A DNA stretch of 56,410 nt from a virus: positions 1 through 56,410 of the IMG/VR virus record IMGVR_UViG_3300008111_000025; one strand, 5' to 3'. The first letter of the stretch is position 1. Each line of letters begins with the position of its first letter. The translations under genes were made by a program, and so were the position numbers. The notes below the pieces were generated by a model. It did no database searches, was not told the DNA's origin, and saw only the letters and a program-made list of their open reading frames with translations. This document shows positions 1-56,410 of this stretch, piece after piece.

Positions 1-1
1 A

Positions 2-1549
2 AAAGAAGATTTCTTAATGACGATTCTTACCACCGCAACAAACTTGGAGGACCTGATTGACTCAAAACCAACGGCTAGAGGTCAGGTCCTATCAAGATTT
101 ATGGGTCTTGAGTTCTTAAAAAGAAAAGAAGAGATTGGTAAAGAAATCTATGGAGAGTTCTCCAAGTCCATGATATCAAATGTCTATAGTAGTGAAAAAC
201 TTAAAAGTGATAATGAGGAAAAACAGAAATCAATTGATGAGTTAAAAGTTGAGATTGAAACTGCTAATACAACATTGATTGATATCCAAAACAGGATTAT
301 CAAAGGACAAGAATATCGTGATGATTTATTGAAACAAAAACATACTGATATTGATACTGAAATAAGTTCATTAATACCAACAACCGTAACAACTGAGATT
401 GAGACACTTGAAAAGACAAAAGAGGGTATTATCAAACAAATTGAAGAACTTAATGTTGTTGAACCAAGTGAGTTTTATAAAGAGGACAAGCATGATGAGG
501 TTAAGGAAGAATATGCTAAACTTAATAAAGAGTTAATTCAACTTGAAACCAAAATAGAAGAAGTTGAGAAGTTAAAAACTTCAGTTGAGGGTGGAATTAA
601 ATGCGAACATTGTGGTATTGAGTTAATGAATGCGGCAATTACCAATGCAAAAATTGCGGAACTTGACGGATTTATCGGGCAAAAAGATACTATTTGGACC
701 ACAATGCAGGTTTTATCAAGCATGGAACAAACTTTTGTAAGGTTAAAAAAAGAATTTGATGAGTATGAAAAGAACAAACTTATCAAAGAAAAATATGAAC
801 TTAATATTGAAAGTTGTGACCTAAAAATTAATAACCTGAGAGATAAGATTAAAAAATATAACGAGATTCAGGATAAGATTAAGGATAACGAGAGAATTGA
901 TGGTTTATTGGTGAAATCAAGTTTGAGAATGGATGAACTTAGTACATTAAAAAGTGCAACAGAAAAGACCATTTCAACAGGAAATTACAAAATAGAAACT
1001 CTAACTCAAGAGATTAATAATAACCTTGATAAGATTAAAAAAATTGAAGAGGAGAGTGAAAAAGAAAAGGTATACAAAATATATTTAGAAATTTATGGTA
1101 AGAATGGTATAACCAAAATGATTATGAGAACCATGATGCCATTGATTAATTCTGAATTACAAAGATTACTTGAGGATAGTTCTCACTTCAGATTGGAGAT
1201 TAGAATTAACGATAAAAATGAAGTGGATTTTGTTATGATTGATAACAATACTCAGGTTGAAAAGAATATGGTTTCAGGTTCTGGTTATGAACGAACTATT
1301 GCGTCATTATCATTAAGAGCTGTTTTAAGTAAGATTTGTTCGTTACCAAAACCAAACATTATCGTCTTTGATGAGGTGTTTGGTAAAATATCAAATGAGA
1401 ATATGGACATGGTTTCTGAGTTTTTTACAAAAATTAAGGAATATTTTGAAAAAATATTTGTAATTACACACAATCCACTAGTAACAAATTGGGCTGACAA
1501 TGTAATTAAAATTAGGAAGGAAGAAAATGTTAGTTTTGTGACCCAATAG
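2..1549 (+). CDS. SbcC/Rad50-like recombination endonuclease subunit (T4 gp46-like), 5' partial
   Basis: The reading frame is open to the left window edge, so the N-terminal Walker A part lies outside. What is seen is a long Glu/Lys coiled coil, a zinc-hook CxxC (KCEHCGIEL) near the middle, a second coiled coil, an ABC signature-like segment (VSGSGYERT), a Walker B (NIIVFDEVFG) and an H-loop (VITHN). This order is the classic Rad50/SbcC/gp46 layout. In T4, gp46 works with the nuclease gp47 to resect DNA ends for recombination-dependent replication and host DNA degradation; a gp47 partner would be expected just upstream. An internal ATG at 17 exists, but the frame continues above it and residues around it fit the interior of the family, so I do not take it as the start. 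Confidence 0.88.
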   Translation, partial: KEDFLMTILTTATNLEDLIDSKPTARGQVLSRFMGLEFLKRKEEIGKEIYGEFSKSMISNVYSSEKLKSDNEEKQKSIDELKVEIETANTTLIDIQNRIIKGQEYRDDLLKQKHTDIDTEISSLIPTTVTTEIETLEKTKEGIIKQIEELNVVEPSEFYKEDKHDEVKEEYAKLNKELIQLETKIEEVEKLKTSVEGGIKCEHCGIELMNAAITNAKIAELDGFIGQKDTIWTTMQVLSSMEQTFVRLKKEFDEYEKNKLIKEKYELNIESCDLKINNLRDKIKKYNEIQDKIKDNERIDGLLVKSSLRMDELSTLKSATEKTISTGNYKIETLTQEINNNLDKIKKIEEESEKEKVYKIYLEIYGKNGITKMIMRTMMPLINSELQRLLEDSSHFRLEIRINDKNEVDFVMIDNNTQVEKNMVSGSGYERTIASLSLRAVLSKICSLPKPNIIVFDEVFGKISNENMDMVSEFFTKIKEYFEKIFVITHNPLVTNWADNVIKIRKEENVSFVTQ

Positions 1550-1550
1550 T

Positions 1551-1581
1551 TTGGGGGATTGGATAAAAGTTTATATATTTG
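1551..1581 (+). promoter_or_regulatory. Bacteroidota-type promoter
   Basis: TTG at 1551-1553, a 20-base spacer, then TATATTTG at 1574-1581, matching TTG-N19-20-TAnnTTTG. It lies between the gp46-like stop and the ATG at 1597 and would serve the 1597 gene and the sigma factor behind it. Confidence 0.6.
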
Positions 1582-1596
1582 TTAAAAATAAAGACT

Positions 1597-2130
1597 ATGA
1601 AAACAAAAAACACATACATCTTATTCGTTTTTGCTGTTGATGAAGACCAAGATAAGTTTGTTACAACGTTAGGTGAAGAAATATCAATGTTAGCGTTGTC
1701 AACTGATGTGAGATATTATTACGGACCACAATCGGCGGTATATGTATTCACATCAGATGAAAAATTTAAAAATTTATCTGAATTCATTAAAATTATGTTT
1801 GAGGTGGAAAATATTCCATTTATGTTACTACCTTTGGATAAAGAAAATATGGCTTCAGGTTTTGGAAAAGAGGTTGACAAGCATTTATTTGGGAATACTC
1901 CTTTAGTAATTAAACCTACAAATATTTCTAAAATAAATAGGATTAATGAGATGTTTGAAGATTTAATACATGAAGATTTTGATGAAGAAGATGATGAAAT
2001 TGAGAAATTAAGGTCAAAATCTTATGAACCTTCAGTTAATGATATTCTTGATAAAATTAGAGATGTCGGTATTAAGTCATTAACCAAACAAGAGAAAACT
2101 ATTTTAGATAATTACGCAAAACAACTATAA
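1597..2130 (+). CDS. Unknown protein with DUF6576-like C-terminal motif
   Basis: About 177 residues, starting at the ATG that follows the promoter; a TTG 18 bases upstream falls at the promoter itself and is a worse start. The C-terminus (NDILDKIRDVGIKSLTKQEK) matches the short helical motif at the end of Bacteroidota rhomboid proteins (DUF6576), but no rhomboid membrane part is present. The N-terminal 110 residues look like an alpha/beta domain, followed by an acidic linker. It is 4 bases from the sigma factor start, so the two are probably cotranscribed. A role in sigma or transcription control is only a guess from position. Confidence 0.7.
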   Translation: MKTKNTYILFVFAVDEDQDKFVTTLGEEISMLALSTDVRYYYGPQSAVYVFTSDEKFKNLSEFIKIMFEVENIPFMLLPLDKENMASGFGKEVDKHLFGNTPLVIKPTNISKINRINEMFEDLIHEDFDEEDDEIEKLRSKSYEPSVNDILDKIRDVGIKSLTKQEKTILDNYAKQL

Positions 2131-2134
2131 TAAT

Positions 2135-2935
2135 ATGAAAGAGAAAAACTTATCAATTCCGATTAATCAAGAAGAAATCCAACTTTATCTTAAAGATATT
2201 CGTAAGATAAAAGTTATGACACCTGAAAGAGAAAGAGAGCTTTCCAATCTAATGAAGACAGGAAATCTTTCTGATACTCAAAAAGAAAGGGTGTATAAAG
2301 AATTATTAGAGGGTAATTTACGTTTTGTTATCACGGTTGCTAAACAATATCAAAATCAAGGTTTAGATTTCCCTGACTTAGTTGCTGAAGGTAATTTAGG
2401 TTTAATGAAAGCGATTAAAAATTTTGATTGGGGTAAAGACCTTAGATTTATTTCTTATGCGGTTTGGTGGGTTAAACAATCAATTTTACAATCTTTAAAT
2501 GATAATGCGAGAACAATAAGACTCCCAGTTAACGTTGTACAAGATTTACATAAGGCAAAAAAAGAGATTGAATCCAATGGGGGTAAATTAGATGATAAAT
2601 TTCAAAACTTACCAAGCATGATTGATTTAGATATGAATATCAATGAAGATGGTGATACATTGGTTGATATTATAAAAAACGATGATGCTGAAATGCCTGA
2701 TGAGGTATTCAATAGTAAGGACATGTTGAAACAAAAAATGTTTGAAATTTTAAACATTCTTGATGAACGTGAGAAAGTTATCATTGGTGATTATTTCGGG
2801 TTAACTGGTACTCCAAGAACGTTAGAAGACATTGGGTCTGATTTTGATTTGACTAAAGAAAGAGTTAGACAGATTAAAGAAAAGGCTCTTAGAAAATTAA
2901 GGAATGAAAGTTCGGTTTTGTTTGACTACCTATAA
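2135..2935 (+). CDS. RNA polymerase sigma factor, sigma-70/RpoD-like
   Basis: The 266-residue protein contains region 1.2 (YLKDIRKIKVMTPERE), region 2 (EGNLRFVITVAKQYQ, FPDLVAEGNLGLMKAI), region 2.4 (FISYAVWWVKQSI) and a region 4.2 helix-turn-helix (LTKERVRQIKEKALRKLRN). It closely resembles the short primary sigma of Bacteroidota rather than the divergent T4 gp55, and is a little shorter than the usual host protein. It would redirect host RNA polymerase, perhaps to the ATATTTAT-type sites upstream of candidate virion genes. A host origin is likely. It ends at a strong terminator. Confidence 0.93.
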   Translation: MKEKNLSIPINQEEIQLYLKDIRKIKVMTPERERELSNLMKTGNLSDTQKERVYKELLEGNLRFVITVAKQYQNQGLDFPDLVAEGNLGLMKAIKNFDWGKDLRFISYAVWWVKQSILQSLNDNARTIRLPVNVVQDLHKAKKEIESNGGKLDDKFQNLPSMIDLDMNINEDGDTLVDIIKNDDAEMPDEVFNSKDMLKQKMFEILNILDEREKVIIGDYFGLTGTPRTLEDIGSDFDLTKERVRQIKEKALRKLRNESSVLFDYL

Positions 2936-2943
2936 AAAAAGTA

Positions 2944-2977
2944 AAACCTTCTATTTATTATGGTAGAAGGTTTTTTT
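2944..2977 (+). terminator. Intrinsic terminator after sigma factor gene
   Basis: Perfect 10-bp stem AAACCTTCTA/TAGAAGGTTT (2944-2953 with 2964-2973), 10-base loop and a run of T. It separates the sigma operon from the membrane-protein/amidase group. Confidence 0.85.
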
Positions 2978-2998
2978 ATTTTAATAAAAATTATTGTT

Positions 2999-3328
2999 AT
3001 GAAAAAAGTTATTGATTTTGTTAAAAAGTTTAAAATTCATATTTTGGCTACGCTTTTATTTATTTTCCTTATGCGTTCTTGTATCAAGTCAGGTGAAGTT
3101 AGGAAATTAGATAAAGTTAAAACCGCTAATGAAAATGTTATTGATAGTTTAACACGACTTGTTAATGGTCAAAAAGATACAATTAATAATATATCTGAAG
3201 TTATTAGACAAGAAAAAATAAAAGTCCATAGAGATTACGATGACTACATTTCCTCAAAAGATAGAGGACCGCAACTTATGGAATTACATGCGGTTGTTAA
3301 GAAAAATATTCAAGAACTTGAAAAATGA
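2999..3328 (+). CDS. Small membrane-anchored coiled-coil protein (spanin-like candidate)
   Basis: The ATG at 2999 lies beyond the terminator; an in-frame ATG at 2960 falls inside the hairpin and is rejected. The product has about 109 residues: a basic N-terminus, one transmembrane segment (about residues 12-27, ending MRSC) and a charged, helical remainder. It overlaps the next membrane gene by 4 bases and is two genes from an amidase. This is the shape of an inner-membrane spanin or a lysis accessory protein, but there is no sequence match I can name. Confidence 0.65.
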   Translation: MKKVIDFVKKFKIHILATLLFIFLMRSCIKSGEVRKLDKVKTANENVIDSLTRLVNGQKDTINNISEVIRQEKIKVHRDYDDYISSKDRGPQLMELHAVVKKNIQELEK

Positions 3329-4155
3329 AAAAAATATTTAATTGGGTAAAAGATAATCCAAATAGAAGTATGTTTCTGTTACCAATTATTTTGGTTGCGG
3401 GTATTTCTATTTCACACGTTGTAAGTTGGTATGATATTGCAAACCCTTTTAGTTGGGCGATATATCTATCAATAGCAATTGAAGTTGGGGCGATGACCGC
3501 ACTTGTTGCTGCGACCAATAAAATCAAAGGAGGGGTATGGTTTATGTTTGGTTTAATAACATTAATCCAAATGATTGGTAATATCTTTTTCTCATATAAA
3601 GAAATTGATGGTAATGGAACTTTATTTAAATCTTGGGTTGAGTTAACAGGTCCATTATGGGAAATGATGGGGTCAGACCCGACAGATGTAATATCAATGA
3701 AACGATGGTTGGCCTTCCTAGAAGGTGGTTTATTACCCGTTATCTCATTAACATCATTACATTTCTTTGTTAAATATGAAAGTAATAATACCGTAAAGGG
3801 GACTGTAAACGAGATTGTAAATGAGGAAACAACTGAGGATAATGATAATGAATATCCTGAACCAAATGAAAAAATAATAAACGCTAAAAAAGTTTGGGAA
3901 AAAGTTAATGAATTAAGACAAGAAGGTAAATTACCTGAACCCCCTACTGAGGAAGAACTTGCAGAAGAACCGACATCATTAGCATTTACCCCTTATGATA
4001 CTCAAGAAATGGAAGAGGAGATTGAGGAGGAAGTTGAATTAACAGAAAATACAAAATTTCCGATAGATAGAATGTTAGAGTTTGATGATATTATGACAAC
4101 TACAACAACTACCGATGATGGAATTAGAAGATTGAGTTATGTGAAAAATACATAA
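3325..4155 (+). CDS. Multi-pass membrane protein with acidic C-terminal tail
   Basis: 276 residues. The first about 155 carry four hydrophobic stretches (from FLLPIILVAGISISHVV to LLPVISLTSLHFFV). The last about 110 are hydrophilic and rich in Glu, Pro and Thr. Its position between a spanin-like protein and an amidase makes a holin or membrane-remodelling role possible, but the length and long cytoplasmic tail are atypical for a holin. I recognise no named family. Confidence 0.7.
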   Translation: MKKIFNWVKDNPNRSMFLLPIILVAGISISHVVSWYDIANPFSWAIYLSIAIEVGAMTALVAATNKIKGGVWFMFGLITLIQMIGNIFFSYKEIDGNGTLFKSWVELTGPLWEMMGSDPTDVISMKRWLAFLEGGLLPVISLTSLHFFVKYESNNTVKGTVNEIVNEETTEDNDNEYPEPNEKIINAKKVWEKVNELRQEGKLPEPPTEEELAEEPTSLAFTPYDTQEMEEEIEEEVELTENTKFPIDRMLEFDDIMTTTTTTDDGIRRLSYVKNT

Positions 4156-4178
4156 TGATAAAATTTTTATAAATCATT

Positions 4179-4781
4179 ATGGAAATTATAAAACACGGAG
4201 ATTTTAAACCAACAGGTAAACAAAAGAAAAAACATCAAATAATTTTAACCCACACATCAAGAAATGTGAATGAGTATCTTCAGGGGTTAAAATATCGTTA
4301 TAATGGGGATTTTAAAAGAATCCCCAATTATATTATAACTAGAGAAGGTAAGATACTTAAGTTATTGGATAATAACGAACACACAAATTACTTCAAAGAA
4401 CCCAATATCAATAGAAATTCAGTTATTATATGTTTAGAAAATTTGGGTTGGTTACAAAAAGAACCCCTATCAGACTATTACGTTAACTGGATTGGTGATA
4501 TTTATAAAGGTAAAGTGTACGAAAAAAAATGGAGAGACTATTATTTTTGGCAACCTTACACCGAAAAACAAGTTGATTCAACAGTTAATCTGTGTAAAGA
4601 AATATTCAAAAATATGTCAATAACTCCAAGTATTATTGGACATAATACAAAAATAAATGGGGCTCATAAGTTTGAAGGTGTGGTAACAAGAAGTAATTTC
4701 TATACAGATAAAACTGATTTAAGTCCAGCATTCAATTATGAAGAGTTTTTAAAAAAAATAGAACATGAAGAACAAGCATGA
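4179..4781 (+). CDS. N-acetylmuramoyl-L-alanine amidase (Amidase_2/PGRP fold), endolysin candidate
   Basis: 200 residues. Features of the amidase_2 fold are an early His in a beta-strand context (IILTHTSRN), the segment NYIITREGKILKLLD, the INRNSVIICLENLGW strand, and a late IIGHNTKINGAHKFEGVVTRSNFY segment supplying the second His and the catalytic-type Lys/Tyr region. No signal peptide is visible, so export would depend on a holin or on a tail location. The last 17 bases overlap the next gene. It is most likely the phage endolysin cleaving the glycan-peptide amide bond. Confidence 0.8.
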   Translation: MEIIKHGDFKPTGKQKKKHQIILTHTSRNVNEYLQGLKYRYNGDFKRIPNYIITREGKILKLLDNNEHTNYFKEPNINRNSVIICLENLGWLQKEPLSDYYVNWIGDIYKGKVYEKKWRDYYFWQPYTEKQVDSTVNLCKEIFKNMSITPSIIGHNTKINGAHKFEGVVTRSNFYTDKTDLSPAFNYEEFLKKIEHEEQA

Positions 4782-5394
4782 TGAAATAAAAGATTTGTTA
4801 AAGGCGACTAGAAATATGTTGTCAAATTCTTTAGTTAAAGAAGAAACCGAAAGAATTAAAAAAACTTATGGTATGTTAACCGAAGAAGACGTTTTGAAAA
4901 AATATAATGTCGGTAAAGCAATTGAAGATTCAATTGAAGATGATGAAGACGAGGAAAAAGATGAGTACGAAGTAAGTGATGATAATAAAGAAAAAGAAAC
5001 TGCGGACGATAAGAAACAAGGTTACAGAATATCTGGTGGAATATTAGTTTTACACGGTAAAGATAATACTGACTTAGAATTAACTACGGATGAAAAAATC
5101 GCCTTCCAAGAAACTATGGACGAGTTCGTTAGTGAGGTTTCAGATTTAGTTGATTTCAATAAGTTAAACGTCTATTCAAAGAACGTTGAATGGTCAGGTA
5201 AAATTATTGATTTTGATATTGAATTTTTCTACTCAATAGGTGAAGAAAATGGTGTTTATATTCAAGGGGATATGATTAAGACTGATGAAAAGTTTTTAGA
5301 TATGGTGAATAAATTAAAAGTTTATTACGATAAGTTTAAATCTAAGTGGGCTAAAGTTTTAGCATCAAGAAAGAAAACTTCACCAAATGAGTAA
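4765..5394 (+). CDS. Conserved-looking acidic protein, unknown
   Basis: 209 residues. The N-terminal helix is followed by a very acidic low-complexity linker (residues about 52-85, rich in D and E) and a C-terminal globular domain of about 120 residues with alternating strands and helices. There is no signal or membrane segment. It overlaps the amidase gene by 17 bases and the next gene by 8 bases, so it is in the same transcription unit. An acidic linker of this sort occurs in scaffold and core proteins, but the function is not established. Confidence 0.65.
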   Translation: MKNKHDEIKDLLKATRNMLSNSLVKEETERIKKTYGMLTEEDVLKKYNVGKAIEDSIEDDEDEEKDEYEVSDDNKEKETADDKKQGYRISGGILVLHGKDNTDLELTTDEKIAFQETMDEFVSEVSDLVDFNKLNVYSKNVEWSGKIIDFDIEFFYSIGEENGVYIQGDMIKTDEKFLDMVNKLKVYYDKFKSKWAKVLASRKKTSPNE

Positions 5395-6016
5395 ATTCTT
5401 TGAAAAAATTGACACAAAAACAATAATAATTTTCGGATTAATTATTGTCATTTTTTTATTGAATATGTGCTCAACGGATATTAGTGATGATGGGAAAAAA
5501 GTAAAAATTGCGGGGAAAACTTATACTATAATTAAACACGAAATTGATACCGTATTAGTACCTGTAAAACAAGTTATATATAAAGATGGTAAAGAAATAT
5601 ATCGTGAAAATACGATTTATGTTGATGTACCGTCAAATGTTGATACAAACGGTATTATCAGAAATTATTACAGTCAGGTTGTTTATAAAGATACATTAAA
5701 ACTTGGTGATAGTTTAGGGTATATCTCTGTTGTTGATACTATTTTTAATAATTCCATTTTAAATAGGAAGTGGGAGTCTTATGTGAATAAAATTACCGTT
5801 AAAGAGGTTCTTTATCTGAAACAAGACCCACGACTACAATTTTTTGTTGGAGGATTTGGTGGGTACAATTCAGGATTAAATAGTGTGTACCTTGGACCTA
5901 CTATAATGTTAAAAAATAAAAAAGAAAATACGTTTAATCTTGGAATCGGGGTTGGAACTGGAAAAGAAGTTTTACTTCAAGGAGGTATTTATAGATTAAT
6001 TAGATTAAAGAAATAA
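5387..6016 (+). CDS. Membrane-anchored protein with beta-rich C-terminal domain
   Basis: 209 residues. One transmembrane helix (about residues 12-29, IIIFGLIIVIFLLNMC) is followed by a beta-rich ectodomain. The C-terminus looks like the last strands of an outer-membrane or barrel-like sheet (FVGGFGGYNSG, VYLGPTIML, FNLGIGVGTG). The reach from inner membrane to a barrel-like end suggests an envelope-spanning lysis protein, i.e. a unimolecular spanin analogue, but this is inference from shape and neighbours only. Confidence 0.6.
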   Translation: MSKFFEKIDTKTIIIFGLIIVIFLLNMCSTDISDDGKKVKIAGKTYTIIKHEIDTVLVPVKQVIYKDGKEIYRENTIYVDVPSNVDTNGIIRNYYSQVVYKDTLKLGDSLGYISVVDTIFNNSILNRKWESYVNKITVKEVLYLKQDPRLQFFVGGFGGYNSGLNSVYLGPTIMLKNKKENTFNLGIGVGTGKEVLLQGGIYRLIRLKK

Positions 6017-6017
6017 T

Positions 6018-6263
6018 ATGGCACTTACTACAACTGAAAAAAGAGAGATTGAAACAATGATTCGTAAAGAAATTAAAGATTTCATTGGTAGTAATACCAT
6101 GAAACAATACGAAGATAAGTTATTAACTATCTTGGCTAAAGAAATTAGTAGAGGTAAAGTTCAAGGTGATGTTAAAGATGTTGTTATAAAAGTTTTCAGA
6201 GAATTCTACAATTTTATGTGGACTCAACGAGGTTATTGGGAACCTAGATTAAAAAATGCTTGA
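6018..6263 (+). CDS. Small conserved-looking phage protein, unknown
   Basis: 81 residues, mostly helical, with an aromatic C-terminal segment (REFYNFMWTQRGYWEPRL) that is unusually rich in Trp and Tyr. It starts 2 bases after the previous stop and ends 4 bases before the next start, so it is cotranscribed. I recall similar small proteins in Bacteroidota phages but know no function. Confidence 0.7.
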   Translation: MALTTTEKREIETMIRKEIKDFIGSNTMKQYEDKLLTILAKEISRGKVQGDVKDVVIKVFREFYNFMWTQRGYWEPRLKNA

Positions 6264-6266
6264 TAG

Positions 6267-6830
6267 ATGAATTTAAGTGAAGATTTTATGTCAAATTTAA
6301 AAAGTGCTATACCTAAACAAATGAGTTCTGCGGGAGTTTTTAATTCAGGTGTTGAAGGTGGTAATATTGAAGCTATGAAAAGTATTAATACGTATAACCG
6401 TGAATTAAGTGAAGAACCCAACAATGGTGAAACTGATGAGGGAATGGGCGCGGCTTCTGCTGGTGGGTACTCAACACAACTGTTTAGTGCTACAAAGAAA
6501 GATATTGAGGACATCACTAAAGTTGAGGCGACTGAAGCAACTGGCTCTGTATCATCAGGGTCTTACTTAACCACCGCCGCTTGGGCTAAGTCAACAAAAA
6601 AGAAAGATTGGAGGGGTAAATCTAAAACTCAAATACCTGGAGGTAAGTTCGTTCAAGTTAAGAAAAAATGTAAAAAATTTCCTTATTGTAATCAAGGGGA
6701 TATAAATGCTCTTAAATTAACTAATGAGGGTATTGTTGACAATGTGATTAAAAAACTTAGTGAGAAATATAATTTAAGTGAGTCGGTGATTAGAACTATT
6801 TTAAAAAATCATTTGAATCAAAATAAATAA
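6267..6830 (+). CDS. Phage protein of unknown function with VSSGSYLTTAAWAKS segment
   Basis: 187 residues. The middle has a Gly/Ser/Ala-rich segment (EATEATGSVSSGSYLTTAAW) followed by a basic Cys-containing part (KKKCKKFPYCNQGD) and a C-terminal helix with NLSESVIRTIL. Segments like this recur in structural or head-associated proteins of large marine and freshwater phages. The C-terminal LSESVI resembles the N-terminal leaders found on other proteins here. The exact role is unknown. Confidence 0.65.
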   Translation: MNLSEDFMSNLKSAIPKQMSSAGVFNSGVEGGNIEAMKSINTYNRELSEEPNNGETDEGMGAASAGGYSTQLFSATKKDIEDITKVEATEATGSVSSGSYLTTAAWAKSTKKKDWRGKSKTQIPGGKFVQVKKKCKKFPYCNQGDINALKLTNEGIVDNVIKKLSEKYNLSESVIRTILKNHLNQNK

Positions 6831-6845
6831 ACCTGATTTTATAGG

Positions 6846-6853
6846 TATTTATA
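6846..6853 (+). promoter_or_regulatory. Candidate late-type promoter element (TATTTATA)
   Basis: GGTATTTATAAAA lies about 20 bases before the ATG at 6869. It is one of a series of (A)TATTTAT elements found at a similar distance before many candidate virion genes in this window. Confidence 0.4.
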
Positions 6854-6868
6854 AAAAAAAACAAAACA

Positions 6869-8635
6869 ATGAAAAGAAGACTAAATGAAAGTTATATTAA
6901 TTCTATCGTTAGTAAATTTTTAAATGAGAATTTAGAAGAAAGGGCTGACGAACTTATGTCAAAAATAAAGACTAATGTTAACGAACTTGGAGGTATGGAA
7001 GACGACCATCCAAAGTTTGGTAAATTAAATTTTTCAAAAATGTCACGAGAAGAAATTGACGCATTAATGAATGATTATGTTGACTCTGATGAAGAAGAAG
7101 ATGGAACAATGAGAGGTCGTTTCTTTGATGATGAAGATTCGGGTGACAACGAATGGACTGAACTTGATATTGATTCCGATACAGAGTTGGATGAGGGATT
7201 TGATGACCCGTATATTCAAAAAGCAAGAGGTGGTAAAGATTATTCTTCAAGAGAGTTTAAAAAAATACCTAAAGGTAGAGATATTGATATGAGAAATTTA
7301 AGAGACGACTCAATAACACCTAGTAAATATTTGGGTAATAAAATGGATGATATTTCTGACTTATTTAAAAGAAATTTCCGTGATGATGACGATGATGACT
7401 ATGATTACAATTTTGACGATGAAGATGGTGGTGATTTAGTGTCAGAAATGGAAAAATCACTTTGTGAATGTGGTGGAAATATGTATGAAGGTGAATGTAT
7501 GGAATGCGGTAAATCATATGGTATGATGGATGAAGACATTTATGATGTTGATGATTTAGACGATTCTAATGAATTTGACTACGTAGAAGAAGGTGTATTT
7601 GATGAAGAAGGTGATGAAGAATTTGATTACACTAGTGATGAGCCAAATGTTGGTGGATGTAAAGCAGTTAACGATGTAATTCGTAATCAAGGAGGTAAAG
7701 TCACTGATTTAGATAAGGAACTTATGAAAAGATATGATTGTAAGTCAGAAATGACCGAGAGACTTCATGGTAGACAAAGAGTTTTGGACAAAAACAAAAA
7801 TAATAAAATTGATGATGAGGACTTTAAAATGTTACAAGGTAAAAAATCTGAAACTAAAGAAGGTAAAAAGTTTCCTGATTTAAGTGGTGACGGTAAAGTA
7901 ACTCGTAAAGATATTCTTTTAGGTCGTGGAGTTAAACTAGGTAAGAATGGTAAGAAAAGTAAGATTAAAGAATCTGTAAAACTTACTGAAGATGAAATGA
8001 TTGAGTTAATTGAGAATATTATCAAAGAAGAAGAGAAGTTAAAAGTTATTGGTGGAAAACCTAAAGGTCTTACTAAGTATGAAGAAGTTCATAGAAAAGA
8101 CGGTAAGGAAAATGATGAATATTTAAAATCGGTTGCTGCTAAAATGAAAGAATATTTGAAAGACGGTTCAAAAGGTGAGTATACTGAAAGTCCAAAACAT
8201 TTCCCAAAAGGTAATGGACAGTTAGCCAAAATGGCCGCAAAGAAATATACAATGTCAGATGACGGTAAAGATTTTTTAAATAATTATATGAAACCAGGGA
8301 TGGAAGATTTAGTACCTGAAGAAATTGAATATGATGAAGATTGGGTGTCCGATACAATTGAAGGGTCCTCAAGAACAGGTAATTCGGATGAATATGCTAA
8401 TGCTGAACAAACCGAGGTGAATAAAAATGTTAATAAGAAAAGAAAGGCTAAGAAATTTCACAAGGCGAAAGAAACGGCATATAGAAAATCTAGAGTCCCT
8501 GTTACTGACGGTACTGGTGAGAATTCAGGTTCAGGAATTCATATTAAAGAATCTGATACTAAAGAAAGTAAAGTATTAAACGAAGAGTTCAACAAGATTC
8601 AACACCTGATGAATTACGACAGAAAGACTCAATAA
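6869..8635 (+). CDS. Large acidic EF-hand/zinc-motif protein with N-terminal leader, probable virion protein
   Basis: 588 residues, extremely Asp/Glu-rich. It begins MKRRLNESY, a leader ending in LNE, with a second [L]-x-E at FLNE. The middle carries a CxC...CxxC zinc-type motif (CECGGNMYEGECMECGKSY). Two EF-hand/dockerin-type calcium loops follow, DKNKNNKIDDED and DLSGDGKVTRKD, then an internal SVKLTEDEM and a C-terminal tail LNEEFNKIQHLMNY. The architecture fits a head-core or internal virion protein that binds metal, with the leaders as possible protease sites. No enzyme domain is seen. Confidence 0.75.
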   Translation: MKRRLNESYINSIVSKFLNENLEERADELMSKIKTNVNELGGMEDDHPKFGKLNFSKMSREEIDALMNDYVDSDEEEDGTMRGRFFDDEDSGDNEWTELDIDSDTELDEGFDDPYIQKARGGKDYSSREFKKIPKGRDIDMRNLRDDSITPSKYLGNKMDDISDLFKRNFRDDDDDDYDYNFDDEDGGDLVSEMEKSLCECGGNMYEGECMECGKSYGMMDEDIYDVDDLDDSNEFDYVEEGVFDEEGDEEFDYTSDEPNVGGCKAVNDVIRNQGGKVTDLDKELMKRYDCKSEMTERLHGRQRVLDKNKNNKIDDEDFKMLQGKKSETKEGKKFPDLSGDGKVTRKDILLGRGVKLGKNGKKSKIKESVKLTEDEMIELIENIIKEEEKLKVIGGKPKGLTKYEEVHRKDGKENDEYLKSVAAKMKEYLKDGSKGEYTESPKHFPKGNGQLAKMAAKKYTMSDDGKDFLNNYMKPGMEDLVPEEIEYDEDWVSDTIEGSSRTGNSDEYANAEQTEVNKNVNKKRKAKKFHKAKETAYRKSRVPVTDGTGENSGSGIHIKESDTKESKVLNEEFNKIQHLMNYDRKTQ

Positions 8636-8663
8636 TTTACATTAACACATATTTAATTATTAT

Positions 8664-8697
8664 TTCTCCATAGACGAACTCTATGGAGAATTTTTTT
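8664..8697 (+). terminator. Terminator hairpin containing the start codon of the next gene
   Basis: Perfect 10-bp stem TTCTCCATAG/CTATGGAGAA (8664-8673 with 8681-8690), 7-base loop, then seven T. The ATG of the 8683 gene lies inside the right arm. Confidence 0.8.
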
Positions 8698-9153
8698 AAT
8701 TACCTAACAAAACCAATTGCCCACGAAGATGTTTTAGTGTGGTTTGAGGCTAATAATATTATATATGAAAAATTAGAACTCTTTTCTGATTTTTCATTAT
8801 CACTTTATGAACTTATAAGAAAAACTTATTTGGGTGAAAGTGATGTTCCTGTTGACACCAAAATAACTTTAAGTGATGAAGATAATCAAAAACATTTTGA
8901 ATGGTGTTGGAAAAGAACATTGGATAACTTTGAAAAGGAAGGAATAAAATTCTCAAGTAGAGGTGAACATTATGATTATTTTAAATCATTCTTCTTTGAA
9001 GTTTTTTATAATCAAAAAGAAGAATATCTTAAAAATTCGGTGGGAGAATTTTTTGATGACCTATTTAATATGGAAAAAGGGTTTACCAAGTCAGATTTAG
9101 ATATGGTCTCAACAATGTATAAATTTTTAGACAAGAGTATTAAAAAATCTTGA
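8683..9153 (+). CDS. Unknown protein, start codon inside a terminator stem
   Basis: 156 residues, mainly helical and acidic/aromatic, with no membrane segment and no recognised domain. The only usable start is the ATG at 8683: an in-frame TAG lies at 8671 and no other Met occurs until near residue 145. That ATG is in the 3' arm of a perfect hairpin followed by seven T, so the gene should be expressed only from read-through transcripts that must also melt the hairpin. Confidence 0.7.
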   Translation: MENFFNYLTKPIAHEDVLVWFEANNIIYEKLELFSDFSLSLYELIRKTYLGESDVPVDTKITLSDEDNQKHFEWCWKRTLDNFEKEGIKFSSRGEHYDYFKSFFFEVFYNQKEEYLKNSVGEFFDDLFNMEKGFTKSDLDMVSTMYKFLDKSIKKS

Positions 9154-9221
9154 TTCTATTTACAATGAGTCAAATAAAATTACATTTTACTTAAACAATA
9201 AAATTCATTAAATTATTTTAA

Positions 9222-9401
9222 ATGGAAACATTAGAACAAATTAAAACATTGACAGAAGAATTGTCAGTTAATGGTACTAAGTTTTTTAAAGGTGGTAACA
9301 AAAGTGCGGGAACTAGAACTCGTAAAATTGCTCAAGAGTTAAAAGATTTGTTACAAACCCTTAGAAAAGAGGTATTAGAAGAAAGAAAAGGGACTGAGTA
9401 A
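9222..9401 (+). CDS. Histone H1-like (Hc1-type) DNA-binding protein
   Basis: 59 residues. The core KFFKGGNKSAGTRTRKIAQE and the following LLQTLRKEVLEE match the short Hc1 histone H1-like proteins of chlamydiae and Bacteroidota (FYEKGNKAAGTRARK type). The family binds and compacts DNA or shapes nucleoids. ATG follows an A/T-rich leader and the stop overlaps the next ATG (TAATG). In a phage it may coat or organise phage or host DNA. It is short but the family match is clear. Confidence 0.8.
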   Translation: METLEQIKTLTEELSVNGTKFFKGGNKSAGTRTRKIAQELKDLLQTLRKEVLEERKGTE

Positions 9402-9589
9402 TGTACAATATTGAAAGTATATTTTTATTCGTATTTATATTTTCAGTCTTAACTGTGTTAAGGACAGTTTTTAGGTTTATAAGTACCCTATTACAAAATC
9501 AGCCCGAAAGGATTGCATTGAGTAATAGGGTTCTAATTTACCTAGGGTTATCAATGTCATACATTATAACATATTTAATTAAATCATAA
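9401..9589 (+). CDS. Small membrane protein, two hydrophobic segments
   Basis: 62 residues, with an N-terminal hydrophobic stretch (about residues 6-30) and a second near the C-terminus (VLIYLGLSMSYIITYLI). The start codon overlaps the stop of the Hc1-like gene, indicating translational coupling. The family is unknown. Confidence 0.6.
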   Translation: MYNIESIFLFVFIFSVLTVLRTVFRFISTLLQNQPERIALSNRVLIYLGLSMSYIITYLIKS

Positions 9590-9590
9590 T

Positions 9591-10034
9591 ATGAGTTTAT
9601 ATAAAGAATTTTCAAGTCTTTTACCACATCTACAATCTGTAAGAAAATTAAAAGATTATTTTAGTTTTGACGTATCATTTCCATTATCTTGGAAATTACC
9701 AAAAAAATATGTTGACGAAGATAGAGTAGTTGAACAGGAAAGTAAAACCGCAACACATAGGTTTTTTTCTTTTGTATCTGAAATAAATGAACAAGATGTG
9801 GACAGAATTACCTCAAACATTAAAAATATTATTAAATATAACTTAGAGAGAGAAGAAAAAGAACGATTGTTTGAAAATAAGGTTAATGAGTTAAAAGGTA
9901 TTTTTGAAAAACAAAATTTAAATAGTCTTAAAAATTTAAAGTTTCAGTTGAATTTAAATAAAATTGAATTAGATGACGATGAAGAAGAAATCAAACCATC
10001 TGAAGTGGTTAGAGACACAGATGACAAAGGATAA
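9591..10034 (+). CDS. Unknown protein
   Basis: 147 residues, helical, with an N-terminal segment rich in aromatic residues (FSFDVSFPLSWKLPKKYV) and an acidic C-terminus (DDDEEEIKPSE). It begins one base after the previous stop. No domain is recognised. Confidence 0.65.
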   Translation: MSLYKEFSSLLPHLQSVRKLKDYFSFDVSFPLSWKLPKKYVDEDRVVEQESKTATHRFFSFVSEINEQDVDRITSNIKNIIKYNLEREEKERLFENKVNELKGIFEKQNLNSLKNLKFQLNLNKIELDDDEEEIKPSEVVRDTDDKG

Positions 10035-10173
10035 GAAAGAGTTAGAGATTGATAAAAATCAAATTATACAAAACATTAAAAAATTAAAAAAAGAGGATAT
10101 TCTACCCAAAGTAGTTGTACCTAAAAAATTGACATTATGGCAGAAAATCAAGAGAGTATTGATGGGATTATAG
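10021..10173 (+). CDS. Small basic protein with amphipathic C-terminus
   Basis: About 50 residues from the ATG at 10021 (MTKDKKELEIDK...), overlapping the previous gene by 14 bases. An earlier in-frame ATG at 9973 would overlap by 62 bases and is less likely. It is highly basic and ends LTLWQKIKRVLMGL, an amphipathic helix that could touch membrane. The function is unknown. Confidence 0.5.
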   Translation: MTKDKKELEIDKNQIIQNIKKLKKEDILPKVVVPKKLTLWQKIKRVLMGL

Positions 10174-10388
10174 AAAAATTAGCCATTATTGCCGATGCTT
10201 CAGATACTCTATTCCCAAATGGGAGGAAGGCGATTATCTTTGAACTTAAAATAGACGACTTTAAGAAAGTACAGAAAAATTTTAGGGAGGTGGACCAATC
10301 CTTCAAGCAGTTTAAAATTGAAATATCTGGAACAGAATTCATCTTTTTGTTGGATGAGTTGTTGACTGACGAAAAAGATAAGATTTAG
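10137..10388 (+). CDS. Small unknown protein
   Basis: 83 residues, helical and acidic. The ATG overlaps the previous gene by 37 bases and its end overlaps the convergent minus-strand gene by 50 bases. This kind of packing in three frames is typical of phage. No family is recognised. Confidence 0.6.
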   Translation: MAENQESIDGIIEKLAIIADASDTLFPNGRKAIIFELKIDDFKKVQKNFREVDQSFKQFKIEISGTEFIFLLDELLTDEKDKI

Positions 10389-10977
10389 GGAATCCCTTCT
10401 CAGTCAGGATGTTATAGAGGTATTTCCTCTGATTAGTATCGTAATCTTTAATAAACATACAATCCATTCTTTTTAATTCCAAAAAATAAGATAACATTGA
10501 GTCAATAAATCTTGATGAATCATCATCATTTTTGAAGGTGAATAATTTAAATACATCATCATTTTGAACAATAATTTTGTTATTTAACTTGGAAACCATT
10601 TTAAGACCTGGCGAGTCTAAATATTTTTTAATAAATGTAGTGGTGTTTATTTTTTTCTTAGTGTTATAATCAAGGAAAAATTCATCAATATTATATGGGT
10701 TTATTTTAGTTATAATGTGTTCATTTTCATCTAACTCAACTTTTATTTGCCTACCAATATTGTCTTTTATAAATAAAGAATTGATGTTATTAGATTTTGG
10801 CTCTAAAAGACCTAATTCATAATTGGATTCAAATCCGTTATCGTATTGTTTAGAAAATATAATATTCTCACTTTTATCTATTAGTGTTTTATAAAAATTT
10901 TCGGCACGTTTAAATGTTTTAAATTTCTTTATTATTTTCTTTTTTACTTTATTTTTAAACAGAACAATCATGTACAT
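10339..10977 (-). CDS. Unknown protein on minus strand
   Basis: Up to 212 residues; the start is at 10977 or, two codons in, at 10971 (MIVLFKNKVKKK). The N-terminus is strongly basic; the rest is alpha/beta with many Asn, Lys and Asp and no membrane segment. It converges on and overlaps the plus-strand gene ending at 10388. No family is recognised. Confidence 0.65.
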   Translation of the reverse strand: MYMIVLFKNKVKKKIIKKFKTFKRAENFYKTLIDKSENIIFSKQYDNGFESNYELGLLEPKSNNINSLFIKDNIGRQIKVELDENEHIITKINPYNIDEFFLDYNTKKKINTTTFIKKYLDSPGLKMVSKLNNKIIVQNDDVFKLFTFKNDDDSSRFIDSMLSYFLELKRMDCMFIKDYDTNQRKYLYNILTEKGFPKSYLFRQSTTHPTKR

Positions 10978-11011
10978 ACATAAAAAATTAATATAATAGA
11001 AAAAAAAGGAA

Positions 11012-11920
11012 ATGGAGAATTTTTACGAGACATTAGGAGTTAAAGAAAGTGCAACTCAAGATGAAATTAAAAAAGCTTATAGAAAATTGGCCGTTAAACA
11101 TCATCCTGATAAAGGTGGGTCTGAAGATACCTTTAAGAAAATATCTGAAGCTTATGACACATTGGGTGATGAGAATAAAAGAAAACAATACGATAATCAA
11201 AAAAACAATCCATTTGGGGATATGGGTGGAGGATTTAACCCATTCTCAGATATGTTTAATATGTTTAATCAAGGATTTAGAAGAGGGGCTCCCGATAAAA
11301 TATTACATGTTAATGTTGGAGTAATTGAATCGTTCCTTGGGAAGGATAAAGAAATTACATATTCAAGAGAAGTAATGTGTAATACTTGTGAAGGGCGTGG
11401 AGGTGAAAAAACAAATTGTCCATCTTGTCAAGGGCAAGGTTTTTTTGATGTTAAAGTTGGTGGTAGTATGTTTAGTCAGGTTGTTAGACAAACTTGTAAT
11501 AATTGTAAAGGGTCTGGTCAAGTTTATACCAGTGTTTGTCACGGTTGTAATGGTAAGACAACAAAAACTAAAATGGAAAATATTAAAATTAAATTGCCAC
11601 ACGGAATTGATGAGTCACAGTTTTTAAAAATGCAAGGTAACGGGGATTACAGTAATGGTAGTTACGGTAATTTAGTTATGAAAATTAATATTATCCCTGA
11701 AGATAATTGGGAAAAATTAGGTAATGACCTTATATATAATAAATTTTATAATTACGATGAATTAAACTCCGATTCAATTGAGATACCACATCCTAGCGGT
11801 CCTATATCATTAAATTTACCTAATGAGTTTAATACATCAATACCGTTGAGAGTTAAAGGTAAAGGATTTCACGGTGGAGATTTGTTTATAAAACAACACG
11901 TTAAGTTTGTTAAGAATTAG
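11012..11920 (+). CDS. dnaJ: DnaJ-type co-chaperone (Hsp40, type I)
   Basis: 302 residues. The J domain has HPD at residues 31-33. A G/F-rich linker ([21 protein letters not shown]) follows, then four CxxCxGxG-type zinc repeats ([32 protein letters not shown]) and a shortened C-terminal substrate-binding region. It would stimulate host DnaK ATPase and present phage proteins, for example during capsid or tail assembly. It is shorter than cellular DnaJ (about 370), with most of the loss in the C-terminal half. Phage-borne DnaJ is uncommon but known. Confidence 0.94.
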
Positions 11921-12076
11921 TTATTTTAAATACCCGATAATATCTGAGATAATCCTAACAATACCGTAAATCGCCATTATTGAAATAAAAGATGAAAATA
12001 TAATTATTTTATAGTTTGAATTAACGTTAAGAGGTCCTTTCTGACATTCTTTACATTCTTTACTTGATGTGTTCAT
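11921..12076 (-). CDS. Small membrane protein with N-terminal CxxC
   Basis: 51 residues, read from the minus strand: MNTSSKECKECQKGPLN, then a hydrophobic segment of about 27 residues (IIIFSSFISIMAIYGIV...). Its stop abuts the DnaJ stop, so the genes converge with no spacer. The CxxC plus a single membrane span suggests a small redox or metal-binding anchor, or only a stable fold; the function is unknown. Confidence 0.6.
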   Translation of the reverse strand: MNTSSKECKECQKGPLNVNSNYKIIIFSSFISIMAIYGIVRIISDIIGYLK

Positions 12077-12129
12077 AATTAGATTAATTTGTAATAAACA
12101 ATTATATTACCAATTCTTTTATAAGTAAA

Positions 12130-12280
12130 TAAATTAACCCCACTGAACCAATGGGGTTTAACTAATTGTTTCACTTATTAAGTTGGGGTAATCAACCCGT
12201 ATCACCTCACCCGATACTTGATGGTCAGATTGTAAGTTAGGAGTTCTGACATCCTGTTGTGTGTCCTCAATCACATCAAC
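12130..12280 (-). ncRNA. Candidate structured small RNA with own promoter and terminator
   Basis: On the minus strand a good promoter (-7 TAAATTTG at 12292-12285) is followed directly by about 145 bases without a credible ORF. The region can fold into a closing stem ATTGTT/AACAAT (12283-12278 with 12070-12065 plus 100, i.e. 12170-12165), a GTCAGA/TCTGAC hairpin and a GTATC/GATAC hairpin, and ends in a terminator-like stem AACCCCA/TGGGGTT (12158-12136) with an AATTTATTT tail. No known RNA family is recognised, and the plus strand could fold as well. Confidence 0.5.
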
Positions 12281-12284
12281 AATA

Positions 12285-12314
12285 CAAATTTAAGCCTTTG
12301 TTTGATATATACAA
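12285..12314 (-). promoter_or_regulatory. Bacteroidota-type promoter, minus strand
   Basis: Reading the minus strand, TTG at 12314-12312, a 19-base spacer, and TAAATTTG at 12292-12285. No gene follows for more than 200 bases, which supports a noncoding transcript. Confidence 0.55.
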
Positions 12315-12351
12315 TAGGTATAATGATTTTTTTAAAAGTTTTTTTTGGTTA

Positions 12352-12383
12352 TTGACTTTTTAACGCACTTTACTTATATTTAT
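12352..12383 (+). promoter_or_regulatory. Promoter for the RHH/LAGLIDADG pair
   Basis: TTG at 12352-12354, a 20-base spacer, and TATATTTA at 12375-12382, one base off TAnnTTTG. The same bases contain ATATTTAT (12376-12383), 17 bases before the ATG at 12393, so the site fits both promoter classes seen in this window. Confidence 0.5.
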
Positions 12384-12392
12384 AATAAAGAG

Positions 12393-12560
12393 ATGAGTAT
12401 GGAAACTAAAATGGGGAGACCTAAAAAAGAAGATAAAGATAAAAAAGTTAAGTATGGAATTAGTATTGACCGATATCTTTTTGATAAAATGAAGAACGAG
12501 GGGGTAAGTATCTCCAAATTTATCCAGAATTTAGTTAAAGAACATTATGAAAAAATATAA
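12393..12560 (+). CDS. Ribbon-helix-helix-like small DNA-binding protein
   Basis: 55 residues from the ATG at 12393, which follows the promoter. A basic N-terminus (MGRPKKEDKDKK) leads into the RHH pattern: strand KVKYGISID, helix RYLFDKMKNEG, turn VSI, helix SKFIQNLVKEHY. It overlaps the LAGLIDADG gene by 14 bases. A homologue (37966-38118, minus) is placed in the same way before an HNH endonuclease. It is most likely a repressor or specificity partner of the nuclease gene. Confidence 0.72.
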   Translation: MSMETKMGRPKKEDKDKKVKYGISIDRYLFDKMKNEGVSISKFIQNLVKEHYEKI

Positions 12561-13158
12561 TTTTAATGAATATTTTTTTCACGAGGTGAATGAAAAATCC
12601 GCTTATTGGTTAGGGTTTTTATATGCCGATGGATATACTAGAATGAAAAATGGTAAAAGTGGTGAAGTGAAACTAAAATTAAAAGATACTGATAGAAACC
12701 ATATTGAATTATTTCTTAAAGATTTAGGGTGTGATAAACCTATAAAATGTGGGGTAGATAAGAAGTCTAAATTTTGTTCCGTAACAGTTTACTCAAACAT
12801 AATGGTTAAACAATTATTTGAATTGGGGTGTGTTAATAATAAAACTCAAAAAATACGTTTACCTAAGTTAGATGAGGTATTCATGCCTCACTTTATAAGA
12901 GGTTATTTTGATGGTGACGGTAGTATTTCAAAAGTGAAAAATAGACCAAATTCTTTTGTTGTAAGTTTGTGTTCTAATAAAGAATTTAACAATGAACTTG
13001 TAAAATTCTTAGGTTATGGAAAACCATACATATATGAAAACTATTCGGTTATTAAAATTAATAAAATAATGGATATTACTAATTTTAGGGATTATATTTA
13101 CCCAAAGGCGATAACGTTCTTAGAAAGAAAATTACTAAAATTTAAACAAATTAAATAA
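12547..13158 (+). CDS. LAGLIDADG-type homing endonuclease
   Basis: 203 residues with two LAGLIDADG motifs, WLGFLYADG (residues 21-29) and FIRGYFDGDGS (about 117-127), each supplying a catalytic Asp. This is a two-motif enzyme that should act as a monomer on a long asymmetric site. It is free-standing, with no intron or intein visible around it, and lies directly before the Dam-type methylase. Overlap with the RHH gene suggests a mobile two-gene unit. Confidence 0.85.
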   Translation: MKKYNFNEYFFHEVNEKSAYWLGFLYADGYTRMKNGKSGEVKLKLKDTDRNHIELFLKDLGCDKPIKCGVDKKSKFCSVTVYSNIMVKQLFELGCVNNKTQKIRLPKLDEVFMPHFIRGYFDGDGSISKVKNRPNSFVVSLCSNKEFNNELVKFLGYGKPYIYENYSVIKINKIMDITNFRDYIYPKAITFLERKLLKFKQIK

Positions 13159-13178
13159 ATTAAATAAAATAATATAAT

Positions 13179-14036
13179 ATGTGTGTATCTTATGTCGGTG
13201 GTAAATCTAAAATTGCCCCACAATTAATAATTCCAAATATACCTAAAGACATTGAGACATTTGTTGAAGCGTTTAGTGGACAATTTTGGACATTTTTTAA
13301 AATGAATTTAGATGACTATCCGAATCTTAAAACGGTAGTGTATAATGATTTTAATCCATTGAACTATAATATGTATCAATGTTTACAGAAGAACCATCAA
13401 AGATTACTTGAAGAATGTGAAAAATTAGTGGTTCAGGAAAAAGAAGTTTTCCCGACTAATCCGATTTGTAGTGAACAATTTATCAGGTTTCAGGCTGAAA
13501 TATTTGATGAGAATTTCAGCGTAGAAGCTTACGATTATGTTGTTGCTGCAAAATATATTTACGTTTTAACTCAAGTGTTTTCGGGTTCGAATCCTTCTAA
13601 ATCAAAGTTTATTGACTTAAAAGGTAAGTATCATTCAAAGTTTACTTCATTTAAAAATAAATTAAAAAAACCTGAGTGGCAAAAAATGTTTGAAAGAATT
13701 ACTTTCGTTGAAAATATGGATTTTCAAGAAGTTATTGAGAAATATGACTCTCCGACAACTTATTTTTATGTTGACCCACCGTATTATATTGTTGGTGAAG
13801 GGAGTTATTATTCTAACCACGATTTTGGAAGACAAGACCACGAAAGATTAGCAAATTGTTTAAAAGACATTAAAGGTAAATTTTCATTGTCCTATTATGA
13901 TTTCCCCTTATTATCTGAATGGTTCCCAAAAGACATTTATACTTGGGAGATGAAAGAGTTTGCAAAAGCCGCTGCCGCTAAGAAAGGAACCAAACAAAAT
14001 ATGGGTGAAGAGTTACTCATTATGAATTATAAATAA
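13179..14036 (+). CDS. Dam-type N6-adenine DNA methyltransferase (D12 class)
   Basis: 285 residues. The N-terminal SAM-binding region is YVGGKSKIAPQLI and FVEAFSGQFWTF (motif I, FxGxG variant). NDFNP follows, and the catalytic DPPY motif lies at about residues 199-202 (YVDPPYYI). The order is that of alpha-class D12 methylases such as T4 Dam. It probably protects phage DNA from host restriction. In motif I, FSGQFWTF replaces the usual FxGGG, which may alter activity. Confidence 0.85.
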   Translation: MCVSYVGGKSKIAPQLIIPNIPKDIETFVEAFSGQFWTFFKMNLDDYPNLKTVVYNDFNPLNYNMYQCLQKNHQRLLEECEKLVVQEKEVFPTNPICSEQFIRFQAEIFDENFSVEAYDYVVAAKYIYVLTQVFSGSNPSKSKFIDLKGKYHSKFTSFKNKLKKPEWQKMFERITFVENMDFQEVIEKYDSPTTYFYVDPPYYIVGEGSYYSNHDFGRQDHERLANCLKDIKGKFSLSYYDFPLLSEWFPKDIYTWEMKEFAKAAAAKKGTKQNMGEELLIMNYK

Positions 14037-14060
14037 AAATGACTATTTTTGAAAACTGAA

Positions 14061-14068
14061 ATATTTAT
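14061..14068 (+). promoter_or_regulatory. Candidate late-type promoter element ATATTTAT
   Basis: ATATTTAT 25 bases before the ATG at 14086, in the spacer after the methylase gene; one of the recurrent elements described in the findings. Confidence 0.45.
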
Positions 14069-14085
14069 TAATAAAAAATGAAACT

Positions 14086-15465
14086 ATGAGATTCAATTCA
14101 ATCATTAGACACTTAATTAAAGAAGAACAATCAAGATTCCAAGTATTATACGACAAATTAGTTGTACCTAATAAAAAAGACCCTAAAGGAAGAGGTTTAA
14201 TGGATTTTGATAGTCTGAAACAAATCATATTTGCGGACCCCACTACTAAGGCACCTCAGAACTTTGATGTTGACGGTGCATCAATCCAAGATATGGATAA
14301 AGTTAAAGTGGGTAAGTTCACACAGTGGATGTTAAAGAACTTTGTTAAACCATCAAGTCAAGATTTAGATGATATCGGAACATCTGATGTTAATTCACCA
14401 GAATACAAAAACACAATTAAAGAGTTTAAAAGACGATTCATTGAAGATTTATTCAAGTTTACTGATATGTTGAGTAAGTTTGAAAAGATTAAACAATACA
14501 TCCCTCAAGAACAAAGAGACATTAATAAATTAACTCCTAATTCATTGTTGAATATTATCATGAATCTTCCTGAAGATGTCAAACAGAAAATCAACAAAAA
14601 AGATGTTAAGTCTCAAGCTAGACAAGAAAGGAAGGAAAACAGATTTGCACATCCAGGTGGTGAGATTCTGAAAGAAGGTGAAAACTATACTTTAATTAAG
14701 ATAGAAGGTACAGGACCACAACAACAAGAAGCCGCTCAATGGTATGGTGGATTCTATGATTATCAAAATGGTGAATCACATTGGTGCACATCACCTCCAG
14801 GGTCTAACTACTTTATGACTTATGCTAAACAAGGTCCTTTGTATGTTATTATGGCAAACGATGATAAAGGTTTAGTTGGTGCTAGAACAGGATTACCTCA
14901 AGAAAGATATCAGTTCCATTTCCCATCTAGTCAGTTTATGGATAGAATGGACCGTTCAGTTAACTTGGTTGAAATGTTAAACGGACCAATGGTTGAATTA
15001 AAAGAGTATTTCAAACCTGAGTTTGCAAAAGGATTGGTTACTGGTAACGGTGAAAAGGTTGAGATTAACTACCCTCAAAGTTCGGCAGGTAAATTCATTG
15101 TTCTTTACGGATTTGAAGAATTGTTTGAGTCATTACCGACTAATATCAAATATTTATTGATTAATAATACTTCTAACGAGAAAGTTGCTTGGGATATTCC
15201 TGAAAGTCTTGGTAAATTTACAAATGTTGAGGCGTTGATGTTAGTAAAACTTGTTAAGAGTCTACCCGATTCTATCGGTAACATGAAGAATCTTCAGTTC
15301 TTAACACTATCGGATAATGAAAATTTAAAAGAATTACCTGAGACATTGGCTGATTTACCTAACTTATCATTTGTAACAATTAGAAATGTCCCTAACTTAG
15401 TTATTCCACCAAGATTGGCTGAAAAAATGGTTGAAGAAGGTCAAGGGTTTTACTACGTTCAATAG
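14086..15465 (+). CDS. Leader-bearing protein with SHWCTSPP domain and leucine-rich-repeat tail
   Basis: 459 residues. The N-terminus MRFNSIIRHLIKEEQ ends in an [L]-x-E leader. A helical region is followed by a domain with QWYGGFYDYQNGESHWCTSP and NYFMTYAKQGPLYVIM, a segment I know from many phage proteins, often with Trp-Cys-Thr before an NYF...GPLY strand. The last about 120 residues are leucine-rich repeats (FEELFESLPTNIKYLLINN onward, SLPDSIGNMKNLQFLTLS). The LRRs suggest protein binding. The leader suggests virion packaging. The enzymatic function, if any, is unknown. Confidence 0.75.
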   Translation: MRFNSIIRHLIKEEQSRFQVLYDKLVVPNKKDPKGRGLMDFDSLKQIIFADPTTKAPQNFDVDGASIQDMDKVKVGKFTQWMLKNFVKPSSQDLDDIGTSDVNSPEYKNTIKEFKRRFIEDLFKFTDMLSKFEKIKQYIPQEQRDINKLTPNSLLNIIMNLPEDVKQKINKKDVKSQARQERKENRFAHPGGEILKEGENYTLIKIEGTGPQQQEAAQWYGGFYDYQNGESHWCTSPPGSNYFMTYAKQGPLYVIMANDDKGLVGARTGLPQERYQFHFPSSQFMDRMDRSVNLVEMLNGPMVELKEYFKPEFAKGLVTGNGEKVEINYPQSSAGKFIVLYGFEELFESLPTNIKYLLINNTSNEKVAWDIPESLGKFTNVEALMLVKLVKSLPDSIGNMKNLQFLTLSDNENLKELPETLADLPNLSFVTIRNVPNLVIPPRLAEKMVEEGQGFYYVQ

Positions 15466-15483
15466 AATTAAAAAAAATAAATT

Positions 15484-15768
15484 ATGAAAAATGTTGATAT
15501 TGAGATTTACATGAATCAATTCATCAACTTTTTTGAAAGTAACCCAAACGATTTAATTGATTTAATTGGGGACACTTTAAAAGAAACATTCTACGATAAG
15601 GTTAGAATGAGATGTTTTGAAAATTACGAGAAAGGTGAAGACATTTCTTTAACTAATAGACAAATGATGGAAATTGTTTTAGAGATTAGAAATGAAGAAA
15701 CACCCGATATTGTTAGAATATCTAAGATATTTGAGTCAACGAAATACGGAACTATTTGTTTAAATTAA
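15484..15768 (+). CDS. Small unknown protein
   Basis: 94 residues, helical and acidic (MKNVDIEIYMNQFINFFESN...). It follows the LRR protein by 18 bases and ends right before a strong terminator. No domain is recognised. Confidence 0.6.
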   Translation: MKNVDIEIYMNQFINFFESNPNDLIDLIGDTLKETFYDKVRMRCFENYEKGEDISLTNRQMMEIVLEIRNEETPDIVRISKIFESTKYGTICLN

Positions 15769-15772
15769 AAAA

Positions 15773-15805
15773 AAATCCTCCAGAGTGTTGGAGGATTTGT
15801 TTTTT
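15773..15805 (+). terminator. Terminator nested with the next promoter
   Basis: 10-bp stem AAATCCTCCA/TGGAGGATTT (15773-15782 with 15789-15798), 6-base loop, T-rich tail. Its right arm contains the TTG of the next promoter. Confidence 0.8.
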
Positions 15806-15817
15806 TGTCTATCTTTG
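15788..15817 (+). promoter_or_regulatory. Bacteroidota-type promoter for DUF932 gene
   Basis: TTG at 15788-15790, a 19-base spacer and TATCTTTG at 15810-15817, 24 bases before the ATG at 15842. This is a near-ideal match and overlaps the preceding terminator. Confidence 0.75.
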
Positions 15818-15841
15818 TAAGACAAATTTAAACAGAGATAT

Positions 15842-16603
15842 ATGAAAGCAGAATTTACCGTACAAAAAATCAAAGAACTAGCACCATCAGTATTCGCAAC
15901 AGGACCATCACCAAAGGTATCTGATAAGTACGTATTTGTACCTACAGACGAAATCCTTGAAAACTTCCAAAGAGAAGGGTGGGAACTATCTAGCGTGTCT
16001 CAAACAGGTAGAGGTATTCATGCTCTACACCAATTGAAATTCCGTAATGGTGAATTACCTAAAGTTGGTGATACTTTGGTTGAGGCTATTATCCGAAACT
16101 CTCATAATGGGACTGCAACATTCCAAGTAAGTGCGGGTCTACACCGACTTGTATGTTCTAATGGTCTTACGGTTCCTACCGCAATCTCTGACTCCCTTAA
16201 AGTTCGTCACCAAAAGTTTGACTTGGATGAGGTTAAACGATTAACTGAGACTTTCGCAAAGCGTCTTCCTAAAATTGAGACATCTGTTGGTCGTATGATG
16301 GAAAAAATAATGACTACCGACGAAAAGATTGATTTCGTTAGAAAATCGGCTGAGTTCCGATGGAAGACAGGTAAAGTTCTTTCCGCAATGGAGGTTGAGG
16401 GTCTATTGGTTCCTAATCGTGTGGACGATGAAGGTGACGACCTTTGGAGAGTAATGAATGTGGTTCAAGAGAAGTATGTTCGTGGAGGACTATCTTACGA
16501 GACACCAAATGGTAGAAAGACCGCTCTTAAAGGACTTAAAGGTATCTCAGCGGTGAATCAAATCAATACCCAACTTTGGGAACTTGCTGAAACAATGATT
16601 TAA
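15842..16603 (+). CDS. DUF932-family phage/plasmid protein
   Basis: 253 residues. The conserved DUF932 features include an N-terminal region on recognition of positions (SDKYVFVPTDEILENFQREGWE), IIRNSHNGTATFQVSAGLHRLVCSNGL (a hallmark 'R(L)VCSNG' segment) and SDSLKVRHQKFD. The family is common on phages and plasmids; its function is not settled. Codon use is richer in G/C third positions (CGT, GAC) than neighbours, and the gene has its own strong promoter and terminator, which suggests high early expression. Confidence 0.85.
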   Translation: MKAEFTVQKIKELAPSVFATGPSPKVSDKYVFVPTDEILENFQREGWELSSVSQTGRGIHALHQLKFRNGELPKVGDTLVEAIIRNSHNGTATFQVSAGLHRLVCSNGLTVPTAISDSLKVRHQKFDLDEVKRLTETFAKRLPKIETSVGRMMEKIMTTDEKIDFVRKSAEFRWKTGKVLSAMEVEGLLVPNRVDDEGDDLWRVMNVVQEKYVRGGLSYETPNGRKTALKGLKGISAVNQINTQLWELAETMI

Positions 16604-16608
16604 TAAGG

Positions 16609-16630
16609 TGGGGATTAATTCCCCATCTTT
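16609..16630 (+). terminator. Terminator after DUF932 gene
   Basis: TGGGGA/TCCCCA stem (16609-16614 with 16620-16625), 5-base loop, then TCTTTTCTT. Confidence 0.7.
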
Positions 16631-16633
16631 TCT

Positions 16634-16641
16634 TATATTTG
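16634..16641 (+). promoter_or_regulatory. -7 element immediately before ATG (possible leaderless transcript)
   Basis: TATATTTG at 16634-16641 leaves only four bases before the ATG at 16646. The same TATATTTGTGNTATG arrangement occurs before the RNA ligase at 50111. Confidence 0.6.
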
Positions 16642-16645
16642 TGAT

Positions 16646-18307
16646 ATGGAGAAACTTTTTGAAGATATTAAGGTTACATACGATGTGTGGTTGTACGATA
16701 ATAACAACTCATTAGATGAGTATATAGATACTCCCCAAGATGACTTATACCCCGAACTTTTTGGGGTTAGATTGCGTCAATCTAGACGGTATATGTTAAC
16801 TAATGGGTTTTTTAAAAATAAAACAATTAGTAATAACGAAGAAGCATTTATGGAGAATTATGGTAATCCTTTCGCTAAAGTTTCTATGTCAAGAAGAATT
16901 GCCACGGTTACAAAAAACGAGGATAAGATTAGTATTAAAATATTTAGATACAGTAGGGGTAGAAATGTTGGTAAAAAGTATTTCAGAGTAAGAACTAACC
17001 TTGAATATATATCATATAACATAAAGACAAATGCCCTGTATTATGGTAAAATAATAAATTACCACTTAAAGAGAAAGGCGATTAAAAAATGCAACAGGGT
17101 TTTATTAACTAGTGATTGGCTTGAGTCAATCAATTGTTATATTAATGGTAGTTTGGGACACTCAGATAGTCAATCAAATATGCTTGAATCATTTGTTAAT
17201 GGTATTCCTGGCACTGAAAAGTATTTAGGAAACCCCAAATTAAGATTCTATAAATACTTCTTGGAGAAAAGCGGGGCTAAACTACCAAACAATTGGGATG
17301 CGTTCATTTGTGTTTATCCACAACCTACTAAAAAGTTACTAAAGAAAGTTAACTACAAGTTTATAGATTCTTATATGGATTTACATAAACTAAAAGGTGA
17401 TAAAATTAAAAGATGTTTACATTTGGTTAAAGTTATTAATCTTGAATATCTACACTTTGCATATCAAGTATTTGGTGAAAAATATATCCTATCAAAACCT
17501 GACGAAGACATTGTTAAAATACTACAGTTTAGTAATTATTATGGTGGTACATATTATAATTTGAACGATTATACTAAAGCTGAAAAAAATAATGCTTATG
17601 AAATTTTTAAATTGATATTGGATGAAAAGATTGACCTTTCCACATTTACAGACCACATAAGGTTTAAACTTAGATTATCGGATATTAATCCTGTGAAATG
17701 GAAATCTAAAACTCTTGATGATTTTAATGACGAGCATTACGAATGGAGTGAGAAAGTTGCGGACCTTAGTAAATGTAGATATGATAGATTTTACGGGAAC
17801 GATTTCAAGGGATGGGTTGAACAAAATATTGCGGTGAATGAAATTGATTATTACCCTGTCTTATTAACCAACAGTTCTGATTATAACTTTGAGTCAATGA
17901 CACAAAATAACTGTGTTAGAACTTATATTAATAAACCTTCAGCGATGATAATCTCATTGAGGGAGGGTTCAAACACAGGTAAAAATAAATTGACTATTGA
18001 ATATAATTTGGTATGTACTGATTGGGAAACTAAAGAGATAACCTTAAAAAGAGTTCAAACTAAAAGAAAGTCAAACATGATACCAGAACCTGAGTGGGAT
18101 GAACCTCTAAGAATTTTGGATTTGAGGATAAAGGAGTTATGTAAACAGAAATTATTTACCTTACCCAAAATACAAGTTACATTTAAGAATATGTCAAAAA
18201 TTGAAAGTGGTTTGAATATTGGTGACGATGGTTTTATTCAGTGGGATAACCGAGCCGTTCAAGCGGGACATAGTTTAAATTTTTATGAATTTGATGATTT
18301 ACCATGA
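16646..18307 (+). CDS. PcfJ-like protein
   Basis: 553 residues. The C-terminal half has the PcfJ-like signature, a Cys-containing strand segment MTQNNCVRTYINKPSAMIISLREG and a following strand (KLTIEYNLV) after a helical region (CLHLVKVINLEYLHF...). PcfJ proteins occur on conjugative plasmids and phages; their role is unknown. The N-terminal third is unassigned. The gene starts four bases after a -7 element and overlaps the next by four bases. Confidence 0.7.
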   Translation: MEKLFEDIKVTYDVWLYDNNNSLDEYIDTPQDDLYPELFGVRLRQSRRYMLTNGFFKNKTISNNEEAFMENYGNPFAKVSMSRRIATVTKNEDKISIKIFRYSRGRNVGKKYFRVRTNLEYISYNIKTNALYYGKIINYHLKRKAIKKCNRVLLTSDWLESINCYINGSLGHSDSQSNMLESFVNGIPGTEKYLGNPKLRFYKYFLEKSGAKLPNNWDAFICVYPQPTKKLLKKVNYKFIDSYMDLHKLKGDKIKRCLHLVKVINLEYLHFAYQVFGEKYILSKPDEDIVKILQFSNYYGGTYYNLNDYTKAEKNNAYEIFKLILDEKIDLSTFTDHIRFKLRLSDINPVKWKSKTLDDFNDEHYEWSEKVADLSKCRYDRFYGNDFKGWVEQNIAVNEIDYYPVLLTNSSDYNFESMTQNNCVRTYINKPSAMIISLREGSNTGKNKLTIEYNLVCTDWETKEITLKRVQTKRKSNMIPEPEWDEPLRILDLRIKELCKQKLFTLPKIQVTFKNMSKIESGLNIGDDGFIQWDNRAVQAGHSLNFYEFDDLP

Positions 18308-18663
18308 TTAAGGTTCCTGAACATATTATTGATTTATATAGGTTTGATGTTGAATCATACCCGTGCATATCTTATATAAAAATAGGTGAATGGGAAATCT
18401 TAAAATCATTATTAAACAAGTCAATCACTATATGGTATTTTGCGGATGATAATCAGGATAAATCGCTTATTATTGAAGAGTTTTTACAATACGATAAAAC
18501 AGGTATCTACATCTACTATAGACTAAATGAAAACAACGAATACGAGGTATTTATATTATCTAAAATTGACAAAAGAGATATTGTTAATTTTACATTACAC
18601 ATAATAAAAAAACAAATTAAAAATTATGGAAATAACAGCGAAAGAATTACTGGAAAAGATTGA
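18304..18663 (+). CDS. Small unknown protein
   Basis: 119 residues, alpha/beta, no membrane segment. It overlaps the PcfJ-like gene by 4 bases and the thioredoxin gene by 38 bases, so the three are probably cotranslated. No family recognised. Confidence 0.6.
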   Translation: MIKVPEHIIDLYRFDVESYPCISYIKIGEWEILKSLLNKSITIWYFADDNQDKSLIIEEFLQYDKTGIYIYYRLNENNEYEVFILSKIDKRDIVNFTLHIIKKQIKNYGNNSERITGKD

Positions 18664-18940
18664 GAATGGTGAAAAAGTTATGGTTGATTTTTGGGCGACT
18701 TGGTGTGGTCCTTGTAGAATGTTAAAACCTATCTTTGAGAAAGTTACTACCGAAAATGAAACTGATGTCCAAATGTATACTATGGATGTTGATTTAAATA
18801 GAGATTTGGCCGTTTCATTGGGTATTAGAAGTGTACCAACAATTAAAGTGTTTGATAAAGGTCAAGTTGTTGAAACTAAAGTTGGGGTTGTCCAAGAATC
18901 GGAACTTAAACAGATTGCTAAAAACTTGGTAAATGGATAA
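18626..18940 (+). CDS. trxA: Thioredoxin
   Basis: 104 residues with the full thioredoxin fold pattern: VMVDFWATWCGPCRMLKP (active-site CGPC at residues 27-30), the buried Asp in VDFWA, and the cis-Pro loop in SVPTIKVF. It would serve as a cytoplasmic dithiol reductant, for example for ribonucleotide reductase. It overlaps the glutaredoxin-like gene by 8 bases, giving a redox pair. Confidence 0.95.
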   Translation: MEITAKELLEKIENGEKVMVDFWATWCGPCRMLKPIFEKVTTENETDVQMYTMDVDLNRDLAVSLGIRSVPTIKVFDKGQVVETKVGVVQESELKQIAKNLVNG

Positions 18941-19217
18941 AATATTAATAGTGTTCACAATGAAAGGTTGTCCTTTCTGTGATGTATTTAAAGGTCAGCT
19001 TAAAGAACAAAATTTGGAATTCTATGAGAGGGATATTGATGAACATAAAGACGAGTATGATTTATTTGTTGAAATAACAGAAAACGATTATGTACCTGCA
19101 TTTATGATTGTAGAATCCCCAAACGAGGAACCTAATTCTCTATTGTTTGCACCTGGTAGAGATTTTGAAGAGATTGAAGATGGTGTGGAAATAATTAAAG
19201 AACACTTTACAAAATAA
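18933..19217 (+). CDS. Glutaredoxin-like protein
   Basis: 94 residues with an active site CPFC at residues 13-16 (VFTMKGCPFCDVF) and a YVPAF segment corresponding to the cis-Pro TVPxI loop. The C-terminal half carries an acidic insertion before a final helix. It probably acts with the adjacent thioredoxin in reducing a phage or host enzyme. The TVP motif is altered to YVP. The gene ends at a bidirectional terminator. Confidence 0.85.
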   Translation: MDKILIVFTMKGCPFCDVFKGQLKEQNLEFYERDIDEHKDEYDLFVEITENDYVPAFMIVESPNEEPNSLLFAPGRDFEEIEDGVEIIKEHFTK

Positions 19218-19220
19218 TAA

Positions 19221-19249
19221 AAACCCCACTTAAAAGGTGGGGTTTATTT
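19221..19249. terminator. Bidirectional terminator between convergent genes
   Basis: AAACCCCAC/GTGGGGTTT stem (19221-19229 with 19237-19245) with 7-base loop and A/T runs on both sides, placed between the glutaredoxin stop and the stop of the minus-strand gene. Confidence 0.85.
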
Positions 19250-20064
19250 TACATAATAACTAACTCTTCTAACTTATCTCTTATAAGCCAAGGTTTAGGG
19301 GAAAACGGATTATCCAAGTCCTCAACTAAATCATAGGTTGACAGTAAAAATTTAAAGTCGCTTAATTTAAAATCAAATACATCCAAAACTAATGACTTAA
19401 CAACCTTGTCAGGATAATGTTTTGTCTCAGAAAATAATTCAATATCAAAATCTTCTTCTTCATTTAGTTTAGTTGAAATCTTAAAGTCTATTTTATTTGA
19501 TTTTATTACATTAAATAGATGATTACAGATGTATTCGGAGTAGTAGTAATGTAATCTACCCATATTTAAACTATGACCGTATGGGAACTCAGATGTTACT
19601 GATAGAGGTGAGTAATTAAAATTAACTAAAGAAGGGGTTTTTGCTTCTGAATAGTCAACCTCAACTTGTAACCCATAGTTATCAGACGCTGACCATACAT
19701 TAAGGTCGTTTGATTTTATAAACTCAATTAATCTTTTGGAGAATGACGGTCTTTCAGTATTGTAAAAAGTGAATGAATAGTCAGTCTTACTTTCAAGTTC
19801 TACATCATACATAATTAAGTCAATTACATTAATGTTTTCATAACCGAATTTTGAAAGTAACTCTTTGTTTTGTTCGGTGAACTCCTCTTGGATTTTTGAC
19901 ATTTCTAAAATATCTTTACGATTTGTCATCCCATTAATAACAAAAAACTTTCCACAGTCAGTTACTTCAATAACCGAATCGTAATCAAGGGTTAATTTTT
20001 TTAAAATGTAATCGGCCATTTTATTAACAAGACCTCTGTTTGAATTTGGATTGATATATCTCAT
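19249..20064 (-). CDS. Unknown protein, faint S-adenosylmethionine synthetase-like outline
   Basis: 271 residues from the ATG at 20064 (MRYINPNSNRGLVNKMADYI); an ATG 72 bases further upstream would add a hydrophobic stretch and is less likely. The N-terminal segment (KMADYILKKLTLDYDSVIEV, GKFFVINGMT) and the C-terminal PWLIRDKLEELV vaguely recall the ends of MetK, but the catalytic GHPDK and GGGAFSGKD motifs are absent. I regard this as a hypothesis only. It is otherwise an acidic soluble protein. Confidence 0.55.
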   Translation of the reverse strand: MRYINPNSNRGLVNKMADYILKKLTLDYDSVIEVTDCGKFFVINGMTNRKDILEMSKIQEEFTEQNKELLSKFGYENINVIDLIMYDVELESKTDYSFTFYNTERPSFSKRLIEFIKSNDLNVWSASDNYGLQVEVDYSEAKTPSLVNFNYSPLSVTSEFPYGHSLNMGRLHYYYSEYICNHLFNVIKSNKIDFKISTKLNEEEDFDIELFSETKHYPDKVVKSLVLDVFDFKLSDFKFLLSTYDLVEDLDNPFSPKPWLIRDKLEELVIM

Positions 20065-20126
20065 AATGTTAAATTTATACCAATTAATAACTAAAATTAT
20101 TAATACCTTAAATAGTAAAATGAAAA

Positions 20127-20149
20127 AGGAGGACATACAATATCCTCCT
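20127..20149 (-). terminator. Terminator of the 47-residue minus-strand gene
   Basis: On the minus strand AGGAGGA/TCCTCCT (20149-20143 with 20133-20127) with 9-base loop followed by TTTTC. Confidence 0.75.
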
Positions 20150-20171
20150 ATCCTTTCTAGAAAACCAAGAA

Positions 20172-20315
20172 TTACTTCTTCTTAGTGTAGTATTTCTCTA
20201 CAACCTTCTTAATTGACTCCTGAATAGAAGTGTTATTAGTTGGTTGTGCTTGAGGTGCCGCACTTTGTTGATTTGTTTGTGCTTGGTTACCTTTGTTCTT
20301 GCATCCACAACTCAT
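20172..20315 (-). CDS. Small Cys-rich-start protein (MSCGCK), unknown
   Basis: 47 residues on the minus strand: MSCGCKNKGN, a low-complexity Gln/Ala/Pro/Asn middle and a basic helical end (SIQESIKKVVEKYYTKKK). A terminator follows and an ATATTTAT element lies about 47 bases upstream on its strand (20362-20355). The CGC start is seen in small proteins of Bacteroidota phages; it may bind metal. The function is unknown. Confidence 0.6.
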   Translation of the reverse strand: MSCGCKNKGNQAQTNQQSAAPQAQPTNNTSIQESIKKVVEKYYTKKK

Positions 20316-20418
20316 TGTTAATTTTTTTTAAACGTTTATTGTTTGTATACATTTATAAATATCTAAATGAGATGTAATATGTAAATAAAACCTTGTTTTA
20401 ATTTATTTTAAAATATTT

Positions 20419-21843
20419 ATGGATATGAAACCAAATATTAACCACAACAAATTGCGTAAGTTTATTAATTTATTAGTTGAGCAGGATGGCTCTGATGATG
20501 TATATCGTATATCACCTGAAGAATACTTAGAACTATTAAAACTTTCTGACAATAGTCCTGGTGTTACTAGAATTAAAAAGTTCGGAGGTAAACCACTTTA
20601 TATCACAGGTGACTTAGATGTTAGAGGATTACCAATAAAAACACTAGGTAATGTTGCTTATGTGGATGGTAGATTGGATATAAGTAACACAAAGATTTCT
20701 GAACTACCTGATGGTATTGCCAAAGGATACATTTGGGATAGTGGAACGCCAAGAGAATCCAAACGACTTATTAAACAAGACCAAAAATGGTTGGAAGAAA
20801 ACCAAGAAAGGAAAGAAAGTGGTGAATGGGAAATAGGTGAAAGTGATGAAGCAAATAAAGTTAACGCTCTATTTAAATGGTTAGTTGGTTCTGGAGAAAT
20901 TGAAACATTAGATGATAATGAAAGGGAAGAATTGGTTGAGTTAAAAAAGAAATACGAAAGAATTGAGAAGGAATATAATGAGACCGAGGATGATGAAGAA
21001 GAGAGTGAATTATACGATAAATTAAACGAATTGGAGGGAGACATTGAGGGACTTGAAGAAAGAAATAATGATTTATATAATACAATTGTTCCTTATGGGA
21101 AACATTATGGTTTAGATGACTTCAATATAATACCATTAAGAACTAGAAGTAATTATGTTGAATATACCGTGGCAACAGAAGATGAAATGGATGAAGCTCT
21201 TGAAGAATATTATAAGGGTCGTTTAGAAGATGATGGTGTGGGTTCGTTTAATAAATGGGTTATTGAAGATTGTCTTGATGAGGATTATATTGTTGAAATG
21301 GCTGAGGAAGATTATAATCGTGATGTATGGGATAATCCCGAATCTTATTTTGATGGTGATGATTATGAATTAAGTGATGAGCAAGAAAAGAGAATTAATG
21401 AACTTAATGATTACATCAAAAGTTTGGAAGAATATATTGAAAGAATGGAAAACAGACAATCTGAGTTAGATTCTGAAATTGAGGAACCCGATGAATACTC
21501 TAAAGCCTATGATGAGGTTCAAGGTATGATTGATGACGCTGAGGAAAAGAAATCTAACGCTGAAGATGAGATTGAAAGTATTAATGACTCGGCTAAAGAA
21601 GTTACCCAAGATATGGTTGATAATAAAGTTGACGAATTAGTTAACAGAGTTAGACGAGACCCATTAGATTATCTTAAAGAATTAGGATATAGTGATAAAG
21701 ATATAATAAGATTTGTTGATAATGATTGTATACTTAAAACACTTATAAAAGACGGTGACTATGGTGATATTAATGGATATGATGGTCAATATGACACCTA
21801 TCGTATTGATGGTCAAGAATATTATATTATGAGAATTAGTTAA
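20419..21843 (+). CDS. Acidic coiled-coil protein with LRR-like N-terminus and leader-like start
   Basis: 474 residues. The start MDMKPNINHNKLRKFINLLVEQ resembles the leaders of other candidate virion proteins, ending LVEQ. Residues about 55-90 have beta-solenoid or LRR-like repeats (KPLYITGDLDVRGLPIKTLG, VDGRLDISNTKISELPDGI). The rest is long Glu/Lys coiled coil with an acidic middle. The ATG at 20419 lies inside an ATATTTAT element; the ATG at 20425 is an alternative start. It is probably structural, with no enzyme motif. Confidence 0.7.
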   Translation: MDMKPNINHNKLRKFINLLVEQDGSDDVYRISPEEYLELLKLSDNSPGVTRIKKFGGKPLYITGDLDVRGLPIKTLGNVAYVDGRLDISNTKISELPDGIAKGYIWDSGTPRESKRLIKQDQKWLEENQERKESGEWEIGESDEANKVNALFKWLVGSGEIETLDDNEREELVELKKKYERIEKEYNETEDDEEESELYDKLNELEGDIEGLEERNNDLYNTIVPYGKHYGLDDFNIIPLRTRSNYVEYTVATEDEMDEALEEYYKGRLEDDGVGSFNKWVIEDCLDEDYIVEMAEEDYNRDVWDNPESYFDGDDYELSDEQEKRINELNDYIKSLEEYIERMENRQSELDSEIEEPDEYSKAYDEVQGMIDDAEEKKSNAEDEIESINDSAKEVTQDMVDNKVDELVNRVRRDPLDYLKELGYSDKDIIRFVDNDCILKTLIKDGDYGDINGYDGQYDTYRIDGQEYYIMRIS

Positions 21844-21880
21844 TCTACCAATTTATGATAATTTTACTTATACTTATGTT

Positions 21881-22660
21881 ATGTCAACAAAAAAACCAAA
21901 AAAGAAATTTGATTTTATCATGGATACCGACTGGTTATTCCATGGAGTGTTAGATGCGGAGCAGAAACAATACGTCCTTTTAAATTATTTCCAAAAGTTA
22001 AATAAGTATTTTGAAGAGATGAAGATTTACCCAATGTTTATTGAGTTGTCTTTGCATTTAGGTAATATTCAGACATTAATAAATTCCAATAAAATCCTTT
22101 ATACTGAAAAGAAATTCTCAACTAATGATGATGAATTGTTATTATCGGACTTAAAAGTTAAAGACATACCAGTGTTAGCCACTGAAGAAGTTGATGAATA
22201 TAAAAAGATTTTAAAAAATTCACAGCCACAACTTTACGACTACTTCAATTTTGCGAAGTCATTATGGACTGTGGTTTATGATTCAATTGATATTAAAGTC
22301 AAGAAAAATAGGAATAGTATAAAATCTAAATCAGGGTTTTTTTATTATAAAAATAATGAAGGGGTTTTATATGTGTGGCAATATACAACAAAAAAAGTTT
22401 ATAAAACTGAAAATCAAACTAAAACTCATTTAAAACAAATCTATAAAAGTGAAGAAAACGACTTGACAGTTGATAAAATTATTTCTATGTTTTCTAAAAC
22501 ATATGAAAAAAATGATGAGAAGACGTATCCAATAATTGAAGTTAGTTGTAGTAGTATTTTTCCTTTAAAAGAAACTTTACTACCTATCTTTAAAAGGAAG
22601 ATATTATCTCACATTAATCAATATAAAGTTGCAAAAGTAGAAACTAAAACTTTGTCCTAA
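21881..22660 (+). CDS. Unknown protein
   Basis: 259 residues, alpha/beta with a basic N-terminus (MSTKKPKKKFDFIMDTDWLFHG) and a Lys-rich C-terminus. No membrane segment or catalytic motif is recognised. It overlaps the next small gene by one base (TAATG). Confidence 0.65.
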   Translation: MSTKKPKKKFDFIMDTDWLFHGVLDAEQKQYVLLNYFQKLNKYFEEMKIYPMFIELSLHLGNIQTLINSNKILYTEKKFSTNDDELLLSDLKVKDIPVLATEEVDEYKKILKNSQPQLYDYFNFAKSLWTVVYDSIDIKVKKNRNSIKSKSGFFYYKNNEGVLYVWQYTTKKVYKTENQTKTHLKQIYKSEENDLTVDKIISMFSKTYEKNDEKTYPIIEVSCSSIFPLKETLLPIFKRKILSHINQYKVAKVETKTLS

Positions 22661-22851
22661 TGGGTTTTAATAAGAGAATTTTAAGTAAAGAAAACATCAT
22701 AAGTAACATTGACAATCTTACCAATTATTTGGGTAATCCTGATGCGGTATTTATGACGGATGATTTTTCAAAGGAAGTATATCATATGTTTACCGAAGGT
22801 AAATCTGAAGAAGAAATAATAAACTACATTAATAATAATCATGAAAGTTAA
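22660..22851 (+). CDS. Small unknown protein
   Basis: 63 residues, helical (MGFNKRILSKENIISN...), with a C-terminal FTEGKSEEEIINYI helix. It overlaps its predecessor by one base and the glutamine synthetase gene by 11 bases, so it is translationally coupled to the latter. Confidence 0.6.
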   Translation: MGFNKRILSKENIISNIDNLTNYLGNPDAVFMTDDFSKEVYHMFTEGKSEEEIINYINNNHES

Positions 22852-24214
22852 ATTAGAATATGTGTGGCTTGATGGGTACACACCAGAACCAAATCTAAGA
22901 AGTAAAGTTAAAATTGTTAGTCATGACGATATAAGTGAGGCGTTTTTAACAGGTAAATTTCCTGAATGGAATTTTGATGGTTCATCAACTAATCAAGCTG
23001 AAACAGGTGATTCTGATTGTATTTTAAAACCTGTAAGACATTATACGACTGATAGGTTATCTACGGTATATGTTTTGTGTGAAGTAATGAATTCTGACGG
23101 AACTCCACATCAATCTAATACAAGAGCTAAAATAACAGAAGATGATAATGGAATGTGGTTTGGGTTTGAACAAGAATATTTTATTCGTGAAGGTAAAAAC
23201 ATGCCAGTGTTGGGTCATAGTGGAAGACATAGTAATCAACAAGGTGAGTTTTATTGTGGTGTTGGTGCAAATGTTGTTGGTAGAGAATTTGTGGAGAAAC
23301 ATACCAACATGTGTTTAAATTATGGTATTAATATTACGGGAACAAATGCTGAGGTTGCATTAGGACAGTGGGAATATCAAGTCTTTTCAAAAGGTAAGAT
23401 GAAAGGTGGTGATGACCTTTGGATGACAAGATATTTCTTACATAAAATTTCTGAAGAATATGGATATGAGATTGAACTACACCCAAAACCTATCCAACAC
23501 GGAGAATGGAATGGGTCGGGATTACATACCAATTTCTCAACAGAATATATGAGAGAAGTTGGGGGTGAAGAATATTTTCAATCTTTATTTTCAAGTTTTG
23601 AGGCAAGACACTATGAACACATCAAAAATTATGGGTCGTCTAATGAACTTAGATTAACTGGTAAGTTTGAAACACAATCAATTGATAAGTTTAGTTGGGG
23701 TGTATCAGACAGAGGAGCATCAATTAGAATTCCACAATCAACCGCAAAAGAATGGAAAGGTTATATTGAAGATAGACGACCAGCTTCAAATGCTGACCCA
23801 TACAAAATTATTCATCAGATAGATTTATCCATTAATAATGCTGAAACTATATTTGATATGAAGCATAAAATGAATTATGTCGTAAAAGATTATGAGGTCT
23901 TAAAACAACATTTAAATGGGGTATTGAGTAATGATGAGTTATTGAAAGAATATAGAGATGATGAGGAGTATGAAATTGACTCTGAAACTATGGATGGGTC
24001 CAATATAGACACAGAAAAAATTAATTTTAACGCTACGTTTGGAAAAGAAGGTCCCACAAAAATACCAAAAGAGATTTTAGAAAAAATGATGAACGCGGAC
24101 AGAATTAAAGATATGGTTACCAAAAATAAAATTGTTGAAGATAGAATATCCAAAAAAGAAGAATACGAGGACAAATTAAACCAAATGATTAAAAATTATA
24201 AGGAAAATAAATAA
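22841..24214 (+). CDS. Type II (eukaryote-like) glutamine synthetase with C-terminal extension
   Basis: 457 residues. The first about 340 match GSII: a beta-grasp start with WLDGYTPEPNLRSK and EWNFDGSSTNQAETGDSD, then GFEQEYF (metal-binding Glu), GAN/GREFVEKH, NAEVALGQWEYQV, HGEWNGSGLHTNFST (ATP/substrate region) and GVSDRGASIRIP. The enzyme joins ammonia to glutamate using ATP. About 100 extra C-terminal residues are acidic and helical and not part of the family. Key motifs look intact. Flavobacteria have GSII, so acquisition from the host is plausible. Confidence 0.93.
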   Translation: MKVKLEYVWLDGYTPEPNLRSKVKIVSHDDISEAFLTGKFPEWNFDGSSTNQAETGDSDCILKPVRHYTTDRLSTVYVLCEVMNSDGTPHQSNTRAKITEDDNGMWFGFEQEYFIREGKNMPVLGHSGRHSNQQGEFYCGVGANVVGREFVEKHTNMCLNYGINITGTNAEVALGQWEYQVFSKGKMKGGDDLWMTRYFLHKISEEYGYEIELHPKPIQHGEWNGSGLHTNFSTEYMREVGGEEYFQSLFSSFEARHYEHIKNYGSSNELRLTGKFETQSIDKFSWGVSDRGASIRIPQSTAKEWKGYIEDRRPASNADPYKIIHQIDLSINNAETIFDMKHKMNYVVKDYEVLKQHLNGVLSNDELLKEYRDDEEYEIDSETMDGSNIDTEKINFNATFGKEGPTKIPKEILEKMMNADRIKDMVTKNKIVEDRISKKEEYEDKLNQMIKNYKENK

Positions 24215-24215
24215 A

Positions 24216-24728
24216 ATGAGATTTTTTTTAATTGTTTTTTGTTTCATTAACACCTTGATTGGGTTTTCTCAAATTAATAATAATATTGATGGGGTTAATG
24301 AATTCATCGGAAAACAAAAAAACATAAAATTGTTTGACGGACCATATCAAATAGATTCAGTCAATTATTTCCTTATCGGTACAATATCTAAAGATACTTT
24401 TTATTTTTTCTACAAATATAAAAACGGTGCGTTCAGATTAAATGACACATATGAATATCAAGGTGTTGATGATTTAAATAAAAAGTTATCATTTTACCAT
24501 ATCAATAATGAAGTTGAGGTAAATAATACCATTTTTGAGAAAGTTGATGAATGGGCTTATAGAGACCAACTAATATTAATTGAACATAAAGAAAATCCTG
24601 ATAAATTTGTTAAAGAAAAAGTAATTAAAGTACCTTACGCAAAAAGGGTTGGTGGTAAATGGATATATTTAAATTCACCAAGAATAATATGGTTAGATAA
24701 AAACGGAAAAGAAATAAAACGAGCATAA
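24216..24728 (+). CDS. Secreted protein of unknown function
   Basis: 170 residues with an N-terminal signal peptide (MRFFLIVFCFINTLIGFSQ, cleavage likely after FSQ) and no lipobox Cys. The mature part is beta-rich. It begins 2 bases after the glutamine synthetase stop. It is exported to the host periplasm or envelope; the function is unknown. Confidence 0.65.
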   Translation: MRFFLIVFCFINTLIGFSQINNNIDGVNEFIGKQKNIKLFDGPYQIDSVNYFLIGTISKDTFYFFYKYKNGAFRLNDTYEYQGVDDLNKKLSFYHINNEVEVNNTIFEKVDEWAYRDQLILIEHKENPDKFVKEKVIKVPYAKRVGGKWIYLNSPRIIWLDKNGKEIKRA

Positions 24729-24729
24729 A

Positions 24730-24960
24730 ATGGAACAAAAAGAACAAGTTAACCACCCAGAACATTACGGAGGAAAAAATAATGAATATGAGGCCATCAA
24801 GGTGATAGATGCTTGGGACTTAGGTTTTAGTTTGGGTAATACTGTAAAGTATATCTCAAGGGCTGGTAAGAAAGAGTCTGATAAAGAATTACAGGACCTT
24901 AAGAAAGCTTTATGGTATTTACAACACCACATTGAACAATTGGAGAAGAAATCAAATTAA
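24730..24960 (+). CDS. DUF3310-family protein
   Basis: 76 residues matching DUF3310: VNHPEHYGG, EAIKVIDAW, LGNTVKYISRAGKK and a final helix DLKKALWYLQHHIEQLE. The family is widespread in phages and sometimes called a nucleotide kinase-like protein, without firm evidence. The stop overlaps the convergent minus-strand gene. Confidence 0.85.
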   Translation: MEQKEQVNHPEHYGGKNNEYEAIKVIDAWDLGFSLGNTVKYISRAGKKESDKELQDLKKALWYLQHHIEQLEKKSN

Positions 24961-25490
24961 ATATATTCGGCTCTTAATTGAGGTAAAATTGTGTTAATAA
25001 TGTTATCATAAACACCTGGTAGATAAACATCCTCGTACCACTGAAGTAAATCTTCAATATCTCTAAATTTACTTGGTATCTCTCTACTAAGATAAAAGTC
25101 GGGTTGTTCTTCATTAGCCGCATGTAATCCATTAATATTTAATACATAGTATTCAACATTATATGGTAATATTGCCCTACCATCCCAATATGGTGTTGCG
25201 AGTATCATAATACCTTCAGTAAATTGTCTTCCATTATATTCAGTTCTAATTGATGTTAAAGGGGTCCAACTAACGGTGCCCTCATAACTATCTGCGGATA
25301 TAATAAATTCTTTATAACTGGTGGGAATCTCTTGATGACTTATAAGGTCAAGTAACACCTCGTATGATTCCGTAGGGTATAATGGGTATTTTGTGATAGT
25401 TAATATTTCGGTAATACTTAGACCAACCATTTTAGCGGCGTCCCAAATACCAACTTTCTCAACCAACCTGAGCAAAGATTCTTTATTCAT
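24957..25490 (-). CDS. Unknown minus-strand protein
   Basis: 177 residues. It starts with a helical region (MNKESLLRLVEKVGIWDAAKMVG, helix-turn-helix-like) and has a beta-rich centre (GTVSWTPLTSIRTEYNG). The ATG is four bases after ATATTTAT on the minus strand (ATATTTATCAATATG), identical to the arrangement before the gene at 50074. No named family. Confidence 0.6.
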   Translation of the reverse strand: MNKESLLRLVEKVGIWDAAKMVGLSITEILTITKYPLYPTESYEVLLDLISHQEIPTSYKEFIISADSYEGTVSWTPLTSIRTEYNGRQFTEGIMILATPYWDGRAILPYNVEYYVLNINGLHAANEEQPDFYLSREIPSKFRDIEDLLQWYEDVYLPGVYDNIINTILPQLRAEYI

Positions 25491-25544
25491 ATTGATAAAT
25501 ATGTATAATATATATAACTGATATGGAAAATTACATCAATCGTT

Positions 25545-25552
25545 ATATTTAT
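25545..25552 (+). promoter_or_regulatory. ATATTTAT element before tail-fibre gene
   Basis: ATATTTAT at 25545-25552 in the divergent spacer, 36 bases before the fibre ATG at 25588; the 25490 gene has its own copy at 25495-25502 on the other strand. Confidence 0.4.
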
Positions 25553-25587
25553 GATTAAAGATAAATAAAACAATATCTCAATTATAG

Positions 25588-28509
25588 ATGGCTAACGAAA
25601 AATTAACTCAATTACCTTCATTATCCGCCGCGTCAGGTAATACCTTATTTTATGTGGTTGATGTCAGTGACCCAACGGATGACCCAACGGGTAGTTCCAA
25701 ACAGATAACAAGAGATAATATATTAAAAAATATAACAGGATTAACCATTGATGGGGATGTCCAAATTACGGGTAATACCTATGTGACAGGTAAAACTGAA
25801 ACTAACGGTATAACATCAACAGGTGGTGTTACATTCAAACAGGTTACGATTAATAGTACATATTCTGCAACTACTCAGGATTATATGATTGACGTTACGG
25901 GTGGAACATTTACTGTTTATTTACCATCGGCAGTCGGAATACAAGGTAGGTTATTAGTTGTTAAAAACAATGGTGGTGGTGCGGTAACGGTACAACCAAT
26001 TTCAGGTCAAGATATTGATGGTAAATCATTTGTGATTTTAGGTGAAACTAATACAATACAATTGGCAAGTAATGGGTCTAATTGGGTTGCGATTTCGTAT
26101 AATATATCAACAGTTAACTCATCAACAGGTGTGTTCGAATTTACAGGTTTAACTATCGCGTCACCAACAACATTTACAGTTGCCCCTGTTAAGGGTTGGA
26201 TTGTTGATGATACGACAAATCCATTAAGTCCCCAACTATATTATATTTATTATAGTGGTGGAACTCATACCGCAACATATGTAACTACCGCAACTGAAAC
26301 TTGGGTTTACTTAACAAGTGGTGGGACTATTAGTCAATCAAATATAGAGTTAACTGAAGAACAGAGAAGACAAAATATATTTTTAGGTAAATTAGGTCAT
26401 GCTAATAAAACAAATATTATTAACGCTTTTAGTCAACCTGATTTTGTGTTATCACCATTATCCCAACTTAGGGATATGTTTACACCTATAAATCTTATAA
26501 ATGGGGGGATATACGCATCACCTAATGGTGTTAATTTAAGTTTTAATACAAGTGCTGGTTATCTATATGGTTTAGGTATTAATTTCGCAAATGACACATT
26601 AAGTCCTAACTCTATTTATGTATCAGGAACTAATCCTTGTACTTTCCAATATAGAACACAAACAGGTGGTACTGCATCAAATACTACATTTATTGACCCA
26701 ACAAATTATGATGTTGGTGGTGCTGTTACACCAATTTCGGGTACAAAGGCAACCAACCAAAGAATTTATTTGGTTCAGAACGGTATATTTAGGGTTCAAT
26801 ATGGTCAAACAGAATATCAACAGTTAACTGCAGCAATTGAAGGTATTGCAACAGAACAATTTAACACATTTAGTAATTTTACAAATAATGGAATTTTAAT
26901 AGGTATATTATCTGTTTTAAGCACTGCGACTGATTTAAGTGATACGTCTAAAGCCCGATTCTTTTTCGCCTCAAAATTTGGTGAGACAGTTGGGTCCGCT
27001 GGTGGTGTGTCAACAACCAATTTACAACAAGCTTATAATAATTCAGTAACACCTGAGATAACAACTAACTCAACGTTAGGACCTGTATCAATCAAGAATG
27101 GTTCGGGAACTGCCGATAACGTTACAAGTTTATTTGAGACGTTAAATTCAGGTGGAACTGTAACAATGTTTGTTAGGGCTGATGGTTCTATCAGTGCAAA
27201 TACTATTACTGCAACCACGGTATCAGCAACAACGTACCAAAATTTACCTATTGACCCTGACACATATGTTACAGGTTTTACTTACAATGATAATGAATTT
27301 GTGATAAAACAGAATAATGGCCAACCTGATTTAACTGTGGTAATTAATTCTGTTACAGGTTGGACTGTTAATGGTGATTTGAATGTTACAGGTAACACAA
27401 CTTTAGATGGATTAACCGCAACCACGGTATCAGCAACAACGTACCAAAATTTACCTATTGACCCCGATACTTATGTAACCGCATTTACTTATAATGACAA
27501 TGTTTTCACAATTAGTCAAAATAATGGTCAACCTGATTTAACCGCACTTATTAATACAGTGACAGGATGGACTGTTAATGGTGAATTAACCGTAACGGGA
27601 AATACAAGTTTACAAGCATTTACTGGAACATCAGGAACCATTAATGGTGATTTAACGGTTACAGGAAACACAACAGTTAGAGGAAATTTAGTCGTTAGTG
27701 GTAATACTGGTGTCAATTGGTTTAGCTCCAACACATCCTCAGACTTAGTTAGGATTACACAAACAGGTTCAGGTAATGCCTTTGTTGTTGAAGATTTGAC
27801 AAATCCAGATTCTACGCCATTTGTAATTGACAGTTCAGGTAATGTTGCGATTGGTAAAACAAGTGTAACTAGTGGAACTTTGGTGGATTTAGAAGTTGCT
27901 GGAAAAACAATAGGAATAAATATCGGTAATTCAAATACCAGTTTTATGGCGGGAACAGGTATTTTTTCTTATGGTAATGGAATTGGAATTAATGGTGTAG
28001 GTAGAGATGATTTTGGAACTGTTGTTGGTATTAAAGGTGAATCCGTATTTGATATTTCCGCTGACCCATCAGCCACATATTATGGTGGTGAATTTATATC
28101 ATCAGGTCAAGGAGGTAGAGATTATGCTGTTAGATTGTCAGATGGGACAGAGGGTGTTGGTAAGTTTTTATATTCTGTTGATGCTAATGGTTCGGCGAAT
28201 TGGACAAGTCAATTAAGCGGGACATCGGCAACAATAAATGGTCCTTTAACCGTAACAGGAAATACTACATTACGAGCAACAACTGCTAGCACATTAAATG
28301 TTACGGGTAATACAATCGTTGATGGTACGATAAGTGGTGGAACTATGGTAATCACGACAACACCAACAAATGAAAATACTAACACTCAAATTTTATCTAG
28401 AAACCCAACAACAGGAGCCATTGAATATGTTGATGCTTCAAGCACACCAATAGGTACTTATAATTATGGGATATCATATACTATGTTCACAGGTAATTAT
28501 ATGGTATAA
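25588..28509 (+). CDS. Tail fibre-like repeat protein
   Basis: 973 residues, Thr/Asn/Gly-rich and beta. The N-terminus (NEKLTQLPSLSAASGNTLF) is of the kind that joins fibres to the baseplate. The centre is a globular domain (about residues 245-470) and then a repeat region of about 69-residue units with ATTVSATTYQNLPIDPDTYV and VTGWTVNGDLNVTGNTTL. The C-terminus holds 'VNGxLTVTGNTT' short strands, a trimeric beta-helix-like pattern. It probably adheres to the host surface. The product ends in YNYGISYTMFTGNYMV. Confidence 0.8.
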   Translation: MANEKLTQLPSLSAASGNTLFYVVDVSDPTDDPTGSSKQITRDNILKNITGLTIDGDVQITGNTYVTGKTETNGITSTGGVTFKQVTINSTYSATTQDYMIDVTGGTFTVYLPSAVGIQGRLLVVKNNGGGAVTVQPISGQDIDGKSFVILGETNTIQLASNGSNWVAISYNISTVNSSTGVFEFTGLTIASPTTFTVAPVKGWIVDDTTNPLSPQLYYIYYSGGTHTATYVTTATETWVYLTSGGTISQSNIELTEEQRRQNIFLGKLGHANKTNIINAFSQPDFVLSPLSQLRDMFTPINLINGGIYASPNGVNLSFNTSAGYLYGLGINFANDTLSPNSIYVSGTNPCTFQYRTQTGGTASNTTFIDPTNYDVGGAVTPISGTKATNQRIYLVQNGIFRVQYGQTEYQQLTAAIEGIATEQFNTFSNFTNNGILIGILSVLSTATDLSDTSKARFFFASKFGETVGSAGGVSTTNLQQAYNNSVTPEITTNSTLGPVSIKNGSGTADNVTSLFETLNSGGTVTMFVRADGSISANTITATTVSATTYQNLPIDPDTYVTGFTYNDNEFVIKQNNGQPDLTVVINSVTGWTVNGDLNVTGNTTLDGLTATTVSATTYQNLPIDPDTYVTAFTYNDNVFTISQNNGQPDLTALINTVTGWTVNGELTVTGNTSLQAFTGTSGTINGDLTVTGNTTVRGNLVVSGNTGVNWFSSNTSSDLVRITQTGSGNAFVVEDLTNPDSTPFVIDSSGNVAIGKTSVTSGTLVDLEVAGKTIGINIGNSNTSFMAGTGIFSYGNGIGINGVGRDDFGTVVGIKGESVFDISADPSATYYGGEFISSGQGGRDYAVRLSDGTEGVGKFLYSVDANGSANWTSQLSGTSATINGPLTVTGNTTLRATTASTLNVTGNTIVDGTISGGTMVITTTPTNENTNTQILSRNPTTGAIEYVDASSTPIGTYNYGISYTMFTGNYMV
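27211..27464 (+). repeat. Direct repeat within the fibre gene (about 207-bp unit)
   Basis: Two copies of a 47-base identical sequence start at 27211 and 27418, beginning GCAACCACGG. They encode ATTVSATTYQNLPIDP and form part of a 207-base (69-residue) repeat unit whose remainder is more diverged. Confidence 0.8.
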
Positions 28510-28536
28510 ATAATAAATAAAAATTAAAAATTAAAT

Positions 28537-28956
28537 ATGGGAACATCATTAAATACACAACCAATTTTTACCGCATCAGCGGATACCCAATGGTCGGTTT
28601 CTGCGGTTACGGCAAATACAACTAAAGATTTAACATCAGGGACGATATCATTAGTTTTTACCGCAGGGTCTAATGGGGGGTATGTTCAAAGACTGAGATT
28701 TAGGGCTTTAGGTACAAATGTAGCAACAGTTGCAAGAGTTTTTATAAATAATGGCGCAACAACCGCAACTGCATCAAATAATGCATTGTGGGATGAAATT
28801 TCATTAGCCGCAACAACATTGTCTGAAACATCTGCACTCTCAACATACGAAATACCGTTGAACTTTGCATTACCTGCGGGATATAGACTGTATGTAACAC
28901 TTGGAACTGCGGTGGCAGCTGGTTACACGATAACTTGTATTGGTGGTAAATATTAA
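28537..28956 (+). CDS. Small beta-rich structural-like protein
   Basis: 139 residues, Thr/Ala-rich with strand-like alternation (SVSAVTANTTKDLTSGTISL, VATVARVFINNGATT), placed between fibre genes. It resembles tail-appendage accessory proteins but no family is named. Confidence 0.65.
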   Translation: MGTSLNTQPIFTASADTQWSVSAVTANTTKDLTSGTISLVFTAGSNGGYVQRLRFRALGTNVATVARVFINNGATTATASNNALWDEISLAATTLSETSALSTYEIPLNFALPAGYRLYVTLGTAVAAGYTITCIGGKY

Positions 28957-28961
28957 AAAAT

Positions 28962-29135
28962 ATGGAGTATTATTTATGTGAATTTGAATATGGTTATGAG
29001 GGTCAATTCTATCAAGTTGTTGACAATGGTAACGTTATAGATTATGTTGATTTAAATAATAATCAATTAATACTTGAAGGTTCTTATGGGTATAATATAA
29101 TTAATACCGAGACTGTAATTCCTTCTTGGGTTTAA
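28962..29135 (+). CDS. Small protein between tail-fibre genes
   Basis: 57 residues (MEYYLCEFEYGYEGQFYQVV...), acidic and aromatic, predicted beta. It begins 6 bases after the preceding stop. It is too short to assign but lies in frame with good spacing in the fibre operon. Confidence 0.55.
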   Translation: MEYYLCEFEYGYEGQFYQVVDNGNVIDYVDLNNNQLILEGSYGYNIINTETVIPSWV

Positions 29136-29147
29136 AATTAAATAAAA

Positions 29148-30068
29148 ATGATTGATACGTTTCATTTATCAAATAGTGATTTAAATAATCAAGTCTTCTA
29201 CACCAATGGAGGAAGTAATTCTTGGCAAATTTGGCAGAAACCAAGTAATGCTAAAATGGTTAGTTTTTTAGTTATTGGTGGTGGTGGAGGAGGTGGTTCA
29301 GGCCAATCAGGAACTGGTTCTACAACACGTAGAAGTGGTGGTGGTGGTGGTTCATCTTCAGTTACTTTAGGTATGTTTTCGGCATCACAGATACCTGATA
29401 CTTTATTTATTCAGGTTGGTCCTGGAGGTATTCCAGGTTCAGGAACTACAGGGAGTAATGGTGGTTCTGGCGGTCTTTCATATGTGTCAGTACAACCAAA
29501 TACTACCGCAATAAATATATTATTACAAAGTGGGGCGGCCGCTGCTGGTGGTGGAAACTCAGGAACAAATGCGGGAACTGCTGGCTCAGCGGGAACATCT
29601 TGGGCTGGAAGTGTTTTGAGTGATTTAGGTTTAGTCACATCAATTGGTGGCCAATCAGGAGGTGCAGGAACAACGACTACGGCCCCAACAAATATTTCTA
29701 TAGCGGGTATAACTACGGGTGGGGCTGCTGGTGGAGGAACAAACTTAGGTTCAGTCTTTAACGGTGCAGATATTAATGGCTCAGGATTTTGTCCAACAAT
29801 CTCAGGTGGCACAGGAAACGTCAATTTAAATGGAACTGATGGGTCAGGTGGTTTTATATCGTTAAATCCATCAATAAACGGAATAACATCATTACCATTA
29901 TTTTTTACAGGAGGTGCAGGCGGTGGTGCATCAAACAATAACACAGGAGGGTCAGGTGGTGCTGGTGGATACGGCTCAGGTGGCGGAGGTGGTGGTGTTG
30001 GTGTAACCAATAACTCAGGCCCTGGAGGTCGTGGTGGTGATGGTATTGTGATAGTAACTTGTTATTAA
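29148..30068 (+). CDS. Glycine-rich tail adhesin-like protein (paralogue 1)
   Basis: 306 residues. The N-terminal about 50 residues form a conserved module (FHLSNSDLNNQVFYTNGG...WQIWQKPSN, LVIGGGGGGGSGQ). The rest is dominated by Gly-rich stretches, with a final GRGGDGIVIVTCY. This resembles polyglycine-rich receptor-binding proteins of T-even type adhesins. It is tandem with a paralogue, and the two may let the phage bind different receptors. Confidence 0.75.
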   Translation: MIDTFHLSNSDLNNQVFYTNGGSNSWQIWQKPSNAKMVSFLVIGGGGGGGSGQSGTGSTTRRSGGGGGSSSVTLGMFSASQIPDTLFIQVGPGGIPGSGTTGSNGGSGGLSYVSVQPNTTAINILLQSGAAAAGGGNSGTNAGTAGSAGTSWAGSVLSDLGLVTSIGGQSGGAGTTTTAPTNISIAGITTGGAAGGGTNLGSVFNGADINGSGFCPTISGGTGNVNLNGTDGSGGFISLNPSINGITSLPLFFTGGAGGGASNNNTGGSGGAGGYGSGGGGGGVGVTNNSGPGGRGGDGIVIVTCY

Positions 30069-30072
30069 TTAT

Positions 30073-31017
30073 ATGGATATATTAAATTTACCAAATAAAT
30101 CACTTTACCACAAAGTGTTTTACGCAACTACAAGTACTAATTGGCAAACTTGGACAAAACCATCTAACATTAATTTTGTTTATATGTATGTTATTGGTGC
30201 TGGCGGTGCTGGTGGTGGAGGTAGAACAGGTGGTAACAACTCAGGAGGAGGAGGTGGTGGTGGTGCATCATCATCTATTACCGTGGCTTTATACCCCGCA
30301 TTTTTATTACCCGATACATTATATATTAGTGTTGGGATAGGTTCTAATGGGGCCGCAGCGGGTACTGGGGCGGCATCGGGTGTATTATCTTATGTATCAA
30401 TCAGGTCTAGTACATCACCAATATTTATTGTTGCTCAAAGTGGAGACGCCGCTGCGGGTGGTGGTGGTGGAGGTACCAACTCAGTTTCAGGTTCAGGAGT
30501 TGGTGGAACTGCTGGAACTAGATGGACATACACTAATTACCCTTTGGCGAATATGGGTATGATTACCTCTGTAAATGGACAAGGAGGTGGTGCTGGTGGT
30601 GCTAATACACCAACAGATGGAACGAGCATTACACCATCATTACCTGTTACAGGTGGTGCTGGTGGAGGTGGTGTTAGTATATCAGGTGCCAACACAAGAG
30701 CAGGTGGTGACATTATAGGTAGTGGTTTTTTACCTAGTATTTTAGGTGGTAATGCTGATGGGTCAACAGCTGCACTTATTGGAGGTAAGAGTGGGTTTAA
30801 TGGGATTAACCCAACAACAGAATCTTACTTAAACTTACCTATGGTATATACGGGTGGTTCAGGTGGTGGTTCTAAAGGTGTTAGTGCAGCGGTCGGAGGT
30901 ATTGGTGGACGAGGTTCTTATGGTTCAGGTGGTGGTGGAGGTGGTGCTTCATATGCATCAACAGGAGGAAGTGGTGGACGAGGTGGTGACGGTCTTGTTC
31001 TGATTTCTTGTTGGTAA
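30073..31017 (+). CDS. Glycine-rich tail adhesin-like protein (paralogue 2)
   Basis: 314 residues with the same layout as its neighbour: N-terminal module (LNLPNKSLYHKVFYATT...WQTWTKPSN, YVIGAGGAGGGGR), Gly-rich core and end GRGGDGLVLISCW. The ends are the best conserved parts and the core differs, as expected for a diverging adhesin. It starts 5 bases after paralogue 1. Confidence 0.75.
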   Translation: MDILNLPNKSLYHKVFYATTSTNWQTWTKPSNINFVYMYVIGAGGAGGGGRTGGNNSGGGGGGGASSSITVALYPAFLLPDTLYISVGIGSNGAAAGTGAASGVLSYVSIRSSTSPIFIVAQSGDAAAGGGGGGTNSVSGSGVGGTAGTRWTYTNYPLANMGMITSVNGQGGGAGGANTPTDGTSITPSLPVTGGAGGGGVSISGANTRAGGDIIGSGFLPSILGGNADGSTAALIGGKSGFNGINPTTESYLNLPMVYTGGSGGGSKGVSAAVGGIGGRGSYGSGGGGGGASYASTGGSGGRGGDGLVLISCW

Positions 31018-31068
31018 AATCTATTTGATTTATTGGTTTATAATTATTATTCTTTAAAAAAAAGAGTA

Positions 31069-31266
31069 ATGAAATTAAAAGAACTTAAAGAATGGTTAAA
31101 TTCTCTACCCGAAGAATTTGATGATTATTCTTGCGTCAATGGGGAAGAGGGTATTATTAACGAAGAATATAGATATAGGGTTGATAAAGCGATAGTTGCT
31201 GGCTTTGTTGATGAGGAAAACAAAGAAGTAGTATTGTGTCATCAAGAAGAAATCAATTTAAATTAA
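31069..31266 (+). CDS. Small unknown protein
   Basis: 65 residues from the ATG at 31069 (MKLKELKEWLNSLPEEFDDYSCV...); an upstream in-frame start at 31033 adds a poorly formed stretch. The LPEEFDDY start is seen in small phage proteins. The function is unknown. Confidence 0.55.
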   Translation: MKLKELKEWLNSLPEEFDDYSCVNGEEGIINEEYRYRVDKAIVAGFVDEENKEVVLCHQEEINLN

Positions 31267-31267
31267 A

Positions 31268-31789
31268 ATGAAATATTATAAAATTATAATTGGAGGCAGA
31301 GGGTCCGAAATATACCCCTTCAAAATCAACGAAGAACAGTTTGATACTTTCTATAACGAAGATGTTGAAGGTGATAATATGGAATATGACGATATATGTC
31401 AAATACTTGAAGTTGAATCTTTTTTTGATAGTCCTGAAGAAACAATTATGGGTGTTTATCCTGACGCATTATATTTTAGAGTGGAGAATGAAGATGGTGA
31501 AATAATCTATGAAACAGAAAAGGTTGACTATGATAACATAGAATTCCAAGACAAATATTGTGATGAAGGTTTGTATTTGTTTATTGAGGATTATTGTAAG
31601 GGTGAACATGTAATTTATGATATACCATTAGAGGGCGAATTTAATCCTGAACTACTTAAATTATCTCTAACAAACATTGGCGATATGATTGAATTAGTCA
31701 CGGGAATTACTTATAATGGTGATGACCATAACATTTATAAAGGTTATGGTGATACATCAAGTAAAGGTTATCATTACCATTTAAAATAA
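31268..31789 (+). CDS. Unknown acidic protein
   Basis: 173 residues, strongly acidic, alpha/beta, with no membrane or catalytic motif. It starts 2 bases after the previous stop and ends 8 bases before the methyltransferase gene. Confidence 0.6.
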   Translation: MKYYKIIIGGRGSEIYPFKINEEQFDTFYNEDVEGDNMEYDDICQILEVESFFDSPEETIMGVYPDALYFRVENEDGEIIYETEKVDYDNIEFQDKYCDEGLYLFIEDYCKGEHVIYDIPLEGEFNPELLKLSLTNIGDMIELVTGITYNGDDHNIYKGYGDTSSKGYHYHLK

Positions 31790-31796
31790 AGTTAAT

Positions 31797-32663
31797 ATGA
31801 TAGAAAATTATTTAGGAAAAATCACCAATGGTGATTGTGTTAAAGTGATGTCGGAAATGCCGATTGATTCGGTTGATTTAATTGTTACATCACCACCTTA
31901 TGGAGTCGGGATTGCCTATGACGTACACGACGATGATGTATATTTTGATGAGTATCTTAAATTTACCAAAGAGTGGTTGACTGAAGCTTACCAAATATTA
32001 AAAGATGATGGTAGGATTGCGTTAAACATTCCTTATGAAATTAATAGACAAGACAAAGGAGGTAGAATATTTTTTGTATCCGAAGTATACCAAGTAATGA
32101 AACGAATTGGTTTTAAGTTCTTTGGTATTGTTGACCTTGAAGAAGATTCACCTCATCGTAGTAAAACAACTGCTTGGGGTTCATGGATGAGTCCGAGTTC
32201 GCCGTACATATATAACCCGAAGGAATGTGTGATTTTAGCGTACAAAAACAAACACATTAAGAAAGTTAAGGGTGAACCACAATGGAAGGGTGAAACCGTA
32301 GAGATTGAACAAGAAGACGGAACATTCAAAAAGAAAGTGGTATACGATGAAATGGATAAGAAAGAGTTTATGGAATTGGTGTTCGGTCAGTGGAAGTATT
32401 TTGCGGACACTAAATCATTAACTAAAGCAACATTCTCAATGGATATCCCAACGAAAGCCATAAAAATATTATCATATAAGAATGATGTAATATTAGACCC
32501 ATTCGCGGGTTCAGGAACAAGTTTGGTTGCTGCTGAGATATTAGATAGAAGATGGATAGGTATTGAATTATCACCTAACTATCAACAAATTGCAACAGAA
32601 CGAGTCCAAGCATTTGTTGAACAAAAAAGACAACAACAATTAGAATTTGAGAATCCCCAATAA
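31797..32663 (+). CDS. DNA methyltransferase with TSPPY motif (beta class, N4-cytosine or N6-adenine)
   Basis: 288 residues. The catalytic TSPPY is near the start (residues 31-35, VDLIVTSPPYG) and the SAM-binding FAGSGTS comes near the end (DPFAGSGTSLVAAEILDR). This circular order is the beta class and makes it distinct from the Dam-type enzyme at 13179. Ser in the motif allows either N4-cytosine or N6-adenine. It probably protects phage DNA. A terminator overlaps its stop. Confidence 0.88.
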   Translation: MIENYLGKITNGDCVKVMSEMPIDSVDLIVTSPPYGVGIAYDVHDDDVYFDEYLKFTKEWLTEAYQILKDDGRIALNIPYEINRQDKGGRIFFVSEVYQVMKRIGFKFFGIVDLEEDSPHRSKTTAWGSWMSPSSPYIYNPKECVILAYKNKHIKKVKGEPQWKGETVEIEQEDGTFKKKVVYDEMDKKEFMELVFGQWKYFADTKSLTKATFSMDIPTKAIKILSYKNDVILDPFAGSGTSLVAAEILDRRWIGIELSPNYQQIATERVQAFVEQKRQQQLEFENPQ

Positions 32664-32678
32664 AAGTTGGGGTTTTTT
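32655..32678 (+). terminator. Terminator overlapping the methyltransferase stop codon
   Basis: CCCCAA/TTGGGG stem (32655-32660 with 32667-32672), 6-base loop carrying the TAA, followed by six T. Confidence 0.8.
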
Positions 32679-32688
32679 GTTTATTCTA

Positions 32689-32696
32689 ATATTTAT
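32689..32696 (+). promoter_or_regulatory. Candidate late-type promoter element ATATTTAT
   Basis: ATATTTAT 20 bases before the ATG at 32709, directly behind the terminator; the spacing matches those before 38207 and 47909. Confidence 0.45.
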
Positions 32697-32708
32697 AGAA
32701 TAAATAAA

Positions 32709-33824
32709 ATGTCAATGAATGGTATAGTATTAACAGAGTCAGAACTTAAATCAAAGATGACTCAAATATATAAGGAAGAGTTTTTCAACATCTTAGAAGA
32801 AAAGTGGTCAAAACTTAGTATTGATGATAAAACTTTTGTTGTTGAATTCCTAAAAGCAACTTACCCTGAAAAAGCTAAATTAATTAATGAATCTAAATGG
32901 TATAATACTATTGGGGATATTGTTGGTATATTTGACCCAACAGGTGTTGTAGATTTAATTAACGGTATTAGTTATTGGAGACAAGGTGATAAATTATTCG
33001 CTTTATTGTCATTTATATCTGTTTTACCTTATTTAGGTGATGTTTTAGCCAAACCTGTTGTAGGGGCGATTAAGATAGGTGGTGATAGTATGAAAGCGTT
33101 TAAAGCGGCAACTGTTGCTGGTGATGCGGTTAAGATGGCGTCTACCGCTGAAAAAATTGGTGGACCTGTTGCTAAGTTAGTAGAAACAGCTCCAAAATGG
33201 GCAACCAAGTTAATTGAAATATTAAGAGCGTCAGTGGGTAAAGTTCCTTATTTAGGTCCAAGATTAGTTAATTTGATTGAGGAGTTTATTAGATTATTCA
33301 CAAAAGGTAGTAGATATATGAAGGCTGAGGGTGAAATACTTAAGTCAGGATTAAAAGGTGAAAAAGCATTATCTGCTGCTGAGAAAGAAGAGTTCGCCAA
33401 ATTAATGGGACAACAAACAGGGTTCAGAGGTTTTAGAGATTACGGTCAAGGAAAAAATTATTTAAAATATATTACATCAGATGCCTCTTTATGGCAAAAA
33501 TTTACGGCAGGTGCCCCTAGATTGTTTGGCAATGCTGCAACAAGGTCATTAATGAGACGAACTAAATGGTATTTAGGTTTACTTGATAGTTTGGGTATTG
33601 GAAACTTTGTAGGACCTAATGAATTAATAAAACAAGTACCAAATCTTGATGATGAAATTGAGGATTACAATAAAACCGCTAAAGCTAAAAAATACTGGAA
33701 TGAAGATTTTGGAGGTGATAGTGAAGTTGAAGACTCATCAATGAAAACTGACGATTCATTAAAAGATAATAAATTTAAATTAGACCCAATAGGTAGTCTA
33801 TTGTCATCAATTTTTGCTAAGTAA
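32709..33824 (+). CDS. Leader-bearing protein with hydrophobic pore/TG-like region, candidate virion protein
   Basis: 371 residues from the ATG at 32709. The leader is MSMNGIVLTESELK. Residues about 65-125 form a Gly/hydrophobic region (DIVGIFDPTGVVDLINGI, FALLSFISVLPYLGDVLAKP), reminiscent of the pre-toxin TG or colicin-like helical hairpins found in several phage virion proteins. The rest is basic and helical. It may be an injected protein that inserts in or crosses a membrane; no sequence match for a toxin domain at the C-terminus. Confidence 0.7.
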   Translation: MSMNGIVLTESELKSKMTQIYKEEFFNILEEKWSKLSIDDKTFVVEFLKATYPEKAKLINESKWYNTIGDIVGIFDPTGVVDLINGISYWRQGDKLFALLSFISVLPYLGDVLAKPVVGAIKIGGDSMKAFKAATVAGDAVKMASTAEKIGGPVAKLVETAPKWATKLIEILRASVGKVPYLGPRLVNLIEEFIRLFTKGSRYMKAEGEILKSGLKGEKALSAAEKEEFAKLMGQQTGFRGFRDYGQGKNYLKYITSDASLWQKFTAGAPRLFGNAATRSLMRRTKWYLGLLDSLGIGNFVGPNELIKQVPNLDDEIEDYNKTAKAKKYWNEDFGGDSEVEDSSMKTDDSLKDNKFKLDPIGSLLSSIFAK

Positions 33825-33825
33825 T

Positions 33826-35388
33826 ATGAAAAAAAAGGTAAGATTAACAGAATCAGAATTAAAAACTGTCATCAAAAAAATTATTACTGAATCAGGTATT
33901 AGAGATATTACTAAATTTTTAGGTTCTGACAGTGATGATGAAATGGGTAATATTCATGAAAGATACAAGAAAGCAAAAATTTATTTTCATCAAGATTTGG
34001 ATGGGGTAACAACGGCAATTGCAATGAAAAAGTATCTTGAGAATCAAGGTTTTGAAGTTGTTGATTGTGAAGTTATACAATATGGTGAAAAAGAATGGGC
34101 GATAAAGAAACCTGACGCTAAAGGTGAGGTTATGCCTGTGTTAGTGGACTTTGCTCACGGAAAACCAATGTTTAAAATACATACAGACCACCACGATAGC
34201 CAAGCGGGTGTTGAAAAAGGTACATCAACAAGTTTCAAACATTCAAGGTCAAATGTTGAGACGATATCACAAACGGTCTCTCCAAAAGAATTATTTTCAG
34301 ATGTTGATTTATTTATAATCTCAACAGTAGACTCGGCTAATTACGCTATGAATAATATTACTCCCAAGATGGTTATGAATTTCATATTTAGTTTTGATGA
34401 AAATAAAACTAGTAGAGAGAATATGGTTATGTTGGGACTTGTTACCAACAAACTATTATTGGCTTATAAGAATTATCCTAAATTTATGGAGGATTTGGTT
34501 ATGCGTTCTGAACCATCTATTAAAGGTATCTATAATCTTATTAAACAATTTGCAATAGAAAGGAATTATGCAGATATTGATACAATGATAAAAAACCAAG
34601 AAAAATATATTAAAGATAGAAAAGAAGGTACTGCGACTAATGCTGGTGTTCAGGTTATCGGTAATATTTTAACACAATTTGATTTAGGTCATATGAAGAA
34701 AGGTTCATATGATAGATATATCCCATTTGAATTATATCCTGATGCTGACTTTTTAGTTACTGGTATGGCATCAGTCGGTATGGTCCAAGCATCTTGTAAT
34801 CCATTTAAAAAAGAACGAGCTCTTAAAGGGATTGATTTAGGTAAAATCAAAGATGAAGTATTAGAATTTTTTAAACCTGAGTTAGAACAACAAATATTAC
34901 CATATTCGCTTATTAAAAAGATATCTGAAAGAAGTGCAACTGAAGATTCTGTTGGTTTCACTAAAAGAGATATGGAAGCAATATATGGTGAAATGCCGTC
35001 TTATAACGGAAACTCAATTAATGGGTATGATTTTTTAGATGCTAATTCAGGTGGTCATAAATGTATAACAAATATTTCGGGTATTAATTTCATATATAGT
35101 AATTATGCTAAACCATATACTAAAGATTTACCTGAAGAATTATTACCAATTGCTAATTACAAAGGTGATAATGATTTTGTTAAAGACATAAAAGGTAAAC
35201 TTCTAAAATATAGAAAATTGTCACCTAAACAAGTTGAAGCGGCCATGAGACAAATTAATAAAGAAAATGAAGGTTCTGAAGATGTGAAGGAAAGAACAAC
35301 TAGAGATTTGATTATGGATATGAGAAATAAGTTTATTGAGATATTACAAAGAAAAATTGACGAAGAGGGTGGTTTAGATGTGGACTAA
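33826..35388 (+). CDS. DHH-superfamily phosphoesterase with leader and C-terminal repeat domain
   Basis: 520 residues from the ATG at 33826, two bases after the previous stop. Leader MKKKVRLTESELKTVIKKIITE. The DHH motifs in order are FHQDLDGVTTAI (motif I), VLVDFAHG (motif II), HTDHHDS (motif III, DHH) and STVDSANYA. The family cleaves phosphodiesters (RecJ, NrnA, cyclic dinucleotides); which substrate is unclear. The C-terminal about 70 residues contain the YKGDNDFVKDIKGKLLKYRK segment shared with the protein at 42662. With the leader, it is a candidate nuclease packaged in the head. Confidence 0.82.
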   Translation: MKKKVRLTESELKTVIKKIITESGIRDITKFLGSDSDDEMGNIHERYKKAKIYFHQDLDGVTTAIAMKKYLENQGFEVVDCEVIQYGEKEWAIKKPDAKGEVMPVLVDFAHGKPMFKIHTDHHDSQAGVEKGTSTSFKHSRSNVETISQTVSPKELFSDVDLFIISTVDSANYAMNNITPKMVMNFIFSFDENKTSRENMVMLGLVTNKLLLAYKNYPKFMEDLVMRSEPSIKGIYNLIKQFAIERNYADIDTMIKNQEKYIKDRKEGTATNAGVQVIGNILTQFDLGHMKKGSYDRYIPFELYPDADFLVTGMASVGMVQASCNPFKKERALKGIDLGKIKDEVLEFFKPELEQQILPYSLIKKISERSATEDSVGFTKRDMEAIYGEMPSYNGNSINGYDFLDANSGGHKCITNISGINFIYSNYAKPYTKDLPEELLPIANYKGDNDFVKDIKGKLLKYRKLSPKQVEAAMRQINKENEGSEDVKERTTRDLIMDMRNKFIEILQRKIDEEGGLDVD

Positions 35389-35715
35389 ATCACCCACTTT
35401 AATTCCATTCTTTTTACAAGTACCACCTTTAACTTCCAATATAAAATCTCCTTCACCACAGTAGTTAGTACAATCATCTGACTTACACGGAGGACAATCA
35501 TGATGAATCTCGGTAATCCTACCATCTTCAATGTAAATAATGTCTAATGGGATTATACAATTCTTCATCCAAAAACAATGTTCACCTTCGTCCATAATGA
35601 ATAACATTCCGTTGAATTCTGTATTGAACTTTTTGTTCATCATACCATTGATGGTATCTTTTTTAGAAACTACAGTTTTTACTTTGAATTTCTTTTTGTT
35701 TATACTTATAATCAT
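35374..35715 (-). CDS. DUF192-family protein
   Basis: 113 residues. It matches DUF192: GMLFIMDEGEHCFWMKNCIIPLDIIYIEDGRITEIH, a CPPC...CTNYC cysteine pair region, and LEVKGGTCKKNGIKVGDLV. The family is of unknown function. No signal peptide is seen here, unlike many DUF192 proteins. It converges with the DHH gene (15-base overlap) and is preceded on its strand by ATATTTATCAGTATATG. Confidence 0.88.
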   Translation of the reverse strand: MIISINKKKFKVKTVVSKKDTINGMMNKKFNTEFNGMLFIMDEGEHCFWMKNCIIPLDIIYIEDGRITEIHHDCPPCKSDDCTNYCGEGDFILEVKGGTCKKNGIKVGDLVHI

Positions 35716-35729
35716 ATACTGATAAATAT

Positions 35730-36140
35730 ATGAATACTGATAAAATGAAAGTTGTTTCTGGTACGATTATCCAATACGGTGATAAGGTATTAATGTGTAA
35801 AAGAGCTGAAAAACAAGCGTATGGTGGTGAGTGGTCTATTCCTTTAGGTAAGGTTAATACTAATGAAAGTCCGATTAACGGAGCAAAACGGGAGTTTTTT
35901 GAAGAAACTAATATCAAGTTAACTGGTGATATTAAATTAATTGATATTATTACAAGAGATAACGGAACCATAATATATGTTTATTATAAAAATAGTGGTA
36001 AAGAATTAATACCTGACCTTGAGAATGCTAAGGATGGTAAAGAACACACTCAGTGTGGTTACTATGGTAAAGATGATTTACCTTTCGGTGAAAAATATGA
36101 TGAAATTTATGAAATTATTAAAAGAGTATTAGGAAAATAA
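35730..36140 (+). CDS. NUDIX hydrolase
   Basis: 136 residues. The Nudix box is GKVNTNESPINGAKREFFEE followed by TNI: the G(x5)E(x7)REUxEE pattern, with GKVNTNE at its start and REFFEE at its core. MCKRAEKQAYGGEWSIPLGK just precedes it, as in MutT-like enzymes. It hydrolyses nucleoside diphosphate-X compounds; substrate unknown. It could clear oxidised nucleotides or a nucleotide sugar. Confidence 0.9.
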   Translation: MNTDKMKVVSGTIIQYGDKVLMCKRAEKQAYGGEWSIPLGKVNTNESPINGAKREFFEETNIKLTGDIKLIDIITRDNGTIIYVYYKNSGKELIPDLENAKDGKEHTQCGYYGKDDLPFGEKYDEIYEIIKRVLGK

Positions 36141-36152
36141 TAATACTTTACA

Positions 36153-36160
36153 TATATTTG
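36153..36160 (+). promoter_or_regulatory. -7 element TATATTTG
   Basis: TATATTTG, 25 bases before the ATG at 36186, between the NUDIX gene and the next; no good TTG at the right distance. Confidence 0.5.
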
Positions 36161-36185
36161 TATTCATCAAACAATCACCACCACA

Positions 36186-36926
36186 ATGACAACAGAAACA
36201 AAACAATCCTTAAAAGAGAAAGTATTAGCCCAAAGAAATTCTGTTATTAAACAGATGAAACAACATATTGCCGATATAGGTAAGATTGAATCTGAGTACG
36301 AAAAATACTTCGCAGAAATCAAAAAACACTCTCCTGACTTCGCATTAACCAAAACCGCAAAACGATATGCTAAAGATGTATATTTTCGTCAAGGGGTAAA
36401 CAATGAGGCGGTCCTTGTTGATACTATTGAAATGTCATATAATGAGTGTCGTATTAGTTATGTTGGTAAATTACCTGAAAAATATATTAATACTATTGAT
36501 ATTGTAGTAGAAGAGCATAAAACTTCAGGTAGACGCTCTTGGAATATAACCAATCACGGATTCAAATTAAGATTGAGAATGGATTGGGGTAAAGAAGTGT
36601 ATTACAAATCAGTAAAGACCTTTGTCAATAAAATCACTGATTTCGTTAATCTAAAGTGGGCGGCCTATGACCACCAAATTCTCTTAGAGAAAAAGAGAGA
36701 GATGGCTCTTAATTACGCAAGAGTTCAGTTTAACACTAATAGTATCAGTATGATGGATGCGACAACTATCAGAGTTGTCTACGATAATGGAGCTGAGGTT
36801 AGAGTTCAATACAATGTTAATATTGAGACTGGTGAGGTTAAACTTATCTTGGGTGCGGTAAGACCACCAAAAAATAATAGTAATGAGGTAATGATTAATT
36901 TCGCTAACTCACTTGGTAGTTTATAA
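36186..36926 (+). CDS. Unknown protein with own promoter
   Basis: 246 residues. The N-terminal about 60 form a coiled coil (KEKVLAQRNSVIKQMKQHIA); the rest is alpha/beta with many aromatic residues and a Lys/Arg-rich centre (TSGRRSWNITNHGFKLRLRM). Codon use is close to the other TAnnTTTG-driven genes. No family recognised. Confidence 0.6.
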   Translation: MTTETKQSLKEKVLAQRNSVIKQMKQHIADIGKIESEYEKYFAEIKKHSPDFALTKTAKRYAKDVYFRQGVNNEAVLVDTIEMSYNECRISYVGKLPEKYINTIDIVVEEHKTSGRRSWNITNHGFKLRLRMDWGKEVYYKSVKTFVNKITDFVNLKWAAYDHQILLEKKREMALNYARVQFNTNSISMMDATTIRVVYDNGAEVRVQYNVNIETGEVKLILGAVRPPKNNSNEVMINFANSLGSL

Positions 36927-36943
36927 TTTAAATTGTATATTTG
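36913..36943 (+). promoter_or_regulatory. Bacteroidota-type promoter
   Basis: TTG at 36913-36915, a 20-base spacer and TATATTTG at 36936-36943, before the ATG at 36958. The TTG lies in the last codons of the upstream gene. Confidence 0.65.
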
Positions 36944-36957
36944 TAAAAAATAAGGAT

Positions 36958-37233
36958 ATGAACATGACAAAACACAACATCAGAATCGTTCACGAGAAGT
37001 TTGGTAATTTGGTAGATGAGTCCTTTGTTGACTCAACACAATTCAAATTGTTCCTTAAAATGGTTCATGGTTGTATTGAACTAAAGAACGACCTATCGTT
37101 CTTCAACGGGACTGACTTCTTGATTCATATCCCATCTAAACACTTGGTTGATTGTATCATCATCACATCAATGGATGAGGTGAGTGTTGTAGACCAAGTT
37201 AGAAGTAAAGTTGAAGCATTGGTTACAAGATAA
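36958..37233 (+). CDS. Small unknown protein
   Basis: 91 residues from the ATG at 36958 (MNMTKHNIRIVHEKFG), just after the promoter; the in-frame codons upstream lie within the promoter. Alpha/beta; ends at a strong terminator. The function is unknown. Confidence 0.6.
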   Translation: MNMTKHNIRIVHEKFGNLVDESFVDSTQFKLFLKMVHGCIELKNDLSFFNGTDFLIHIPSKHLVDCIIITSMDEVSVVDQVRSKVEALVTR

Positions 37234-37289
37234 TATGTCGTTTCTCTGTATCGTATAACGGAGTGGTGGAAAATGCCGATTTCGGCCCC

Positions 37290-37318
37290 AAAGGGAGATG
37301 TAATGTCTCCCTTTTTTT
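37290..37318 (+). terminator. Terminator after the 36958 gene
   Basis: 9-bp stem AAAGGGAGA/TCTCCCTTT (37290-37298 with 37306-37314) plus T run. An extra GCCGA/TCGGC mini-hairpin (37275-37279 with 37282-37286) lies just before it. Confidence 0.8.
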
Positions 37319-37319
37319 A

Positions 37320-37985
37320 TTATATTATTTTTGAACCTTTACTTAAATTATCTTTCGCCCATAAAGGTTGTAAATTATCTAACGAATTAACCACTGACAT
37401 TTTTTCATTTTTATCAAAACTTGATACTGGTTTAATATGGTCAATATGCCATTCACCCCTATTACTCCAAGACATACCCTCAAGGAATTTAGATTCAATA
37501 TGTTCTTTTAAATCCTGAGCCGAATACCCTAACATCTCAATTGTTTTACTTTCTTTTTTTGTATTAAATCTTTTTAGTGAATTGTTTAATAAAGTCCTCC
37601 AAGAGATGATATGTGCATTTTTTTCTTTATTTTTTTCTTTATTTTTTTGTTTTGATTTTCGTTGCAATAGTTTTAATTTTTCTTGATTATTTTCCCTGTA
37701 TAATAATTGTCTTTCTTTTATTTTATCTAAATTTTCATAATAGTATTTTCTAAATCGTTCTTTTTCTTTTTCATTATTTTTATCACGATATACTTTATTA
37801 TATTTTGATTTATTTTTTTTGTTTTTTTCTAATATTATATTTTTATTATTTTTATAATACGCATTACTACGATTAATTGCGCATATTTTACAATCAGACG
37901 ATAAACCATCTTTTCTGTTTTTGTTTTTATGGTATTCTGAAATACTTTTTTCTATTTTACAAATATTACAAATCTTTGTTTCCAT
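37320..37985 (-). CDS. HNH homing endonuclease
   Basis: 221 residues on the minus strand. A zinc-type N-terminal CNICKIEKSIS...CKIC motif is followed by a very Lys/Asn-rich middle (encoded by TTCTTTATTTTT-like repeats). The C-terminus has the HNH core EWHIDHIKPVSSFD and NLQPLWAKDNLSKGSK. It is a free-standing homing endonuclease, immediately downstream of a small RHH-like gene that overlaps its start by 20 bases. Confidence 0.9.
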   Translation of the reverse strand: METKICNICKIEKSISEYHKNKNRKDGLSSDCKICAINRSNAYYKNNKNIILEKNKKNKSKYNKVYRDKNNEKEKERFRKYYYENLDKIKERQLLYRENNQEKLKLLQRKSKQKNKEKNKEKNAHIISWRTLLNNSLKRFNTKKESKTIEMLGYSAQDLKEHIESKFLEGMSWSNRGEWHIDHIKPVSSFDKNEKMSVVNSLDNLQPLWAKDNLSKGSKII

Positions 37986-38118
37986 AATATTCTTTTAATA
38001 ACTTCTCAATTAACCTTGATTTATTTGTTAAATCATTTTCCATTTTTTTATTTAAATATGGACTCAAAGTTATTGATATTTTAACTTTTTTTTCTTGGAG
38101 TGTTTTTTTCTTTTCCAT
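37966..38118 (-). CDS. Ribbon-helix-helix-like small protein preceding HNH endonuclease
   Basis: 50 residues: MEKKKTLQEKKVKISITLSP, YLNKKMENDLTNK, SRLIEKLLKEYYGN. It aligns with the RHH-like protein at 12393: KVK-x-x-I-S-I, YL-x-x-KM, S-x-x-I-x-x-L-x-KEHY/KEYY. It overlaps the HNH start by 20 bases, just as the other overlaps the LAGLIDADG start by 14. ATATTTAT is four bases before the ATG. A probable autoregulator of the nuclease. Confidence 0.68.
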   Translation of the reverse strand: MEKKKTLQEKKVKISITLSPYLNKKMENDLTNKSRLIEKLLKEYYGNKDL

Positions 38119-38184
38119 ATCAATAAATATCTGTAAAATCCGTAAAATCCTACTTTTGTTAGTGAATTTATTTAGAATTATGTA

Positions 38185-38192
38185 ATATTTAT
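38185..38192 (+). promoter_or_regulatory. Candidate late-type promoter element ATATTTAT
   Basis: AATATTTATAAAATAAAAG, 22 bases before the ATG at 38207. Confidence 0.45.
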
Positions 38193-38206
38193 AAAATAAA
38201 AGAAAT

Positions 38207-38521
38207 ATGAAACGAATTATAATATCTGAGAAGCAACTTGAAAGTTTGGTCGGAGCGTTAAGAAAGGTAAATGAGGAACATAAAGAAGGGTCTTATATGT
38301 CTAAGTCGCAATTGTATGTGATAGCGACATTAGCAATGACGATGTGGGAGAATATGGAAGATGGGGAACAATTAGAAGATTGGATGGAAAGTAAAATCGC
38401 TCAGTGTGAACAAAGTATTGTCTCCGTAGTTAAAACATTTATGTATGATGAATTTACGGATGAAAATGATATAGGAGGAATGAATAAGTTGGATTTCAAA
38501 GACATCGTAATAGGAAAATAA
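38207..38521 (+). CDS. Small leader-bearing protein, candidate virion protein
   Basis: 104 residues: leader MKRIIISEKQLESLVGALRK then an acidic helical body (MWENMEDGEQLEDWMESKIA). No membrane or enzyme motif. The leader ends IISE, like several other proteins in the window, and it has its own ATATTTAT element and terminator. Confidence 0.65.
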   Translation: MKRIIISEKQLESLVGALRKVNEEHKEGSYMSKSQLYVIATLAMTMWENMEDGEQLEDWMESKIAQCEQSIVSVVKTFMYDEFTDENDIGGMNKLDFKDIVIGK

Positions 38522-38543
38522 CAACAAACCATTTGATAATTTG

Positions 38544-38580
38544 AAACCTTTAGTGTATAATTTACATTAAAGGTTTTTTA
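38544..38580 (+). terminator. Terminator after the 38207 gene
   Basis: AAACCTTTA/TAAAGGTTT stem (38544-38552 with 38568-38576) with a TGTA/TACA inner pairing and a T-rich tail. Confidence 0.75.
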
Positions 38581-38592
38581 ATTTTATAACAT

Positions 38593-39222
38593 ATGGAACA
38601 GCCAAAATTGATTAAGAGTGAAATGTATGATGACCACAGAGGTAGATTCGCACCATTACAATTACATTATACAAACAGAGGTGAATTAGATAAGGATTGG
38701 TTACAAAGTAATATCAGTATCTCAGATAAAAAATGGACGATTAGAGGACTTCATTTTCAAAATGGGTTATTTGCCCAATCAAAACTAATAAAAGTGATTC
38801 AAGGGTCAATTCTTGATTTTGTGGTTGATTTAAGATATGATTCGGAAAATTATTTGGAAGTTAAATTTTATGATTTAAAAGATAGTAATTCCCTTGATTT
38901 ATATGTCCCAAAAGGATTTGCTCACGGATTCATTACAAGAACTGATAATACAATTGTTCAATATTTGGTTGACGCACCATATTCACCTGAAAGTGAAGGA
39001 TGTTTATATTGGAAAGAGTTACCAATAATTAAACAAAGAATTGGTGAATATATACCTGACTTTGATGAGGATAATGTTATCATATCGGATAAAGATAAAT
39101 CAACTTATAACATGCCAGAGTTATCACCATTGATTGAAGACTTGATTGGTGATTTAATTAAAAAATATCCAAACGATTTAGAGTTGGGTAAACAAATTAG
39201 ACATCATTTTAATCCATTCTAA
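38593..39222 (+). CDS. dTDP-4-dehydrorhamnose 3,5-epimerase-like protein (RmlC family)
   Basis: 209 residues of cupin type. The RmlC hallmarks are GRFAPLQL, RGLHFQNGLFAQSKLIKVIQG (catalytic His in RGLHF), DLRYDS and YVPKGFAHGFIT (second His). The family epimerises the C3 and C5 of a nucleotide-4-keto sugar, usually toward dTDP-rhamnose. About 25 extra C-terminal residues relative to typical RmlC. As no RmlA, B or D is in the window, the phage may modify a host sugar pool for surface glycan. Confidence 0.85.
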   Translation: MEQPKLIKSEMYDDHRGRFAPLQLHYTNRGELDKDWLQSNISISDKKWTIRGLHFQNGLFAQSKLIKVIQGSILDFVVDLRYDSENYLEVKFYDLKDSNSLDLYVPKGFAHGFITRTDNTIVQYLVDAPYSPESEGCLYWKELPIIKQRIGEYIPDFDEDNVIISDKDKSTYNMPELSPLIEDLIGDLIKKYPNDLELGKQIRHHFNPF

Positions 39223-39244
39223 AACCTAATCACTAAAATAAATG

Positions 39245-39283
39245 AAGTCCATCGGAGTAATTTCTGATGGACTTTATATTTAT
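39245..39283 (+). promoter_or_regulatory. Hairpin followed by ATATTTAT element
   Basis: AAGTCCATC/GATGGACTT stem (39245-39253 with 39266-39274), poor T tail, then ATATTTAT at 39276-39283, 18 bases before the ATG at 39301. This is a combined end and start site. Confidence 0.5.
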
Positions 39284-39300
39284 ATATAAATTATAATATT

Positions 39301-39756
39301 ATGGGACTAATTGATGACGAGAACTTCAAACGAGTTTTAAAAAGAAGCCTTAAAGAGGAGGAAGAAGAAAAACAAGAAAAATCTGAAGGTTCAGGTGGTT
39401 TCAAAAAGATGATGGAAAAAATTCTTCATTCAAGAACACAAATACATATATTTCATTTGCAAACTAAATCATATGCAGAACATATTGCATTAAACGAGTT
39501 TTACGATGGAGTTATTGGGTTATTTGATGGATTAGTTGAATCTTATCAAGGTAAGTATGGTATTATAACAAATTACGAATGTGACGGATTTGAAGATTAT
39601 TCAAGCGGGGAACAAGTGATTAAGTATTTAAAAGATTTAGAATCTAGTATTGAGGACCTAAGAAAATCAGTTAAAGAATCTTATTTACAGAATCAGATTG
39701 ATACCGTAGAAGAATTAATTAACTCAACATTATATAAGTTAAGATTTTTAAAATGA
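39301..39756 (+). CDS. Leader-like acidic coiled-coil protein
   Basis: 151 residues. It begins MGLIDDENFKRVLKRSLKEEEEEK, with SLKE as the [L]-x-E site, followed by a helical body. It overlaps the next gene by 4 bases. No family is recognised; possibly part of the same virion group as its downstream neighbour. Confidence 0.6.
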   Translation: MGLIDDENFKRVLKRSLKEEEEEKQEKSEGSGGFKKMMEKILHSRTQIHIFHLQTKSYAEHIALNEFYDGVIGLFDGLVESYQGKYGIITNYECDGFEDYSSGEQVIKYLKDLESSIEDLRKSVKESYLQNQIDTVEELINSTLYKLRFLK

Positions 39757-40691
39757 TTTCAGATATTAAAAGAATACTAAAAGAAACTCTTGAAGGAGGG
39801 ACTGAAGGTAGAGTTTTATCTAATAAAGAAATTAAACTCTTCAAAACAATTAATGCGAAAAAGAAAGATTTAGGTAGTAAGGCTAAATTAATTGAGTTTA
39901 TCCAAATGATGTTAAACTTAATGGGTAAGAATACTTCTGAAGCCAGATTTTACTATGAAGTGTACACTCAAAACTACAGACCTGAAGGTGATTATGAGAA
40001 TTTAACTCAAGACAATTTTAAGGACCTTAGAGGGTTCAAACAAAGAAAGACTCCTAACAATACCGCTTGGGAATTTACAACAGCTAGAATACCTTTTAAA
40101 GGGAGTAATTTAGAGGGTGAGTGGGATGATGATAGTAAAGGTGTGTGGTATTATGTTGTTAAATCATATGGTTGGTATCCAGTATACATTTATAAAAACG
40201 GACAATGGTATGGTGTAAGTAATACTTATTCATCATCAACATCAAAACAAATGTCAAATGCAAGACCAAGAATTTGGAATGATAATTTAAAAAGTGAGAT
40301 TGTTTATTTATCACCTGAAGAAATGAAGGGTGTTATGTATACAGGTAAAAATTTAGAGGATATTGAAAGTGAAAGATATCAAGGTTTTGTAGGGGCTAAA
40401 GATGGACATGGTATGGACATTAATAGAACCAAAACTTTTGGATGGGGTAATGATAAGATTAAAGCGTCGTTTAAAATTGATAAAGTTGATATAGAAGGCG
40501 ATGATGTAATTTTTAATATTCAAATTAAAAAGGCGGGTAATGTGGAAGGGACAAATAGAATGGTTCAGTTTACTGATGGATACCCTGAAGATTTTAAAAA
40601 GAAACTTGATGAATATCTAACCCAATATATTAATCAACTTTTTGGTCAGGAACTAAGAAGAAAGAACATTGTTGTTAGTGTTAAATATTAA
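39753..40691 (+). CDS. Unknown protein with leader-like start
   Basis: 312 residues; MISDIKRILKETLEGG ends in ILKE. The middle is Trp/Tyr-rich and beta (WYYVVKSYGWYPVYIYKNGQWYG), the end helical. No catalytic motif is recognised. It overlaps the GH16-like gene by one base, suggesting joint translation and perhaps a joint virion role. Confidence 0.6.
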   Translation: MISDIKRILKETLEGGTEGRVLSNKEIKLFKTINAKKKDLGSKAKLIEFIQMMLNLMGKNTSEARFYYEVYTQNYRPEGDYENLTQDNFKDLRGFKQRKTPNNTAWEFTTARIPFKGSNLEGEWDDDSKGVWYYVVKSYGWYPVYIYKNGQWYGVSNTYSSSTSKQMSNARPRIWNDNLKSEIVYLSPEEMKGVMYTGKNLEDIESERYQGFVGAKDGHGMDINRTKTFGWGNDKIKASFKIDKVDIEGDDVIFNIQIKKAGNVEGTNRMVQFTDGYPEDFKKKLDEYLTQYINQLFGQELRRKNIVVSVKY

Positions 40692-41395
40692 TGAGAACAT
40701 TTGAGTGGTGTGGTTATGAATGGATAACCCAAGAAAGATGGGGTCAAATACACCCTGAAAAATCACACTGGTGGTATGATGAATCTTGTGTTTCAGTTGA
40801 TAAACAAAATCATTTACACCTTAAAACTAAATATAATCCTAAACGATTTGAGGAATTCAATTTGACATCACCCATAGGTGTTGGGTTGGTTTCTTGCACT
40901 AATAAGTTTAAATATGGCGTCTTTAGTATTGAAGCCAAATTACCACATGGTAAGAATTTGTGGCCGGCATTTTGGATGTGGAGTTGGGATAGTTGGCCGC
41001 CAGAAATTGATGTCTTTGAGGGGTATAGTGATAATCACCCAAATTACTTAAAATTAAGGTTAAATAAACCTTTTGGTTTTTGGAATCTACAGACAAATTT
41101 ACATTATAAAAATGGGGATGACTCAAAAATGGTTGGAGGTAAAACTCACTATTTCGGATTTAAAGACCCTACCAAATATTTTATGAATTATAGTGTGGAG
41201 TGGGCTAAAGATTACGTTAAGTTCTATTATGACGACATCTTGGTTAGGACTATCAAAGATGAAGAAATCCTTAAACAACTTGATAATACAACTATGAATG
41301 TGATTATTAATAATGGGGTTATTGAGAGTGTTGATAGACAATACCCACCTGAATCAGATTTTGTTATTAGGAATTTTAAATACTCTTTCGGTTAA
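40691..41395 (+). CDS. GH16-family glycoside hydrolase (glycanase)
   Basis: 234 residues. The core is of the laminarinase/carrageenase/agarase type: FKYGVFSIEAKLPHGKNLWPAFWMW and the catalytic PPEIDVFEGY, giving E105-x-D107-x-x-E110. YSVEWAKDYVKFYYDDILV follows, as in the family. Such enzymes cut beta-1,3/1,4-glucans or galactans; the substrate cannot be read here. No signal peptide: it could be a virion-borne depolymerase or be released at lysis. Its stop overlaps the convergent gene by 20 bases. Confidence 0.9.
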   Translation: MRTFEWCGYEWITQERWGQIHPEKSHWWYDESCVSVDKQNHLHLKTKYNPKRFEEFNLTSPIGVGLVSCTNKFKYGVFSIEAKLPHGKNLWPAFWMWSWDSWPPEIDVFEGYSDNHPNYLKLRLNKPFGFWNLQTNLHYKNGDDSKMVGGKTHYFGFKDPTKYFMNYSVEWAKDYVKFYYDDILVRTIKDEEILKQLDNTTMNVIINNGVIESVDRQYPPESDFVIRNFKYSFG

Positions 41396-41873
41396 CTTTA
41401 TATATATCATTTTTGAACCATCTCGTTTCAATATGTCTACCATCAACTACTTGAGGTTCACTAACTGGTTCACTATCAAATTCATTTATATCTCCAACCA
41501 TATCCATAAAGTCCTTCAGTTCTACAATATCTTTTTTATCGGATGAATAAGATTCTAATTCTAATTCATAATCGGTTCTAGTTGTTTGTTCCTCATATAT
41601 TGAATATGGAAATCTGTACTTGTTAAGAGTAGGTCTTTGTAATGGTTGAGTCATTTCACCACCCTCAAAATCTTCCCTATTAAGTTTAATTAATTCCATA
41701 ACATAAGTGACATCAACATAATCAATCATTGAAATACCCATAACTTTAAGATAATTTTGACATGCTTCGTCAATCTCTTCCATACTACTATGATTACTAA
41801 CTGAATCGTAAACTTTTTTAACTAATGCGAATAACATTCTATCGGGAACTTGTTCTAATAAGGATTTGTTCAT
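41376..41873 (-). CDS. Unknown minus-strand protein
   Basis: 165 residues from the ATG at 41873 (MNKSLLEQVPDRMLFALVKK); an earlier start would add a hydrophobic stretch inside the promoter region. Helical N-terminus, acidic middle, aromatic and basic end. ATATTTAT lies about 20 bases upstream on this strand. No family is recognised. Confidence 0.6.
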   Translation of the reverse strand: MNKSLLEQVPDRMLFALVKKVYDSVSNHSSMEEIDEACQNYLKVMGISMIDYVDVTYVMELIKLNREDFEGGEMTQPLQRPTLNKYRFPYSIYEEQTTRTDYELELESYSSDKKDIVELKDFMDMVGDINEFDSEPVSEPQVVDGRHIETRWFKNDIYKVNRKSI

Positions 41874-41963
41874 ATATTTGACTTTACAATAAATATTAAT
41901 AAAAATGATAATCGTGTTTGACTTAATAATAAACATTACATATACTTTCTAAAACAACAAATC

Positions 41964-42398
41964 ATGACAGTAAAACAGGCATTAAAACAGAAGAATTTAT
42001 TGGTTAAAAAAATCAATGAAGATATTAGAAAAGTTCACACATATAACTCAGTTGATGAGGGAAATACCAGACCATACTCAACAAAAGAGTTACTTAATAA
42101 AATTATGGAGACCACTAAAGAATTGGTTGACCTAAAGACAAAAATCCATTTGGCAAACGCACCCGTGTACCATAAAATTTTTGAATTATCAGAACTTAAA
42201 AATACTGTGACGTTTTTGAAAGGTTTGGACTGTTCAGAAGGTAAAGTGGTTGATAGATATACTCGCTCACAGGAGCCAACTATCAAAGTTGCAGAGTTAT
42301 CAGTAATAGAAAGAGATAACTTGGTTGAGGGGTTTGAAAACAGAATTGAGTTACTCCAAGAAGAATTGGATACCCACAATGCAACAACCCACATTTAA
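41964..42398 (+). CDS. DIP1984-like protein
   Basis: 144 residues, helical, with the layout of DIP1984/septicolysin-like proteins: KQALKQKNLLVKKINEDIRKV, then LVDLKTKIHLANAPV and a C-terminal helix pair (FENRIELLQEELDTHNAT). The function of the family is unknown. The stop codon lies in the loop of a hairpin, ahead of a structured intergenic region. Confidence 0.6.
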   Translation: MTVKQALKQKNLLVKKINEDIRKVHTYNSVDEGNTRPYSTKELLNKIMETTKELVDLKTKIHLANAPVYHKIFELSELKNTVTFLKGLDCSEGKVVDRYTRSQEPTIKVAELSVIERDNLVEGFENRIELLQEELDTHNATTHI

Positions 42399-42407
42399 TT
42401 GTGGGTT
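42386..42407 (+). promoter_or_regulatory. Hairpin across the stop codon
   Basis: AACCCACA/TGTGGGTT stem (42386-42393 with 42400-42407) with the TAA in its 6-base loop; no T run follows, so it may act as an RNA-stabilising or translational element. Confidence 0.55.
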
Positions 42408-42590
42408 AGCCTGAGATGTAGATAGAGTTATATTAATAAAGTTACAATTGTTTCTAGAAGAGTCGCCGATGATATGATTTGGATTACATAGGTCTCAAAA
42501 GTCAAGTGTCAAGTTTTCAGAAATTTAATAATGTCATTACTTAAAACTCACTATAAACCTTAATATAATTCACTACTCTCAGGTTTTTTT
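42408..42590 (+). ncRNA. Candidate structured noncoding RNA with long closing helix
   Basis: No credible ORF in about 210 bases. The ends pair over a long range: CCTGAGA (42410-42416) with TCTCAGG (42577-42583), GTAG (42418-42421) with CTAC (42573-42576), and GAGTTATATTAA (42425-42436) with TTAATATAATTC (42560-42571), about 23 pairs including one G-U. The right arm is followed by seven T. The shape, a long closed rod with an interior of about 120 bases, recalls 6S or other regulatory RNAs, but no family motif is recognised. Confidence 0.55.
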
Positions 42591-42610
42591 AAAAAAATTC
42601 ATCCTACCTA

Positions 42611-42640
42611 TTGTGGGAATGGATTTATTACCTATCTTTG
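42611..42640 (+). promoter_or_regulatory. Bacteroidota-type promoter
   Basis: TTG at 42611-42613, a 19-base spacer and TATCTTTG at 42633-42640, 21 bases before the ATG at 42662. A near-ideal match, like the DUF932 promoter. Confidence 0.75.
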
Positions 42641-42661
42641 TTAAACCAAAACGATAGAGAT

Positions 42662-43402
42662 ATGACAACTACAAACACCACATCAAAAGTAAGAAACTAC
42701 CAAGGCACTAACTCATTCATCAACAAGATGAAAGATGCCCTCAACAAGTACGGCAAACTAACTCAGAAACAAGCTGAGGCGGCTGAGAAAATCCTTAACA
42801 GCGTAACTAAAGTAAATGTGGAGACCCTTCCTGAAGAAATGAAGGCTATCGCTAACTACGAGGGTGAGAACTCATTCGTGAAAGAAATCAAATCTAAATT
42901 GATGACCTACGGGACATTAACACCAAACCAAGTGTCGGCAGCGAACGCTCAAATCCAAAAAGAGAAGAACAAGGCTAACACCCTTAAAGTAAGAATCCCT
43001 GTGTTGGGTGAGACAATCCAACTTCGTCGCAAAACTGCGGAAGGTCTTAAAGAGAAATACGGATTGGAGTTCAATCCACTCTTGATTGATGTGACTAAAA
43101 TCTTGTCTATCTCCCCAAAAGCAATCCAAGTGGCGGGTAAACTTACAGTGAAGAGAGGTAAAATCTGTAACTGTTGTGCAAGAACTCTAACTGACGAGTT
43201 CTCAATGTTGACAGGTCTTGGTAAGACATGTGCAGGTCACTTGGGAGTTCCTTACATCACAGACGCAAGTCAAGCTGAGAAGTTCCGTATGGACTACTTG
43301 AAACGAGTAGAAGAAATTGGTGAAATGGAGGTTTGGATTCCTTTTTCTCAAATCAAAGTCCTAAGTGACAAACTTGAAGTGGTTCTTAAAATGGTAAAAT
43401 AA
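42662..43402 (+). CDS. DUF6011-like zinc protein with two copies of a helical repeat
   Basis: 246 residues from the ATG at 42662. Two about 40-residue repeats begin YQGTNSFINKMKDALNKYGK and YEGENSFVKEIKSKLMTYGT, each ending LTxxQxxAA; a third related copy is in the DHH protein at 33826. A zinc-type segment KICNCCARTLTDEFS...GKTCAGHLG follows, resembling DUF6011. Codons are G/C-richer than neighbours. A strong promoter and terminator enclose it as a single-gene unit. Probably an early, abundant protein. Confidence 0.7.
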   Translation: MTTTNTTSKVRNYQGTNSFINKMKDALNKYGKLTQKQAEAAEKILNSVTKVNVETLPEEMKAIANYEGENSFVKEIKSKLMTYGTLTPNQVSAANAQIQKEKNKANTLKVRIPVLGETIQLRRKTAEGLKEKYGLEFNPLLIDVTKILSISPKAIQVAGKLTVKRGKICNCCARTLTDEFSMLTGLGKTCAGHLGVPYITDASQAEKFRMDYLKRVEEIGEMEVWIPFSQIKVLSDKLEVVLKMVK

Positions 43403-43406
43403 GAAC

Positions 43407-43437
43407 AAACCCCCTCAAAAAGGGGGTTTTATTTTTT
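43407..43437 (+). terminator. Terminator after the 42662 gene
   Basis: AAACCCCC/GGGGGTTT stem (43407-43414 with 43422-43429), 7-base loop, then TATTTTTT. Confidence 0.85.
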
Positions 43438-43463
43438 GTATTCGGATATTTATTATATATTTG
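43436..43463 (+). promoter_or_regulatory. Bacteroidota-type promoter
   Basis: TTG at 43436-43438, a 17-base spacer and TATATTTG at 43456-43463, before the ATG at 43483. The TTG lies in the terminator tail. Confidence 0.6.
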
Positions 43464-43482
43464 TAGAACAAATAATAAAAAG

Positions 43483-43668
43483 ATGAAAAGTAAATTACCA
43501 TTCGCAGTTAACTACACCAAAGAGATGTCTGAAAAGTTCAACAAAGAACTTAAAGAGTCTGGCAAATGTTCTGTTCAAAATCCTGATTTCTACGGCAATT
43601 GGAATCTTGTTGAGGTTGGAACGCCTGAGTATGAATTTGCTTTCAGTAAGAAACGAGTTAAAAAGTAA
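43483..43668 (+). CDS. Small basic protein
   Basis: 61 residues (MKSKLPFAVNYTKEMSEKFN...), basic, ending KKRVKK. Stop and next start overlap as TAATG, so the next gene is translationally coupled. No family is recognised. Confidence 0.6.
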   Translation: MKSKLPFAVNYTKEMSEKFNKELKESGKCSVQNPDFYGNWNLVEVGTPEYEFAFSKKRVKK

Positions 43669-44285
43669 TGCGTGAGTTAATAAGGACATTATTAAAAGAG
43701 ATTAGGTTTTCACAAGAAAGGGCTGATGAACTAAAAAAGAAATTTGGTTGGAGATTCGTTCAGAGTGATAGACCAAAGTCAGGTAAATTATATAACAAGA
43801 ATCATATTTATACCTTTAGGACTCCTAAATACAAGTACAATGTTTACATTGAGGAATATGATTATGATTTTTTCATTATTTCATTTTTTCCTAAGTTAAA
43901 TAAAGATTTCTATGTAAGACAAGCCAGGATGGCCTCAGCAGGACAAAAGTACTATGATGAATATAGTTACTTAACAAAGGAAAATATGCCACTCCAAATA
44001 CTATCACTAATGATGGGTCAAATGAAAGAGATTTTAAAAGATAAACCTTATGCATCGTTTGGTTATTTTGGTGCTCCTGACATTAAAACTGGTGAAGATG
44101 ATGACTTATTTAACACCAAAAGAGTAAGGGTTTACAATCAAATGATTTACGACACCTTTTCTGAAACACACAAAATTATATCTGACCCTACATTTAGTGG
44201 GTCCGTAATTATTAATAAAGAAGTTCTTGAGGAATACCCGTATTTCAAAAAGTATTGCTTGGATATATTGGAAACACATTTGTAA
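43668..44285 (+). CDS. Leader-like protein, unknown
   Basis: 205 residues. It begins MRELIRTLLKEIRFSQERA, with LLKE as [L]-x-E. The rest is alpha/beta and aromatic (FFIISFFPKLNKDFYVRQARM). No domain is recognised. It is followed 3 bases on by the 44289 gene, in a small operon of unknowns. Confidence 0.6.
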   Translation: MRELIRTLLKEIRFSQERADELKKKFGWRFVQSDRPKSGKLYNKNHIYTFRTPKYKYNVYIEEYDYDFFIISFFPKLNKDFYVRQARMASAGQKYYDEYSYLTKENMPLQILSLMMGQMKEILKDKPYASFGYFGAPDIKTGEDDDLFNTKRVRVYNQMIYDTFSETHKIISDPTFSGSVIINKEVLEEYPYFKKYCLDILETHL

Positions 44286-44288
44286 GTA

Positions 44289-44975
44289 ATGAATATTGAG
44301 AGTATATACAAAGCATTCCTTAAATTCAGTAAAGGCTCAATTAAAAAAGATGGGTTTAACTTACACATTACCAATATAGGTAAGGATAATAAGGATAAGA
44401 TAACTTTTTATTTTGATTTTGAACCATTGGGTGATATGTCTTATCAAAAATCAGGTCTTGAGGAGGTTGCTTGGGATGAGATTGTTTTGTTCATTAAAAT
44501 ACTTGGAAATCTTAATTTTGATTGGGAAAGATTGGATGTTGTAGTTAACATGGGAAAATACCCAAACCCATACCTTTCAAAAAAATTTGAGAAAAAAATA
44601 GATAACATACTAAACGATATTAAAGTCGTTGAATTATGTGAGGGTGTTTGTGTTAAGATTGAAGTTGAACACATTAATACAAACATAACCATTCAAGATG
44701 ACAAGTCATCATCTTCAGGTACAATGCTCTTTTTTGAGAATTTTGTTAGACCCATAAAAGGTTATGTTAAAATGTCCAAAAATGGGGGATATGAAGAAGT
44801 TAGTGTGGAAGATGCGGTAACTACCTATAAAGAGATTCAAAGATTTAATAGGTTTTTAGATAGTGATACAAACTATTTATCAATAGATGATGTGGTAGGT
44901 GAGGAGATTGGATTCAATGACACCAACCAAGTTATATATGTTTTAACAAGATTTGTAAATGAAGGTAATAATTAA
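44289..44975 (+). CDS. Unknown protein
   Basis: 228 residues: helical start (MNIESIYKAFLKFSKG), beta-rich centre and helical end. It resembles in layout the 228-residue protein on the other strand at 46228 (helix, then a 'KIxFxxxxPxxxSY' region), although identity is low. It overlaps the next gene by 17 bases. Confidence 0.6.
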   Translation: MNIESIYKAFLKFSKGSIKKDGFNLHITNIGKDNKDKITFYFDFEPLGDMSYQKSGLEEVAWDEIVLFIKILGNLNFDWERLDVVVNMGKYPNPYLSKKFEKKIDNILNDIKVVELCEGVCVKIEVEHINTNITIQDDKSSSSGTMLFFENFVRPIKGYVKMSKNGGYEEVSVEDAVTTYKEIQRFNRFLDSDTNYLSIDDVVGEEIGFNDTNQVIYVLTRFVNEGNN

Positions 44976-45480
44976 CGAAAGTTCTGTAGTAAAGGTCTTG
45001 GAGAGAGTTTGGTCTCAGGACCCATACTTTGATGGGGATAAACTTAAAATGTTTGGTATAAGTCCCAAAAATCCTTCCGCACAAATGTTATTCCAAAAGT
45101 TTATTGGGTTAGAAGAAATGACCAAAAGAGCTGAGAATATAATGAAAGACCTCAATAACAAAGATTTCAATGTAGATAATTGTGGAACATACGATATAGA
45201 TTTTAAAATTGTACATACATTTATTGATGAAGGGCATGCGGGACTTCAATATTTTTATATAAATTGTGATGTTGACTATGGGACCTCATCAGCGGTGATA
45301 CCTTTTTATGACCCAAATGCCGAGCGTAAATCATTATCTAATGTTATGGATGATGAAGAAACTGCTTGGGAAATTAGAAGTGAGATTATTGAATGTATTG
45401 AGGACTATTTTGATGAAGACCTTGAGTTCAGAAAGAAAACTGGTATGAGTGTTATTGCTAAGTTAATTACGATAAGTTAA
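44959..45480 (+). CDS. Leader-bearing small protein
   Basis: 173 residues beginning MKVIINESSVVKVLERVWSQ, a leader ending INE. Alpha/beta body with an acidic C-terminal helix (EIIECIEDYFDEDLEFRKK). The start overlaps the previous gene by 17 bases. The leader groups it with the candidate virion proteins. Confidence 0.62.
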   Translation: MKVIINESSVVKVLERVWSQDPYFDGDKLKMFGISPKNPSAQMLFQKFIGLEEMTKRAENIMKDLNNKDFNVDNCGTYDIDFKIVHTFIDEGHAGLQYFYINCDVDYGTSSAVIPFYDPNAERKSLSNVMDDEETAWEIRSEIIECIEDYFDEDLEFRKKTGMSVIAKLITIS

Positions 45481-45493
45481 TTACAGAATAAAA

Positions 45494-45518
45494 AACCCCA
45501 CCTGTGAGATGGGGATTT
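45494..45518. terminator. Shared terminator between convergent genes
   Basis: CCCCA/TGGGG core stem (45496-45500 with 45510-45514) with A/T runs on both sides; on the minus strand it ends in TTTTTT. It separates the 44959 gene and the minus-strand gene at 45522. Confidence 0.6.
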
Positions 45519-45521
45519 AAA

Positions 45522-46130
45522 TTACTTAATATCTGTAGACTCTAATAGTGTGTAACTAAATTTGTTTCCGTGAATCTTTGATGCTTTTTTACAGATTGAT
45601 AAAAATACATCAAAGTCCATAACTCGTTTGAACACCTGACATCCGTGCGACCAATCGTCAACCCAAGTGGAATCTCTACCTGATTTGTGAATATTGATAC
45701 CAAACATACCAGTATCGGTAGTTTTCTCGTCGTAAACCAAATCTTTATTAGCATCTCTCCACACCGTAACATTACCATTTCTTTGACAAAGAGCGTCGTA
45801 TTTACCTTGATGTTTATCTATGGACCATACACTTCTGTATTGATTTGGAACCAATCTAGCAACGCCCTTACCATTGGTAAACCCTTGAACACCCTTTTTA
45901 CCTGGGTCGCAAGTACCACCCCAACAGTAAAATTGCCATTCACCCTTTTCATCTTTAAATGAAATTGTTAAATGGTCATCAAATACATTGGTCACTTTCT
46001 TTGCAACGGATGGAGAATTGTTTCTAACACCTACGATATTAACATCGTAACTTTTGTTTGATTTATCTTCAAACCAAACATAACCTTTAGCTTTTACAGC
46101 CGATTCAATTTGTTCTCTTGTATAACTCAT
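45522..46130 (-). CDS. L,D-transpeptidase-like / peptidoglycan-active protein (putative)
   Basis: 202 residues on the minus strand. The C-terminal region GMFGINIHKSGRDSTWVDDWSHGCQVF has the His-x...-HGC arrangement of YkuD-type L,D-transpeptidases and of related wall-active phage proteins (IH...W S x GCQV). The N-terminal part is a beta-rich domain. It may cut or cross-link peptidoglycan peptides, or be a tail-wall enzyme. No signal peptide. The ATATTTAT element lies on its strand upstream. Confidence 0.6.
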   Translation of the reverse strand: MSYTREQIESAVKAKGYVWFEDKSNKSYDVNIVGVRNNSPSVAKKVTNVFDDHLTISFKDEKGEWQFYCWGGTCDPGKKGVQGFTNGKGVARLVPNQYRSVWSIDKHQGKYDALCQRNGNVTVWRDANKDLVYDEKTTDTGMFGINIHKSGRDSTWVDDWSHGCQVFKRVMDFDVFLSICKKASKIHGNKFSYTLLESTDIK

Positions 46131-46227
46131 AATCTTTTTTAAAATAAATATATTTAATTATATAAATTATTTGTAAGATGGAGGAATATGATGACTATGG
46201 TTTCGGAGACCATTGTATAACTACTTT

Positions 46228-46914
46228 TTAAATTTCAAGAATAGAACCATCACTCTTGTAAGCGATTGGTGTTATGTTGACATTTGTATACATATAGTGA
46301 TGATAAAAAGTGAGAGGATTATCCTCAACGAAACTTATAACAGGTAATAAGGTTCTATAAACTATCTCATCATAATTACGAAAGTCATCATATACCCAAT
46401 TTCTTAGGTACTCAAGATTGGTATCGTAATCAAATTGACGATGTTTATTTCTTATGTTTTTGAAAATGTACTTAGTGCTAATATCAACCTGATTACTTTC
46501 TGCGTATATATCCCCTTTAACAAACTCCAAATCCGCCTCAATACTAATCATTCCTGTTGGGCCAACTTCAAAATGAGTTACTGAGTTAAAAAGTTCGTCA
46601 ATCTTTTTTTTATCTGATTTATTAAAATAGAGTGTGTTACCTTTTTTATAGTCAATCTTAATATACTTATGTAATTGGGGGCTATTTTTTTTATCTAAAA
46701 TACCTATTATTCTACCAATAAGTTCACATTGTTGCCAAAAATGTTCTGTTAAACAATTATAATTGAATGAAAGGTCGTTAGGATTCTTGTAACCAAATTT
46801 AATTCGGTCCTCAGTTTTTTTATAATAAGGTACAATCTCAATACCATGAAAGTTTGAAACATTGTCTTTCTCAAAATGTTTTTGTATTATTTTAAAAAAT
46901 TTTTGGACATCCAT
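46228..46914 (-). CDS. Unknown minus-strand protein
   Basis: 228 residues: basic helical start (MDVQKFFKIIQKHFEKDNV), alpha/beta centre, aromatic end. ATATTTAT lies 5 bases before the ATG on this strand (ATATTTATGAAATATG). Similar length and layout to the 44289 product; paralogy is possible but unproven. Confidence 0.6.
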   Translation of the reverse strand: MDVQKFFKIIQKHFEKDNVSNFHGIEIVPYYKKTEDRIKFGYKNPNDLSFNYNCLTEHFWQQCELIGRIIGILDKKNSPQLHKYIKIDYKKGNTLYFNKSDKKKIDELFNSVTHFEVGPTGMISIEADLEFVKGDIYAESNQVDISTKYIFKNIRNKHRQFDYDTNLEYLRNWVYDDFRNYDEIVYRTLLPVISFVEDNPLTFYHHYMYTNVNITPIAYKSDGSILEI

Positions 46915-46940
46915 ATTTCATAAATATTAAAATAAATAAA

Positions 46941-47057
46941 ATGGTAAGTAATTTCGTAGAATCTTTAATTCATTTAATCACCCTTGGGGTTATAAGTGTA
47001 ATTTTTATACTTATGTTGACAAACAGAAATAAAAACACTAAGTTTACTAAAAAATAA
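46941..47057 (+). CDS. Single-span small membrane protein
   Basis: 38 residues (MVSNFVESLIHLITLGVISV...), one hydrophobic helix about residues 8-27, then a basic tail (RNKNTKFTKK). Four bases before the next ATG. Basic-tailed single-span proteins can be holin-like or inner-membrane effectors. Confidence 0.45.
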   Translation: MVSNFVESLIHLITLGVISVIFILMLTNRNKNTKFTKK

Positions 47058-47061
47058 AATT

Positions 47062-47277
47062 ATGCAAACACTAGTATTCAATACAACAACAAAGACGGCT
47101 AAACTTTATGAGGGGGTTGCCGAAAAATCAGAATTAATTATACATTATACAGATGTACCAACTGTAAAAGTCATGGACGATGGTTTTTATCAAGTTATGC
47201 AACGAGATGCAATGGAAGCCCAACTTCCTGTATTAAGAGTACCAATCGCAAACACAAACATGTTAATAAAACAGTAA
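47062..47277 (+). CDS. Small unknown protein
   Basis: 71 residues, beta-rich (MQTLVFNTTTKTAKLYEG...). Its stop overlaps the next ATG (TAATG). No family is recognised. Confidence 0.6.
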   Translation: MQTLVFNTTTKTAKLYEGVAEKSELIIHYTDVPTVKVMDDGFYQVMQRDAMEAQLPVLRVPIANTNMLIKQ

Positions 47278-47588
47278 TGAAAAGCATTCACCAAATATTT
47301 CAAGGGAACGAACACTTAATGGACCTTCACCCTGTGGAGGAGTTAATAGATTATTGTCAAGAACTTGAAGGGGAGGTAATGGAAAGAAGGATTGAGGATA
47401 ACTACGATAAAGAGCATGTCCTTAAAGGTATGTTGAAAGACATTAAAACAAGTATTAACGATACGTTGGCGGAGGATGAAGAGTCAATTAGATTTGGTGA
47501 GATTCCAAGAGTAGACTTCAAAGAGGCGGTTAAAAACTTAAAAAACTTCATCTCCGAAATGTGTCACATTAATAACATAATGTTATGA
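47277..47588 (+). CDS. Small acidic helical protein
   Basis: 103 residues, acidic and helical (YCQELEGEVMERRIEDNYDK). It overlaps both neighbours by 1-4 bases. The function is unknown. Confidence 0.6.
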   Translation: MKSIHQIFQGNEHLMDLHPVEELIDYCQELEGEVMERRIEDNYDKEHVLKGMLKDIKTSINDTLAEDEESIRFGEIPRVDFKEAVKNLKNFISEMCHINNIML

Positions 47589-47887
47589 TAAAAGAAACTA
47601 GACTTATTTCGTTATTAGACGAACTTTATCTTGTGGATAAGGAAAGTAAGGAGATGATTGTTTTGGCAAGACCTGAACAAATAGGTATAGTGTGTGAAAC
47701 ATTAGAACACGAAACAATGAATGAATATTGGACAACCAATCGTTATGTTGAGTTAGATGATAATCACATTAAAAAAATAATTGATAATAATAGATTATGT
47801 CGTATTGAGATGGAAACATATGAGGGTGATTATTGTGGATATAGAAAGCCCAAATTAAAAGATGGTAAAGTAATTATTCACATCTGA
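47585..47887 (+). CDS. Small unknown protein
   Basis: 100 residues, alpha/beta, acidic middle. It overlaps the previous gene by 4 bases (ATGTTATGA arrangement) and is followed by an ATATTTAT element. No family is recognised. Confidence 0.6.
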   Translation: MIKETRLISLLDELYLVDKESKEMIVLARPEQIGIVCETLEHETMNEYWTTNRYVELDDNHIKKIIDNNRLCRIEMETYEGDYCGYRKPKLKDGKVIIHI

Positions 47888-47888
47888 T

Positions 47889-47896
47889 ATATTTAT
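47889..47896 (+). promoter_or_regulatory. Candidate late-type promoter element ATATTTAT
   Basis: ATATATTTATAAAT about 20 bases before the TTG/GTG start at 47909-47912. Confidence 0.45.
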
Positions 47897-47908
47897 AAAT
47901 AAAATATA

Positions 47909-49564
47909 TTGGTGAGAACTAAATTAATTATTACTGAAAGTCAATTCAACAAATTAATATACGGAAAGTTAGGGATACTAACCGAAGCGTCAAAGAAGAA
48001 AGTCCTTATTGATAAAGTAGGGCTAAGTGAATATAACGCAGAACTATTGGATAAGGTGTGTGGTGGTCTTTCTGTTTGGATAGCCAATAAGTTAATTGAT
48101 TATCAAATAACAATATCTCGTAGTTGGAATGGGGATAATGTGAGTAAAGAATATGCTCTTGAAAAACTTAATGGTGGTAACCTTAAAAAGTTTATGCCAA
48201 AAGTTACCGAAATAATGGACTGGGTTAGAGTAGGTTTAAATGGGAATATTGGTCAATACAAAAATCTCTCAATTGAAGAATTAGAACAAAAATCTAAAGA
48301 GTGGCATGATTCATTAGGTATTGGTAGTGGTGTAATCAATTACAATGAGAAACACGATATAATTAAAGATTTTAGAGATGAGAATGGGAACGGTTTTTAT
48401 TGGGCTGATTTAGATACCAAAAACTCTGAAGAGGAATGTGAAAGGATGGGTCATTGTGGTCGCTCAAGTTATGGTTTCTTATATTCATTACGAGAAACAA
48501 GACCAATCAATGATAAGTATAAAATGAATAAAAGTCATTTAACTGCGGCTATTGGTCCCGATGGTGTTATGTACCAGTTAAAAGGTCCGAAGAACTCAAA
48601 ACCAAACGAAGCGTTCCACCCATATATTCTACCTTTATTTGATGTTAAAGATGAGGACGGAGAATATTTGATTCAAAGTTTTGGAAGTGAATATGCGACA
48701 TCTATGGATTTTAAACTTACGGATTTACCTGATGAAGTATTAAGAAATTTATACCAAAACAGACCTGAGTTATTTAAAACAAGACAATTACAAAAGAAGT
48801 TGGTTGACATGGGTATTATTGATGCACCTGTTGTTGATTATAAAATCACAGTTGATATAAGTCCTGATGATGTTGGTAGATATGTTAAAGGTGATTATGT
48901 GGTTAACAGATATAAAAAGAAAGTGACAACACCTGCAGGTCAACAATATGATAGAACCGTTGAGGTTACTTTATTTGAAACAATTTTATCGGGAGATGTT
49001 TGGGATTTATGGCAAAATTGGGAACCTGATTGGAAAGGTGCTTTATCGTATGATGTTGATAATGAGAACGAACAAAAAATTCGCAATATTTTAAAATATC
49101 TAGCACAAAAAGATAATCCTGATTTTAGCGAAGAAAGTTTTAATGATGAAGATACGGATTCTTTAATTGAGGATTGGGATGAAGACCATGAAATACGAAG
49201 TGCAATTGGAAATGCGGTGTCAAATGCTGAATCAGATGACTATGGTAACTATTTGTACGATGAGTTAAAAGGCGCTTTAGAAGAATATGGAACTGTGGAG
49301 AAGATGAATGATGAAGGTGTTATATTACATGTTGATACTGAAAAGTATATCGCTGACTTAGATGATGAGGAATATGAAGATTATGTAGAATATAGATGTG
49401 ATGGTGATATTAAATGTGCATTCTCGGAATTGGCGTATGAAGATAGAATAGAAAAACCAGAAGTTAGTATAGATGATAGATATTATCCTAATATCAATAC
49501 AGAAAACTTTAATGAGATATTATCGGACAGATTATCAGAAGTTGAATACCACTACATTAAGTAA
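47909..49564 (+). CDS. Leader-bearing protein with MGHCGRS-type domain
   Basis: About 550 residues. The start is TTG at 47909 or GTG at 47912. Leader VRTKLIITESQFNKLIYGKL, with a second ILTE at about residue 28. The middle has a domain with CERMGHCGRSSYGFLYSLRE, SHLTAAIGPDGVMYQLKGPKN and FHPYILPLF, a pattern I know from other phage proteins of unknown activity (Cys-His-Cys-containing). The C-terminal third is acidic with helices. The leader suggests packaging; it may be an injected effector. Confidence 0.7.
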   Translation: MVRTKLIITESQFNKLIYGKLGILTEASKKKVLIDKVGLSEYNAELLDKVCGGLSVWIANKLIDYQITISRSWNGDNVSKEYALEKLNGGNLKKFMPKVTEIMDWVRVGLNGNIGQYKNLSIEELEQKSKEWHDSLGIGSGVINYNEKHDIIKDFRDENGNGFYWADLDTKNSEEECERMGHCGRSSYGFLYSLRETRPINDKYKMNKSHLTAAIGPDGVMYQLKGPKNSKPNEAFHPYILPLFDVKDEDGEYLIQSFGSEYATSMDFKLTDLPDEVLRNLYQNRPELFKTRQLQKKLVDMGIIDAPVVDYKITVDISPDDVGRYVKGDYVVNRYKKKVTTPAGQQYDRTVEVTLFETILSGDVWDLWQNWEPDWKGALSYDVDNENEQKIRNILKYLAQKDNPDFSEESFNDEDTDSLIEDWDEDHEIRSAIGNAVSNAESDDYGNYLYDELKGALEEYGTVEKMNDEGVILHVDTEKYIADLDDEEYEDYVEYRCDGDIKCAFSELAYEDRIEKPEVSIDDRYYPNINTENFNEILSDRLSEVEYHYIK

Positions 49565-50074
49565 TTACTTATTCAAGTCACCAGTGTAAAACGCAATATC
49601 CTCAATATCAAAATGAGAATCAATATCGTTCATTAGTTTATCCCAATCTTCAGGATAGTTTTCATCAATAACAACTTCTAAATTAGGCATAAGGCTATCG
49701 TGCTCAATCTTGAAAGGAATTCCCTTCTCACCCAAATAATCTAACAATCGTTCATACACATCCGTGTTAAAGTGTTCAAACTTGAAATGGATTACATATT
49801 GTTCTGTATGTAGAATGTATTTGGTTATACTATCTAATTCTTCCTCATAGTCATCTCTTAAATTATTTAAAAAACTTGTATATTCTTTATCCCATTCAGG
49901 TGACTCAGGCCAATACATAGCATGGTCAACAGTGACATAGATAATTATTCTGTAAACTACAATATTTGACGAGTGTACTTTAGGGTTAACTTCCAACCTA
50001 AACTTAAACCTATCTTTAATTAATAAAGAATTATATAATTTAGTTAGAGCTTTTGCTATTTGTTGTTCATTCAT
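49565..50074 (-). CDS. Unknown minus-strand protein
   Basis: 169 residues, alpha/beta with a C-terminal acidic half (VIDENYPEDWDKLMNDIDSH). ATATTTATCAATATG precedes the ATG, the same string as before 25490. Its stop abuts the 47909 gene. No family is recognised. Confidence 0.6.
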   Translation of the reverse strand: MNEQQIAKALTKLYNSLLIKDRFKFRLEVNPKVHSSNIVVYRIIIYVTVDHAMYWPESPEWDKEYTSFLNNLRDDYEEELDSITKYILHTEQYVIHFKFEHFNTDVYERLLDYLGEKGIPFKIEHDSLMPNLEVVIDENYPEDWDKLMNDIDSHFDIEDIAFYTGDLNK

Positions 50075-50110
50075 ATTGATAAATATATTTAAAATCTAAT
50101 TAATAATCTA

Positions 50111-50118
50111 TATATTTG
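50111..50118 (+). promoter_or_regulatory. -7 element immediately before RNA ligase ATG
   Basis: TATATTTG at 50111-50118, four bases before the ATG at 50123; the same TATATTTGTGNTATG arrangement as at 16634. Confidence 0.6.
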
Positions 50119-50122
50119 TGCT

Positions 50123-51169
50123 ATGTTGGAAGTTTTAGAGAAATATTACAATGATGGGTTGGTTTACAAACAAGTTCACCCCACTTTACCATTGACAATA
50201 TGGAACTATGCTGAGAAAGTTCAGTATGAAGGTCTGTGGGATGAGGTGACTTTACAAACTCGTGGACTCGTAACTGATGACAAAGGTAATGTTGTTGCAA
50301 GACCCTTTAAAAAATTCTTTAATCAAGAGGAGGGTAAACATACACCAACTGTTGAGTTTGATGTGTATGCTAAGATGGACGGTTCCCTTGGTATACTTTT
50401 TAATTATGATGGAGAATGGGTATTAGCAACTCGTGGTTCTTTTACTTCTGACCAAGCGGTGAAAGGACTTGAGTTACTTCAAAAGTATGATTACCAAAAA
50501 CTTCACAAGAACTACACTTATTTGTTTGAGATAATATATCCTGAGAATAGGATAGTGGTTCAGTACCCTTATGAGGACTTGGTGTTACTTGGTGTAATAG
50601 AAACCAAAACTGGGTATGAGGTTAACATACACGATGGTGATAGTGATTTGAGAATAAAAAACTTAATAAACAATGTAGGTTTTAGAGTTGTTCAAAAATA
50701 CAATGGTATATCTGACTACAAAGTCCTCAAAGATATGATAAAGGATGATGAAGAAGGATTCGTTGTTAAATTTAGTAACGGAGACCGAATGAAAGTAAAA
50801 GGTGTGGAATACTTGAGATTACATAAAATAATGACTAATGTATCTACTACTAGTGTATGGGAAATGTTAAGCACTGGTCAAGATGTTACTGAGTTATTAA
50901 AAGATGTTCCTGATGAGTTTTTTAATAAAATAAAAACTTATGTTAAACAATTAAGATATCAAAAAATGTCAATAACCGAACATGCTGGTAAGTTGTTTGA
51001 CTCTTACTATGAAAGTTATGATGGTGACTTACCTGAGAAATCAAAATATGCTCAGTGGGTATTGAAAATGGAGAAACACCTCCAACCGATATTGTTTAGA
51101 ATGTATGACAGAAAAGAATATGATTCTTATGTTTGGAAACTAATAAAACCTGAATTTAAAAAGTTGTGA
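50123..51169 (+). CDS. RNA ligase, T4 Rnl1-like
   Basis: 348 residues. The nucleotidyl-transferase motif I is YAKMDGS (nucleophilic Lys at residue 84). FEIIYPENRIV matches motif III/IIIa, EEGFVVKF motif IV and MKVKG motif V. LQTRGLVTDDKGNVVARPFKKFFN upstream is typical of the T4 Rnl1 family. Such ligases repair anticodon-cleaved tRNA during phage defence, which would suggest that the host has a PrrC- or similar anticodon nuclease. No Pnkp end-healing gene is seen nearby. Confidence 0.9.
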   Translation: MLEVLEKYYNDGLVYKQVHPTLPLTIWNYAEKVQYEGLWDEVTLQTRGLVTDDKGNVVARPFKKFFNQEEGKHTPTVEFDVYAKMDGSLGILFNYDGEWVLATRGSFTSDQAVKGLELLQKYDYQKLHKNYTYLFEIIYPENRIVVQYPYEDLVLLGVIETKTGYEVNIHDGDSDLRIKNLINNVGFRVVQKYNGISDYKVLKDMIKDDEEGFVVKFSNGDRMKVKGVEYLRLHKIMTNVSTTSVWEMLSTGQDVTELLKDVPDEFFNKIKTYVKQLRYQKMSITEHAGKLFDSYYESYDGDLPEKSKYAQWVLKMEKHLQPILFRMYDRKEYDSYVWKLIKPEFKKL

Positions 51170-51170
51170 T

Positions 51171-51410
51171 ATGGCAAAAAGAAAGACAATAAGTGTTACT
51201 GAGATGGTTGATTATGCGAACCTCCAATTAAGTAGAACAGACGATTTTGCAACCAAAGAGTTTAAACAAGGAATTATTGTAATGGTTGAGGCGGTATTAC
51301 ACAGGTCAGATAATTATAATGGTTTTAGATTCCTTGATAATTCAGATATTGAATATGATACGATGGGTTATGTCTCAAGACATTACTACGGTCCTCGCTT
51401 TAAAATATAG
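51171..51410 (+). CDS. Small unknown protein
   Basis: 79 residues (MAKRKTISVTEMVDYANLQL...), helical with an aromatic basic C-terminus (YVSRHYYGPRFKI). It is one base after the ligase stop, so it is cotranscribed. Possibly a conserved phage family; no function is known. Confidence 0.6.
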   Translation: MAKRKTISVTEMVDYANLQLSRTDDFATKEFKQGIIVMVEAVLHRSDNYNGFRFLDNSDIEYDTMGYVSRHYYGPRFKI

Positions 51411-51439
51411 AAAACATACGGCATTAAAATATAATAATT

Positions 51440-52279
51440 GTGCAAAACAAAAAGATTATAAATTTTACTCCCACAGGTACTCAACCCACAAGGGAGAATT
51501 CATACGCACCTCTTGAACCAAATCAAATTATTGAGGAGGTTCATGAGGCTTATGAATATGGTATTACAATGACTCATATTCACGCGAGACATCCTGAAAC
51601 ATTAAAAAATAGTAATGATAAAAACCATTACAGACCAATCATTGAAGGTTTACGAGAACATTGTCCTGACTTAGTTATTTGTGTTTCATTAACAGGTAGG
51701 TTAGAACCTGACTTTAATAAAAGGTCTGAAGTGTTAGAGTTACTTCCCGATATGGGTTCATTAACAATGTCATCAATTAATTTTCCAACGGGAGAATCAA
51801 TCAATTCTCCTGAAGTTATTTTAAAATTGATTGATAAAATGAAAACATATGGAGTTACACCTGAAATAGAATGTTTTGATAGTGGCATGTTAAATTACAC
51901 AAATTACCTCATCAATAAAGGAATTCTTGAAGGTCCACATTACATTAATGTTATTTTAGGTAACATTTATAATGCTCAATCTGATTTACCAACAATATCG
52001 TCAATATTGACTAATAAACCAAAAGATAGTATTCTTTGTATAGGTGGAATAGGTAAAGACCAATTAAAATCAAATATTGTCGGGTTATTATATGCGGATG
52101 GTATTAGAATTGGTCTTGAAGATAACTTATATTCAGTGGGTAAAACTAAGACAACTAATATGTGGTTATTAAAAAGAATATTTAATATCATAGATGAGAT
52201 AAACATTGATATTATGACACCAAAAGAATTTAAAGAATTAGGATATGGGAATAAGTTACATAACAATAGTAGGATTTAG
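51440..52279 (+). CDS. BKACE (DUF849)-type beta-keto acid cleavage enzyme
   Basis: 279 residues, starting at GTG 51440. BKACE hallmarks are the zinc-binding THIHARH near residue 48, NFTPTGTQPTRE at the start, GSLTMSSINFPTG, TPEIECFDSGML and ILCIGGIGKDQLK. The family cuts beta-keto acids with acetyl-CoA to give acetoacetate and a CoA ester. Length and key residues look intact. It is the first gene of a tightly overlapping set with O-acetyltransferase, aminotransferase-like and glycosyltransferase genes, so a role in making an acyl or keto sugar side group is plausible. A phage-borne BKACE is unusual. Confidence 0.85.
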   Translation: MQNKKIINFTPTGTQPTRENSYAPLEPNQIIEEVHEAYEYGITMTHIHARHPETLKNSNDKNHYRPIIEGLREHCPDLVICVSLTGRLEPDFNKRSEVLELLPDMGSLTMSSINFPTGESINSPEVILKLIDKMKTYGVTPEIECFDSGMLNYTNYLINKGILEGPHYINVILGNIYNAQSDLPTISSILTNKPKDSILCIGGIGKDQLKSNIVGLLYADGIRIGLEDNLYSVGKTKTTNMWLLKRIFNIIDEINIDIMTPKEFKELGYGNKLHNNSRI

Positions 52280-52889
52280 TGAGGCAACTATCACTATGAT
52301 TCTTGATATTTTAGACTCACAAGAATTTTACCCAACAATTGATATTATCAACAATTTAGGGTTGGAACCAACTAAAGAGTATAAACACCCAAACTTTGAA
52401 ATTACTCTAATTGATGGCATTGATTTAAATAATAAATTATTTGTGTTAGGTGTGACTAAACCACATTTAAGAAAGAAGGTTACTGAAATGTTTGACCTTG
52501 AAAATCAGGGTCACCCAATGTCACTAATTTCAAAAAATGCGGATATATCAAAAACTGTTGATTTGGGTAAAGGTGTTGTTGTTAATACTATGAGTTGTAT
52601 TGCGGGTCATACTAAAATAGATGATTTTGTATTTATTAATAGGAATGTCAGTATTGGGCATCATACCACTATTGGTAAGTATACTACAATAAATCCTGGT
52701 GCTAACATTGCAGGAAATATAACTATAGGTGAGTGTTGTCAAATAGGGATTGGTACTAATATAATTGACGGTGTTAAGATAGGTAATAATACAATAATTG
52801 GTGCAGGTTCGTTAGTTACTAAAGATATTCCTGATAATGTAGTTGCTTACGGAAACCCCTGTAAAATAATTAGAGAAAATGAGGCATAA
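52245..52889 (+). CDS. NeuD/PglD-type sugar O- or N-acetyltransferase (left-handed beta-helix)
   Basis: 214 residues. The N-terminal Rossmann-like part begins GISYITIVGFSEATITMILD and the C-terminal half has hexapeptide repeats (VVVNTMSCIAGHTKIDDFVF, SIGHHTTIGKYTTI, NIAGNITIGE). The active-site type His pair is in the SIGHHTTIG segment. The family acetylates sialic acid- or bacillosamine-like sugars. The start overlaps the BKACE gene by 35 bases, i.e. in a different frame. Confidence 0.85.
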   Translation: MGISYITIVGFSEATITMILDILDSQEFYPTIDIINNLGLEPTKEYKHPNFEITLIDGIDLNNKLFVLGVTKPHLRKKVTEMFDLENQGHPMSLISKNADISKTVDLGKGVVVNTMSCIAGHTKIDDFVFINRNVSIGHHTTIGKYTTINPGANIAGNITIGECCQIGIGTNIIDGVKIGNNTIIGAGSLVTKDIPDNVVAYGNPCKIIRENEA

Positions 52890-53475
52890 TCCGTATAAAA
52901 TAGTTCAAATGTTTGAGGAAGAAATTGCCGAATATACTGGGGCACCTTATGCGGTTGCATTAGATAATTGCACTGACGCATTATTCCTTTGTTGTGTTTA
53001 TTCAAAAGTCACTGAAGTAACCATACCTAAAAAAACATATCTATCTGTTCCGCAAGCTATCATGGCTTCAGGTGGTAAAGTTTTATTTGATGACACGGAA
53101 TGGAGTGGAGTTTATGAATTAAAACCTTATGGGATATATGATTCCGCAAGGAGATTTACCAGTGATATGTATATACCTAATAGTTTTATGTGTCTTTCAT
53201 TTCATCCTAAAAAAATATTAAAAATGAGAAAAGGTGGAATGATTTTAACCGATAATGAAGATGCGTACAAATGGTTTAAAAAGGCCAGACACGAAGGTAG
53301 AGATGAAATACCATACACTCAAGACAACATTAAATTTTTGGGTTGGAATATGTACATGACACCACCAGATGCTGCTGAAGGATTGTGGTTAATGTCATCA
53401 ATGTCAAAACATAATAACGATACATTTGAGGATTATCCCGATTTAACTAAAAATGATTTATTTAAATTATTATGA
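52879..53475 (+). CDS. DegT/DnrJ/EryC1-type sugar aminotransferase-like protein, short
   Basis: 198 residues. The N-terminal half of the fold is clear: FEEEIAEYTGAPYAVALDNCTDAL (substrate/PLP phosphate site), VTIPKKTYLSVPQAI and CLSFHPKKILKMRKGGMILTD (PLP lysine in HPKK). The usual about 150-180 residue C-terminal domain is missing: the frame stops at 53475, right at the next gene. It could be a true truncated form that needs a partner subunit, or a degraded gene. It overlaps both neighbours. Confidence 0.75.
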   Translation: MRHNPYKIVQMFEEEIAEYTGAPYAVALDNCTDALFLCCVYSKVTEVTIPKKTYLSVPQAIMASGGKVLFDDTEWSGVYELKPYGIYDSARRFTSDMYIPNSFMCLSFHPKKILKMRKGGMILTDNEDAYKWFKKARHEGRDEIPYTQDNIKFLGWNMYMTPPDAAEGLWLMSSMSKHNNDTFEDYPDLTKNDLFKLL

Positions 53476-54122
53476 TAACTAAAATTAACGAAGTACCGAT
53501 AGTCTTACATACAATGGATTCATATTCCGCTTATTGGGACAATTGGTATTATTTATTTACTAAACATTGTAAAAATCACGGACCAATTGTGTTTTTAACT
53601 GAGGAAAACCCCCCATCATTTGTTAATAATGTTAAACATATTAAAACAGGTAAAGGTGAATGGGGGTATAGATTATTAAATGGTCTTAATCAAATAGAAA
53701 GTGAATTAATTATTTATATGCAAGAAGATTTTTGGCCAAAAAAAGATTTAGTCTTAACTGACGACCATTTAAAAATTTTTTATGAAAAAGAGATGCAATG
53801 TCTTAAGATAAATAATATTGTATTTCCAATAAAAACCGATATTATTGAAGGTAATTTATGTAAAGTAAGACAAAATTCTCCATATTCCTTAACACATCAA
53901 TTTGGTATTTGGGATAAAAAATTTTTTATAAAACATATTTTACCAAATGAAAATCCTTGGAATAATGAAATATTGGGAAGTGAAAGAATAAATAAAAATC
54001 CACATAACATTTATCAAATAAATTATGAATGGTATGCTAAAGTTTGTAGTAGAGGAACATTGAATAATAATGGTAAAAAAATGTTAGAAATGTATAAATT
54101 AAAATTTTATGGTAAGACATAA
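53472..54122 (+). CDS. Glycosyltransferase-like protein (GT-A-like)
   Basis: 216 residues. N-terminal IVLHTMDSYSAYWDNWYYLF, then GYRLLNGLNQIESELIIYMQEDFWPKKD, a GT-A-like nucleotide-sugar site in which the DxD is replaced by QEDF. C-terminal W-rich segment (ENPWNNEILGSERI). Start overlaps the previous stop (ATGA). Likely a glycan-chain or capsular-sugar transferase; the modified DxD lowers certainty. Confidence 0.65.
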   Translation: MITKINEVPIVLHTMDSYSAYWDNWYYLFTKHCKNHGPIVFLTEENPPSFVNNVKHIKTGKGEWGYRLLNGLNQIESELIIYMQEDFWPKKDLVLTDDHLKIFYEKEMQCLKINNIVFPIKTDIIEGNLCKVRQNSPYSLTHQFGIWDKKFFIKHILPNENPWNNEILGSERINKNPHNIYQINYEWYAKVCSRGTLNNNGKKMLEMYKLKFYGKT

Positions 54123-54717
54123 CACGTTACATATAATAACTGCTCTGTATAGATTTGAGAATCTTGAAAAAATACATAATTCCATTTACATGAATGATGA
54201 CATCGTTTGGCATATCTCCAAGTCAAATGAGAGAGAAGATTTAACTAACAATTTTATTAAAACCGATAAACGAGTTAAGGTGTATAATGTTGAATGTGAA
54301 GATTCGGATACAACATCAAAAAGAAATGTCGTTCTTGAAACTATAAAAGATGGGTATTTTTGTTTTTTAGATGATGACACTATTTTTCATGAAAATATGT
54401 ACATCAAATATCGTGAATGCGTTGAGAATAGTTTTGTTGGTATTTTGGTTGGTGAGCAATTAGATTGGGATGGAAAATTAAGATTGATTGCACATTTTCC
54501 AAAATATTGTAGAATTGATACTGGTAATGTATTAGCTCACCATTCTTGTTTGGAAACTTGTAGATGGCCTGATACCCATATACCCAAAGTCAATGAGAAA
54601 GATTCTATTTTTTGGGAATCAGTGTATGACTATTACGGAAAAAAATGTGCAATATGGAATCAACCAATTTCATATTACAATCAAATCAGTAAAAAAATAA
54701 TAAAATACAAGAAATAA
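54109..54717 (+). CDS. Glycosyltransferase (family 2-like, DDD motif)
   Basis: 202 residues. GT-A pattern with HIITALYRFENLEKIHNSI, TSKRNVVLETIKDGYFCFLDDDTIFHENM (FLDDD is the metal-binding DxD-type motif) and WESVYDYYGKK. It overlaps the previous gene by 14 bases and completes the five-gene set. It probably transfers a sugar in the cytoplasm. Confidence 0.8.
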   Translation: MVRHNTLHIITALYRFENLEKIHNSIYMNDDIVWHISKSNEREDLTNNFIKTDKRVKVYNVECEDSDTTSKRNVVLETIKDGYFCFLDDDTIFHENMYIKYRECVENSFVGILVGEQLDWDGKLRLIAHFPKYCRIDTGNVLAHHSCLETCRWPDTHIPKVNEKDSIFWESVYDYYGKKCAIWNQPISYYNQISKKIIKYKK

Positions 54718-54741
54718 TTTTTTTTATTTATTTGACTTTTT

Positions 54742-54749
54742 TACATTTG
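54742..54749 (+). promoter_or_regulatory. -7 element TACATTTG
   Basis: TACATTTG 15 bases before the ATG at 54765; a good TTG at the right distance is not seen. Confidence 0.45.
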
Positions 54750-54764
54750 TAAAAAAAAAGAAAT

Positions 54765-55046
54765 ATGAAAAGGTTTTACGCATCCAGATTAACACAAGGT
54801 AACGAATTATTTCCCGCAAGAATCACAATTGATAATAGTGGTGTCCACCTTAGATTACCTAGCTTTATGAGTGGACAAGAGAGAACAATCCCATATAGAC
54901 AAATTTCTTCAGTTGAAATCAACTGCCCGTTTATCGGATATTCAACAATTACGTTCCAAACTACAGGACAAAATGAATTAAGTGTGCACGGATTTACTTC
55001 TAGAGAAGTCAAAAAAATGAGGTCACTTATCTTAAGTAAAATTTGA
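54765..55046 (+). CDS. Small PH-like beta-rich protein
   Basis: 93 residues, mostly strands (RFYASRLTQGNELFPARITIDNSGVHLRL, IPYRQISSVEINCPFIGYSTITFQ) with a C-terminal helix (SREVKKMRSLILSKI). This is the shape of bacterial PH-like (bPH2) domains. It has its own promoter, so it is probably separate from the glycan set. The function is unknown. Confidence 0.6.
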   Translation: MKRFYASRLTQGNELFPARITIDNSGVHLRLPSFMSGQERTIPYRQISSVEINCPFIGYSTITFQTTGQNELSVHGFTSREVKKMRSLILSKI

Positions 55047-55146
55047 TTTGCTAATCTATACCCCTGTTTTGAAAGAAATGGAGGACTTTAGTTTGACTAT
55101 AGATGTTTTAGTTTATATTTATTCTTATTTTTAATCCTATAATAAG

Positions 55147-55154
55147 ATATTTAT
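55147..55154 (+). promoter_or_regulatory. Candidate late-type promoter element ATATTTAT
   Basis: ATATTTATG, 25 bases before the ATG at 55172, in the otherwise featureless 125-base spacer. Confidence 0.4.
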
Positions 55155-55171
55155 GTTTAAACACCTACGTC

Positions 55172-56410
55172 ATGAAAAAACTATTAATAATACTATTTAC
55201 TGTTATTTCATTCATTAATCTTGGTCAGGTAACTTTGTTTTCTGAAACGTTTGAAACCGCGAATTCATTAACTTTAGTAAATGGAACACAAACTAACAAA
55301 TGGTTCCGAGGTACTGCTAATCAATGTAATGGAACAGGAGCACTTTACATATCAAACAATGCAAGTGCTTATGCATACACAAACACATCAATATCAGTAG
55401 TTCATGCTTATTTTGACATAACAGTACCAGCCTCCGTAACTAATATTACATTAAATTTTAATAGAAAAGTTGTAGGAGAGTCTACATGTTCAACATGTGA
55501 TTATCTACAAATTTGGTCTTGTATTAATACATTTACTCCAACGGCAGGTACTTTAGTTACTGCAAACGCAAACAGGGTTTTACAAGGAACTATAAGCAAC
55601 AGTGCTATTTGTACTACTACTAGTTATACCCTACCAAACGCAATTGCTGGTACAACCAGGAGAATAATATTCAGTTGGAGGAATGATGGTAGTGCTGGGA
55701 CTATACCAGCGTTAATTGATAATATAACAGTTACATACACAAATCCTACAGCACCAACCTGTGCATCATTATCAGCACCATCAAATGGAGCAACGGAACG
55801 TCCTTTAAATCAAGTCATATCTTGGGCTGCAACTGCCACCGCAACCGGTTATGATGTTTATTTTGGTACATCCGCAACACCACCTTTAGTATCATCCAAC
55901 CAAGCTGGTACCTCATATACACCAACACTTGCTGGTGGAACAACTTATTATTTTAAAATAGTTCCAAAAAATGGTGTCGGTGATGCTTCGGGATGTAACA
56001 CGTGGTCTTTTACAACAGCTTCACCACCCTCAAACGATGCATGCTCCGATGCTACAAGTTTACCTTGTGCTACATCTGCTTTAGCTGGAACAACAGTAAA
56101 TGCTGTATCCGAAACAGCACCAAACTCATCCACCACAGGAACAATGGGTGTATGGTATAAATTTACAGGAGATGGTAGTACAACAACACTTACTGTGGTA
56201 CAAGGATTTGATACTAGATTGTTAGTTTTAACAAGCAATACAGGTGCTTGTGGGGGAACATATACAACAGTTGCAAATGTAGATAACATAACAAGCTCAA
56301 ACGAAATTGCAACATTTACAGCCACAAGTGGAACTGTTTATTTTGTTTATATAGGTCATTACAATTCAACAACTACAGGTACATTTACTATATCTAGAAC
56401 ATGTGTTACC
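55172..56410 (+). CDS. Secreted multidomain protein with fibronectin-like domain, 3' partial
   Basis: The frame is open from ATG 55172 to the window end (413 codons without stop). It begins with a signal peptide (MKKLLIILFTVISFINLGQV). The first about 190 residues form a beta-sandwich or jelly-roll-like region (LFSETFETANSLTLVNGTQT). A fibronectin type III domain follows (CASLSAPSNGATERPLNQVISWAATATATGYDVYF), then a region like cell-surface repeat domains (CSDATSLPCATSALAGTTVN, TGTMGVWYKFTGDG). It looks like flavobacterial surface proteins of the T9SS-exported type; the C-terminal domain is outside the window. Confidence 0.75.
   Translation, partial: MKKLLIILFTVISFINLGQVTLFSETFETANSLTLVNGTQTNKWFRGTANQCNGTGALYISNNASAYAYTNTSISVVHAYFDITVPASVTNITLNFNRKVVGESTCSTCDYLQIWSCINTFTPTAGTLVTANANRVLQGTISNSAICTTTSYTLPNAIAGTTRRIIFSWRNDGSAGTIPALIDNITVTYTNPTAPTCASLSAPSNGATERPLNQVISWAATATATGYDVYFGTSATPPLVSSNQAGTSYTPTLAGGTTYYFKIVPKNGVGDASGCNTWSFTTASPPSNDACSDATSLPCATSALAGTTVNAVSETAPNSSTTGTMGVWYKFTGDGSTTTLTVVQGFDTRLLVLTSNTGACGGTYTTVANVDNITSSNEIATFTATSGTVYFVYIGHYNSTTTGTFTISRTCVT

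Follow-up and report, generated by a model that had tools for sequence, protein, structure and literature searches.

The window, that is, the whole stretch of 56,410 bases of a virus record that was analysed, carries at 51440-54717 a cassette of five open reading frames (ORFs), whose coordinates are collected in Table 1 together with those of other features mentioned below. Successive ORFs overlap by 35 nt (BKACE/HEXA), 11 nt (HEXA/mini-DegT), 4 nt (mini-DegT/GT4) and 14 nt (GT4/GT5), and all five lie where a sequence-only reading had placed one unit of five overlapping genes. The identities proposed there for the beta-keto acid cleavage enzyme (BKACE), the hexapeptide acyltransferase (HEXA) and the DegT-type protein are secure, but only part of the claim of two glycosyltransferases held, as GT5 is probably such an enzyme and GT4 is weakly suggested to be one. 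The overlap of the genes was likewise confirmed; the conserved unit, however, is the BKACE-HEXA core, with a DegT gene usually next to it, GT5 often and GT4 rarely present, and not the full set of five. Other phage genes of the record encode an SbcC-like subunit, a tail fibre protein and a T4-type RNA ligase/tail-fibre attachment protein. The cassette shows no step in GC content, and scans for promoters and late promoters in its vicinity yielded nothing informative.

Table 1. Coordinates of the cassette genes and of further features in the window and in related sequences
Feature	Sequence	Position	Strand	Description
BKACE	window	51440..52279	+	279 aa, GTG start; PF05853 E=3.6e-61
HEXA	window	52245..52889	+	NeuD/PglD/PerB-type left-handed beta-helix acyltransferase; PF00132 E=1.6e-16
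mini-DegT	window	52879..53475	+	DegT-type, 198 aa; PF01041 E=1.1e-20, two separate stretches
GT4	window	53472..54122	+	putative GT-A-like protein, 216 aa, rare accessory member; low-confidence fold model
GT5	window	54109..54717	+	small GT2/GT-A-like glycosyltransferase (probable); LDDDT motif; relatives match PF00535
Methylase-like gene	window	31797-32660	+	resembles cyanophage DNA methylases
HNH endonuclease	window	37320-37985	-	motif HIDHIKPV
Secreted-looking protein	window	55172-56410	+	Bacteroidota-like; runs off the window end
HNH remnant	L035	about 10680-10810		C-terminal remnant of a relative of the window HNH endonuclease
Sulfotransferase-family gene	L007	9173-9742		PF17784
A4 family member	L204	7049-8011		family of 315-322 aa
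mini-DegT of phage immuto	L290	9001-9645		annotated WecE
BKACE of plasmid pRSE21	L291	6989-7858		subfamily signature

The acyltransferase and the BKACE subfamily

The designation of HEXA as a NeuD-type acyltransferase proved to be right in kind. Its best NCBIfam model by far is TIGR03570 (NeuD/PglB/VioB), matched with 153.4 bits, just under the cut-off of 160.8, and its best PDB match is the perosamine N-acetyltransferase 4ea7 (E=9e-21). The protein carries a hexapeptide beta-helix with a catalytic His (PF00132); the catalytic-type His139 aligns with the His of PerB that is Asn in 4eaa, and it is kept in 66/66 viral relatives. By these comparisons, HEXA appears to stand closest to the nucleotide-sugar N-acyltransferases, with their catalytic His retained. 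In one phage cassette (L007), a sulfotransferase-family gene is inserted between HEXA and mini-DegT.

BKACEs convert a beta-keto acid and acetyl-CoA into acetoacetate and an acyl-CoA (PMC12871164, PMC6365646). The PF05853 match of the cassette enzyme covers residues 5-267 with 207 bits against a curated cut-off of 24.8, and its PDB matches are 3no5 and Kce (3-keto-5-aminohexanoate cleavage enzyme, 2y7d). Loss of the zinc site had been named beforehand as a possible refutation of the proposed function, but the site is intact. A residue map to Kce places the ligands at H46, H48 and E227, with S83, E144, R223 and D228 also kept, and the zinc-binding and catalytic residues are invariant across 60 viral and 79 cellular relatives. 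Acetyl-CoA-dependent cleavage activity is predicted for the cassette BKACE. Family membership, zinc ligands and catalytic residues are shared with Kce and the canonical BKACEs; the cassette enzymes differ from them, however, by the residues of the pocket region, by their sugar acyltransferase partner and by equivalog scores below the cut-offs. They form a separate subfamily with an active-site signature of its own. Compared with 30 canonical Bacteroidia BKACEs, at positions assigned to the vicinity of the active site by homology, the subfamily carries the motif NFxPTG, where the canonical proteins mostly have (T/S)A(A/S)LTG, as well as T/S85 for G, S107 for A, T109 for N, S111 for G, N170 for S, N175 for V and Q180 for P. 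Assignment to Kce or to another characterised BKACE equivalog was rejected, as the enzyme stays far below every such NCBIfam cut-off (164.3 bits against 382 for the Kce model NF052387). The position of Kce Glu14, which we take to be the one recognising the amine, is Q15 in the window BKACE and in nearly all HEXA-linked phage members, and V/I in cells. Given this presumed role of Glu14, Gln15 argues against an aminated BKACE substrate.

The pocket-region differences (T/S85, S107, T109, S111, N170, N175) also bear on another explanation, in which the enzyme catalyses a condensation or an otherwise altered reaction and delivers a longer diketo or hydroxy acyl precursor instead of a shorter acyl-CoA. 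BsfD is a case of the same fold performing other chemistry (PMC12871164), and a 3,5-dihydroxyhexanoyl amide occurs in the O-antigen of Flavobacterium psychrophilum, although it is ascribed there to FAS-type genes (PMC6519341). Neither a ketoreductase nor an ACP was found repeatedly near the loci, and the replacement of Kce Tyr145 by Phe, considered as a mark of BsfD-like chemistry, is not diagnostic, because 29/30 canonical Bacteroidia BKACEs carry Phe there too. Altered chemistry of this kind is, in our judgement, quite unlikely.

Pairing of BKACE with HEXA and genomic context

A search of other genomes for BKACE beside NeuD/DegT genes had been proposed as a check. Profile searches over all open frames, with pairs counted on the same strand within 1.5 kb, detected HEXA near BKACE in 54/64 distinct viral loci and in 62/80 cellular loci; the latter counts are not independent, because these loci are the query's closest relatives and some genera contribute several of them. 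The distance is below 300 bp in 50 of the 54 viral and 53 of the 62 cellular pairs. HEXA lies mostly immediately downstream of BKACE, and in phage loci the two genes usually overlap by about 30-35 nt. The pairing is selective. A control set of 30 canonical BKACE loci, taken from 295 Bacteroidia genomes and a Marinifilum genome, contained no case of HEXA within 1.5 kb, and the subfamily BKACEs met in those Bacteroidia searches were mostly HEXA-paired. Marinifilum itself encodes one canonical and one subfamily BKACE, and HEXA pairs with the subfamily member only. This specific pairing and the conserved overlap, absent from canonical BKACEs, argue against an auxiliary metabolic role, in which BKACE would feed host carbon (acetoacetate, acetyl-CoA balance) with no relation to HEXA. 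One well-studied BKACE is indeed catabolic (PMC6365646), but for the cassette enzyme we hold such a role to be very improbable.

The same-strand neighbours of the cellular pairs are led by the GT2, DegT, ATP-grasp and WbqC families. Surface-polysaccharide genes are present in several cellular loci: the Lacibacter locus includes an ABC-2 exporter gene, DegT and GT2, that of Trichococcus a priming sugar transferase, and that of Draconibacterium WbqC and DegT. DegT and glycosyltransferase company is frequent in phages, and in phage L015 WbqC is located between BKACE and HEXA. Many cellular pairs stand alone or among non-glycan genes. Moreover, the Salmonella plasmid pRSE21 carries a BKACE with the subfamily signature whose riboflavin-like cluster (ribA, a ribD-like gene, riboflavin synthase, methyltransferase and MFS genes) has no gene annotated as an acyltransferase, which means that the subfamily is not exclusive to glycan loci. 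By analogy with flavophos (PMC12871164), this cluster may possibly be responsible for a flavin-type natural product with self-resistance. The numerous cellular pairs outside clear polysaccharide loci, the pRSE21 cluster and the production of a phosphonate antibiotic by a BKACE homologue (PMC12871164) would all fit a function in which BKACE-HEXA acylates a non-sugar amine, of a small molecule or peptide, with the glycosyltransferase company being secondary. We regard this as unlikely, since HEXA is nearest to enzymes acting on nucleotide sugars and has kept their catalytic His, and since DegT and glycosyltransferases recur alongside in phages and in several phyla.

Neither an acyl-CoA-forming partner nor a source of the beta-keto acid recurs among the neighbours. 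Of 16 records searched, namely the window and 15 relatives, 8 encode SDR nucleotide-sugar enzymes. No nucleotide-sugar dehydratase, epimerase or SDR was detected in the window, which is itself a fragment, and therefore sugar precursors of the host are probably used.

The half-size aminotransferase

In most relatives, mini-DegT measures some 200-230 aa, against about 360 aa for DegT proteins; missing are the entire C-terminal domain and about 60 residues inside the protein. The PLP-binding Lys112 and Asp88 are invariant in 25 relatives (alignment A2), and the phosphate-binding serine and the GxN motif are also kept. Foldseek matched the AlphaFold2 model (pLDDT 90.9) to DegT sugar aminotransferases over their large domain, with GDP-perosamine synthase 3dr4 as the best match (E=1.7e-10; TM 0.68 by query, 0.39 by target). 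Mini-DegT is therefore modelled as the large PLP domain of a sugar aminotransferase, for which catalysis is predicted. In L009, L032, L036 and L231 its place is taken by a full-length DegT of 367-368 aa (PF01041 E=5e-79 in L009), which identifies the slot as one for an aminotransferase. The possibility that mini-DegT is a pseudogene or one half of a split gene was rejected by its dN/dS of 0.05-0.08 and by the ORF-length distribution of 133 matches; a split gene is also opposed by the absence of a separate DegT C-terminal half from the window and the fetched viral loci.

Mini-DegT occurs without BKACE in 2/295 Bacteroidia genomes and in the isolated Flavobacterium phage immuto (MW353175). The glycan cluster of immuto resembles the cassette in that mini-DegT adjoins a PglD-like acyltransferase, and it also includes an epimerase, likewise adjoining, and glycosyltransferases, but it has no BKACE. 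This phage offers a laboratory model for the half-size aminotransferase.

GT5, GT4 and a further phage family

GT5 is probably a GT2/GT-A enzyme. The LDDDT motif is invariant in its family (alignment A3), and 10/15 relatives match PF00535, at best with E 1e-4, the window protein itself reaching E=0.043. GT5 lies within 4 kb of BKACE in 24/64 viral loci. GT4 gave no significant sequence match in family profile searches and has relatives in two viral contigs (L003, 77%; L236, 53%). The weak top matches of its poor fold model (pLDDT 62.8) are GT-A-type, which gives only a hint of a GT-A-like protein.

Many representatives of one half of the phage clade have, up- or downstream of the BKACE cassette, a member of a family of 315-322 aa (L204 and 17 relatives, alignment A4). 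This family has no Pfam, NCBIfam or PDB match, and its invariant EYD motif suggests a GT-A-like enzyme.

Selection and mobility of the cassette

Purifying selection acts on all five genes, with dN/dS of 0.05-0.23 across the cassette. In a BKACE tree built by a quick method without bootstrap, a clade of 53 viral and 4 cellular sequences receives full SH-aLRT support and branches from within a mostly Bacteroidota family. The cassette is mobile and moves between unrelated phages as a unit. In the phage contig L003 all five genes recur in unchanged order, with 68-81% protein identity and 76% DNA identity to the window over the five genes, and the flanks are without detected similarity. L035 is largely colinear with the window phage, yet its cassette is not located at 51 kb but is flanked by homologues of W11012 and W13179. 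Directly behind it lies an HNH endonuclease remnant, whose full-length relative is found in the window (Table 1), hinting that the mobility of the cassette may be linked to a homing endonuclease.

Between L002 and the window, BKACE is 89% identical and mini-DegT only 47%, and mini-DegT, GT4 and GT5 are exchanged independently. Such swapping would be expected of a passenger mosaic without a selected joint function, and a random mosaic not conserved in relatives had been named in the sequence-only reading as a second possible refutation. However, every gene is under purifying selection, the core order is kept in dozens of loci and L003 retains all five genes. The disfavoured mosaic is thus the most improbable of the explanations considered, and a random passenger is ruled out by conservation, selection and the canonical-BKACE control.

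Proposed function and relation to known systems

We consider it fairly probable that the cassette is a mobile phage module which makes and transfers an N-acylated amino sugar, using acyl-CoA supplied by BKACE. An acylated amino sugar, proposed from the beginning as the product, is still the best reading in view of the enzyme identities and the conserved pairing. In the pathway that we infer, including its chemical steps, acyl group, sugar and destination, mini-DegT would aminate a host-derived keto nucleotide-sugar via PLP. BKACE would convert a free beta-keto acid and acetyl-CoA into acetoacetate and an acyl-CoA shorter by two carbons, yielding in a single step, without ATP, an activated acyl group of an unusual kind. 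HEXA would then N-acylate the sugar amine with this group, and GT5, together with GT4 where present, would pass the sugar on to an acceptor, for which a glycan of the host surface is the likeliest candidate and a virion protein a less likely one. Superinfection exclusion and capsid decoration, put forward in the sequence-only reading, would be candidate purposes. For mini-DegT as for HEXA, the top structural matches belong to the GDP-perosamine pathway.

A DegT aminotransferase and a hexapeptide N-acyltransferase also stand side by side in PglE-PglD, PerA-PerB and WfpG. In those systems the donor is acetyl-CoA or comes from an ACP/ketosynthase set, whereas in the cassette it apparently comes from BKACE; the half-size aminotransferase is a further difference. 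BsfD of flavophos biosynthesis is likewise a BKACE-family enzyme recruited to biosynthesis, but its product is a phosphonate and the cluster as described is without sugar genes (PMC12871164). A precedent for a non-acetyl N-acyl group in Bacteroidota is the dihydroxyhexanoyl amide of Flavobacterium psychrophilum mentioned above, ascribed to ACP-dependent genes (PMC6519341). The BKACE reaction would supply the donor for such a group in one step; a FAS-type origin as in that species was rejected for the cassette, as no such genes recur nearby.

The sequence-only reading knew of no phage system linking a BKACE with sugar modification. The link is not phage-specific, because BKACE-HEXA pairs are common in Bacteroidota genomes, but the literature search found no paper connecting BKACE/DUF849 with O-antigen, polysaccharide, surface glycans, glycan modification or NeuD, and no annotated phage record with this BKACE was found. 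The pairing of a BKACE with a sugar acyltransferase thus appears to be previously undescribed, a provisional statement, because the literature searched excludes most subscription papers. More tentatively, and with somewhat less than an even chance of being right, a new general route to acylated glycans may be proposed, in which NeuD-type N-acyltransferases would receive exotic acyl-CoA donors from the BKACEs of a dedicated subfamily with which they are paired. This route would be widespread among Bacteroidota, with occurrences in other phyla, and many phages would have captured it as a mobile cassette, complete with a functional half-size aminotransferase, for re-decorating the host surface or the virion. 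If true, it would give a biosynthetic role to a large, so far unassigned BKACE subfamily and predict N-acyl sugars of a new class, both on the surfaces of Bacteroidota and in phage biology, while the half-size DegT aminotransferase would test the minimal working size of the fold. The enzymes are small, and the assignment is directly testable in vitro.

Other genes of the window

The secreted-looking protein downstream of the cassette has no Pfam or PHROG match. The product of the methylase-like gene is 85% identical in the relative L288, a high conservation for this phage.
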